Positions 1 to 39,633 of a DNA stretch of 39,633 bases are shown in pieces. The stretch's first letter is position 1. Every line of letters begins with the position of its first letter. This DNA comes from an uncultured Lachnospiraceae bacterium (GTDB lineage: Bacteria > Bacillota > Clostridia > Lachnospirales > Lachnospiraceae), in contig CANDKY010000029.1 of the NCBI GenBank assembly GCA_947385425.1, positions 1 through 39,633 on the forward strand. Direction: 5' to 3'. The notes beneath the pieces were generated by a model, which was given only the letters and a program-made list of their open reading frames with translations, did no database searches and was not told the origin of the DNA. The position numbers and the translations under genes are program-made.

Positions 1-36
1 GCAGCTTGCAAAGAGGAAGAAGAAATAGACTGGTAG
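1..36 (+). CDS. rnfC: C-terminal end of probable RnfC (partial)
   Basis: Frame 1 is open from the window edge and ends at TAG 34-36, giving the tail AACKEEEEIDW. Only eleven residues are visible, so identity rests on position: in Clostridia the order is rnfC-D-G-E-A-B, and a charged, Ala/Lys/Glu-rich tail is usual for RnfC. RnfC is the NADH-binding, Fe-S and FMN-carrying peripheral subunit of the ferredoxin:NAD+ oxidoreductase. The protein itself cannot be judged from this fragment. Confidence 0.45.
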   Translation, partial: AACKEEEEIDW

Positions 37-174
37 GACAGATGCGGGACTGGAACAAACAGCATCCGTCCGGAGAATGCCCGGAAGGATTTACGGACGT
101 GTCTGCGGCCGGAAATTCTTCCCAGGAGAGGGGCATTCTCCGGACAGATGCGGGACTGGAATGGAGGAAAAACA
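36..174 (+). repeat. rnfC-rnfD junction with a 20-bp direct repeat and a 15-bp inverted repeat
   Basis: The 20-mer GGACAGATGCGGGACTGGAA occurs at 36-55 and again at 142-161. A perfect inverted repeat, GTCCGGAGAATGCCC at 68-82 and GGGCATTCTCCGGAC at 131-145, encloses a 48-nt loop. The second arm ends 17 nt before the rnfD ribosome binding site, so a transcript could form a large stem-loop just ahead of rnfD. No T-run follows, so it does not look like a terminator. Function is unknown; mRNA stability or differential expression of rnfC versus rnfD are possible roles. Confidence 0.7.
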
Positions 175-1110
175 GTGAGTGATTTGAAGAAGGTGTCCTC
201 CAATCCTCATGTGAGATCCAAAGTGACGACAAGCAGTATTATGCTGGCGGTGGTGGCAGCGCTGCTCCCGGCAGCGGGCTTTGGTATTTACAATTTTGGG
301 TTGGATGCACTGATATTGATTGTAGTGACAGTAGCAACTACGGTGATTACGGAGTATACATATGAGAAACTGATGGGCAAAAATGTGACGGTAGGCGATT
401 ATTCGGCGGTAGTGACCGGCCTTTTGCTGGCGCTGAATCTGCCTTCCAGCGCACCATGGTGGATTGGGGTGGTTGGCGGAGTGTTTGCCATCCTGGTGGT
501 GAAGATGCTGTTCGGCGGCCTGGGACAGAATTTTATGAACCCGGCCCTGGCGGCAAGATGCTTCCTGCTGATTTCCTTTACGTCCATTATGACAAACTTT
601 GAATGCGATACTTATACAGGAGCAACGCCTCTGGCAATGCTCAAAAGCGGGGAAAATGTGAATATACTGGATATGGTGATCGGGAGGACGGCGGGGACGA
701 TCGGTGAAACTTCTATGGTCGCCATTGTAATAGGCGCATGTTTTCTTGTCCTGCTGGGCGTGATAGATCTGCGGATTTCAGGCACCTATATCCTGACCTT
801 TGTTGTTTTTCTCTGTCTGTTTGGCGGGCATGGGATGGATACTGCATATATCAGCGCGCATCTGGCAGGCGGCGGGCTGATGCTGGGTGCATTTTTCATG
901 GCGACGGATTATGTGACACGGCCCATCACGAAGGTGGGGCAGTATGTGTATGGCATTCTGCTGGGATGCCTGACCGGGATCTTCCGGCTGTTCGGGCCGT
1001 CCGCAGAGGGTGTTTCTTATGCGATTATTATCGGCAACCTGCTTGTCCCGCTGATTGAGAAGGCTACCCTTCCGAAAGCATTCGGTACTAAAGGAGGGAG
1101 ACGTGCATGA
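175..1110 (+). CDS. rnfD: RnfD, FMN-binding membrane subunit of the Rnf complex
   Basis: Integral membrane subunit of the Rnf complex, which couples reduced-ferredoxin oxidation to NAD+ reduction and ion export. The 311-residue product has about nine to ten hydrophobic helices and the family motif TGATPL; Thr151 is the residue expected to carry covalently bound FMN (ApbE-type acceptor, D-x-x-T-G-A-T). The start is taken as GTG 175 because GGAGG lies at 163-167, seven bases upstream. An in-frame ATG at 148 lies inside a repeat arm and has no good binding site. The stop overlaps the rnfG start as ATGA, pointing to translational coupling. Length and order match Clostridial Rnf operons. Confidence 0.95.
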   Translation: MSDLKKVSSNPHVRSKVTTSSIMLAVVAALLPAAGFGIYNFGLDALILIVVTVATTVITEYTYEKLMGKNVTVGDYSAVVTGLLLALNLPSSAPWWIGVVGGVFAILVVKMLFGGLGQNFMNPALAARCFLLISFTSIMTNFECDTYTGATPLAMLKSGENVNILDMVIGRTAGTIGETSMVAIVIGACFLVLLGVIDLRISGTYILTFVVFLCLFGGHGMDTAYISAHLAGGGLMLGAFFMATDYVTRPITKVGQYVYGILLGCLTGIFRLFGPSAEGVSYAIIIGNLLVPLIEKATLPKAFGTKGGRRA

Positions 1111-1769
1111 ATAACGATATAAAAAATATGGTAAGGGATGCCTGTATTTTATTTGCCATTACTTTGATTGCAGGATTGGTCCTGGGTGTGGTATACCAGG
1201 TGACGAAAGATCCGATTGCGGCGCAGCAGGAGAAGGCGAAGCAGGAGGCATGTATGGAAGTTTTTGCAGATGCGGCAAGCTTTGAGCCGGTAGCGGTGCC
1301 GGAGGCCGGGGAGGAAGCTGCCGGGGGACAGGAATATAATACGCCTTTGGATGCATCCTGGGAGGAGCAGGGGTTTGCCGGTGTGGATATCGGTGAGACG
1401 CTGACAGCGCTGGATGCCGGAGGGAATATATTGGGTTATGTCCTGACTGTGGTTGCCCATGAAGGGTATGGCGGAGATATTGAGTTTATGATGGGGATAA
1501 GGGACGACGGCACGCTGAACGGAATATCCCTGCTGTCCATATCGGAAACGGCCGGTTTGGGCATGCGGGCCGAGGAAGTGCTCAAGCCCCAGTTTGCAGG
1601 GAAACAAGCGGAAAGTTTTTCTTATGTGAAGGGTAATGCAGCGGCGGAAGATCAGATAGACGCCATCAGCGGCGCGACGATTACGACCAGGGCGGTGACG
1701 GACGGCGTCAATGCCGGGCTGTATTATTTCCGCACAATATTGAAAGGAGGGGAAGGCTATGGCGAATAA
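1107..1769 (+). CDS. rnfG: RnfG, flavin-carrying subunit of the Rnf complex
   Basis: A 220-residue protein with one N-terminal membrane helix (about residues 11-31) and a soluble FMN_bind domain. The flavinylation motif DAISGATITT lies near residues 185-194, with Thr191 as the expected phosphoester-linked FMN acceptor, loaded by ApbE in characterised systems. In NqrC/RnfG proteins the soluble domain sits on the outer face and moves electrons between membrane flavins. A GGAGGG binding site precedes ATG 1107. It overlaps rnfD by 4 bp and rnfE by 11 bp. A Glu/Ala-rich segment at residues 57-76 looks like a flexible linker. Confidence 0.95.
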   Translation: MNNDIKNMVRDACILFAITLIAGLVLGVVYQVTKDPIAAQQEKAKQEACMEVFADAASFEPVAVPEAGEEAAGGQEYNTPLDASWEEQGFAGVDIGETLTALDAGGNILGYVLTVVAHEGYGGDIEFMMGIRDDGTLNGISLLSISETAGLGMRAEEVLKPQFAGKQAESFSYVKGNAAAEDQIDAISGATITTRAVTDGVNAGLYYFRTILKGGEGYGE

Positions 1770-2547
1770 CAGCGGAAGCGGTTACAAAAGCAGCAGCGCC
1801 GCAGAGCGTCTGTATAACGGTCTGGTGAAGGAAAATCCTACTTTTGTGCTGATGCTGGGGATGTGCCCTACGCTGGCCGTGACTACTTCGGCTATGAACG
1901 GGCTGGGCATGGGGCTGACAACGATGGTGGTGCTGGCCCTCAGCAACATGATTATTTCACTGCTGCGGAATATCATTCCCGATAAGGTCAGGATCCCGGC
2001 ATTTATCGTTGTCATTGCTTCTTTCGTGACAATGGTAGAACTGCTGTTGGAAGGATTCCTGCCGGCGCTTTATGATGCTTTGGGATTGTATATCCCGCTG
2101 ATCGTGGTAAACTGTATTATTTTGGGCAGGGCGGAGTCCTATGCTTCGAAGAACCCGGTGATACCTTCGCTGTTTGACGGGATCGGCATGGGGTTAGGGT
2201 TTTCCTTTGCACTGACCTGTATCGGCGCGGTGCGTGAACTGATCGGGGCAGGGGAAATCTTTGGTCTGCATATTATGCCGGATTCTTATGTCCCCTGTGC
2301 CATTTTCATTATGGCGCCAGGCGCGTTTTTCGTGCTGGCGGGCCTTACGGCGATCCAAAACAAGATCCGTATCAACGGGGAAAGGAAAGGCAAGGATATG
2401 TCGAAAATACAGTCCGGATGCAGTGAGGATTGTATGAACTGTGCGGATAAGGGATGCAGCCGCAGGTTCTACGGTGCGTCCGGCGGGGCGGAGGACATAT
2501 CCGGAGAGCCGGAAACGGAAGCAAAGCGTGGAAAGGAGCGTGGATAG
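1759..2547 (+). CDS. rnfE: RnfE, membrane subunit of the Rnf complex, with Cys-rich tail
   Basis: Polytopic RnfE/NqrD-type subunit (262 residues) that with RnfA forms the membrane core, where a buried Fe-S centre and inverted-topology helices have been described for this family. The conserved start NPTFVLMLGMCPTLAV and the internal PLIVVNC motif are present. The core ends near residue 210. The remaining 50 residues form a hydrophilic tail with four cysteines in C-x3-C-x2-C-x4-C spacing (CSEDCMNCADKGC) followed by a Gly/Glu-rich end. The ATG overlaps the end of rnfG and is preceded by GGAGGGG. The tail is discussed in the findings. Confidence 0.95.
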   Translation: MANNSGSGYKSSSAAERLYNGLVKENPTFVLMLGMCPTLAVTTSAMNGLGMGLTTMVVLALSNMIISLLRNIIPDKVRIPAFIVVIASFVTMVELLLEGFLPALYDALGLYIPLIVVNCIILGRAESYASKNPVIPSLFDGIGMGLGFSFALTCIGAVRELIGAGEIFGLHIMPDSYVPCAIFIMAPGAFFVLAGLTAIQNKIRINGERKGKDMSKIQSGCSEDCMNCADKGCSRRFYGASGGAEDISGEPETEAKRGKERG

Positions 2548-2548
2548 G

Positions 2549-3127
2549 ATGGTTAAGGAGTTGCTTATTATATTAATCAGTTCATCGCTGGTGAATAATG
2601 TGGTATTAAGCCAGTTCCTGGGGCTGTGCCCTTTCCTTGGGGTTTCAAAGAAGACGAACACGGCGGCAGGGATGGGGGTAGCGGTTATCTTTGTCATTAC
2701 TCTTGCTTCCGCGGTAGCAGGGGTTATTTACAGGTTTGTCCTGGAGAAGCTTGGTATTACTTATCTGCAGACTATCGTGTTTATTTTGGTGATTGCGGCG
2801 CTGGTACAGTTTGTGGAAATGTTTTTAAAGAAGTTTATGCCGTCGCTGTACCAGGCATTGGGCGTGTACCTGCCTTTGATTACAACGAACTGTGCTGTGC
2901 TTGGGATTGCGCTGACGAATGTCCAGAAGAAATACGGCATCCTTACTGGCATTGTCAACGGGTTTGCAACGGCGGTCGGTTTTACTGTTTCCATCGTTAT
3001 TCTGGCAGGTATACGGGAAAAGATGGAGTATAACGACATACCGGAGTCTTTCAGGGGGATGCCTATCGTGCTGGTGACAGCGGGGCTGATGGCGATTGCC
3101 TTTTGCGGGTTTTCCGGGTTGCTGTAG
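2549..3127 (+). CDS. rnfA: RnfA, membrane subunit of the Rnf complex
   Basis: RnfA/NqrE-type subunit, 192 residues, the partner of RnfE. Hallmarks seen are NNVVLSQFLGLCPFLG near the N-terminus and PLITTNCAVLG in the middle, each with the conserved Cys expected to ligand the intramembrane Fe-S cluster. The frame is open further upstream, but ATG 2549 is chosen because AAAGGAG lies at 2532-2538 and it gives the standard family length. It begins immediately after the rnfE stop (1-bp gap). Unlike most Rnf operons the next gene does not follow directly: a 229-bp gap separates it from rnfB. Confidence 0.95.
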   Translation: MVKELLIILISSSLVNNVVLSQFLGLCPFLGVSKKTNTAAGMGVAVIFVITLASAVAGVIYRFVLEKLGITYLQTIVFILVIAALVQFVEMFLKKFMPSLYQALGVYLPLITTNCAVLGIALTNVQKKYGILTGIVNGFATAVGFTVSIVILAGIREKMEYNDIPESFRGMPIVLVTAGLMAIAFCGFSGLL

Positions 3128-3136
3128 GCGGCGGTG

Positions 3137-3307
3137 ATGGATGGCGGACGGGAAGGTACGTCTGCCCGTATGGGTATTCCGCAGTGGTATAAGGAAGGAT
3201 ACCGTCAGCGGCGCAGTGTGAAGGAAAGATACCGTCAGTGGTGCAGTGTGAAGGAAAGATACCGTCAGCGGCATGGTGTATTGGTGAAGACTGTAATGCT
3301 GCGGTAG
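3137..3307 (+). CDS. Possible small ORF made of decapeptide repeats (56 aa)
   Basis: ATG 3137 opens a 56-codon frame ending at TAG 3305-3307. Its middle is three copies of a ten-residue unit of the type KERYRQWCSV, encoded by the 30-bp tandem repeats. The peptide is basic and has no recognisable domain. The upstream sequence is G-rich but lacks a clear GGAGG, so translation is doubtful. The frame may be open only because the repeat unit is a multiple of three with no stop. It sits between rnfA and rnfB on the same strand. Confidence 0.2.
   Translation: MDGGREGTSARMGIPQWYKEGYRQRRSVKERYRQWCSVKERYRQRHGVLVKTVMLR
3191..3280 (+). repeat. Three 30-bp tandem repeats between rnfA and rnfB
   Basis: Units lie at 3191-3220, 3221-3250 and 3251-3280. 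Each begins AAGGAARGATACCGTCAG; units 1 and 2 end GCAGTGTG and unit 3 is diverged at its end. A further partial match (CGCAGTGGTAT) precedes unit 1. The rest of 3128-3356 holds nothing else recognisable except the rnfB ribosome binding site. Confidence 0.9.
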
Positions 3308-3356
3308 TGCGCCGGAAAAGGATATGGAATAGGAATAAAAACAGGAGGTGGATGGG

Positions 3357-4154
3357 ATGAGTGTGGCAGGAGTAGTGACGGCCACCGCCATTGTAGGGGG
3401 CGTAGGGCTTTTCATAGGGTTATTTCTGGGCCTTGCCGCCATTAAATTCAAGGTGGATGTGGATGAGAGGGAGGAAGCGGTGCTGAATGCGCTGCCCGGC
3501 AATAATTGCGGCGGCTGCGGCTATCCGGGCTGTTCGGGGCTGGCGGCGGCAATAGCAAAAGGGGAGGCACCGGTTAATGCCTGTCCGGTGGGCGGCGAGC
3601 CTGTCGGCAAGGTGATTGCCGGGATTATGGGCGTAGAAGCCGGGGAGACCGTGCGGAAAGTGGCCTTCGTGAAATGCCAGGGCAGCTGTGAAAAGACCAG
3701 GGCGGATTACGAGTATCATGGGATAGAGGACTGCCGTATGTTGGGTTTCGTGCCGAACGGCGGGCCGAAATCTTGTAATTACGGCTGCCTGGGATTCGGG
3801 AGCTGTGTAACGGTATGCCCTTTTGACGCGATCCATGTGGTGGACGGGGTCGCGGTGGTGGATAAGGAGGCATGTAAAGCCTGCGGGAAATGTGTGGAGG
3901 TTTGTCCGAAGCATCTGATAGAGCTGATACCTTATGATGCAAAGTATGCGGTGGCATGCAGTTCTAAGGATAAAGGGCCTGTAGTGATGAAAGACTGCAC
4001 GGCAGGCTGTATCGGGTGCCAGCTTTGCAAGAAGAACTGTCCGGCCGGGGCAGTGGAAGTGTCCGAGTTTCTGGCTGTGATTGACCAGGAGAAGTGCAGC
4101 GGGTGCGGGGCCTGCGTGGAGAAATGCCCGAAGAAAGCGATTGTAAAACATTAA
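3357..4154 (+). CDS. rnfB: RnfB, multi-cluster ferredoxin subunit of the Rnf complex
   Basis: Electron-entry subunit that takes electrons from ferredoxin. The 265-residue protein has an N-terminal membrane anchor (about residues 5-28), a four-cysteine Fe-S domain starting NNCGGCGYPGC, then a region with CQGSCEKTRADYEYHG and several C-x2-C-x2-C-x3-C ferredoxin motifs (GSCVTVCPF, CKACGKCVEVCP, CIGCQLCKKNCP, CSGCGACVEKCP), consistent with multiple [4Fe-4S] clusters. ATG 3357 is chosen because AGGAGG lies at 3343-3348, eight bases upstream; a GTG at 3348 overlaps that site. It closes the operon; its TAA lies at the edge of a 227-bp palindromic element. Confidence 0.96.
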   Translation: MSVAGVVTATAIVGGVGLFIGLFLGLAAIKFKVDVDEREEAVLNALPGNNCGGCGYPGCSGLAAAIAKGEAPVNACPVGGEPVGKVIAGIMGVEAGETVRKVAFVKCQGSCEKTRADYEYHGIEDCRMLGFVPNGGPKSCNYGCLGFGSCVTVCPFDAIHVVDGVAVVDKEACKACGKCVEVCPKHLIELIPYDAKYAVACSSKDKGPVVMKDCTAGCIGCQLCKKNCPAGAVEVSEFLAVIDQEKCSGCGACVEKCPKKAIVKH

Positions 4155-4380
4155 GGAACTGTATGTAAATAACCTGTGACAGTTGCGCTGGATTTTTCTT
4201 CGGGAATGCAAAATTACTGCGTAAATACCTAAAATCGGTCGCATAGTGGGCTTTGCCCTAAGGGGGTATCAGAATGGTGGATTCCTTAGGACTATGCAAC
4301 TGATTTTGGGCAGTTACGTAGTAACTTGCTATCGGAGAAAAAGGCCGGCAAATGGCATAGGTTATTTACATACAGTTCCT
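4154..4380. repeat. 227-bp imperfect palindrome with perfect 22-bp terminal inverted repeats (MITE-like)
   Basis: A 22-bp arm at 4154-4175 (starting AGGAACTGTATG) is matched exactly, inverted, at 4359-4380. The interior also folds on itself: the segments around 4176-4240 and 4290-4358 pair imperfectly (for example GTCGCATAGT against ACTATGCAAC), with central hairpins GGGCTTTGCCC and CCTAAG...CTTAGG. The element starts at the last base of the rnfB stop codon. No ORF is carried. It shares the 15-mer AATGCAAAATTACTG (4205-4219) with the reverse strand of 20486-20500. It may also act as a convergent terminator between rnfB and the minus-strand regulator. Confidence 0.8.
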
Positions 4381-4416
4381 GACAGGTTCCGATAAAAGAA
4401 GCGATTCCGTGCCGGT

Positions 4417-5148
4417 TTACTGCTTCATCTTGCAAAGCACATACCCGACTTTCACCCATTTCTCCATTTCCAGCGGGTTGCTGTTGTTTACATAAAAAGG
4501 TTTGCCGAAGCCGTTGATCGGTTCTAACAGGCAGGGTTCGGCCTGGTGGAATTTCCGGATGTAGACGCGTCCGTCGTCCTTGTTGATAAAAACCCCTGTG
4601 TCGCCGTCCCGGATGGGATTCTGGGAGATCAGGATGATGTCGCCTTTGTTATAGACCGGATGCAGGTGGCTGGATGTGATTTTGATGCCGAAATGCAGGT
4701 CTTCGCCGAACCGCTTGCGGTAAAGGGCGGCGTTCACTTTGGTGACATTGCCGGAATCATAGATCATACCGTCCTGCATGTTTCCGGTGAGGGTAATGAC
4801 GGAAATATATTCATCGGGGGTATTCTGATGGGTCAGAAAGTCGTATTCGATATTTATGATTGCGGAAATAAACTTAAGCTGGCTTTCGGTGAGGCATTTC
4901 ATCTTTGTCAGTGTATCCGATTCGTAGATGGAGTAGCCGATCAATTCAAAAAGCCATTTGCCGCAGATGCCGTACATGAGGTATGCGGCATAGGCATCGA
5001 TTTTCGTGGTTTCCCCGGAAATCATTTTTTTGTAGCCGGAGAGAGACATTTCGAGTTTTTTAGCCATTTCTGCCTGTGTCAGGCCGAGCCGGACACGTTC
5101 TTTTTCAACATTCAGGGAAAAATTTTTTGCTAATTCCTGTTTTGTCAT
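4417..5148 (-). CDS. XRE-type repressor with degenerate S24/LexA-like C-terminal domain
   Basis: A 243-residue DNA-binding protein. Residues about 13-50 form a helix-turn-helix (RLGLTQAEMAKKLEMSLSGY). Residues about 150-240 resemble the S24 peptidase/LexA fold (KGDIILISQNPIRDGDTGVF). Where LexA has G-x-S-M-x-P the sequence reads SSHLHP, so the nucleophile position appears to be His161; the Lys position appears as Arg198. By motif it therefore looks unable to self-cleave. Start ATG 5148 (minus) is chosen for its AGGGAGG site eight bases upstream, over GTG 5157. Ten-bp direct repeats and a CCGCA-TGCGG palindrome upstream are likely operators. Target genes are not evident; autoregulation is likely. 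Confidence 0.8.
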   Translation of the reverse strand: MTKQELAKNFSLNVEKERVRLGLTQAEMAKKLEMSLSGYKKMISGETTKIDAYAAYLMYGICGKWLFELIGYSIYESDTLTKMKCLTESQLKFISAIINIEYDFLTHQNTPDEYISVITLTGNMQDGMIYDSGNVTKVNAALYRKRFGEDLHFGIKITSSHLHPVYNKGDIILISQNPIRDGDTGVFINKDDGRVYIRKFHQAEPCLLEPINGFGKPFYVNNSNPLEMEKWVKVGYVLCKMKQ

Positions 5149-5163
5149 ATTGTTCACCTCCCT

Positions 5164-5183
5164 GGTTACTTTCGGGTACTTTT
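5164..5183 (-). promoter_or_regulatory. Two 10-bp direct repeats upstream of the XRE gene, candidate operator
   Basis: On the plus strand GGTTACTTTC (5164-5173) is followed at once by GGGTACTTTT (5174-5183). They sit directly upstream of the ribosome binding site of the XRE gene, one helical turn apart, as expected for side-by-side repressor binding. Confidence 0.4.
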
Positions 5184-5220
5184 CTTATGTTTTCCCTTTC
5201 GTTTTTGGGTGATATTTGTA

Positions 5221-5233
5221 CCGCAAAGTGCGG
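5221..5233. promoter_or_regulatory. 13-bp palindrome CCGCAAAGTGCGG, candidate operator
   Basis: CCGCA-AAG-TGCGG has perfect dyad symmetry and stands out as GC-rich in AT-rich surroundings between the XRE gene and the 5.3-6.0 kb region. A wider inverted repeat, TATGTTTTC (5186-5194) and GAAAACATA (5264-5272), brackets it. This would suit a dimeric XRE or S24-type repressor. The binding protein is inferred from proximity only. Confidence 0.35.
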
Positions 5234-5337
5234 CGGGAATATCGTATACTTAATTTGATAAGAGAAAACATATAGAAAGGAAAGTGATAACATAAATAGT
5301 GAATAATAAGAATATTATAGAATAAACCACATTATTT

Positions 5338-5366
5338 TTCAACAATTTTCTGCTGATTTATATAAT
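5338..5366 (+). promoter_or_regulatory. Candidate sigma-A promoter TTCAAC-N17-TATAAT
   Basis: TTCAAC at 5338-5343 and TATAAT at 5361-5366 are 17 bp apart. Nothing obviously protein-coding follows for 400 bp, so the transcript could be a leader or small RNA. Hairpins downstream include an AGTTAAG/CTTAACT stem with flanking CAGGA/TCCTG near 5447-5492. Confidence 0.4.
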
Positions 5367-5539
5367 AGAATCCTGTTGGGTTCAAACGTATAAAATAGCG
5401 GTTTTGCGAAGCAGGATTATGATAATAAAAATAGGCGTTTCCTCGGTCAGGAAGGGGAAGTTAAGTTATGAAGTACAGTTCTTAACTATCCTGGCTGATT
5501 AGGTTGTTGTGATGAATGTTAACGTTGGAAATATAAACG

Positions 5540-5568
5540 TTGACAATGGTATGCGGAATATGTAGTAT
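5540..5568 (+). promoter_or_regulatory. Candidate promoter TTGACA-N17-TAGTAT
   Basis: TTGACA at 5540-5545 is a perfect -35 and TAGTAT at 5563-5568 a fair -10, 17 bp apart. The direct repeat AACGTTG (5521-5527 and 5536-5542) overlaps the -35 side. It faces the hybrid kinase at 6042 and would give a leader of about 470 nt holding the hairpins listed below. Confidence 0.4.
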
Positions 5569-5779
5569 GCCGCAGAACGGACTGTCCGCGGTATGTGTGC
5601 TGTTTGTCAGAAACATCTGAGGGGATGTATTTTTAAATAACGGAAGCAGTAAAATAGCCTGCGGGCCGGCAGGCTGTGGTTATGGCAAAAGCGTTTGGAA
5701 TGTCGGGGGATAAGGCGGTCTGCGTCATTACATATTTATATAAAAGAGGTTATATGAGGAGAGAAGGAAGTGTGCAGCT
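5569..5779 (+). other. Structured leader region without a recognised gene
   Basis: Contains a GCCGC/GCGGT-stemmed hairpin near 5567-5602 and a perfect 7-bp stem AGCCTGC/GCAGGCT at 5657-5676 with a 6-nt loop. No riboswitch consensus that I know was recognised. The sequence ends in the ribosome-binding-like GGAGAGAAGGAAG at about 5758-5770. Confidence 0.35.
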
Positions 5780-5821
5780 ATGGCATTAGGGGTGATGTAT
5801 GGCTGGATGCTTCCTTTTTTT
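5764..5821 (+). terminator. Candidate terminator/attenuator upstream of the hybrid kinase
   Basis: AAGGAAG (5764-5770) can pair with CTTCCTT (from 5810), enclosing an inner CAGCTAT/ATGGCTG stem, and the right arm runs into seven Ts ending at 5821. It lies 220 bp ahead of the kinase start, downstream of two candidate promoters. It overlaps a possible small ORF, so the two readings compete. Confidence 0.4.
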
Positions 5822-5950
5822 ACATCCGTTTTGCATTGTTATGAATGGCGGTTTCGCGGAACAGAAGATTTAGGGTTCCATGGGAAACGGCTGTGGTATG
5901 TGCAGGGGTATTTCTGTTGCTGCATCTTTCTTTTTCTGTTATTATGGTAA
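5780..5950 (+). CDS. Possible small membrane peptide (56 aa)
   Basis: ATG 5780 follows GAAGGAAG by about nine bases and opens 56 codons ending at TAA 5948-5950. The peptide ends in a hydrophobic Cys/Leu/Phe-rich stretch (YFCCCIFLFLLLW), which could be a C-terminal membrane helix. No family is recognised. It overlaps the candidate attenuator hairpin, which would encode part of its N-terminus. It could be a leader peptide for the hybrid kinase gene 91 bp downstream, or chance. Confidence 0.3.
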   Translation: MALGVMYGWMLPFFTSVLHCYEWRFRGTEDLGFHGKRLWYVQGYFCCCIFLFLLLW

Positions 5951-6041
5951 TGGAAACGGATGGATAAGCCTGCCGGTATATGACAGCGGAAAGAACAACG
6001 GGTAAGGCGTGCGGGCGGAACCCGTATCAGAGAGGGCAAAG

Positions 6042-9000
6042 ATGAAGAGTTTGAGGAAATTGGCGGGGATTTCGATCCTCCTTACGTTGGTTTTTATGGT
6101 GATTGCATTGATTCGGTTTCAGAGAGAAGAGGAAATGGCTTTTCTGCCGGATCAGTTCGAACTTTACTATAATGAGGACTGGTTAGTGGTGTCACTGGAC
6201 GGCGCGGCGGCAGCCGGAGGGGAGTGGGAGGAGCATGGCAGGATACAGGAGCTTATCCGGGCAGAATTGGAGGGGGAGGACTGCCGGAAGGAGGATTTGC
6301 CCTATAAAGGGAAATGCGGTGCCGGGGATCTTGTTGTTTATAAAAATATGGTGTCGGGACAGTATGCGGGGCTGACACTTAGTTTTGAAACCGTGGACGC
6401 GAAGGTGCGTGTAGTTTTGGACGGTGAGGTGCTTTACCAGTACGGGTTTGAGGGGGACGGGGAGCCAACCGGAAGAAATAAGAATTTTGCGGAACTGCCA
6501 AAGGAGATTGGGAAGGGGGAATTGTGGATCGAATTGGTATCGCCCCGGCCGGATGCGGCGGCTATACTTGAAAGTGTCATGATCGAGACACGCGACAGAG
6601 TGATTATTGGGGTGTTTGGGAGTAATATCGGTGATATCGGCTGCTGCCTGCTGATTGTGATGATGGCGATTATTATGTTTGTAATTGCTATGATACGGCG
6701 TTATACACGCCAGCCGGCGCGCGGGGAAATCTTTTTGGGGCTGGCCGGGCTGGTTGCCGGTGTGTACTGTTTCATCGGGACAGATACTTTGAGCATATTT
6801 TATGATATCCAGGGGGCATATGAGATGCAGGAGTATCTGGCGCTGCTGGTTCCCCTGTTTCTGGCGTTATATTTTGAACGGAACATGCATGTGGTATACC
6901 CGCGCCGTTTTTTTGTGCTGTTATCGTGTATGAGCCTGCATGCAGTGGTACAGATTTCTTTGCATCTGCTTGGGGTAAAGGATCTGAAGGATATGGGAAA
7001 TGTTTCGGCAGTTGCGGTTGCCGCGGTCTGCCTGGTTGCCATTGCGAGCCTGATACAGTATGATTATGAAAACCGGAGTTACCGGACGGTATTGCCGGTT
7101 TTATCCATGCTTGTGCTTCTGGCCGGGGGGACTGCCAATATGATTCTGAATACTGTATTTGACGGCGCCTATGGGAATGCGGCGGGGCAGTACAGTATGG
7201 CGGTGTTCGGCATTATGATGGCTGTCATGCATATCCTGCAGCTTTCCAAGGAGTACCGGATCAGTTCGGAGGAGAATGCGCAGCTTTTGGAAGAAAAAGT
7301 AAAGATGGTGCAGCGGCAGAATGTGCAGCTCGCCCAGGCAAAGGAGGAAGCGGATACGGCAAAGCATGAGGCTTTGGCGGCAAATGAAGCAAAGGGGAAA
7401 TTTCTGGCGCATATGTCGCATGAGATCCGCACGCCAATCAATGCGGTGCTTGGCATGGATGAGATGATTTTGCGGGAATCCGGGGAAGCGAATATAAAAG
7501 AATATGCCATGGATATCTACATGGCGGGACAGACGCTGCTGACATTGATTAATGATATTCTTGATTTTTCAAAGATAGAGTCCGGCAAGATGGAGATCGT
7601 CCCGGCGGCTTATGATGTAAGCAGCATGATACATGACTTGACCACTATGGCCTGGCAGCGGGCAAAGGACAAAAATATCGGGTTTGTGGTGGAGATAGAC
7701 CGTGAAATCCCTTCCCGCCTGTACGGGGATGACGTGCGTATCCGCCAGGCGCTGACAAATATCCTGACGAACGCGGTGAAGTACACGCATGAAGGGAGTG
7801 TATGGTTCCGTACCGGATGCCGCAGCATGGAGGAGGGGGAAGTGTATCTTGCATTTGAAGTGGAGGATACCGGGATAGGGATGAAGGAAGAAGATTTGCC
7901 GAAACTTTCCGCGGAGTTTGAGAGGATTGAGGAGGACAGGAACCGGAATATTGAGGGGACGGGGCTTGGCATGAGTATTACGATCCAGCTATTGGAGCTG
8001 ATGGGGAGCAGGCTCCATGTGGAGAGCGAGTACGGGAAAGGATCAAAGTTTTCTTTTGAGCTGGGACAGAAGGTGGTTGACGGTACGCCGATTGGGGATT
8101 TCGAGTCACGGGTGCGCCAGGCGGCGGAAGATTACAGCCATAGTACGAAGTTTTATGCGCCGGAGGCAAAGATACTGGTGGTGGACGACAATGCAGTGAA
8201 CCGCAAAGTGCTGCGGAACCTGCTTAAGGGGACACAGGTACAGGTAACGGATGCGGGAAGCGGGGCGGAATGCCTGGAACTGGTACAGAGGAGCCATTTC
8301 GACCTTATTTTTCTGGATCATATGATGCCGGGGATGGACGGGGTGGAAACCCTGCACCGCATGAAAGGGCTTTCCGGTTATCCCTGCCAGGATACCCCGG
8401 TCATAGTACTGACGGCTAACGCGGTGACGGGGGCGAGGGAGAATTATCTGGCGGAAGGGTTTGATGATTTTCTGTCCAAACCGGTTGTCCCGGAAAAGCT
8501 GGAGGGGATGATGCGGAGGATGCTGCCGCAGGAATTGCTGCATACGGGTGTGCCGCAGGGAATGGGCCGGGAGGGAACCGGGCCGCAGGGTTTAGAGGCC
8601 GGGGGAGGCGGGAACCCAGGGGGATCGGTTGGAAAACCCGGGAGTACGGGAAGACAGATTACAGAAGCTGGAAATCCCGGGATGCAGGGGATATGCCCGG
8701 AAGGGGCGGGGCAGGAACGGGATGTGCGGTTTCCTGGGACGGGTGCAGCCTGGGACGGGCCTTCCGGGACGGGTGCGCCGGGAAGACTTCCGGACAATCT
8801 GCCCCAGGTAGATGGGCTGGACTGGAATTATGCATGGCTGCATCTGCCGGATATGGAGCTGCTGGAGTATACGGCCAGAGAGTTTTATGCCCAGCTTGAT
8901 CCGGCGGCGGATAGCCTGGAACAGGCGTATATGCAGATTGCAGAACCGGGGCAGGCGGATCGGTATCGGATTCAGGTGCACGCCATGAAGAGCCTGGCGG

Positions 9001-9413
9001 CAACGTTGGGGATTATTCCTCTGGCAGGTGTTGCAAAAGTATTGGAATATGCGGCGAGGGATGGTAAAATAGATGTGATTATGTCCATGACAGGGGTATT
9101 TCTGGAAGAATGGCGCAGCTACCGGGAGAAACTGCAGGGTGTTTTTGGCATAGGGACGGAGGAAAGGAAAGAGGTGGCCGATTATTCCGTTATGCAGGCG
9201 CTGGTGGAGATGGTGCGGCTCAGTATGCAGGAGATGGACATTGACCAGGCGGATCGGCTCATGGGTGAACTGCAGGCTTATGAGTATCCGGAAGGGATGG
9301 GGCAGGATATCCGCAGGATGGCGGAAGCAGTGATGAATCTGGATCCGGAGGAAACGGAGCGCCTTGCGGGGCTGCTGATTGGCAGGATGGCGGAAGCAGG
9401 AGCGGGGAAATAA
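6042..9413 (+). CDS. Membrane hybrid histidine kinase with receiver and Hpt domains
   Basis: A 1123-residue phosphorelay sensor. In order: TM helix (about residues 7-24), an extracytoplasmic domain (about 28-185), a seven-helix membrane block (about 186-400) in the style of 7TMR-DISM sensors, a coiled coil (about 405-445), HisKA with SHEIRTP (phospho-His460), an HATPase domain with N box near 570 and G boxes DTGIGM and GTGLGM, a receiver (about 706-822, phospho-Asp759, KP motif present), a Gly/Pro-rich linker (about 833-919), and an Hpt-like domain with VHAMKSLAATLG (His980). The ligand is unknown. ATG 6042 follows AGAGGG; an upstream in-frame GTG at 6009 lacks a site. It is followed by a receiver-only protein, the probable phosphoacceptor. 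Confidence 0.93.
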   Translation: MKSLRKLAGISILLTLVFMVIALIRFQREEEMAFLPDQFELYYNEDWLVVSLDGAAAAGGEWEEHGRIQELIRAELEGEDCRKEDLPYKGKCGAGDLVVYKNMVSGQYAGLTLSFETVDAKVRVVLDGEVLYQYGFEGDGEPTGRNKNFAELPKEIGKGELWIELVSPRPDAAAILESVMIETRDRVIIGVFGSNIGDIGCCLLIVMMAIIMFVIAMIRRYTRQPARGEIFLGLAGLVAGVYCFIGTDTLSIFYDIQGAYEMQEYLALLVPLFLALYFERNMHVVYPRRFFVLLSCMSLHAVVQISLHLLGVKDLKDMGNVSAVAVAAVCLVAIASLIQYDYENRSYRTVLPVLSMLVLLAGGTANMILNTVFDGAYGNAAGQYSMAVFGIMMAVMHILQLSKEYRISSEENAQLLEEKVKMVQRQNVQLAQAKEEADTAKHEALAANEAKGKFLAHMSHEIRTPINAVLGMDEMILRESGEANIKEYAMDIYMAGQTLLTLINDILDFSKIESGKMEIVPAAYDVSSMIHDLTTMAWQRAKDKNIGFVVEIDREIPSRLYGDDVRIRQALTNILTNAVKYTHEGSVWFRTGCRSMEEGEVYLAFEVEDTGIGMKEEDLPKLSAEFERIEEDRNRNIEGTGLGMSITIQLLELMGSRLHVESEYGKGSKFSFELGQKVVDGTPIGDFESRVRQAAEDYSHSTKFYAPEAKILVVDDNAVNRKVLRNLLKGTQVQVTDAGSGAECLELVQRSHFDLIFLDHMMPGMDGVETLHRMKGLSGYPCQDTPVIVLTANAVTGARENYLAEGFDDFLSKPVVPEKLEGMMRRMLPQELLHTGVPQGMGREGTGPQGLEAGGGGNPGGSVGKPGSTGRQITEAGNPGMQGICPEGAGQERDVRFPGTGAAWDGPSGTGAPGRLPDNLPQVDGLDWNYAWLHLPDMELLEYTAREFYAQLDPAADSLEQAYMQIAEPGQADRYRIQVHAMKSLAATLGIIPLAGVAKVLEYAARDGKIDVIMSMTGVFLEEWRSYREKLQGVFGIGTEERKEVADYSVMQALVEMVRLSMQEMDIDQADRLMGELQAYEYPEGMGQDIRRMAEAVMNLDPEETERLAGLLIGRMAEAGAGK

Positions 9414-9472
9414 CACAGGCTGTTCCGGAGGAGCGTCTTGCAGACACCGGGGAGTAACAAAGGTTGTTCCGG
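9404..9472 (+). repeat. Imperfect 24-25 bp direct repeat at the kinase 3' end
   Basis: The end of the kinase gene (9404-9428, starting GGGGAAATAACACAGG) is echoed at 9449-9472 (starting GGGGAGTAACAAAGG); both end TGTTCCGG. The second copy lies in the 157-bp spacer before the next gene. This looks like a local duplication. No terminator was seen, so the two genes may be co-transcribed. Confidence 0.6.
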
Positions 9473-9570
9473 CAAAGAGGATTACAGGTGCCGGCAGGCA
9501 GGTTCCCGTCTGCGGGACGGATGGAAAAACAGAAAGGTGAAGCCTGTTTCGGACAGGCAAGGGGTAAGGG

Positions 9571-10341
9571 ATGAAAAGAATTTTATTGATAGGGAAACTT
9601 AACAGTGTGGTGCAGGAAATGAATAAGTTCCTGTCGCAGTTTTTCCATGTACAGTTGTGTTCGGAAAATGCGGGTGTTTTGGAGGGGATGCTCAAAATCG
9701 TAAATCCGGATTTGGTCCTGGTCAGCCTGATTGGGGCTTATGATATTGATACATCCATATTTTTCATGCTGAGCGACCGGTATGCGCAGGTTCCTGTCCT
9801 GACAATCGGCACGAAGGAGGAAAGCAGCGCTTTCTTTAAATATTATGAGGAGAGCCAGTTTGAAAATCTGATCCGCCCGGTGGAAAACACGGTTATTTTG
9901 GGTGCCATATGCAGGAGGCTTGGCCTGGACGGGGAAGCGGTAAAACGGGAGGCATCGGAAGGGAAGAATGAGGAGACGGGGAGGAAGCGAATCCTGGTGG
10001 TGGACGATAACGGTACGGCCCTTCGGATGATGAAGGCCATGCTGGAGGAATATTATGAGGTTGCCGTGGCGGTTTCCGGTGCCCAGGCAATGACTTCGAT
10101 TGGCAAAAAGCGGCCTGATTTGATTCTTTTGGACTATGAAATGCCGGTCTGTGACGGGAAGATGACGTTGGAAATGATCCGGGCGGATGAAGAAATGAAG
10201 GATATACCGGTGGTGTTCCTGACAGCCATAAACGATCGGGCAAATATCGAAGCAGTGCTGAAGCTCAAACCGGCAGGGTATTTCCTGAAGCCTCCTGTGA
10301 AGGACAGGCTGCTGGCGGAAATTGACAGGATATTGAAGTGA
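9571..10341 (+). CDS. Pseudo-receiver plus receiver protein without output domain
   Basis: A 256-residue protein of two CheY-like domains. Residues about 1-120 have the receiver fold pattern but lack key residues: no acidic pair after strand 1 (ILLIGKLN), Ser52 where the phospho-Asp should be (DLVLVSL), and RP in place of KP. Residues about 139-256 are a canonical receiver: VVDDN, phospho-Asp188 in LLDYEMP, LTA, and the KPP lysine. No DNA-binding or enzymatic output domain follows, so it must act by protein contact or as a phosphate sink. It lies directly after the hybrid kinase, whose Hpt domain is the likely donor. Start ATG 9571 follows AGGGG. Confidence 0.85.
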   Translation: MKRILLIGKLNSVVQEMNKFLSQFFHVQLCSENAGVLEGMLKIVNPDLVLVSLIGAYDIDTSIFFMLSDRYAQVPVLTIGTKEESSAFFKYYEESQFENLIRPVENTVILGAICRRLGLDGEAVKREASEGKNEETGRKRILVVDDNGTALRMMKAMLEEYYEVAVAVSGAQAMTSIGKKRPDLILLDYEMPVCDGKMTLEMIRADEEMKDIPVVFLTAINDRANIEAVLKLKPAGYFLKPPVKDRLLAEIDRILK

Positions 10342-10367
10342 TGTTGAAGTAATATTGAAGTGATGTT
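10329..10367 (+). repeat. Short tandem duplication at the receiver gene stop codon
   Basis: The motif ATATTGAAGTGATGTTG, which contains the last codons and stop of the receiver gene, is repeated once just downstream (about 10330-10346 and 10352-10368). The duplicated end restores a look-alike stop region after the real stop at 10339-10341. Confidence 0.6.
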
Positions 10368-10491
10368 GTGCGGCGGGAAAAGTGCAAAAAAATGCCGGAT
10401 AAGCCAAAAGAAATAAGAATAGGGCGAACAGAAAGGCAGGTAAAGAAGCAGCGAAGGAAGCGCTTTTGCCAGAGATACAAATATAACAGCA

Positions 10492-10528
10492 CAAAGTCCC
10501 ACGGATGTTTTATATCCGGGGGATTTTG
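10492..10528 (+). terminator. Probable terminator after the two-component genes
   Basis: CAAAGTCCC (10492-10500) pairs with GGGATTTTG (10520-10528, one G-T) and CGGAT with ATCCG inside it, giving a 14-bp stem with a 7-nt loop. The trailing T content is modest (TATTTG), so efficiency is uncertain. The remaining 10342-10620 sequence holds no credible gene. Confidence 0.5.
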
Positions 10529-10565
10529 TATTTGCAGTATTTATGGATGCGGCGTGATAAAATAT

Positions 10566-10616
10566 TGACTTATAGTCATTATAGAGCTTGTAAAATACCG
10601 TTATGTATTATATAAT
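10566..10616 (+). promoter_or_regulatory. Promoter and palindromic operator candidate of the MMPL exporter
   Basis: TTGTAA (10588-10593) and TATAAT (10611-10616) are 17 bp apart and face the exporter gene 41 bp downstream. Immediately upstream is the perfect palindrome TGACT-TAT-AGTCA (10566-10578), typical in size for a MarR- or TetR-type regulator. No such regulator is encoded in the window, so the binding protein is unknown. Confidence 0.55.
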
Positions 10617-10656
10617 GCATTATGTTATATTTTAGGATGTATGGAGGAGTGGTAAG

Positions 10657-13161
10657 ATGGCAGGACAACCAAAGGGTGGCAGGGAGGAAGGCGGGTTTAT
10701 GGTAAAGGTCGCCACCTTCATTGTGGACAGGAGAAATTTATTTTTCTTATTATTCGGCATTGCCCTTATTTTTTCGGTGGTGTCGATGAATTGGGTCCAG
10801 GTGGAGAATGCGATGTCGGCATATCTGCCGGAAACGACGGAAACGCGCCAGGGCCTTGACCGCATGGAGGAGCAGTTCATTACATATGGTACGGCAAAGG
10901 TTATGGTGACGAACATCCCGTATGCGGAGGCCGAAAAGATCTCTGCGGAACTGGAAGAGCTGGACGCGGTCATTATGTTGACTTTTGACAGTACAACGGA
11001 TCATTATAACAATTTTTCCGCACTGTACGATATTACGTTCGGATATGAGGAGACGGATGAGAGGGCTTTGGAGGCATTGGATGAAGTGGAGGCGATGCTT
11101 GACGGGTATGATATTTTTGTATCCACGTCGATGGGGGATGCGTCGGCCGAGCAGATTGCCAGCGAGATGCAGGTAATCAGTGTGCTGGTGGCGATTGTGG
11201 TGGTTTCCGTGCTTCTTCTGACCTCGGAAACCTGGGCGGAGGTCCCGGTCCTTCTGCTGACTTTCTGTGCGGCGGCATTGATTACGAAGGGGACAAATTT
11301 TATTATGGGGACGATATCTTTCGTGTCCAATTCCGTAACGATAGTGCTGCAGTTGGCATTGTCCATTGACTATGCGGTTATTTTCTGTAACCGGTATAAA
11401 GAGGAGCATCAGAAGCTGCCGACGAGGGAGGCGGATATCGTGGCGCTCAGCAAGGCGATACCGGAGATATCGTCCAGTTCCCTGACGACAGTGGGCGGAT
11501 TGATTGCTATGATGTTTATGCAGTTCGGGATCGGCAGCGATATGGCGCTGTGCCTGATCCGGGCGATCGCGCTCAGCCTTCTGGCGGTCTTTTTGCTGAT
11601 GCCAGGGCTGATTATGCTTTTCGGGAGCGCGATGGATAAGACAAGGCATAAGAGCTTTATACCGAAGATCCCTTTTGTGGGGAAATTTGCCTATGCGACG
11701 AAGCATATTATGCCGCCTTTGTTCCTTGTGCTGATTATTGCGGCTTATTTTGTTTCTTCCAAGTGCCCTTATGTATACGGGTATACGATGATAGAGACGC
11801 CTGTGCAGAGCGACGCTATGATTGTGGATGAGATGATAACGGAAAGCTTCGGCGATTCCAATATGGTGGCGCTGGTGGTGCCGGCAGGTAATTATGATAA
11901 GGAAAAGAAGCTGCTGGAGGAGCTGGATGCGAGGGAGGAAATCGACTATACCATGGGGCTGGCGAATACGGAGGCCATGGACGGGTATATGCTGACGGAT
12001 AAGCTGACGGCAAGGGATTTCTCGGAACTGCTGGAGCTGGATTATGAGATAGCCGAGGTGCTGTATATGGCCTATGCCGTCAACGATGAGAATTACGCGA
12101 AAATCATTAACGGGCTGTCGACATACAGCGTACCTTTGATTGATATGTTTATGTTCCTGTATGACGAGGTGGACGAGGGGTATGTCACCCTGGAAGATGA
12201 TTTGATGGACACGCTGGAAGACGCGCATACCAAAATGCAGATAGCCCTTGACCAGCTCCAGGGTAAGGAATACAGCCGGATGCTGCTGTATTTAAACCTG
12301 CCGGAGGAGGGGGATGAGACATTTGCTTTCCTGGATGAGATACACAGCATTGCAAATAAATATTATGAAGGGACGATATTGATCCCCGGGGAGGCTACCA
12401 GCCAGTATGATCTTTACAAGACGTTCCAGAAGGACAATACGGTGGTAAATGTGGTTTCTATCCTGGCGGTTCTTGTGGTGCTGCTGTTTACCTTTATGTC
12501 CGCCGGGATGCCTGTATTGCTGATTATGGTTATCCAGGGTGTTATCTGGATTAATTTTTCCTTCCCGGCCATACAGCAGAAAAACCTGTTCTTTATGAGT
12601 TACCTGATCGTCAGCTCCATCCAGATGGGCGCGAATATTGACTATGCGATTGTTATTTCCGGGCGGTTTATGGAACTGAAGGATAAGATGGATAAGAAGG
12701 AGGCTATCATAGAGACGATGAACTTTGCCTTCCCGACTATCGTGACGTCCGGTTCCATGCTAGCCCTTGCGGGGATACTGATCGGGCAGATGTCGTCGGA
12801 CGGCGCTATCTGCGGCATTGGGCAGTGTCTGGGGCGCGGGACGATTATGTCCATTGTGATTGTTATGTTTGTTTTGCCGCAGATCCTGCTGCTGGGGGAG
12901 AAAATTATTGATAAGACTTCCTTTGCCGTATCGATTCCGCTGAAACTGGAGAAGAGTTCCGGCCTGATACGGGTGGACGGCCTTGTGCAGGGGCAGATCA
13001 ACGGTACGGTGATTGGGGAGATGCATGGCTTCGTGCGCGGCGATGCAAGCCTGTTTGTAAATATGGGTAAGATGGAGCCGAGGGAGGACGACGGCAGCGA
13101 TCTGGCATTGCTGGTGCAGAAAGAAAAGGCAGGGCAGGAGGCCGGTGCGGAACAGGTATAA
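10657..13161 (+). CDS. RND/MMPL-family membrane exporter
   Basis: An 834-residue transporter of the MMPL/RND superfamily (YdfJ- and MmpL-like). Two homologous halves each hold one TM helix, a large outer-face domain and five clustered helices. The proton-relay-type motifs are visible in both: SIDYAVIFCNRYKEEH in the first and GANIDYAIVISGRFME in the second. Family members export lipids or hydrophobic compounds using the proton gradient; the substrate here is unknown. GGAGGAG at 10643-10649 supports ATG 10657; a second Met at 10699 is possible. The C-terminal 50 residues are hydrophilic. It ends 16 bp before the start of the giant surface-protein gene, suggesting a shared transcript and task. 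Confidence 0.92.
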   Translation: MAGQPKGGREEGGFMVKVATFIVDRRNLFFLLFGIALIFSVVSMNWVQVENAMSAYLPETTETRQGLDRMEEQFITYGTAKVMVTNIPYAEAEKISAELEELDAVIMLTFDSTTDHYNNFSALYDITFGYEETDERALEALDEVEAMLDGYDIFVSTSMGDASAEQIASEMQVISVLVAIVVVSVLLLTSETWAEVPVLLLTFCAAALITKGTNFIMGTISFVSNSVTIVLQLALSIDYAVIFCNRYKEEHQKLPTREADIVALSKAIPEISSSSLTTVGGLIAMMFMQFGIGSDMALCLIRAIALSLLAVFLLMPGLIMLFGSAMDKTRHKSFIPKIPFVGKFAYATKHIMPPLFLVLIIAAYFVSSKCPYVYGYTMIETPVQSDAMIVDEMITESFGDSNMVALVVPAGNYDKEKKLLEELDAREEIDYTMGLANTEAMDGYMLTDKLTARDFSELLELDYEIAEVLYMAYAVNDENYAKIINGLSTYSVPLIDMFMFLYDEVDEGYVTLEDDLMDTLEDAHTKMQIALDQLQGKEYSRMLLYLNLPEEGDETFAFLDEIHSIANKYYEGTILIPGEATSQYDLYKTFQKDNTVVNVVSILAVLVVLLFTFMSAGMPVLLIMVIQGVIWINFSFPAIQQKNLFFMSYLIVSSIQMGANIDYAIVISGRFMELKDKMDKKEAIIETMNFAFPTIVTSGSMLALAGILIGQMSSDGAICGIGQCLGRGTIMSIVIVMFVLPQILLLGEKIIDKTSFAVSIPLKLEKSSGLIRVDGLVQGQINGTVIGEMHGFVRGDASLFVNMGKMEPREDDGSDLALLVQKEKAGQEAGAEQV

Positions 13162-13177
13162 GGCAAGGAGGAGGACA

Positions 13178-16100
13178 ATGATTAAGACAAAGAATAAAAG
13201 ATTTCTTTCCAGGGCGCTGTCTGTCGGCATTGCATTGGCATTGGCCTGCGATATGTTCCCGATGCAGAGCCTGAGGGCGCAGGAAGCGGCAGCGGTAAAA
13301 GAGGAAGGGCAGGAAGGGGAATCCGGGCAGGAAAGCGGGGAAGAGGCGCAGGAAGAGATTGCCCGGGAAGTGATAGAGATACATACAGAGGGAGAGTTCC
13401 TTGCATTTGCGGACAACTGTTTCCTGGATTCCTGGTCTGCCAATAAAGATGTATTTTTATGTGAGGATCTGGATCTGTCGGATGCGGAGTTTGGCGCTGT
13501 TCCTGTCTTCGCGGGGCATTTTGACGGACAGGGGCATACCATATCGGGTTTTTCCTATAGCGGGGACGGATATGTGGCAGGGCTGTTCCGCTATATTGAA
13601 AAAGGCGGCGTGGTAGAAAACCTGAAATTAAAAGGGGAGGTTATCGCGGCGGATGAAAAGGAATGCATCGGCGGCCTGTGCGGTGTGAATTACGGGACAA
13701 TCCGAAGATGTACTTTCCAGGGGACGGTAAGCGGCAGGACGACGGTCGGCGGCCTTGTGGGGGTCAATGAGGGTATAGGCGTGGTGCAGAACAGTTTTTC
13801 CGGCGGACGGGTGACGGGTTATTATGCCACCGGGGGGATGGTAGGCAGGAACCACGGCCTGATATCTTATTGTACAAACCGTTCATGTGTCAATAATGAT
13901 AATGAATGGGTGGAGGAAGATGATGAGATGGGCATGGGGCTGTTCCTGAGCATTAATGTCAGCGGTTCGGGAACGGATCTTTTCAGCGGCGTGGATACCG
14001 GAGGCGTCGCAGGGTATTCGGACGGTACGGTCATCCGATGTATGAATTACGGGCAGATTGGGTATGAACACACGGGGTATAATATCGGCGGGATTGTCGG
14101 CAGGCAGTCCGGCGTACTTTCTTCCTGCACCAACAACGGGACGGTGTACGGCAGGAAGGATGTGGGCGGTATCGTGGGGCAGATGGAGCCTTATATCGAG
14201 GTGGATGAGGCGGAATCGCTGCGCAACGCGGTAAATAAGCTCCATGATCTGATTGCGAAGACGATTGATGATATGCAGGCGGGGAAAAATGTGATCAAAG
14301 GGGATCTGGATCAACTGGCGGCATACAGCGAGGGGGCAACGGACGCCGGGGATGCGCTGGCCGGGCAGATGACGGATTTCGTTGACACAAATATGGATCA
14401 GGTGCAGTCCATGGCGGAACGGCTGGGCCATGTGATGGAAATGCTTCCGGATATTTTTGACGATGTTTACGATGCGGAAGACAGTTTTGCGGATGCAAAC
14501 CGGGCATTGATGGGGATCATGGAGGATCTGAAGGATGCGGGCAATATCGAAGGCGAGTATGTGGAGACGGATTACAACAGGCTTTCGCTGCTGTCAACGG
14601 TGGGCGGGAATATCTTAAGCCTGCAGCATTACCCGCAGGCGGGCGAGACAGTCAATATCGTGGCGGAGCCCAATGACGGGTACGGGCTGCAGGAGATCCG
14701 TGTAATAGACGCCTACGGCGGCGGTGTGGAGGTACAGCAGGAGAGCGGCAGGGCATATACTTTTATCATGCCGGAGCCGAATGTGCGGGTAGAGGCGTAT
14801 TTTGGCTATGAGGGTGAGGAAGGAGATGATCCCGGGGACGGCGGCGACGGGGATGATGCGGACGGCCAGCCAGGGGAAGGTACGGATAAAGACGGTGCCG
14901 GAGACGGGAGCGGAACGGATAAAGACGGTATTGGGGACGGAACAGATGAGGACGGTACAGAGAATGGAATCCCGGGCAGCCCTGTCCTTCCGGACGGCTC
15001 GGACGGCAATGGAGGCGGAGCAGGATCAGGAAACGGAGGCGGGGACGGTTCCGGCATGGGGAACGGCAGTGCGGGAACGGGCGCGGCCGATCCGGACAGC
15101 GGTGCAGGCGGCGGATCCGGAACGCCGGGGAACGGGGCTGGCGGATCCGGCACGGGAAGCGGAAATCCAGGGGGAAGTACGGGCGGAAACGGCGGATCGG
15201 CGGACATTTCCGGTGATCCGGCAGGGAGCGGCACAGGGACGTCAGGCGGTGCAGGAGGCAATACGTCAGACGGCGGCGTGGACGGCGCAGGCGGTTCCGG
15301 CAGTGCGGGAGGAAGCAATAGTGATACGTCCGGGAGTACCGGGGGAAGCGGTACGGATACTTCCGGGAGAGGGGAAGGAAACGGTGCGGATACCCCGGGC
15401 AGTGCCGGAGGGGATAATGCGGGCAATTCCGGCAGTACCGGAGGTAATGACGCGGATAATCCCGGAGGTGCGGGAGGAGGCAGTGCAGATGTACCGGGCA
15501 GCGGGGATGGAAACGGAAGCAGTGCAGGTACAGATAATTCCGGCGGCGCGGCAGGGATTGGAAACGATGCGTCAGACGGCGGGGCAGAAAAGGAAGGGGC
15601 CGCGTCCGGCGGTACACAGGACAGCGGCAGCAATGAGGCGGATAGCGCTCCGGGCGGCGGGGAGGATGTATCCGGCGGTGATGCGCAGGACGGGACGGAT
15701 GCATCTTCCGTGCAGCCAGACAGCCCTTCCGGCGGCAGCGGGGAGGCAGGAGGAGCAGACGGGGGAGACAAAGAGCAGGCATCGGCAGGGCGGCAGGCTG
15801 TCCGGATGGATCGTTTCTGGTATACTCCGGCCCGGCTTTTAAGCGTGGGTATCCGTGTTTCGGAAAGAAAGACGCTGGTGTCCTCGGCCGGCCTGCCGGA
15901 ATCCGGGGCTCAGCCGGGGGATACGGACGGTACGGGAAGTGCCGGGCCGGACAGTACGGACGGCTCAGAGAGTACAGACGGGCCTGGCAGTACGGATAAT
16001 GCGGGAAGTACCGGTAGCACGGACGGTCCAGAAAGTACAGGCGGATTGGACAGTACGGATAATGCGGGAAGTGCCGGCGGCACGGACGGTTCAGGGAGTA

Positions 16101-18388
16101 CAGACGGGCCGGGCAGTACGGATAATGCGGGAAGTACCGGCGGCACGGACGGTTCAGGGAGTACAGACGGGCCAGGCACTGCGGATGGCCCGGAGGAAGG
16201 CGGCGGGCCGGCGAAAACGGTTGTCTGCCTGAGTTCTAATCTGAGCGGGAATGCATTCAGTGAGATAAACGGTGATGCGGCAACGGTGACGGTTATTCCG
16301 GACGGGGCTTATGCCGTGGACGGGACGCCGTCGGTATCGGCAGGCGACCGGGAGGTGCCGGTAACAAGGGCCGGGGAATCCGTATTTACTTTTCCGGTGG
16401 ACGGCGGTACATACCGGGTGCATATTTCGTTCCGTAAATTGGATAAATCGCAGACGGTAAACAGTGCCAAAGGGGATATCAGCAGCGCGATCAAAGAGCA
16501 GCAGGCCGCTACGGAGAAGGTAAATGCCATTATCCAGCAGATACAGGGCAGCCAGGAGGTAACTCAGGAGCAGCTTGAGGAACTGACAAAGGCTTTGGGG
16601 GAAATGTCCGGCGCTACGTCTGCGGTACTGAGCAACCTGGGGGCTGTTTCCAATGTGGTAGGGCAGCATGTGCTTGAACGCATGGAAGCGGCGGGAAGCG
16701 ATATGACAGCGGCTTTGGATCATCTGCAGGATGCCGTGGATTCCGTCAGGGAAGCGACGAGGGATGCACGGAGCATAGTAGACTATGTGAACGGCCAGCC
16801 GAATCTTCATTTTTCAAAATTAGGCGGGGCATTTGACACGGACAGGGAAAGGCTGCATGAACAGCTCAAAGGGATGTCCGACAGTATCATGAGCCTGAGC
16901 AGCAATGCGGCGGGCTATTCGGATGTTGTAAACGATGATTTGAGGGCAGTCAATGACCAGATTAACGTAGTATTTAATTTGCTGGCGGATAATCTGACCA
17001 ATTACGGCGAGATCAGCGTGGAAGAGCTTTATGAGGATGCGGACATAGAAGACGTGGACAGTATTACCACGGGGAAAACAAATAATTGCAGGAATAAGGG
17101 AGTGGTTGAAGGGGATATCAACGTTGGCGGTATTGCCGGGGCTATGTCCATTGATGAGGAAGATCCGGAGGACAGCGCGGCAGGAAGCGTGGATTATCAG
17201 ATTGGCAGGAGATATTTTACAAAATGCATTATTACGGACAGTGTCAATGAAGGTTATGTTTTGGCAAAGAAGGACGGTGCAGGCGGTATTGTAGGGTATA
17301 TGAGGCATGGCATTGTCGTGGATTCGGAAGGCTATGGGAGCGTGGAGAGTACGGAAGGGGATTTCGTGGGCGGTATCTGCGGTGAATCCCTGACGGTGAT
17401 CCGGGACTGCTATGCGCTCTGCTCCGTTTCCGGTGGCCGGTATGTGGGCGGTATCGCAGGGTTCGCCGATACGGTGAAAAATTGTTATGCGATGGCGGAC
17501 TGCAATGCAACGATGGGCAGGAAAGGGGCGATCGCAGGGCAGACGGCAAGTTATGAGGATGCCCTGGCAGGCGAAGAGAAGGAAGAGGCCAAGGTAAGCG
17601 GCAACTATTATGTGGGCGATGATATTTGCGGCATTGACAGCATCAGTTATGTAGGTGTGGCGGAGCCGATGAAATATGAAGAACTGCTGGCTGTAGTAAA
17701 TCTTCCGACACAGTTCAGGCATCTGAAGGTAATCTACAGAGTGGATAATATATACCTGGGCGAGCAGGAGGTGAAATTCGGGGAAAGTCTGTCCGGGCTG
17801 GATTACCCGGTGATTCCCGCAAAAGCGGGGTATTACGGTGTATGGCCGGATTATTCCGGCCGGGTGATGGCAGGGAACCTGTTAGTCAAAGGCGAGTATA
17901 AGGAGGATGTTACGGTAGTGGAGAGCAGCGGGAAGCTGGCCCTGGAAGCAGAGGGGGAGCGGGAAAAGCCTTACGCGCTTGTGGAGCAGCGGTTCACTCA
18001 GGATACGGTATTGCATGCGGATTTAAGCGATATGGAGCCGCCGGAGAAGGCGATCCACAGGGAGCATATAGTATATTCCGTTGCTTTGGAAAATGCGAGG
18101 ATCGGCAGCGGCGATACTTTTGCCATCCGCCTTTATAATCCTTATGAGGATGCGGAGGTATGGGGCTTAAAGGACGGTGTTTGGACGGAATTGGAGAGCA
18201 AAGCGAGAGGACAGTATCTGCAGGTGGATATGACCGGGCCGGAGCAGGCTTTCTGCGTAGCGGAGGAAAAGTCCGGGACGTGGGCTGTCATAACAGGCGT
18301 GGCGGCAGGGCTGGCGGCGGCAGGTATTCTGGCGGCACTGATGCGGAAATGGAAAGCTGGCAGAAGAAGGGGAAAAATGCCGGAATGA
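13178..18388 (+). CDS. Giant GLUG-repeat, membrane-anchored surface protein
   Basis: A 1736-residue secreted protein. Residues 1-35 are a signal peptide. GLUG-type repeats (GGLVGVNEG, GGIVGRQSG) span about 160-337, followed by a helical segment (about 341-454) and a beta-rich repeat-like domain (about 461-541). A Gly/Ser/Asp-rich low-complexity stretch covers about 545-868 and a second, with 21-residue repeats, about 907-1008. Then come a small beta domain, a long coiled coil (about 1091-1277), a second GLUG cluster (about 1301-1460), a further beta domain and a C-terminal TM helix with a basic tail (about 1700-1736). No sortase LPXTG motif is seen. ATG 13178 follows AAGGAGG by six bases. Its pairing with the MMPL exporter is the strongest contextual clue; function is unknown. 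Confidence 0.85.
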   Translation: MIKTKNKRFLSRALSVGIALALACDMFPMQSLRAQEAAAVKEEGQEGESGQESGEEAQEEIAREVIEIHTEGEFLAFADNCFLDSWSANKDVFLCEDLDLSDAEFGAVPVFAGHFDGQGHTISGFSYSGDGYVAGLFRYIEKGGVVENLKLKGEVIAADEKECIGGLCGVNYGTIRRCTFQGTVSGRTTVGGLVGVNEGIGVVQNSFSGGRVTGYYATGGMVGRNHGLISYCTNRSCVNNDNEWVEEDDEMGMGLFLSINVSGSGTDLFSGVDTGGVAGYSDGTVIRCMNYGQIGYEHTGYNIGGIVGRQSGVLSSCTNNGTVYGRKDVGGIVGQMEPYIEVDEAESLRNAVNKLHDLIAKTIDDMQAGKNVIKGDLDQLAAYSEGATDAGDALAGQMTDFVDTNMDQVQSMAERLGHVMEMLPDIFDDVYDAEDSFADANRALMGIMEDLKDAGNIEGEYVETDYNRLSLLSTVGGNILSLQHYPQAGETVNIVAEPNDGYGLQEIRVIDAYGGGVEVQQESGRAYTFIMPEPNVRVEAYFGYEGEEGDDPGDGGDGDDADGQPGEGTDKDGAGDGSGTDKDGIGDGTDEDGTENGIPGSPVLPDGSDGNGGGAGSGNGGGDGSGMGNGSAGTGAADPDSGAGGGSGTPGNGAGGSGTGSGNPGGSTGGNGGSADISGDPAGSGTGTSGGAGGNTSDGGVDGAGGSGSAGGSNSDTSGSTGGSGTDTSGRGEGNGADTPGSAGGDNAGNSGSTGGNDADNPGGAGGGSADVPGSGDGNGSSAGTDNSGGAAGIGNDASDGGAEKEGAASGGTQDSGSNEADSAPGGGEDVSGGDAQDGTDASSVQPDSPSGGSGEAGGADGGDKEQASAGRQAVRMDRFWYTPARLLSVGIRVSERKTLVSSAGLPESGAQPGDTDGTGSAGPDSTDGSESTDGPGSTDNAGSTGSTDGPESTGGLDSTDNAGSAGGTDGSGSTDGPGSTDNAGSTGGTDGSGSTDGPGTADGPEEGGGPAKTVVCLSSNLSGNAFSEINGDAATVTVIPDGAYAVDGTPSVSAGDREVPVTRAGESVFTFPVDGGTYRVHISFRKLDKSQTVNSAKGDISSAIKEQQAATEKVNAIIQQIQGSQEVTQEQLEELTKALGEMSGATSAVLSNLGAVSNVVGQHVLERMEAAGSDMTAALDHLQDAVDSVREATRDARSIVDYVNGQPNLHFSKLGGAFDTDRERLHEQLKGMSDSIMSLSSNAAGYSDVVNDDLRAVNDQINVVFNLLADNLTNYGEISVEELYEDADIEDVDSITTGKTNNCRNKGVVEGDINVGGIAGAMSIDEEDPEDSAAGSVDYQIGRRYFTKCIITDSVNEGYVLAKKDGAGGIVGYMRHGIVVDSEGYGSVESTEGDFVGGICGESLTVIRDCYALCSVSGGRYVGGIAGFADTVKNCYAMADCNATMGRKGAIAGQTASYEDALAGEEKEEAKVSGNYYVGDDICGIDSISYVGVAEPMKYEELLAVVNLPTQFRHLKVIYRVDNIYLGEQEVKFGESLSGLDYPVIPAKAGYYGVWPDYSGRVMAGNLLVKGEYKEDVTVVESSGKLALEAEGEREKPYALVEQRFTQDTVLHADLSDMEPPEKAIHREHIVYSVALENARIGSGDTFAIRLYNPYEDAEVWGLKDGVWTELESKARGQYLQVDMTGPEQAFCVAEEKSGTWAVITGVAAGLAAAGILAALMRKWKAGRRRGKMPE
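15986..16174 (+). repeat. Three 63-bp in-frame coding repeats
   Basis: Units begin at 15986, 16049 and 16112, each with GRCAGTACGGATAATGCGGG, and encode 21 residues each (Gly/Ser/Thr/Asp-rich, GSTDNAGST...). A partial copy lies upstream from about 15948. Because the unit is a multiple of three, copy-number change would alter protein length without a frameshift. Confidence 0.9.
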
Positions 18389-18478
18389 TATGGGTGCGTA
18401 TGCGGCGGCAGTTTGCGAGGGGATCAGAGACTGGGGAGTAAAGCATCAGGCTGCTGCAGGCAGGGACAGGAGGAGAAG

Positions 18479-19666
18479 ATGAGAACGGATATGGTGATGC
18501 GGCTGCAGGAAGTTTTGGATATGGCAGTGGAGAGGAAAGAAATCGCGGGGGCAAATTTATGTGTGGAGAAGGACGGCAGCGAGCTGTGTTACCTTCAAAG
18601 CGGTTATGCGGATAAGGAGCGGGAAAAGCCGGTGGAGAGGGACAGTATATTCCGGCTTTATTCCATGACCAAACCGGTTACGGCCGCGGCGGCAATGAAG
18701 CTGGCCGAAGAGGGAAAGCTGGATCTGGGAGAAACGGTCGCTTCTTTTTTTCCGGAATACAAGCATCAGGAAGTGGAAGAGGAAGGGGGAAAACGCGTAC
18801 CCGTACAGCAGGAGATGGTGGTCAGGGATCTGCTGAATATGACGGCGGGGCTGATGTACCCGGGATATGAAGGTTCTGCCGGAAGGGCTGTAGACAGGGT
18901 ATTTGAGGAAATGGATCAGCGGCTGCTTTCCGGCCGTCCCATGACGACAGAGGAATTGGCAGTACGGCTGGGGCAGTGCCCTCTGGCTTTCCAGCCCGGC
19001 AGCAGGTGGTTATACAGCAGTTGCGCGGATGTACTTGGGGCAGTGATAGAGAAGGTTTCCGGCTCCTCCTTTTCAGAATATCTGCAGCGGGCTTTGTTCG
19101 AGCCGCTGGGCATGGAGGATACCGCCTTTTATGTGCCGGAGGAAAAACGGGGGCGTCTGGCGGTTTCTTATGAAACGTCCGGGGAGGGGGAGAAAATGGT
19201 GCCGTATGCCGGAAACCATCTTGGGATCATCAATGCCATGGACAGGCAGCCGGCTTTTGAGTCGGGCGGCGCCGGGCTGGTTTCCACGTCAGCGGATTAT
19301 ATGAAGTTTGCGCATATGCTGCTGCAGGGCGGGGTTTGCGGGAACCGGAGGGTGCTGGAGGAAAGGACGGTACGTTTCCTGGCAGGCGGCGGGCTTTTTG
19401 AAACCCAGCAGAAAGATTTTGAAAGAAGGATCCCCCATCTGGCCGGTTTTACTTATGGCAACCTGATGCGCGTCCTGCAGGAAGAGGGGAAGGCATATTA
19501 TATGGGAAGCAGGGGGGAATATGGCTGGGACGGCTGGCTGGGGTGCTATTTCAGCAATGATCCGAAGGAAAGGCTGAGTATCGTTTTTATGACGCAAATA
19601 AAGGATGCGGGGACACTGCCTGTGCTGCGCAGGCTGCGGAATGTGATATATGCGGGATTGGAGTAA
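18479..19666 (+). CDS. Serine hydrolase of the class C beta-lactamase / esterase fold
   Basis: A 395-residue enzyme with no signal peptide, probably cytoplasmic. The catalytic S-x-x-K is SMTK (Ser62, Lys65). The second motif is Tyr180 in LYSSCADVLG, the YS variant found in EstB-like esterases rather than the YxN of true beta-lactamases. GWDGW near the C-terminus occupies the place of the third (HxG/WxG) motif. It is therefore more likely an esterase or peptidase than a resistance enzyme. AGGAGG at 18468-18473 supports ATG 18479; the frame is open further upstream without a site. It lies 90 bp after the surface protein gene and may share its transcript. Confidence 0.88.
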   Translation: MRTDMVMRLQEVLDMAVERKEIAGANLCVEKDGSELCYLQSGYADKEREKPVERDSIFRLYSMTKPVTAAAAMKLAEEGKLDLGETVASFFPEYKHQEVEEEGGKRVPVQQEMVVRDLLNMTAGLMYPGYEGSAGRAVDRVFEEMDQRLLSGRPMTTEELAVRLGQCPLAFQPGSRWLYSSCADVLGAVIEKVSGSSFSEYLQRALFEPLGMEDTAFYVPEEKRGRLAVSYETSGEGEKMVPYAGNHLGIINAMDRQPAFESGGAGLVSTSADYMKFAHMLLQGGVCGNRRVLEERTVRFLAGGGLFETQQKDFERRIPHLAGFTYGNLMRVLQEEGKAYYMGSRGEYGWDGWLGCYFSNDPKERLSIVFMTQIKDAGTLPVLRRLRNVIYAGLE

Positions 19667-19694
19667 AAATCCGGAATGAAAAAGGAGAAGATTT

Positions 19695-20246
19695 ATGGAA
19701 TTATCCCGGAAGGATTTTTATACAGTGGAAGATATCTATGCATTGCCGGCGGGCCGGCGGGCGGAATTGATTGACGGGCAGTTGTATATGATGACATCGC
19801 CGGGTACGGTCCATCAGCGGACGGCATATGCGCTGGCAAGAAAAATATCCGGTTATATAGACAGTACGGGGGGCAGGTGCGAGGTGTTCCTGGCTCCCTT
19901 TGCGGTATTTCTGAATAAGGATGACCGTAATTATGTAGAGCCTGATATATCGGTCATATGTGATTCGGGCAAACTGGATGAAAAAGGATGCAACGGCGCG
20001 CCGGACTGGGTGATTGAAGTAACGTCTCCTTCCGATCCCCAAAGGGATTATGGCATAAAACTTTTTAAGTACCGTACTGCGGGTGTCCGAGAGTACTGGA
20101 TTGTCAATCCGCAGAAAGGAACCGTTATGGTTTTTGATTTTGAGAAGGACCAGCGTTCTAACCAGTATATTTGGGAGGAGGATATTCCGGCCTGCATATA
20201 TGGGGATTTCGTTATTAATATCGGGGGAATAATCCCTAAATTGTAA
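19695..20246 (+). CDS. Uma2-family PD-(D/E)XK-fold protein
   Basis: A 183-residue Uma2 (DUF820) protein. Typical elements are RAELIDGQLYMM near the start, EPDISVICD (metal-binding Asp), DWVIEVTSPSD (Glu of the E-x-x pair) and GVREYWIVNP. The fold is that of restriction-endonuclease-like nucleases. Members are abundant in cyanobacteria and Lachnospiraceae, often near mobile DNA, and their biological role is not settled. ATG 19695 follows AAAGGAG. It is followed by a multi-hairpin element and then an orphan tyrosine recombinase, so a mobile-element context is possible. Confidence 0.88.
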   Translation: MELSRKDFYTVEDIYALPAGRRAELIDGQLYMMTSPGTVHQRTAYALARKISGYIDSTGGRCEVFLAPFAVFLNKDDRNYVEPDISVICDSGKLDEKGCNGAPDWVIEVTSPSDPQRDYGIKLFKYRTAGVREYWIVNPQKGTVMVFDFEKDQRSNQYIWEEDIPACIYGDFVINIGGIIPKL

Positions 20247-20280
20247 ATATGTAAACTCTATAATCCGTTTAGAAAAAATA

Positions 20281-20500
20281 TATGGCGCACACGGAATCAG
20301 TGAAATGGTTTTACGTGTGCGTTATTTTTATGCACAGGGGCGCACAAATGAAGTTGCTGCTTACGCAGCGTGCGCCCCGCGCGGCGAGTAGGGGGAAAAG
20401 CCTTCCCTACTCGATTGCAATCGCCAATGATACAGAAAGAAAGTTTTTCTCTCTGATTTCGGGACAGTTCCTTACCATAATTTATCAGTAATTTTGCATT
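20281..20500. repeat. Multi-hairpin element between the Uma2 and integrase genes
   Basis: Three consecutive hairpins: CGCACACG/CGTGTGCG (20286-20321); GGGGCGCAC/GTGCGCCCC (20337-20378) with inner GCTGC-TTAC-GCAGC; and CGAGTAGGG/CCCTACTCG (20385-20413). A weaker CAGAAAGAAA/TTTTCTCTCTG pairing follows. The right part (20486-20500) is the exact reverse complement of a 15-mer in the element next to rnfB. A 69-codon frame passes through but looks like a by-product of the repeat. From 20501 to 20640 I see nothing further. Confidence 0.7.
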
Positions 20501-20665
20501 TCCGTGATACTTTACATATTTTTGTGGAATACTTGAATAGCGGAAATGGTTTCGGGCCGTCGGAATGTGCGTCAAAATCCAGGGATTGGCATGAAATACG
20601 GTGGGCTATTTTAGGACAGCTTCCTGGAGTGGCGAAAAGGGGAGGGCTGAGGAAAGGAGGCAGTT

Positions 20666-21781
20666 ATGCCGAGAAAAGGAGAGAATATTTACAGGAGGAA
20701 GGACGGGAGGTGGGAAGGAAGGATCCGGCAGGAGGATGCATTGCCCGGGAGGCGTAATTATGTGTCGGTTTACGGGAAAACGTATAAGGAAGTCAAGAGT
20801 AAAATGGAGATGGTAAAAACCGGGCAGAATCCGTCCGGCAAAGGGTTTCCCGATGTGGAAGAGGCGGCCGGTATCTGGATAGAGGACAGGGAAGGGTATT
20901 GGAAGCCGACCACTTGCGCCGCATACCGCCAGGCTCTGGAGAAGTATATTATCCCATGCCTGGGGAGGGTGAAAATAAACAGGCTGGACAACAAAGTGCT
21001 GGAGAATTTCGCTTCGGCCCTTGCGGAAAAGGAAGGGAATGCGTTGTCTGTGAATTATCAGTCATATGTATGTGCCATTGTCATCCGGGTGATCGCGCAT
21101 GCGAAGAAAAAGTTCGGGTATCGGATGGCAGTGCCTGAAAATCCGGTGGTAAAGAGCAAAAAGAGCCCGGTTACACCGCCCGGGGAGTATGCGTTGTCTG
21201 TTTTGGAGGATTATCTGGTGGCGGACAGCGGCAGGGATGTGAGCCTGGGGATTCTGGTTGCGTTTTATACGGGGATACGCATTGGGGAATTGTGCGCGCT
21301 GAAGTGGGATGATATCGATAGTGCGGAAGGCGTTATACGGATCCGGGGGAATATCCAGCGGGTACAGGCGCCGGAAGGCGGGCAGACAAAGACGGATGTC
21401 GTCCTGCAGGCCCCGAAAACCGCAGATTCCGTACGGCTTGTGCCTATCCCGCCGGTTTTGTATCCGCTGTTGGAGCATAACCGCAGGGAGGGGGACAGTT
21501 ATGTAATCCGGGGGATGAAACATCCCTGGGCGGATCCGCGCACGGTGCAGTATCATTTTTACAAAATACTGAAAAAATGCGGGCTGGAACATTTTAATTT
21601 CCATATGCTCCGGCATGCCTTTGCCTCCCGCTGCATCGCCATGGGTTTTGACGTAAAGAGCCTGAGTGAGATATTGGGGCACAGCGATACCAGGATGACG
21701 ATGAACCTTTATGTGCATTCCTCGGTGCAGCATAAGAAGCAGCTTATGGAACGGTTTGATACTCCTATGGCGGGGAGATAG
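20666..21781 (+). CDS. Tyrosine recombinase / site-specific integrase (orphan)
   Basis: A 371-residue phage-type integrase. The N-terminus (GENIYRRKDGRWEGRI) resembles the arm-type DNA-binding domain of Tn916/phage integrases. A SAM-like core-binding domain spans about residues 60-160. The catalytic domain shows Arg205 in TGIRIGELCALKW, a probable Lys251, His313 and Arg316 in HMLRHAFASR, His339 in LGHSD and the nucleophile Tyr349 in MNLYVH, so all catalytic residues appear intact. ATG 20666 follows AAAGGAGG. No excisionase, relaxase or phage genes lie next to it, and no att repeats were recognised. It may be a remnant or control a small invertible or mobile segment. Confidence 0.92.
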   Translation: MPRKGENIYRRKDGRWEGRIRQEDALPGRRNYVSVYGKTYKEVKSKMEMVKTGQNPSGKGFPDVEEAAGIWIEDREGYWKPTTCAAYRQALEKYIIPCLGRVKINRLDNKVLENFASALAEKEGNALSVNYQSYVCAIVIRVIAHAKKKFGYRMAVPENPVVKSKKSPVTPPGEYALSVLEDYLVADSGRDVSLGILVAFYTGIRIGELCALKWDDIDSAEGVIRIRGNIQRVQAPEGGQTKTDVVLQAPKTADSVRLVPIPPVLYPLLEHNRREGDSYVIRGMKHPWADPRTVQYHFYKILKKCGLEHFNFHMLRHAFASRCIAMGFDVKSLSEILGHSDTRMTMNLYVHSSVQHKKQLMERFDTPMAGR

Positions 21782-21848
21782 GGATAAGCGCTAAGCGAAG
21801 ACGGATGGATACAGAGCAGACAGGCCGGTGAACGGACGGCAGAGAAGT

Positions 21849-21892
21849 AAAATTGTTTTACATAGGAAGAAAAATTGTTTTATATAGGAAGA
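21849..21892 (+). repeat. Two 22-bp tandem repeats upstream of the rimP promoter
   Basis: Units at 21849-21870 and 21871-21892 start AAAATTGTTTTA and differ at one position (C or T at unit base 13). A partial third copy (AAAAATTGTT) lies at 21903-21912. They end 30 bp before the -35 box, a position suited to an UP-type element or an activator site. Confidence 0.75.
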
Positions 21893-21921
21893 GAAAGGCA
21901 CCAAAAATTGTTAAAAAATAC

Positions 21922-21950
21922 TTGCATTTCCCAAGATGCAGTGCTATAGT
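21922..21950 (+). promoter_or_regulatory. Promoter of the rimP-nusA-infB operon
   Basis: TTGCAT (21922-21927) and TATAGT (21945-21950) are separated by 17 bp. Transcription would start near 21957, about 24 nt ahead of the leader hairpin. Confidence 0.75.
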
Positions 21951-21980
21951 ATAAAGAAGATAATATGTAACTGTTAATTA

Positions 21981-22009
21981 AGAGTGGACTTGCGAGTCCA
22001 CTCTTTTTG
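21981..22009 (+). terminator. Leader terminator/attenuator of the rimP-nusA operon
   Basis: A perfect 10-bp stem AGAGTGGACT / AGTCCACTCT (21981-21990, 21995-22004) with loop TGCG is followed by TTTTTG. It lies between the promoter and rimP, so most transcripts could stop here. In B. subtilis the equivalent operon is autoregulated by NusA-dependent termination in its leader; the same logic is inferred here. Confidence 0.8.
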
Positions 22010-22061
22010 TGAGTATCAACAGTTATTGGGAGATATGCGGGGAAGGGAGCGGTGTATAAAT

Positions 22062-22532
22062 ATGTCGAGAAGGGAAAATTATGAGCGTATGACGGAGGAA
22101 CTGCTTATTCCGATTGTGGAAAAGGCAGGCGTTGAGATTTATGATGTGGAGTATGTGAAGGAAGGCAGCGATTTCTATTTGCGGGCGTACATCGATAAAA
22201 CGGGCGGTGTAGATATCAATGACTGCGAGAAAGTCAGCCGTGCCCTGTCAGACGCGCTGGATGAGAAGGATTTTATTCCGGACGCGTATATTCTGGAAGT
22301 GAGCAGCCCCGGGCTGGGGCGGACGCTGAAGAAAGATAAGCATTTGGCGAAGAGCATCGGTGAAAGGGTGGAGCTTAAGACGTATAAGCCGATCGGAAAG
22401 CGTAAGGAGTTCGAAGGCGTCTTAAAGAGCTTTGATGAGGATTCCGTTATAATAGAAGAAACAGAGGAAGCAAAGGAACTGGCTTTTGCAAGGGCGGATA
22501 TTGCAATTATAAGACTGGCACTTGATTTATAG
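22062..22532 (+). CDS. rimP: Ribosome maturation factor RimP
   Basis: Assists maturation of the 30S subunit. The 156-residue product has the RimP N-terminal domain (GVEIYDVEYVKEG, LRAYIDKTGGVDINDCE) and an SH3-like C-terminal domain (SSPGLGRTLKK then ELAFARADIAIIRLALDL), of normal length. The frame is open upstream to 21984, but that would start inside the leader hairpin; ATG 22062 follows GGAAGGGAG. It is the first gene of the operon and sits 41 bp before nusA. Confidence 0.95.
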   Translation: MSRRENYERMTEELLIPIVEKAGVEIYDVEYVKEGSDFYLRAYIDKTGGVDINDCEKVSRALSDALDEKDFIPDAYILEVSSPGLGRTLKKDKHLAKSIGERVELKTYKPIGKRKEFEGVLKSFDEDSVIIEETEEAKELAFARADIAIIRLALDL

Positions 22533-22573
22533 GATAAATGATAGCGGCGGAGCGCAGAAAGGAAAAAGGAAAA

Positions 22574-24334
22574 ATGAACAAAGAGTTAATGGAGGCATTG
22601 GATATTCTGGAGAAGGAAAAAGAGATTAGCAAGGAAACTTTGTTTGATGCGATTGAAAATTCCCTGATAACGGCCTGCAAGAACCATTTTGGAAAAGCGG
22701 ATAACATCAAGGTGGAAATTGACAGGGAAACCTGTGATTTCCTTTGCTATGCGGAAAAAGAGGTAGTGGAAGAAGTGGAGGACGACTGCCTGCAGATAGA
22801 CTTGACGGACGCGGTGAAGATTTCCAAAAGGGCACAGCTCGGCGACATTGTCCATGTAGAAATCAAGTCCAAGGAATTCGGGCGTATTGCAACACAGAAT
22901 GCAAAGAATGTAATTTTACAGAAAATAAGGGAAGAAGAGCGGAGTGTTATTTACAATCAGTATTATGAGAAAGAAAAAGATGTGGTTACAGGCATTGTGC
23001 AGCGCTACCTGGGAAAGAACATCAGCATTAACCTGGGAAAAGCGGACGGCATTATGAATGAAAGCGAGCAGGTGAAAGGCGAGATATTCAAGCCGACGGA
23101 GCGGATTAAGGTATATATTCTCGAAGTGAAGAATACACCGAAAGGGCCGAGGATTTTGGTGAGCCGGACGCATCCGGAACTGGTAAAGCGTCTCTTTGAG
23201 GCGGAAGTAACGGAAATCAAGGACGGTACGGTGGAAATCAAGAGCATCGCCAGGGAGGCCGGGAGCCGGACGAAGATGGCTGTATGGTCCAACAATCCTA
23301 ATGTAGATGCGGTGGGCGCCTGTGTAGGAATCAACGGATCAAGGGTAAATACTATTGTGGAAGAGCTGAGGGGTGAGAAAATTGATATTATCAACTGGGA
23401 TGAGAACCCCGGGAATCTGATCCAGAATGCTTTATCACCGGCGAAGATTGTAGCGGTTTTTGCAGATCCGGATGAAAAAACGGCAAAAGTTGTGGTGCCG
23501 GATTATCAGCTATCCCTTGCGATCGGCAAGGAAGGACAGAATGCAAGGCTGGCGGCAAGGCTGACCGGATACAAGATCGATATTAAGAGCGAAACGCAGG
23601 CAAAGGACGCTCCGGGCTTCCGTTACGAAGATTATCTGGACGATTATGACGAATATGACGGTGAGTACGAAGAAGAGGAATTCGGGGCAGAGGGTGAAGA
23701 GGACGGAAACGGGGAATTCGGGAGCGAAGAGGAAAGGTTTGACTCAGAGGATGCCGATTTGGAAATAGATGCGGAAGAAAGCGGAAGCGATGCCGGGGAA
23801 GAATTTGAAGGAGCCGGGGAGGATGCTGCGGAAGGCTTTGAAGGGGCCGGAGAAGAATTTGAGGGAGCCGGAGAAGATGCCGCGGAAGACATTGAAGGAA
23901 CCGGGGAGGACTTTGAGGAAGAATCCGAAGAGGAGGAAGAGAGAGAGTCCGAGGACGGCGCCGGGGAGGAGCCGGATGGGAAAGCCGCAGACAATGCCGG
24001 AGAAGAGGTTTCCGGGGAGGCCCTGGACAATGCCGGAGAAGAGGTTTCCGGGGAGACTCTGGACAATGCCGGAGAAGATGATGCCGCGCAGCCCCAGGAT
24101 AATTTTGAAGAAGGTTTTGACGGGGAAGCCGGAGGGGACATAGAAGCAGGAACAGCCGGGAAGGGAGAAGCGCAGGACGGTTTGGAAAGTGATGCGGTGT
24201 CCGGAAACGGTATATGGACCGGGGAAGAGGACAGGGAAAAGGTAAATGAGGAAGAAGCCGGGATAGCCGAAGGCGGTACGGACGAAACAGGATGGCCGGA
24301 GGCGGACGATGGGGAAGGGAAGACAGAGGAATAG
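22574..24334 (+). CDS. nusA: NusA transcription factor with long acidic C-terminal tail
   Basis: Binds RNA polymerase and modulates pausing, termination and antitermination. The N-terminal domain, S1 domain (about residues 130-200) and two KH domains (about 200-340, with [27 protein letters not shown] and [16 protein letters not shown]) are standard. The core ends near residue 340, but the protein runs to 586. The last 240 residues are dominated by Glu, Asp, Gly and Ala with internal repeats of the kinds [11 protein letters not shown] and [13 protein letters not shown] 22574 follows a GGAAAAAGGAAAA purine run; an upstream ATG at 22538 lacks a site. Firmicute NusA usually ends soon after KH2; the tail is unusual in length. 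Confidence 0.95.
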
Positions 24335-24337
24335 GAT

Positions 24338-24604
24338 ATGGCGAAGAAGATTCCCTTAAGGCAGTGTGTCGGCTGCGGTGAGATGAAGAGCAAGAAGGAA
24401 ATGCTGCGGATTCTGAAAACGGCAGAGGGAGATATTATCCTGGATACGACAGGTAAGAAAAACGGGAGAGGCGCGTACTTATGCCGCTCGGCTGACTGTA
24501 TTAAGAAAGCAGGCAGGAATAAAGGTCTGGAACGATCCCTTAAGGTAAGGATTCCGGATGAAATATACGGGAGGCTGGAAAAGGAGTTTTATGAGAGTGA
24601 ATAA
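24338..24604 (+). CDS. ylxR: YlxR (RnpM-type) RNA-binding protein
   Basis: An 88-residue YlxR/DUF448 protein with the typical start PLRQCVGCGEMKSKKEM, the GRGAYLC motif and a following basic helix. YlxR has been reported in B. subtilis to bind and modulate RNase P (RnpM); earlier work called it a nucleoid-associated protein. It begins 3 bp after nusA and overlaps the next gene by 14 bp. Confidence 0.93.
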   Translation: MAKKIPLRQCVGCGEMKSKKEMLRILKTAEGDIILDTTGKKNGRGAYLCRSADCIKKAGRNKGLERSLKVRIPDEIYGRLEKEFYESE

Positions 24605-24944
24605 AATTTATTCCCTGCTTGGCCTTGCAGCCAGATCCGGAAATATGGCAAGCGGAGGATTTTCAGTAGAAAAAGCAGTAAAATCAGGCAGTGCGGTATT
24701 GGTGATTGTCAGTGAGGACGCATCGGACAATACGGTAAAGCAGTTCCGTAATATGTGCAGTTTCCGTGAAATACCCATGTTCCGGTACGGGACGAAGGAA
24801 GAACTGGGGCATGCCATTGGAAAGCAGATGCGCACTTCGTTAGCCATCACAGAGGAGGGGTTTGCGAAATCCATAAGGAAGCATTTGGAGGCATTGGAAG
24901 AAGGAGACGGAGGTAGTGAGCATGGCGAAAATGAGGATACATGA
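24591..24944 (+). CDS. ylxQ: L7Ae/L30e-family ribosomal-type protein YlxQ
   Basis: A 117-residue member of the L7Ae/L30e/S12e/Gadd45 family, which binds kink-turn RNAs. Motifs seen are [17 protein letters not shown] and [18 protein letters not shown]. The frame is open upstream, but ATG 24591 follows AAGGAG and matches family starts; a GTG at 24597 is a second option. It overlaps ylxR at its start and infB at its end, so translation of ylxR, ylxQ and infB is probably coupled. Confidence 0.9.
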
Positions 24945-27900
24945 ACTTGCGAAGGAAATAGATAGGCAAAACAAAGAAATATTGTCTTTTTTGCAGGAGA
25001 AAGGCATTGAGGTCAAGTCAGTGAGCAGTTCCATCGAGGATGATGTGATTGCGCTTGTGAAAAAGCATTTTACAAAAAATGAGGAAGTGAAAGAGGAAAA
25101 ACCTATGGCGAAATCGGGAGAAACTGGCGCAGAGCAACCTAAGAAAAAGAAGAAAATTATTATTGTGGGAAATCCGCAGAACAGTAAAATGTCAGGCCGT
25201 TCCCAGCAGGGGGGTTTTTCTGCCGGAAACGGGAAAAAGCCGCAGGCACAGGGAAACGACGGCATGAAAGCGGGAAACGGCAGTGAAAGATCCGGAAACG
25301 GTAGTGAAAAGACTGGTAGCGGCAGCGGAAAGTCCGCAAACGGCAATAAGAAGCCGGGAGCAGGAAACGCGAAAGCCGGTGCAGGCAATGGGAGGACCGC
25401 AAGTACGAATGCCAGACAGGGAAATAATGTAAGGCAGGGGGCACGGCAGGAGAAACCGGCGCCTCACCGCCCGATCAAGCCTCTTACACCGCCGTCCCCG
25501 ACGCCTCCGGTTACAATGATCCCGGCATCCAGTTATACGCCGAAAAAGGAGCAGAAGGTAAAAACGGAGAGCCGGGCGGAGAATACGGAAGCAGCGTCCA
25601 TCCGGCAGCAGAGCGCGGATTTGGAGAATGCAAATGCCGCGGCTGTGATGAAAGAACAGGATATGTCCCGTACGGAGAAGGGCGGGGCAGAAAAGGCCGT
25701 GGCAGAAATAAAGCAGGAGACAGCCGGCCCTGCGGCAAATACAATACAGGACAGCGGCAGAACGGATACGGCGCAGGGAGCCGTACCGGAAAATGCAAAG
25801 CAGGAGGCAGCCAGGTTCGAGCCCGCAAAGCAGGAAAACGGCAAAACGGAAAGCACTGCCCCGGAGAGCGGAAGGATGGATGGGGCAAAACCGGAAGCCG
25901 CCAGGGCAGAGGGTGTAAAGCAGGAAAATACGCGTCAGGGAAATGGCGTCCAGAGCGGCAATGCGCGTCAGGATAACGGCCGTCAGGAGAACCGGCAGGG
26001 TTCCAGGCAGGAGCGCCAGGATAACGGACGCCAGGGAGGATATGCAAGGCAGGATAACCGCCAGGGCGGCGGCCGTCAGGATAGCAGCCGTCAGAACAGG
26101 CCGGTAAGGCCGGACAGACAGGATAGGCCCAGAAATAATGACCAGCCGAGAAGGACGGATAACAGAAATAACCGGAATGAAAACCGCAGCGATAATCGGG
26201 GAGATGGTAGGAGATATGAAGGCCAAAATCGCAGACCTTTTGAAAATAGCCAAGGGGATAGGCGTAATTCTGGCGGCGGCCAGGGCAGTACCCGCCCTTT
26301 TGGAAATAATGACCGCCCTAACAGAGGCAATGGAGGGCAGGACAATAGATTCCGCAAGCCTGCGCCCGGTAAGGGATTCGTACCTGAGAGCCCGGTCAAG
26401 GATCAGGAGAAGCATAGGGATGAAGAGAAGCGCAGAATCAGCCAGGAGAAGGATAAGCGCTCTAAGAAGGATTTGATTTACGAGGAAGATGAAACAAAGG
26501 TATCCGGCAAGAACCGGGCCGGGAAGTTCATTAAGCCTGAGAAGAAAGCGGAAGAAGTAAGGGAAGAACAGATTAAGGTTATCGTGATCCCGGATTCCCT
26601 GACCATTAAGGAGCTGGCGGATAAGATGAAGATGCAGCCCTCCGCCATAATCAAGAAGCTGTTCCTGCAGGGGCAGATTGTGACAGTGAACTCGGAACTT
26701 TCTTATGAGGAAGCGGAGAATATCGCCATAGAGTATGACATTATGTGCGAAAAGGAAGTAAAGGTGGATGTCATCGAGGAGCTTTTGAAGGAAGAGGAAG
26801 AGGCGGAAGAAAATATGACAAAAAGACCGCCGGTTATCTGTGTCATGGGCCATGTAGACCATGGGAAAACTTCTCTTCTGGATGCTATCCGTAAGACAAA
26901 TGTCACGGATAAGGAGGCCGGCGGAATTACCCAGCATATCGGGGCCTATACGGTCAGGGTAGGGAATGAGAAAATCACATTCCTTGATACGCCGGGGCAT
27001 GAGGCGTTTACGGCAATGCGTATGCGCGGCGCCAATGCAACGGATATCGCTATCCTGGTGGTGGCGGCAGACGATGGCGTGATGCCTCAGACGGTGGAAG
27101 CGATTAACCATGCAAAAGCTGCCGGAATCGAAATTATCGTGGCAGTGAATAAGATTGATAAACCAAATGCAAATATTGACAGGGTAAAACAGGAAATGAC
27201 GGAACATGAGCTGATTCCCGTGGATTGGGGCGGAAGTACGGAATTTGTGCCGGTATCCGCGAAATCGGGAGAAGGGCTTGACACTTTGCTGGAGACGATC
27301 CTTCTGACTGCGGAGATTCTGGAGCTGAAAGCGAACACGAAGCGGCAGGCAAGGGGCCTTGTCATAGAGGCGGAGCTGGATAAAGGCCGCGGGCCGGTGG
27401 CTACCGTGCTTGTCCAGAAAGGGACGTTGCATGTGGGCGATTTCATTTCCGCCGGGGCCAGCCATGGAAAAGTAAGGGCGATGATTGACGATAAGGGAAG
27501 GCGGGTAAAGGAAGCATTGCCGTCCACACCGGTGGAGATTTTAGGGCTTTCCGATGTACCGAGCGCCGGGGAAGTGTTTATTGCCCATGAAACGGATAAA
27601 GTTGCAAAATCTTACGCGGAAACATATCTGGCCCAGAATAAAGAGCGGATGTTGGAAGATACTAAAGCCAAGATGTCTTTGGACGATCTCTTTACACAGA
27701 TACAGGCAGGCAACCTGAAGGAACTGAATCTGATTATTAAAGCGGATGTACAGGGCAGTGTGGAAGCGGTGAAGCAGAGCCTGCTGAAACTGTCCAATGA
27801 GGAAGTGGTGGTAAAATGCATCCATGGCGGTGTCGGCGCCATTAATGAGTCGGATGTATCCCTGGCTTCCGCATCTTCCGCCATCATTATCGGTTTTAAT

Positions 27901-28326
27901 GTGAGGCCGGATGCCATGGCAAAGACGATTGCGGAGCGGGAAGGTGTGGATATCAGGCTTTACAGGGTGATTTACCAGGCAATCGAAGATGTGGAGATGG
28001 CGATGAAAGGTATGCTGGATCCGATTTTCGAGGAGAAGGTTATCGGCCATGCGGAGGTGCGGCAGCTTTTCAAGGCGTCGGCGGTGGGAAATATTGCAGG
28101 TTCTTATATATTGGACGGTGTTTTCCAGAGGGACTGCAAGATCCGCATAAGGAGAGAGGGCGAACAGATTTACGAAGGTGCGCTTGCCTCCCTGAAGCGG
28201 TTTAAGGATGATGTGAAGGAAGTAAAAGCCGGGTTTGAATGCGGCCTGGTATTCGAAAACTTTGATCAGATGCAGGAATTGGATATTGTGGAAGCTTATA
28301 TTATGGTGGAGGTGCCCCGCACTTAA
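24922..28326 (+). CDS. infB: Translation initiation factor IF-2 with long repeat-rich N-terminus
   Basis: GTPase that brings initiator tRNA to the 30S subunit. The 1134-residue protein has an N-terminal IF2_N motif ([17 protein letters not shown]), a Lys/Pro/Gln/Asn-rich linker of about 450 residues with RQDN- and RQEN-type repeats (about 330-440), a second IF2_N domain ([13 protein letters not shown], near 555) and the G domain from about 640: [20 protein letters not shown] and SAKSGEG. The beta-barrel and C-terminal domains follow. The core is normal; the linker makes the protein longer than the roughly 700-880 residues of many Firmicutes. ATG 24922 follows GGAGG by eight bases. Confidence 0.97.
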
Positions 28327-28408
28327 CGTGAAAAGAAATTCTAAGGCAGTAAAGGACACTGCCTAAGAATTTCTAGGATTTGCAATGGATTGCAAATCCA
28401 TTTCACGT
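28326..28408 (+). ncRNA. Three-way-junction structured RNA/DNA motif at the infB end
   Basis: Starting at the last base of the infB stop codon, ACGTGAAA (28326-28333) pairs with TTTCACGT (28401-28408). Inside it are two adjacent hairpins: a 17-bp stem (28334-28350 with 28358-28374, one A-A mismatch) and a 10-bp stem GGATTTGCAA/TTGCAAATCC (28376-28399). Only one unpaired base lies at each of two junction positions. No known RNA family was recognised. Classing it as RNA is an inference; a DNA-level element is equally possible. Confidence 0.5.
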
Positions 28409-28439
28409 GGAAGAATGCCCGGAAAGAGGGCATTCTTCC
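28409..28439 (+). repeat. Perfect 12-bp hairpin GGAAGAATGCCC/GGGCATTCTTCC
   Basis: Arms at 28409-28420 and 28428-28439 enclose a 7-nt loop. It abuts the three-way-junction motif. The arm sequence AGAATGCCCGGAA is close to the inverted repeat before rnfD (72-84). What follows is GGGTTTG rather than a T-run, so termination is not clearly indicated. Confidence 0.7.
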
Positions 28440-28510
28440 GGGTTTGTCAAGGCGGAAGGGGAGTTTCTTTTCGGGTTTGTCAAGGCGGAAGGGAATTTCT
28501 TTCCGGGTTT
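28438..28510 (+). repeat. 33-bp tandem repeat, about 2.2 copies
   Basis: Unit 1 (28438-28470) and unit 2 (28471-28502) share CGGGTTTGTCAAGGCGGAAG and end TTTCTTT; a partial third copy (CCGGGTTT) follows. The 73-codon frame through it is probably not a gene. Confidence 0.8.
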
Positions 28511-28650
28511 ATTAGAGCGTGTTTGAAAAATGCTTTCCGGCAGATGTGCGTCACAATTTGTGGGAGATTAAAAGCAAGTTTGCTTTGCCAAATGAAGGGC
28601 GCATAGCGGGCATTGTTTTTTGGGCAGTGAAGGTATTGGTTTTGGATGGG
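28511..28650. repeat. Imperfect palindromic element before rbfA
   Basis: Holds the compact hairpin AAAGCAAGTTTGCTTT, and outer segments pair loosely across it (GAAAAATGCTTTCCGGCAG against the stretch CATAGCGGGCATTGTTTTTT). The motif CGCATAGCGGGCATTG resembles CGCATAGTGGGCTTTG in the element next to rnfB. Likely a decayed copy of a dispersed element. Confidence 0.4.
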
Positions 28651-28658
28651 AGCAGTGA

Positions 28659-29027
28659 ATGAGGAAGAATAGTTTAAAAAATACAAGGATTAATGGGGAA
28701 GTGCAGAGGGCTTTGGCGGAGATTATCCGCGGGGGTATTAAGGATCCGAGGGTTAGCCCGCTGACTTCCGTTGTTTCGGTGGAAGTGTCCCCGGATTTGA
28801 AAACCTGTAAGGCATGGATGAGTGTGCTGGGGGATGAGGATGCGCAGAAGAGTACGTTGGAAGGATTGAAAAGCGCGTCCGGTTATATTAAAAATCGGTT
28901 GGCAAAGGAAGTGAATCTGAGGAACACGCCGGAGATTACATTTATTATGGATCAGTCCATTGCTTATGGCGTTAATATGTCGAAATTGATTGACGAAGTG
29001 AACAGGGGGACTGTGGATGAAGATTAA
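28659..29027 (+). CDS. rbfA: Ribosome-binding factor A
   Basis: A 122-residue KH-fold protein needed for late 30S maturation (16S 5' end). Conserved elements are INGEVQRALAEIIRGGIKDPRV, VVSVEVSPDLKTCKAWMSVLG and LRNTPEITFIMDQS. ATG 28659 follows GGGAG by several bases. It overlaps nrnA by 11 bp. In most relatives it follows infB closely; here 332 bp of repeat DNA lies between. Confidence 0.95.
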   Translation: MRKNSLKNTRINGEVQRALAEIIRGGIKDPRVSPLTSVVSVEVSPDLKTCKAWMSVLGDEDAQKSTLEGLKSASGYIKNRLAKEVNLRNTPEITFIMDQSIAYGVNMSKLIDEVNRGTVDED

Positions 29028-29979
29028 GAATGAAGTTATAACTGCAAATACTATTGGGATCGGCGGGCATGTCAGGCCGGACGGTGATTGTGTGGGTGCG
29101 TGTATGGCATTGTACCGGTATCTTTGCAAAGTGTATCCGGAGAAGCGGGTGGATGTTTTTCTGGAACAGCCGCCGGGGGTGTTTTCCTGTATCGGCGGGA
29201 TAGAAGATATATGCACGGATTTCCGCACGGACGTGGAAGCTTATGACGTTTTTATCGCTCTGGATACGGTGAAGGAGCGTCTGGGCGGGGCGGAAAGGCT
29301 CTTTGATCAGGCGGCTAAAACGATTAATATCGATCATCATATCAGCAATTCCGGATGCGGGGATGTAAATTATGTGGATGCCGGGGCAAGTTCTACGAGC
29401 GAGCTTGTTTATGAGGTGCTGGATGAAGAGGAATTGGATGCGGAGATTGCCAAGGCGGTTTATGTGGGTATTATCCACGATACCGGCGTACTGCGTTATT
29501 CAAATACGACGCCGAGGACTCTTGAAATTGCGGCCAGGCTGATTTCTTTCGGCTTTGACTTTTCGGAGTTGGTTGAAAAAACATTTTATGAAAAAACTTA
29601 TGTGCAGAACCTGCTCCTCGGGCGGGCTTTGCTGGAAAGTATTCAGTTCATGGGCGGGAAATGTGTCGTGAGCGGCTTGGGGAAGAAAACACTGGATTTT
29701 TACCATGCGGATTCGAAAGATCTGGACGGGATTGTAAGCCAGTTGAACCAGACGGCAGGGGTGGAATGTGCGATCTTTATGTATCAGACCGGAGTGCTGG
29801 AATATAAGGTGAGCCTGCGTTCGAAGGGAAATGTGGATGTGTCCAGGATAGCGGTGTTTTTCGGCGGCGGCGGTCATGTACGGGCGGCCGGATGTACGAT
29901 GAGCGGGACGTTCCATGATGTGGTCAATAATCTTTCCTTACATATTGAAAAGCAGATGAAAGAGGCAGGGATATTGTAA
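29017..29979 (+). CDS. nrnA: Bifunctional oligoribonuclease / pAp phosphatase NrnA
   Basis: DHH/DHHA1 phosphoesterase, 320 residues, that degrades short RNA oligomers and 3'-phosphoadenosine 5'-phosphate. The metal site is visible in GHVRPDGDCVGA (Asp22, Asp24), ALDTVKERLGG, the NIDHHISN motif (Asp106-His107-His108) and the C-terminal GGGGHVRAAGC of DHHA1. It overlaps rbfA by 11 bp, so it is translationally coupled to it. This neighbourhood (rbfA-nrnA-truB-ribF) is standard in Firmicutes. Confidence 0.94.
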   Translation: MKIKNEVITANTIGIGGHVRPDGDCVGACMALYRYLCKVYPEKRVDVFLEQPPGVFSCIGGIEDICTDFRTDVEAYDVFIALDTVKERLGGAERLFDQAAKTINIDHHISNSGCGDVNYVDAGASSTSELVYEVLDEEELDAEIAKAVYVGIIHDTGVLRYSNTTPRTLEIAARLISFGFDFSELVEKTFYEKTYVQNLLLGRALLESIQFMGGKCVVSGLGKKTLDFYHADSKDLDGIVSQLNQTAGVECAIFMYQTGVLEYKVSLRSKGNVDVSRIAVFFGGGGHVRAAGCTMSGTFHDVVNNLSLHIEKQMKEAGIL

Positions 29980-30086
29980 CTTACGTTTTGGCGTATGGAT
30001 TCCATCCAGCCGGAAATAATGGTTTTGCTTTGTGCGATGGTGTAAAACAGGCAGGCGTATGCCGGAGGTTGTTCGGAGACAGGAAG

Positions 30087-30986
30087 ATGTACAATGGGAT
30101 AATAAATATTTATAAAGAAAAGGGATATACTTCCCATGATGTGGTGGCGAAGCTGCGGGGGATTCTTAAGCAGAAAAAAATCGGCCATACGGGCACGCTG
30201 GATCCGGAGGCGGAAGGTGTCTTGCCGGTCTGTCTTGGCAGCGGGACGAAACTTTGCAGTATGCTTACCGATGAGGGAAAGGAGTATCGTGCCGTGCTGC
30301 TGCTTGGCTATGAGACGGATACGCAGGATATGACAGGCCGGGTATTGGCGCATAAGGAGGCCGCGGTGACGGAGACGCAGGCGGAGGAGGCCATATTGTC
30401 CTTTGTGGGCGGGTATGCGCAGATTCCGCCGATGTATTCGGCCATAAAAGTGGATGGGAAAAAGCTGTACGAACTGGCCAGGGCAGGGAAAGTGGTTGCG
30501 CGTGAACCGCGTCAGGTGCAGATTCATCAAATTGAAATAGAGGAAATGGAGCTGCCACGGATTACTATGCGGGTAGCCTGTTCCAAAGGGACTTATATAC
30601 GCACGCTTTGCCATGATATCGGGCAGAAGCTTGGCTGCGGAGGCGCTATGGCGGAACTTGTCAGGACAAAAGCGGGCAGTTTCGGAATCGGCGGGGCGCT
30701 GAGGCTGTCGGAAGTGGAAGCACTTAGGGAGAGGGGGGAGCTGGCGGCGGAAATTTTACCTGTGGACAGTGTCTTTGCGGCATATCCGAAGATTACGGTG
30801 GAGAGGCGGTTTCAGAAATTGATCGAGAACGGAAATGCATTTTACCGGAGCATGAGTCGTGAGAAGGCCGTGACGGACGGGCAGGCCAGGGTGTATGATG
30901 AGGAAGGCAGGTTTTACGGTGTTTTCCGGTTTTGCCCGGAAGAGGACCGGTTTATTCCGGTCAGGATGTTTATGGAGAATGGATAA
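30087..30986 (+). CDS. truB: tRNA pseudouridine-55 synthase TruB
   Basis: Makes the pseudouridine of the T-loop in tRNAs. The 299-residue protein has the catalytic motif GHTGTLDPEAEGVLPV with Asp39, the YSAIKVDGKKLYELAR substrate-binding segment and CSKGTYIRTLCHDIG. The frame is open upstream to 29988, but ATG 30087 matches family starts (MYNGIINIYKEKG) and follows GGAG by eight bases. It ends 3 bp before ribF. Confidence 0.95.
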   Translation: MYNGIINIYKEKGYTSHDVVAKLRGILKQKKIGHTGTLDPEAEGVLPVCLGSGTKLCSMLTDEGKEYRAVLLLGYETDTQDMTGRVLAHKEAAVTETQAEEAILSFVGGYAQIPPMYSAIKVDGKKLYELARAGKVVAREPRQVQIHQIEIEEMELPRITMRVACSKGTYIRTLCHDIGQKLGCGGAMAELVRTKAGSFGIGGALRLSEVEALRERGELAAEILPVDSVFAAYPKITVERRFQKLIENGNAFYRSMSREKAVTDGQARVYDEEGRFYGVFRFCPEEDRFIPVRMFMENG

Positions 30987-30989
30987 GAG

Positions 30990-31919
30990 ATGCAGGTGAT
31001 TCAGAAAACGGCGGAATTTGAAATAGAAGGGCAGAATGCGGCGGCAATCGGCAAATTTGACGGTATCCATCTGGGGCATCAGAAGCTGCTGCGATGTATT
31101 CTGGAACAGAAATGTTTTGGCCGGAAAGCGGTGGTTTTTACGTTTGACCCGCCTCCGGCGGCATTGTTCGGTTCCGGGCAGTACAGGGAGCTGATGACCC
31201 GGGAAGAGAAAAGGGCGGCGTTTGAAGGGATGGGGGTGGATGTACTGGTGGAGTTTCCGCTTACCTTCGGGACTGCCGCCATTTCACCGGAGGATTTTAT
31301 AACGGAAACGCTGGTGAAGAGAATGCATGCGGTGTATGTGGCGGCCGGGGGGGATGTGACTTTCGGCGACAAAGGGGCAGGCAATGCGGCGCTGCTCCAT
31401 GCAATGGCAGGGAAATGCGGATATGAGGTTCATATTATCGACAAAGTGTGTTATAATGGAAAGGCAGTGAGTTCTACGGAGGTGAGGCAGGCAGTGGAAA
31501 GCGGGAAAATGGAGGATGCGGCCTGTCTGCTGGGGGCGCCGTATGAAGTCGATGGCGTGGTGGTGTATGGCAGGCAGTTCGGGAGGACAATCGGTATGCC
31601 TACGGTGAACCTTATCCCGCCTGCGGAGAAACTGCTTCCGCCCAACGGCGTCTATTATTCCCGCGTTATACTGGATGGAAAGGTAATGGACGGGATTACG
31701 AATATCGGGTATAAGCCGACTGTGACCGATGAAGGGCATATGGGTGTGGAAACTTATATTTACGGTTTGGACAGGGAGGTATACGGCGCCCGGATACGGG
31801 TTTTGCTCCTTGGGTTCAAACGCCCGGAGAAGAAATTTAGCGGGAAAGAGGAGTTAAAAGGGCAGATGGAAAGGGATATTGCGGAGGGCAGGCAGTATCA
31901 TGCCCTGGCGCGTGTTTGA
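30990..31919 (+). CDS. ribF: Bifunctional riboflavin kinase / FAD synthetase
   Basis: Makes FMN and then FAD from riboflavin; the flavins serve Rnf and many other enzymes. The 309-residue protein has the adenylyltransferase motif GKFDGIHLGHQ (residues 21-31), the SSTEVR site near 167 and a riboflavin-kinase domain with GRTIGMPTVNL (about 198-208). In place of the usual FxFGxxxxG loop it reads FGDKGAGN. The stop lies inside a 7-bp hairpin (CGTGTTT 31912-31918 with AAACACG 31933-31939) with no T-run. It is the last gene of the translation operon. Confidence 0.95.
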   Translation: MQVIQKTAEFEIEGQNAAAIGKFDGIHLGHQKLLRCILEQKCFGRKAVVFTFDPPPAALFGSGQYRELMTREEKRAAFEGMGVDVLVEFPLTFGTAAISPEDFITETLVKRMHAVYVAAGGDVTFGDKGAGNAALLHAMAGKCGYEVHIIDKVCYNGKAVSSTEVRQAVESGKMEDAACLLGAPYEVDGVVVYGRQFGRTIGMPTVNLIPPAEKLLPPNGVYYSRVILDGKVMDGITNIGYKPTVTDEGHMGVETYIYGLDREVYGARIRVLLLGFKRPEKKFSGKEELKGQMERDIAEGRQYHALARV

Positions 31920-32119
31920 AAATCCATTCGTTAAACACGTTCTGTACAGTCCCTGAACGGATCCGGCTGTACGGTGTGCCCGGAATGGGCAGGCGGCGGA
32001 ATGCGGACAATAATCCGGTAAGCCGGCAAAATGGATATCAGACGGAACATGCAGGGCAGAATGATAAAACGGTAAGGAACAGGGCAGAAGATGCAGATAA
32101 AGAAGGGATAAGGTACGTT
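31920..32119 (+). other. 200-bp spacer between ribF and the Na/phosphate cotransporter
   Basis: Apart from the ribF-stop hairpin arm I see nothing convincing. The frame of the next gene is open across it, but the translation is hydrophilic and not family-like, so it is treated as non-coding. Confidence 0.5.
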
Positions 32120-33763
32120 ATGGGTGCAGAAATTTTACTATCAATGGCAGGCGGGCTGGGACTGTTTTTGTTTGGCATGACGGTTATGAGTGAGAGCATT
32201 GAGAAAGTGGCCGGGGCGCGGCTGCGTTCTATTCTGGAAATGTTTACGAAAAACCGGTTCACAGGGTTGATTGTGGGTATTATTTTTACAGGTGTGATTC
32301 AATCGTCGTCAGCGTGTACGGTGATGGTGGTCAGTTTCGTCAATTCCGGCCTTATGACGCTCTATCAGGCTGCCGGTGTGATCTATGGTGCCAATATCGG
32401 TACAACGATTACTTCCCAGCTTGTATCTTTTAATCTTTCTGAAATAGCGCCGGTGATTCTTCTGGCCGGTGTGCTTACCATGATGGCAGGCAAGGGGAAA
32501 CAAAAGGTCGCCCGGATCGGGGAAGTGATTGTTGGATTCGGGATCCTGTTTCTGGGACTGAGCAGTATGTCCAGCGCTATGTCAGGTATGAAAGACAATC
32601 CCAATGTTATGAATCTTTTGAAATCACTGCACAGCCCGCTGCTCGCTATCCTGATGGGAACGGTTATTACGGCTGTGATACAGAGTTCTTCGGTTACGGT
32701 CAGCATTGTGCTGCTGATGGCAAACCAGGGGCTGCTGGCGCTGCCTATCAGTCTTTTTATCATATTGGGGTGCAATATCGGCGCCTGTGCTTCGGCGGTG
32801 ATTGCTTCCCTGACCGGTAAGAAAGATGCCAAACGTGCGGCGATGATCCATCTGCTGTTTAATGTTATTGGTACGGCGATCCTTTATATTATTCTGTTGT
32901 TTGGCGCGGATATAGTGGTAGACCTGCTTCTAAAGTTTTCCGGCGGGAACCATGGGCGTTTTATTGCAAATGCGCATACGATAATTAAAATTTTCCAGGT
33001 AATTATCCTGTTTCCGTTTTCCAACCTGATTGTAAAACTTACTTATCTTCTGATACCGGGAGATGATAAGAAGGTTGGCTACAGGGACAGCTTCCAGTTG
33101 AAGTACATAGGCGAGAAGGTGGTTTTCAACCCGGCAACGGCAGTGGTTGAGGTGGCAAATGAGATTGAGCGTATGGCTTACCTTGCATCCGAGAACCTGA
33201 ACCGTGCCATGAATGCGCTGATTACGTTGGATCAGTCTGATATAGAGGAAGTATATGAAGTGGAGAAGAACATTAATTTCCTGAATCATGCGATTACCAA
33301 TTATCTGGTGAAAATAAACCAGACGACGCTGCCTATTGAGGATTTGAAAGGGATCGGCGCGCTGTTCCATGTGGTGAATGATATAGAGCGGATTGGCGAT
33401 CATGCGGAAAATGTGGCGGACGCGGCGAAGCGGCGTATCGACACGGGTGTCGGGTTCAGTGCCGTAGCGCAGAAGGAGCTGGGGGAAATGCTGAATATGG
33501 TAAATACCCTGATCCGTTTCTCGGTAGAAATGTATTCCAGCGGTTCCGAGGAACATTTGGAAGACATCCTGCATCTGGAAGACGCGGTGGATGAAAAGGA
33601 ACGGGAGCTGCAGAAAGCGCATGTGGAGAGGCTGACAAGGAATGAGTGCAGCCCGGAGGCGGGGATGCTGTTTTCCGATATCGTATCCGGTTTGGAGCGT
33701 GTGGCGGATCATGCGACAAATATTGCCTTTTCGATGATGGATAATGATCCGGAGGGAAATTGA
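32120..33763 (+). CDS. Na/phosphate cotransporter with PhoU-like C-terminus
   Basis: A 547-residue NptA/YjbB-type carrier. Two inverted Na_Pi_cotrans repeats hold the signature QSSS: TGVIQSSSACTVMVV (Gln61-Ser64) and TAVIQSSSVTVSIVL (from Gln188). About nine hydrophobic helices lie in residues 1-335. The C-terminal 200 residues form a helical PhoU-like domain (ERIGDHAENVADAA and ERVADHATNIAFSM), as in many bacterial members. ATG 32120 is chosen because it gives the family start (MGAEILLSMAGGLGLFLFG); an upstream extension to 31916 is possible but looks non-homologous. It uses the sodium gradient to take up or export phosphate. Confidence 0.93.
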   Translation: MGAEILLSMAGGLGLFLFGMTVMSESIEKVAGARLRSILEMFTKNRFTGLIVGIIFTGVIQSSSACTVMVVSFVNSGLMTLYQAAGVIYGANIGTTITSQLVSFNLSEIAPVILLAGVLTMMAGKGKQKVARIGEVIVGFGILFLGLSSMSSAMSGMKDNPNVMNLLKSLHSPLLAILMGTVITAVIQSSSVTVSIVLLMANQGLLALPISLFIILGCNIGACASAVIASLTGKKDAKRAAMIHLLFNVIGTAILYIILLFGADIVVDLLLKFSGGNHGRFIANAHTIIKIFQVIILFPFSNLIVKLTYLLIPGDDKKVGYRDSFQLKYIGEKVVFNPATAVVEVANEIERMAYLASENLNRAMNALITLDQSDIEEVYEVEKNINFLNHAITNYLVKINQTTLPIEDLKGIGALFHVVNDIERIGDHAENVADAAKRRIDTGVGFSAVAQKELGEMLNMVNTLIRFSVEMYSSGSEEHLEDILHLEDAVDEKERELQKAHVERLTRNECSPEAGMLFSDIVSGLERVADHATNIAFSMMDNDPEGN

Positions 33764-33824
33764 TCGCTTTATGTCGGACAGGCCGGAGTCTATAATACAG
33801 TATTTCTTTATGCCCGGATTTATG

Positions 33825-33849
33825 TGCCCTCCTGTCCGGATGGAGGGCA
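33825..33849 (+). other. 8-bp hairpin after the Na/Pi cotransporter
   Basis: TGCCCTCC (33825-33832) and GGAGGGCA (33842-33849) form a perfect stem with a 9-nt loop. There is no T-run, so it is at best a weak terminator or transcript-stabilising 3' hairpin. The stretch 33850-34003 shows only AT-rich sequence and no gene. Confidence 0.4.
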
Positions 33850-34003
33850 TAAGGCCCCGGGGGCAGCCGGGAGGGGACAGGATGCCAACCGCATAGGTGG
33901 AAAAAGTTGATATATTGTACAGCCGGAATTTCTTCATACAACATCTATTGCAAATTATCTAAATTTCTTCTCTAAAATCCCAAAAATTTCTATACATAAG
34001 TAT

Positions 34004-34032
34004 TTGACAGGAGGGGTAATAGTTGCTATAAT
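34004..34032 (+). promoter_or_regulatory. Perfect consensus sigma-A promoter
   Basis: TTGACA (34004-34009) and TATAAT (34027-34032) are both perfect and 17 bp apart. It faces the NlpC/P60 gene and would give a leader of about 185 nt. The leader contains a TTTGTAATA/TATTACAA pairing around 34056-34112 and an AAGTAAA/TTTACTT hairpin near 34130-34152. I recognise no known riboswitch in it. Confidence 0.85.
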
Positions 34033-34224
34033 ATCCCTGTAATAAGTTGTAACAAATTTGTAATAAATCGGAGATATCTATTAATAAAATATGGTTGGGC
34101 ATCCGGATATTACAATTTCTGACGGATAAAAAGTAAATCTTGTTTTTACTTAAAAAACTTTGTAAAATCGTGTGAATCGGAAAAAAGTTTAAAAATATGT
34201 ATCGGAAAGGTTTGGGATAAATTT

Positions 34225-35328
34225 ATGAGATTACAGTCAGCAGGGATTATTTTTGCAGTAGGAATGACATTGTATGCATGTCCGGTTTATGCGGCGCATC
34301 CGGCGAGTGTGGGAAGCGCGGCGGAACTGGTCAGTTCGGTGACGGGGCAGGATCGGAGGGCGGAGGATCTGCAGACGGAATCTATCAAGGAAGTAGTGTC
34401 AGCGTCCATAGGGTCGGCTGCCCTCCTGGAGTCGGAAAAAACGGCGGAAGAATACAAGGCGGCTGCGATGGAAGCTGAAGGGGCCCTGTGGGGTTATACG
34501 AATCTTGGAATTTCTAATGTGAATGATAATCTGAATATCCGGAAGTCACCGAGCGAGGACAGCAGGATGGTGGGTAAGCTTCCGAAAAATGCTGCCTGTG
34601 AATTGATTTCGGAGGAGGGTGAATGGACTTATATCCGTTCCGGCAAAGTAGAGGGATATGTGAAAAGCGAGTATTTGCTCAGCGGATGGAATGCAAAGAA
34701 GCGTGCATTGGAAGAAGTTTCCACTGTGGCAGTAGTGGATACATCGACTTTGAAAGTCAGGGAGCAGCCGAATACGGAATGTGAAGTGGTAACGCTTGTC
34801 CCGAAGGGCGAGGAGCTGGAGGTAGTTGATGTAAGTGACGGATGGGTAAAGATTATGATCGACGACGAAGAGAACTATGTGTCGGCGGATTATGTGAAAC
34901 TGGAAGAAAAGCTGGCAAGTGCAATTACTATGACCGAATTGCTGTATGGCCAGGGGGTATCCGATATCCGTGTGGATTTGTGCCAGTTTGCAAAGCAGTA
35001 TGTGGGGAATCCTTATGTCTGGGGCGGCACCAGCCTGACAAGGGGGGCGGATTGTTCCGGTTTCGTACTTAGCGTATATAAGAATTTTGGCATTTCCCTG
35101 CCAAGGACTTCCTCGTCCCAGGCAAATGCCGGAACCAAAATCAGCATGTCCCAGGCAAAGCCGGGGGATCTTATTTTCTATGCGAAAGGCGGAAGAATCA
35201 ACCATGTGGCAATTTATATCGGGAATGGCCAGGTAGTGCATGCCAGCAGCCCCAGGACGGGGATTAAGATTTCCAATTACAATTACCGTACCCCGGCTAA
35301 GGTGGTAAGGATTTTGCCTAATGATTGA
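34225..35328 (+). CDS. Secreted SH3b-SH3b-NlpC/P60 cell-wall endopeptidase
   Basis: A 367-residue exported peptidoglycan hydrolase. A signal peptide (residues 1-24, MTLYACPVYAAH) is followed by a linker, two bacterial SH3 domains (about 97-153 and 168-226) that should bind wall peptides, and a C-terminal NlpC/P60 domain (about 248-367). The catalytic residues are Cys277 in GADCSGF, His327 in INHVAIYIG and His339 in VVHASS. It would cut the D-Glu to diamino-acid bond in stem peptides. ATG 34225 follows GGAAAGG. It has its own strong promoter and terminator, so it is monocistronic. Confidence 0.95.
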   Translation: MRLQSAGIIFAVGMTLYACPVYAAHPASVGSAAELVSSVTGQDRRAEDLQTESIKEVVSASIGSAALLESEKTAEEYKAAAMEAEGALWGYTNLGISNVNDNLNIRKSPSEDSRMVGKLPKNAACELISEEGEWTYIRSGKVEGYVKSEYLLSGWNAKKRALEEVSTVAVVDTSTLKVREQPNTECEVVTLVPKGEELEVVDVSDGWVKIMIDDEENYVSADYVKLEEKLASAITMTELLYGQGVSDIRVDLCQFAKQYVGNPYVWGGTSLTRGADCSGFVLSVYKNFGISLPRTSSSQANAGTKISMSQAKPGDLIFYAKGGRINHVAIYIGNGQVVHASSPRTGIKISNYNYRTPAKVVRILPND

Positions 35329-35352
35329 TATTGTTTACAGGTTATGGAAGAG

Positions 35353-35407
35353 ATGGGATTTTTGGCTGTACAGTTATTGTGCGGCCGAAAATCCCATTCT
35401 TTTTTTA
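35353..35407 (+). terminator. Strong intrinsic terminator after the NlpC/P60 gene
   Basis: A 16-bp stem (35353-35368 with 35382-35397, two G-T wobbles) is followed by TCTTTTTTTATTTTAT. It closes the wall-hydrolase transcript 24 bp after its stop. Confidence 0.9.
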
Positions 35408-35455
35408 TTTTATAAAGGAAAGTTCCCTGTGGGGAACGGATAGTTAATGACATTG

Positions 35456-35724
35456 GTTCACTACCCGCCCTATGCGTGGCCCTGGCACCCCATCTGATTT
35501 TTTTGCATCGTTTTGAATGATGGTTTTACTTAACAGAAGATTCGCAAACTCAGGGGAAAATGGCCATGGATGGCCATTTTAGGCTGTGCCGGGCATGGAT
35601 GCCCTTCACAGCCGACCCGGACTCTGTCAGTAACTTGCCTCTTCTGTTTAGTAAAACCCCATTCAAATAAGCTGCAAAAAAATCAGATGGGGTGCCAGGG
35701 CCGCGCATAGGGCGGGGAGTGAAC
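35456..35724. repeat. 269-bp near-perfect palindrome upstream of the Rpn-like gene
   Basis: The first 52 bp (starting GTTCACTACCCGCCCTATGC) match the inverted last 52 bp at 50 positions. The next segments also pair (GAATGATGGTTTTACTTAAC against the inverse of GTAAAACCCCATTC). The centre holds two tight hairpins: AAAATGGCCAT/ATGGCCATTTT and GGCTGTG...GGGCAT/ATGCCC...CACAGCC. It carries no credible gene. It lies 100 bp before a PD-(D/E)XK transposase-like gene. It may be a non-autonomous mobile element or a substrate of that protein. Confidence 0.85.
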
Positions 35725-35769
35725 TGTAACAAAATAACACCGGTTTCTAAATTTCCGGTGGCTGGTTTG

Positions 35770-35799
35770 TTGCAATAGTTTGGAGGTATATGTTATAAT
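35770..35799 (+). promoter_or_regulatory. Promoter of the Rpn-like gene
   Basis: TTGCAA (35770-35775) and TATAAT (35794-35799), 18 bp apart, lie 25 bp before ATG 35824. A CACCGG/CCGGTG hairpin (about 35739-35760) lies just upstream. Confidence 0.6.
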
Positions 35800-35823
35800 T
35801 TTTAATATATATAGGAGAATTTT

Positions 35824-36696
35824 ATGAACGGTAAAAAAATACAATGGCATCCGGGATTTGTAGCGGCTATGAACCTGGAATTTGCACAGGACAGATCAGG
35901 GCTGATATTTGAGAAGGAGTACAACCTGAACACGAAGCCCTTAGAAATAGACTTGCTGGTGATAAAGAAAGAGGCTTCTGTAAAGATAACAAATGAAATA
36001 GGGAAGCTTTTCAGGGGGCATAATATCATGGAATATAAATCCCCGGGAGATGGACTTGATATAGACGCATTTTATAAAGCGGGAGCTTATGCCGGGCTTT
36101 ATAAATCCTATGGGGAGACAACGGACGCGATAAAGGCGGATGATGTGACAGTGTCTCTTGTAAGGGAGGCTAAGCCAAAGGGATTATTCCATTATTTTAA
36201 GGAACATGGTTATATAGTATCAAATCCATATCATGGAATATACTATGTGGAAGGAGCGGTTTTATTTCTGACACAGATTATTGTCACGGGGGAATTGGAG
36301 GAAGCGGCGCACATTTGGCTGGGAGCATTGTCAGGGCGGATGGAAAAGCAGAGTATGGCTAGGCTGTTGGAAAATGTCCTGAGACTATCCGGGAAAGCTG
36401 ATAAAGAATTTGCGGATTCTGTTTTGGAAGTAAGCATTGGGGCGAACAGGGGTGTGATGGAAGAACTGAAGGGAGATGAAAATATGTGCCAGGCATTGAT
36501 GGAGATTATGGAGCCACAACTCTTGATTAAGGAAAATGAATGGAGAGAAGAAGGAATAAAAGAGGGGATAAAAGAAGGAAGGATACAGGGAACCATTGAT
36601 ACATTGCGGGATTTGGGTTATGAAGATATACAGATAAAGGAAGCGGTTATGAAAAAGTATTTCCTGACCGAAGAGGAAGCAGGGGCGTATTTATAA
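35824..36696 (+). CDS. Rpn-family PD-(D/E)XK nuclease / transposase-like protein
   Basis: A 290-residue protein resembling Rpn/Transposase_31-type proteins. The nuclease-like core is visible as EYNLNTKPLEIDLLVIKK (Asp of the active site) followed by HNIMEYKSPGDGLD (Glu-x-Lys). The C-terminus has the charged heptad-like stretch REEGIKEGIKEGRIQG and the ending LGYEDIQIKEAVMKKYF, both typical of this group. Rpn proteins promote RecA-independent recombination by DNA cleavage in E. coli. AGGAGAA precedes ATG 35824. It stands alone, with its own promoter, beside a long palindrome. It lacks an obvious partner transposon structure. Confidence 0.8.
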   Translation: MNGKKIQWHPGFVAAMNLEFAQDRSGLIFEKEYNLNTKPLEIDLLVIKKEASVKITNEIGKLFRGHNIMEYKSPGDGLDIDAFYKAGAYAGLYKSYGETTDAIKADDVTVSLVREAKPKGLFHYFKEHGYIVSNPYHGIYYVEGAVLFLTQIIVTGELEEAAHIWLGALSGRMEKQSMARLLENVLRLSGKADKEFADSVLEVSIGANRGVMEELKGDENMCQALMEIMEPQLLIKENEWREEGIKEGIKEGRIQGTIDTLRDLGYEDIQIKEAVMKKYFLTEEEAGAYL

Positions 36697-36835
36697 ATGT
36701 GGATAAGGGGAGGGCAGGTCATTTCAGGGTATAGCAACTGTGAAAAAGCCTTTTGCCCATGTTTCATCACTGATGATGCCACATGGGTGGGGCATGGACA
36801 TTTCCTGGGGGACATGTGAGAAGGGGATAAAATTG

Positions 36836-36872
36836 AAATACACCCGGGTATGTACGTCCGGGTGTATTTTTT
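36836..36872. terminator. Bidirectional terminator between convergent genes
   Basis: AAATACACCCGG (36836-36847) and CCGGGTGTATTT (36858-36869) form a perfect 12-bp stem. T-runs follow on the plus strand, and A-rich sequence before it gives a modest T-run on the minus strand. It separates the Rpn-like gene from the symporter gene. The preceding 36697-36835 stretch shows no gene. Confidence 0.85.
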
Positions 36873-36918
36873 ATGCGCACGGGCATCCGGAGGCAATATG
36901 CCATGGCCCGTTATTGGT

Positions 36919-38457
36919 TTATTCCCCAAGATCTGATTTAACCGGGACTTCTGTTTTTCTTTCATAGCAGGAAAATGCCGCATCTACAAATGCATTTTCC
37001 AATTTTGGCGTGACAAGGCTTACCGCCGGTACGATGGCCAGGCCTGCAAGCATGGCGAATGCGCCTGCGTTGATGGGGGATTGGAGCATGGCGGGGAACC
37101 GGCTGCGGAACAGCATGTTGCACACCATGAACCCGGATCCGAAAAGGAAGCTGACCCATGCGGAAACAGCAGTAGTTTTTTTCCAGTAAAGGCCGTAAAG
37201 GAACGGCGCCAGGAAAGCTCCTGCAAGGGCGCCCCAGGATACGCCCATTAACTGTGCGATAAAAGTAACGTTGCCCTTGTATTGTATAATGGCTATCACG
37301 ACGGAGATGGCGATAAATACCACGATTAGGATCCGGATAGTAAGAAGCTGTTTCTTTTCACTCATGTCTTTTATAACGTTATCCTTCAGGAAGTCAATGG
37401 TTAAGGTGGAGCTGGAAGCCATGACGAGGGAGGAGAGCGTGGACATGGAAGCCGACAGTACCAGGATGACAACCAATCCTATAAGGGCGGGGGAGAGGTT
37501 GGAAATCATGGCCGGGATAATGGCATCAAAACCTTCCGCCGCAACATCCACACTGTCCGAATACAGCCGTCCGAACCCGCCGAGGAAATAACAGCCGCCG
37601 GAAACAACTATGGCAAACATGGTGGAGATGATGGTTCCTTTTTTTATGGCTTTTTCACTTTTTATGGCATAAAATTTCTGTACCATCTGAGGCAGACCCC
37701 AGGTCCCCAGTGATGTCAGTATAACCACGCCCAGGAGATTAGCGGGGTCAGGCCCGAAGAAGGATGCGAAGACGCCGGGCTGTGCCGATACGGTTTCGTC
37801 GGAAATCCGGGCAAGCAAATCCAGGGATTCCAGAAAACCGCCGTTGCTTTTCAGTACGGCGGCAATGACAGCCGCAATGCCAAAAAGCATGATAATGCCC
37901 TGTAAAAAATCATTGATGGCAGTAGCCATATATCCGCCTGCAATGACATAGATACCGGTCAGGACAGCCATAATGATAATGCAGACCGTATAGTCAATGT
38001 TAAATGCCATGCCGAACAGGCGGGAAAGGCCATTGTACAGGGAGGCGGTATAGGGGATAAGGAAAATAAATACAATGGCTGACGCCCCGATTTTCAGGCC
38101 GTTGCTGTGAAAACGCCTGCCGAAAAATTCGGGCATGGTGGCGCTGTTAAGATGCTGGGTCATAATCCGTGTACGGCGTCCGAGGATAACCCATGCCAGC
38201 ATGGAACCGATCAGCGCGTTGCCGATACCGATCCATGTGGAGGCAATCCCGTATTTCCAGCCGAACTGCCCGGCATAGCCGACAAAGATAACGGCGGAAA
38301 AGTAGGATGTCCCGTAAGCAAAGGCCGTGAGCCATGGCCCTACGCTGCGCCCTCCCAGCACAAAGCTGTTGACATCCGTGGCATGTTTGCGGCAGTAGAA
38401 GCCGATAGCCACCATTACGGCAAAGAATAAGATTAGCATGGTAAGTTTTAATGTCAT
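36919..38457 (-). CDS. Sodium:solute symporter (SSS family)
   Basis: A 512-residue carrier with about 13 hydrophobic helices. The family pattern is clear: LGGRSVGPWLTAFAYGTSYFSAV near the first helices, YVIAGGYMATAINDFLQGII in the middle and LSASMSTLSSLVMASSSTLT in the sodium-site helix. The substrate cannot be read; relatives carry proline, pantothenate or short carboxylates. It lies 109 bp downstream of an acyl-CoA synthetase on the same strand, which suggests a carboxylic acid that is then CoA-activated. The start has a GAGAGGAT site. The C-terminal region ends in a hydrophilic tail. Confidence 0.92.
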   Translation of the reverse strand: MTLKLTMLILFFAVMVAIGFYCRKHATDVNSFVLGGRSVGPWLTAFAYGTSYFSAVIFVGYAGQFGWKYGIASTWIGIGNALIGSMLAWVILGRRTRIMTQHLNSATMPEFFGRRFHSNGLKIGASAIVFIFLIPYTASLYNGLSRLFGMAFNIDYTVCIIIMAVLTGIYVIAGGYMATAINDFLQGIIMLFGIAAVIAAVLKSNGGFLESLDLLARISDETVSAQPGVFASFFGPDPANLLGVVILTSLGTWGLPQMVQKFYAIKSEKAIKKGTIISTMFAIVVSGGCYFLGGFGRLYSDSVDVAAEGFDAIIPAMISNLSPALIGLVVILVLSASMSTLSSLVMASSSTLTIDFLKDNVIKDMSEKKQLLTIRILIVVFIAISVVIAIIQYKGNVTFIAQLMGVSWGALAGAFLAPFLYGLYWKKTTAVSAWVSFLFGSGFMVCNMLFRSRFPAMLQSPINAGAFAMLAGLAIVPAVSLVTPKLENAFVDAAFSCYERKTEVPVKSDLGE

Positions 38458-38566
38458 TGTTTCTATCCTCTCATCTGTTAAAATTTCTTTTTATCTTTTT
38501 ATCAGTTTGTTTAATTTCTTATTTCTTTTCATTTTACTACTTTATTACTTTTTATTTATGCGGATT
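38458..38566 (-). other. 109-bp AT-rich spacer between the ligase and symporter genes
   Basis: On the coding (minus) strand it is almost pure A/G with scattered T, ending in the symporter binding site GAGAGGAT. No hairpin or T-run that would stop transcription is seen, so the two genes may be co-transcribed. Confidence 0.4.
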
Positions 38567-39633
38567 TCATCCGCGGTTTTGTGCCGCGACCAGATTGACG
38601 CCGCAGTAACGTTCCCTCAGTTTCGGTTTTTCAATCTTGCCGGTAGGGTTCCTGGGGATTTCGGCAAAAATGATTTTGTGTGGGCGTTTGTAGCGGGGCA
38701 GTTTCCGGCAGAAACTGTTGATCTCTTCTTCGGTGCATTCCATGCCGGGTTTCTGTTCGATGATGGCGGCAGTAATTTCACCAAGCCGTTTATCGGGCAG
38801 GCCGATGACGGCTACGTCATGGACAGCGTTGTGGCCCCGCAGGAAATCTTCGATCTGGACGGGGTAGATATTTTCACCGCCGCTGATAATAACATCCTTT
38901 TTCCGGTCTACAAGGAAAATAAAGCCGTCTTCGTCTTCCTGTGCCATATCGCCGGTATAGAGCCAGCCGTCTGCGGAAAGCACTTCGCTGGTAGCTTCTT
39001 CATCATTAAAATAGCATGTCATAACGCCGGGGCCTTTGACTGCCAGTTCGCCTACGGCTCCTTTGGGCACGGTATTTTTCTGCTCGTCCACGATTTTCGT
39101 TTCCCAGCCATAGCCTGCTTTCCCGATGGCTCCGACTTTATGGATATTTTCCACGCCAAGGTGTACGCAGCCTGGGCCGATGGATTCGCTTAAGCCGTAA
39201 TTGGTATCATAAGCGTGATCCGGGAAATAGGTTTTCCAGTGTTTGATCAGGCTGGGCGGTACGGGCTGGGCGCCGATATGCATCAGCCGCCATTGGGAAA
39301 GTTCATAATCTTTAAGCTTCACCCTGCCGCTGTCCAGGGCTTCCAGGATATCCTGCGCCCAGGGGACGAGCAGCCATACGATAGTGCATTTTTCTTTGGA
39401 AACGGCATCCAGGATATATTCCGGCCTGGTACCCTTTAACAGGACAGCCCTGCCGCCGGAAATCAGGGAACCGAACCAGTGCATTTTTGCCCCGGTATGG
39501 TAGAGCGGCGGTATGCACAGGAAGACATCTTCCTTTGTCTGGCCGTGGTGTTTCTGTTCGACAGCGGCAGAATGCATCAGGCTTTCGTGGTTATGTAAAA
39601 TGGCTTTCGGGAAGCCGGTGGTGCCGGAAGAAA
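38567..39633 (-). CDS. Acyl-CoA synthetase / AMP-binding ligase (5' end outside window)
   Basis: Class I adenylate-forming enzyme that activates a carboxylic acid with ATP and CoA. The visible C-terminal 355 residues begin within the phosphate-binding loop (SSGTTGFPKAIL, read from the window edge), continue through YGLSE, GWLYTGDMAQEDEDGF and DRKKDVIISGGENIYP, and end with the catalytic-lysine motif PTGKIEKPKL. About 150 to 200 N-terminal residues lie beyond the window. The frame begins at 39631; the first Met in the window (39577) is internal. The substrate is unknown. It is the first gene in this view of a two-gene unit with the symporter. Stop is at 38567-38569. Confidence 0.93.
   Translation of the reverse strand, partial: SSGTTGFPKAILHNHESLMHSAAVEQKHHGQTKEDVFLCIPPLYHTGAKMHWFGSLISGGRAVLLKGTRPEYILDAVSKEKCTIVWLLVPWAQDILEALDSGRVKLKDYELSQWRLMHIGAQPVPPSLIKHWKTYFPDHAYDTNYGLSESIGPGCVHLGVENIHKVGAIGKAGYGWETKIVDEQKNTVPKGAVGELAVKGPGVMTCYFNDEEATSEVLSADGWLYTGDMAQEDEDGFIFLVDRKKDVIISGGENIYPVQIEDFLRGHNAVHDVAVIGLPDKRLGEITAAIIEQKPGMECTEEEINSFCRKLPRYKRPHKIIFAEIPRNPTGKIEKPKLRERYCGVNLVAAQNRG

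Follow-up and report, generated by a model that had tools for sequence, protein, structure and literature searches.

The folded stretch of DNA that separates infB from rbfA in an uncultured Lachnospiraceae bacterium is one copy of a dispersed, non-coding, and structured repeat of the Lachnospiraceae. This copy is located in a window of 39,633 nt, by which we mean the whole stretch of DNA that was analyzed. In the ORF list, rimP, nusA, two small ORFs, and infB (24916-28326) precede the site, in this order, and rbfA (28659-29027) follows it; we assume these gene names from the order and sequence of the genes. The ORF located just upstream of the rimP-nusA-infB operon (20666-21781) presumably resembles a phage-type tyrosine integrase.

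The initial annotation had described a three-way junction that is followed by a hairpin, and folding of 28326-28439 recovered all three helices at the junction and the P4 hairpin, both in the minimum-energy and in the centroid structure. Helix P2 comprises 16 pairs in 17 positions, and the unpaired bases of the junction are a single A at 28375 and a single A at 28400 (Table 1). The assertion that this pairing goes beyond chance is borne out by the folding energy of the 28310-28450 segment, which is -69.6 kcal/mol in comparison with a mean of -33.4 kcal/mol (sd 3.9) for shuffled sequences (z -9.2); none of 200 shuffles folded as well.

Table 1. Features of the repeat copy present between infB and rbfA and of its immediate surroundings (a slash in a flank marks the border of the element).
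Feature	Position	Strand	Basis and remarks
infB stop codon TAA	28324..28326	+	ORF 24916-28326; last A is element base 1 and pairs in P1; flank TTA/A
Repeat core, three-way junction P1-P2-P3 plus hairpin P4	28326..28439	+	Fold; 134.2 bits with model R1, whose training set included this copy; borders common to copies
P1 5' strand, 8 bp	28326..28333	+	Fold; pairs with 28401-28408
P2 hairpin, 9+7 bp around an A-A mismatch in CTAAG/CTAAG	28334..28374	+	Fold; mismatch recurs in copies
P3 hairpin, 10 bp	28376..28399	+	Fold; optional, missing from many relatives
P1 3' strand	28401..28408	+	Fold
P4 hairpin, 12 bp	28409..28439	+	Fold; no T tract after P4 in this copy
Degenerate tail, 33-nt near-repeats like the 3' part of P4	28440..28512	+	Repeat listing, family D5
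Piece of a second, unrelated repeat family (TAGAGCGTGTTTGAAAAAT... ends)	28513..28611	+	blastn match, query 188-286

A blastn search with the 335-base infB-rbfA gap revealed two repeat families in the genome, which cover 28326-28439 and 28513-28611 of the window. At least 53 pieces of the first family were found in this way. We built the covariance model R1 from 29 copies, all of them from the source genome (G000), and searched the 4.42-Mb genome with it; 126 matches were obtained at E<=0.01, the weakest of which include antisense echoes of strong copies, and 92 of them reach 62 bits or more. Scattered copies had been named beforehand as the outcome that would support a mobile element, and here they are numerous and adjoin unrelated genes. 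The genomic context was read for all strong matches except C22:24979, and 14 of these 91 copies stand second or third in a tandem array, so that 77 are non-tandem. The second family, represented by window positions 28513-28611, is MITE-like with the ends TAGAGCGTGTTTGAAAAAT and ATTTTTCAAACACGCTCTA and comprises about 28 genome pieces among the matches listed. The window also carries tandem 63-nt repeats (family D1) at 15956-16207.

The core of the element (P1 to P4) is about 115 nt long. Complete copies measure about 170 nt and reach to a further hairpin, the consensus of which is near GGTTTTTCATGGCGGGTTTGTGCTGCCGC-GCGGCAGCATGTTGGTTAR, and they end with GTTGGTTAR. It is at this terminal GTTGGTTAR that tandem units join, so that the next unit begins at the R. 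In the infB copy, this usual right-end module is unrecognizable by eye within 28440-28512. The left-edge consensus is TTAG/GTAG-CGTGA at a TA/R-like site, and the edges of the 65 copies that are aligned with a stop codon (see below) read TTAG in 20, GTAG in 10, TTAA in 8, TGAG in 7, and otherwise in 20 cases. The flanks of four copies in the source genome (C111:2984, C13:16080, C141:6829, and C97:344) contain a different module, GTTAGTGTGAAATCGGAGATTTCACC...GAGCGGGCGAATGGGAGTTAG, which meets the element at GTTAG, as though one junction motif served several kinds of unit. At three loci from other genomes (L261, L269, and L270), a short version of the element with a AACATTAAG outer stem directly follows the TTAGYGTGAG left edge of a longer version, as judged by eye, and this arrangement resembles a nested insertion.

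The initial annotation had noticed that the structure starts at the infB stop codon, while it had not noticed that this is a rule for the whole repeat family. In 65 of the 77 non-tandem copies, a sense-oriented upstream gene with coding support has its stop codon within -9 to +48 nt of element base 1, and in 58 of the 77 this codon is found at -12 to +6 nt. Only 38 of 429 control A/R sites (8.9%) around 11 stop codons of the window fall into the latter interval, and a rough binomial estimate against this background gives a P of 1e-44. The stop codon lies at offset -2 in 24 of the 65 copies (18 TAG and 6 TAA), where it straddles the edge of the element, and at offset +3 in 23 copies, all of which use TGA; offsets of -3 and +16 occur in five copies each, -5 in three, and -9, -6, +6, +38, and +48 in one copy each. 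The stop codon is completed by or contained in the element in 55 of the 65 copies, lying wholly inside it in 31, and in many of the copies other than that at infB it is held by the 5' strand of P1. Since the left edge of the element supplies TAG, TAA, or TGA, the host protein stays essentially native. The reading frames of the 65 copies are distributed 32, 32, and 1; the single copy is in the frame for which the element provides no early stop codon. In 88 of the 91 copies, the 300 nt upstream code best on the strand of the element, as scored with a simple codon model that was trained on nine window ORFs and may be wrong in single assignments. Among the 12 non-tandem copies that fail the strict test, five are preceded by a long open frame that stops at the element, two follow another repeat module, three follow a TATAAT-like box, and two lie 35 and 93 nt past a stop codon. 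Deletion of a spacer after random insertion at gene 3' ends was set aside as an origin of this arrangement, since the base before the element is an A in 65 of 65 stop-aligned copies.

Copies from other genomes, judged from the length of open frames alone, are placed similarly. A stop codon is found within -16 to +48 nt in 42 of 63 copies fetched from genomes of the same genus; eight of the others have no long frame and 13 are farther off, several of the latter being tandem units by eye. In nine other genera, 20 of 26 copies have a stop codon within -12 to +38 nt, three are farther off, and three have no long frame. One copy from another genus (L392, 1501-1616) lies between the genes for tRNA-Arg and tRNA-His, starts at the 3' end of tRNA-Arg, and has no long frame upstream. 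As a control, we examined the second repeat family at 21 of its 22 loci (the remaining one is at a contig end) and found 4 stop-aligned copies and three more at -18 to -26; this family is also not far from gene ends, yet it does not show the exact stop fit.

One interpretation of this placement is that the element acts as an RNA whose function depends on a ribosome terminating at its base. While on the stop codon, this ribosome would cover the 5' strand of P1, the element would report or use termination, perhaps for the insulation of cistrons or for mRNA stability or processing, and copies elsewhere would be lost by selection. In keeping with this proposal, the stop codons are spread over about -16 to +24 nt, like a footprint and not like one exact position, and one frame is avoided (1 of 65). 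Some copies without a stop codon are located just after a -10-like box, that is, near an RNA 5' end; a promoter-like site was found at C38:5714, while the boxes at C4:70924 and C92:9271 were seen by eye only and the promoter search found no promoter-like site at C4:70924. The L392 copy, at a tRNA 3' end within a tRNA cluster, fits as well, and so do hosts such as infB and genes that we take, from the ends of their proteins, to encode ribosomal proteins. We nevertheless regard such an RNA as unlikely, because the element is not kept at two orthologous sites compared within the genus and because G-U pairs are nearly absent from its fold; both findings are described below.

A transcription terminator cassette, in which P4 and a T tract would end the transcript of the upstream gene, appears very unlikely. 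At least five T residues among the eight bases after P4 are present in 33 of the 57 stop-aligned copies of the source genome that score above 100 bits, and terminator-like matches were obtained at loci L075 and L123. However, only 5 of 63 copies from the same genus and 5 of 26 from other genera possess a T tail, no terminator was called at P4 of the infB copy, downstream of which rbfA lies, and the next gene is co-directional in 61 of 65 cases, a share that does not differ from that of control pairs within these loci (101 of 107). Intrinsic termination as a general role was rejected, since the T tail is not general among relatives.

In the R1 alignment, 99.7% of the cells are paired, with 71 two-sided and 2 one-sided changes. 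The cross-species alignment, which was fitted to the structure and holds a few antisense matches, is 95.8% paired in comparison with 38-50% in sliding controls; 41 of its 42 pairs show two-sided changes, with 551 two-sided versus 25 one-sided cells. G-U pairs make up 0.9% of the folded pairs in 75 copies from the source genome and 0.8% in 62 copies from relatives, but 13.8% in 150 random genomic stretches. When the opposite strand is folded, these shares rise to 2.9% and 4.6%; therefore, the sense strand carries some A-C mismatches and falls short of perfect pairing. For a functional RNA, one would expect changes to proceed through G-U pairs, and near-perfect pairing would fit a DNA hairpin or hairpin-templated correction. 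The extreme covariation together with the near absence of G-U pairs suggests that a DNA hairpin is copied or selected. Among the three ideas put forward in the initial annotation, that of a DNA element that folds is hence the best supported, as pairs change on both sides and G-U intermediates are almost absent. The window contains a TwoAYGGAY RNA (RF01731, 83.2 bits) at 35506-35673, inside an 85-nt inverted repeat. The fold of this RNA, the only one tried, is poor in G-U pairs too (1.7%), which raises the possibility of a similar kind of repeat.

At both sites that we compared across the genus, the copy is confined to a single lineage. The site between infB and rbfA is occupied in the source genome alone among 16 from the genus, and the same holds for the site at FolD (1 of 16); a search of all 32 infB and FolD loci with model R2 detected the element in the two loci of the source genome only. 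The supposition that this operon is usually devoid of such an insert holds within the genus: the distance from the first base of the infB stop codon to the rbfA start ranges from 29 to 111 nt among the 13 other genomes of the genus that allowed its measurement, versus 335 nt here. FolD of the source genome ends with CVEST at the TGA of the element, whereas its relatives run 3 to 12 residues beyond CVES (CVEMYL in G003). No target duplication is obvious at FolD, the sole site with a readable right flank. These comparisons suggest that the element moves or has moved.

To compare further host proteins, we read the orthologues of 29 host genes in 1.6 Mb of sequence from the nearest genome (G013); one apparent paralogue and one cut-off gene were left out, which gave 27 comparisons. 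The C-termini of the upstream proteins agree to within one residue in 22 of the 27 by eye (16 of the same length, 6 off by one), and the five exceptions are C96, C18, C9:14312, C157, and C70:7072. By eye, no element is present in the 120 nt after the stop codons of these orthologues; R2 found four elements on the 20 pieces of this genome that hold them. HMM scans of 28 host proteins showed that good full-length models reach the C-termini (e.g., of galactokinase, MraY, DpaB, and a GlnQ-like ATPase), and seven proteins had no family at the cut-offs used.

With R1, we detected the element in 12 of the 16 genomes of the genus, its own included (11 of 15 others), whereas G007, G008, G011, and G014 gave no match; since R1 was trained on the source genome only, the counts in other genomes are low. 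Across the family, at least 10 of 150 Lachnospiraceae genera, again including its own, have the element under strict filters (E<=1e-6, 27 scored candidates per genome). Matching contigs and junctions suggest that Kineothrix alysoides and Lachnospiraceae bacterium 28-4 belong to the same genus. A related element is present in the infB-rbfA gap of 8 of 80 rbfA loci fetched from other genomes, all 8 of which belonged to the training set of R2, and R2 finds none elsewhere in those loci; the end of infB could be placed in 73 of the 80. In a genome of another genus (G046), the element also occurs at infB. This recurrence hints at a hot spot or a use. Other recurrent hosts in our samples, with names that we partly presume, are a MutS2-like gene (G000 and G102), an rpsH-like gene (two genera), and, within the genus, a Nif3-like gene and a few others; as proof of function, they are too few to weigh. 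At four loci (L099, L108, L118, and L387) in four genomes of two genera, elements lie 5 nt past the stop codon of what we take, from the end of its protein, to be the rpsH-like gene.

The recurrence at infB, with the reservation that the 8 elements are R2 training copies, is what speaks for a cis-regulatory leader of rbfA. Such a leader is extremely unlikely, as copies are dispersed beside many unrelated genes and all 15 other genomes of the genus lack the element downstream of infB; the structured RNA controlling rbfA that the initial annotation had proposed is thus without support. The same proposal had called the structure unreported, and this part stands within Rfam and the literature matches listed. 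None of 4227 Rfam families matches 28326-28439 at the gathering cut-off, which rules out a known Rfam family; at E<=1, only two microRNA models were returned for 28300-28660, both below their cut-offs. No such repeat in Lachnospiraceae was found among the literature matches listed.

The closest known kind of element is the REP repeat. REPs are palindromes of 20-40 bp that lie close to the 3' ends of ORFs, most convergent ones within 20 bp, and their GTAG termini often provide a TAG stop codon (PMC3733652). The present element shares with the GTAG REPs of BIME/REPtron systems, which are served by RAYT transposases, that it is a dispersed palindromic repeat with a tag at one end, located at gene 3' ends, where it supplies the stop codon. 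It differs in size and complexity (about 115-170 nt with four or five helices instead of a single palindrome of 20-40 bp), in its edge, which reads TTAG, GTAG, TTAA, and others instead of GTAG, and in that TGA is about as frequent as TAG or TAA. Furthermore, whereas REPs are partnered by a RAYT/Y1 transposase, no Y1 gene tracks the present element. One genome with 66 element matches has no match to PF01797 (G015), another with 39 has one short match (G010), and a third has 10 matches, some of them pieces, and no element (G008). Judged by PF01797, Y1 counts do not track copy number, and we rejected a Y1-driven REP on this basis. A REPIN, or inverted REP dimer, was rejected as well, since GTTAR, as judged by eye, has the same orientation at the two ends of the unit. 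The element is REP-like and not a REP, because the 3'-end habit and the one-sided tag are common to both while the element departs from REPs in its size, in not being a simple palindrome, and as regards the transposase.

Members of the IS200/IS605 family possess subterminal imperfect hairpins and a short left-flank motif and make no evident target duplication. Miniature elements derived from them would resemble the present one in all three respects, the last being judged here from FolD only; they appear to differ in that no partner IS with the ends of the element was found at the loci of the two Y1 genes of the source genome, in which no strong element match was detected (best 15.5 bits, E 0.18). 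Integron attC sites, which carry the R-box motif GTTRRRY, are likewise folded single-stranded DNA sites next to stop codons, but the present copies are dispersed, also after core operon genes, and GTTRRRY is unmatched by GTTAGCG by eye. In Beggiatoaceae, TAACTGA direct repeats in forward orientation provide stop codons in all three frames (PMC4679880); in contrast to the present element, these are short tandem heptamers that are mostly aimed at downstream starts and are without its structure.

We consider it probable that this dispersed stop-codon repeat spreads as a non-autonomous element and that folded single-stranded DNA is the form in which it is copied, much as for REP elements and derivatives of the IS200/IS605 type. 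In mRNA, it would then form a harmless or mildly stabilizing 3' structure between genes. Such a mode of copying would account for the nearly perfect Watson-Crick pairing and for the one-sided tag, and also for the fact that no target duplication is obvious at FolD, the only site open to inspection. Against this explanation stands that no transposase is tied to the element by the PF01797 counts, and simple insertion does not explain that the 3' UTRs beyond the stop codon are nearly empty of copies. Its route to stop codons may be either targeted insertion or selection at the boundaries between translated and untranslated sequence, and our data favor neither. Unlikely, though deserving consideration, is a mobile element for which translation reads out whether it inserts or survives. 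It would land or persist only where ribosome-free RNA begins, i.e., at stop codons, rarely at transcription starts, and at one tRNA end, bringing along stop codons in the relevant frames and a left helix built around the stop codon, so that the terminating ribosome and the fold exclude each other. Such an element could thereby enter essential operons without harm.

Strong folding and covariation beside a gene need not mean a regulatory RNA, as the stretch downstream of infB illustrates. The habit of residing at gene 3' ends has been noted for REP elements and is left unexplained in section 15 of PMC3733652. Here, a repeat that is present in at least 10 genera of one family and has no match in Rfam came to follow infB and other core genes by keeping to stop codons, and the empty sites in sister species offer a clean system for studying how small mobile repeats find, or survive at, the ends of genes.
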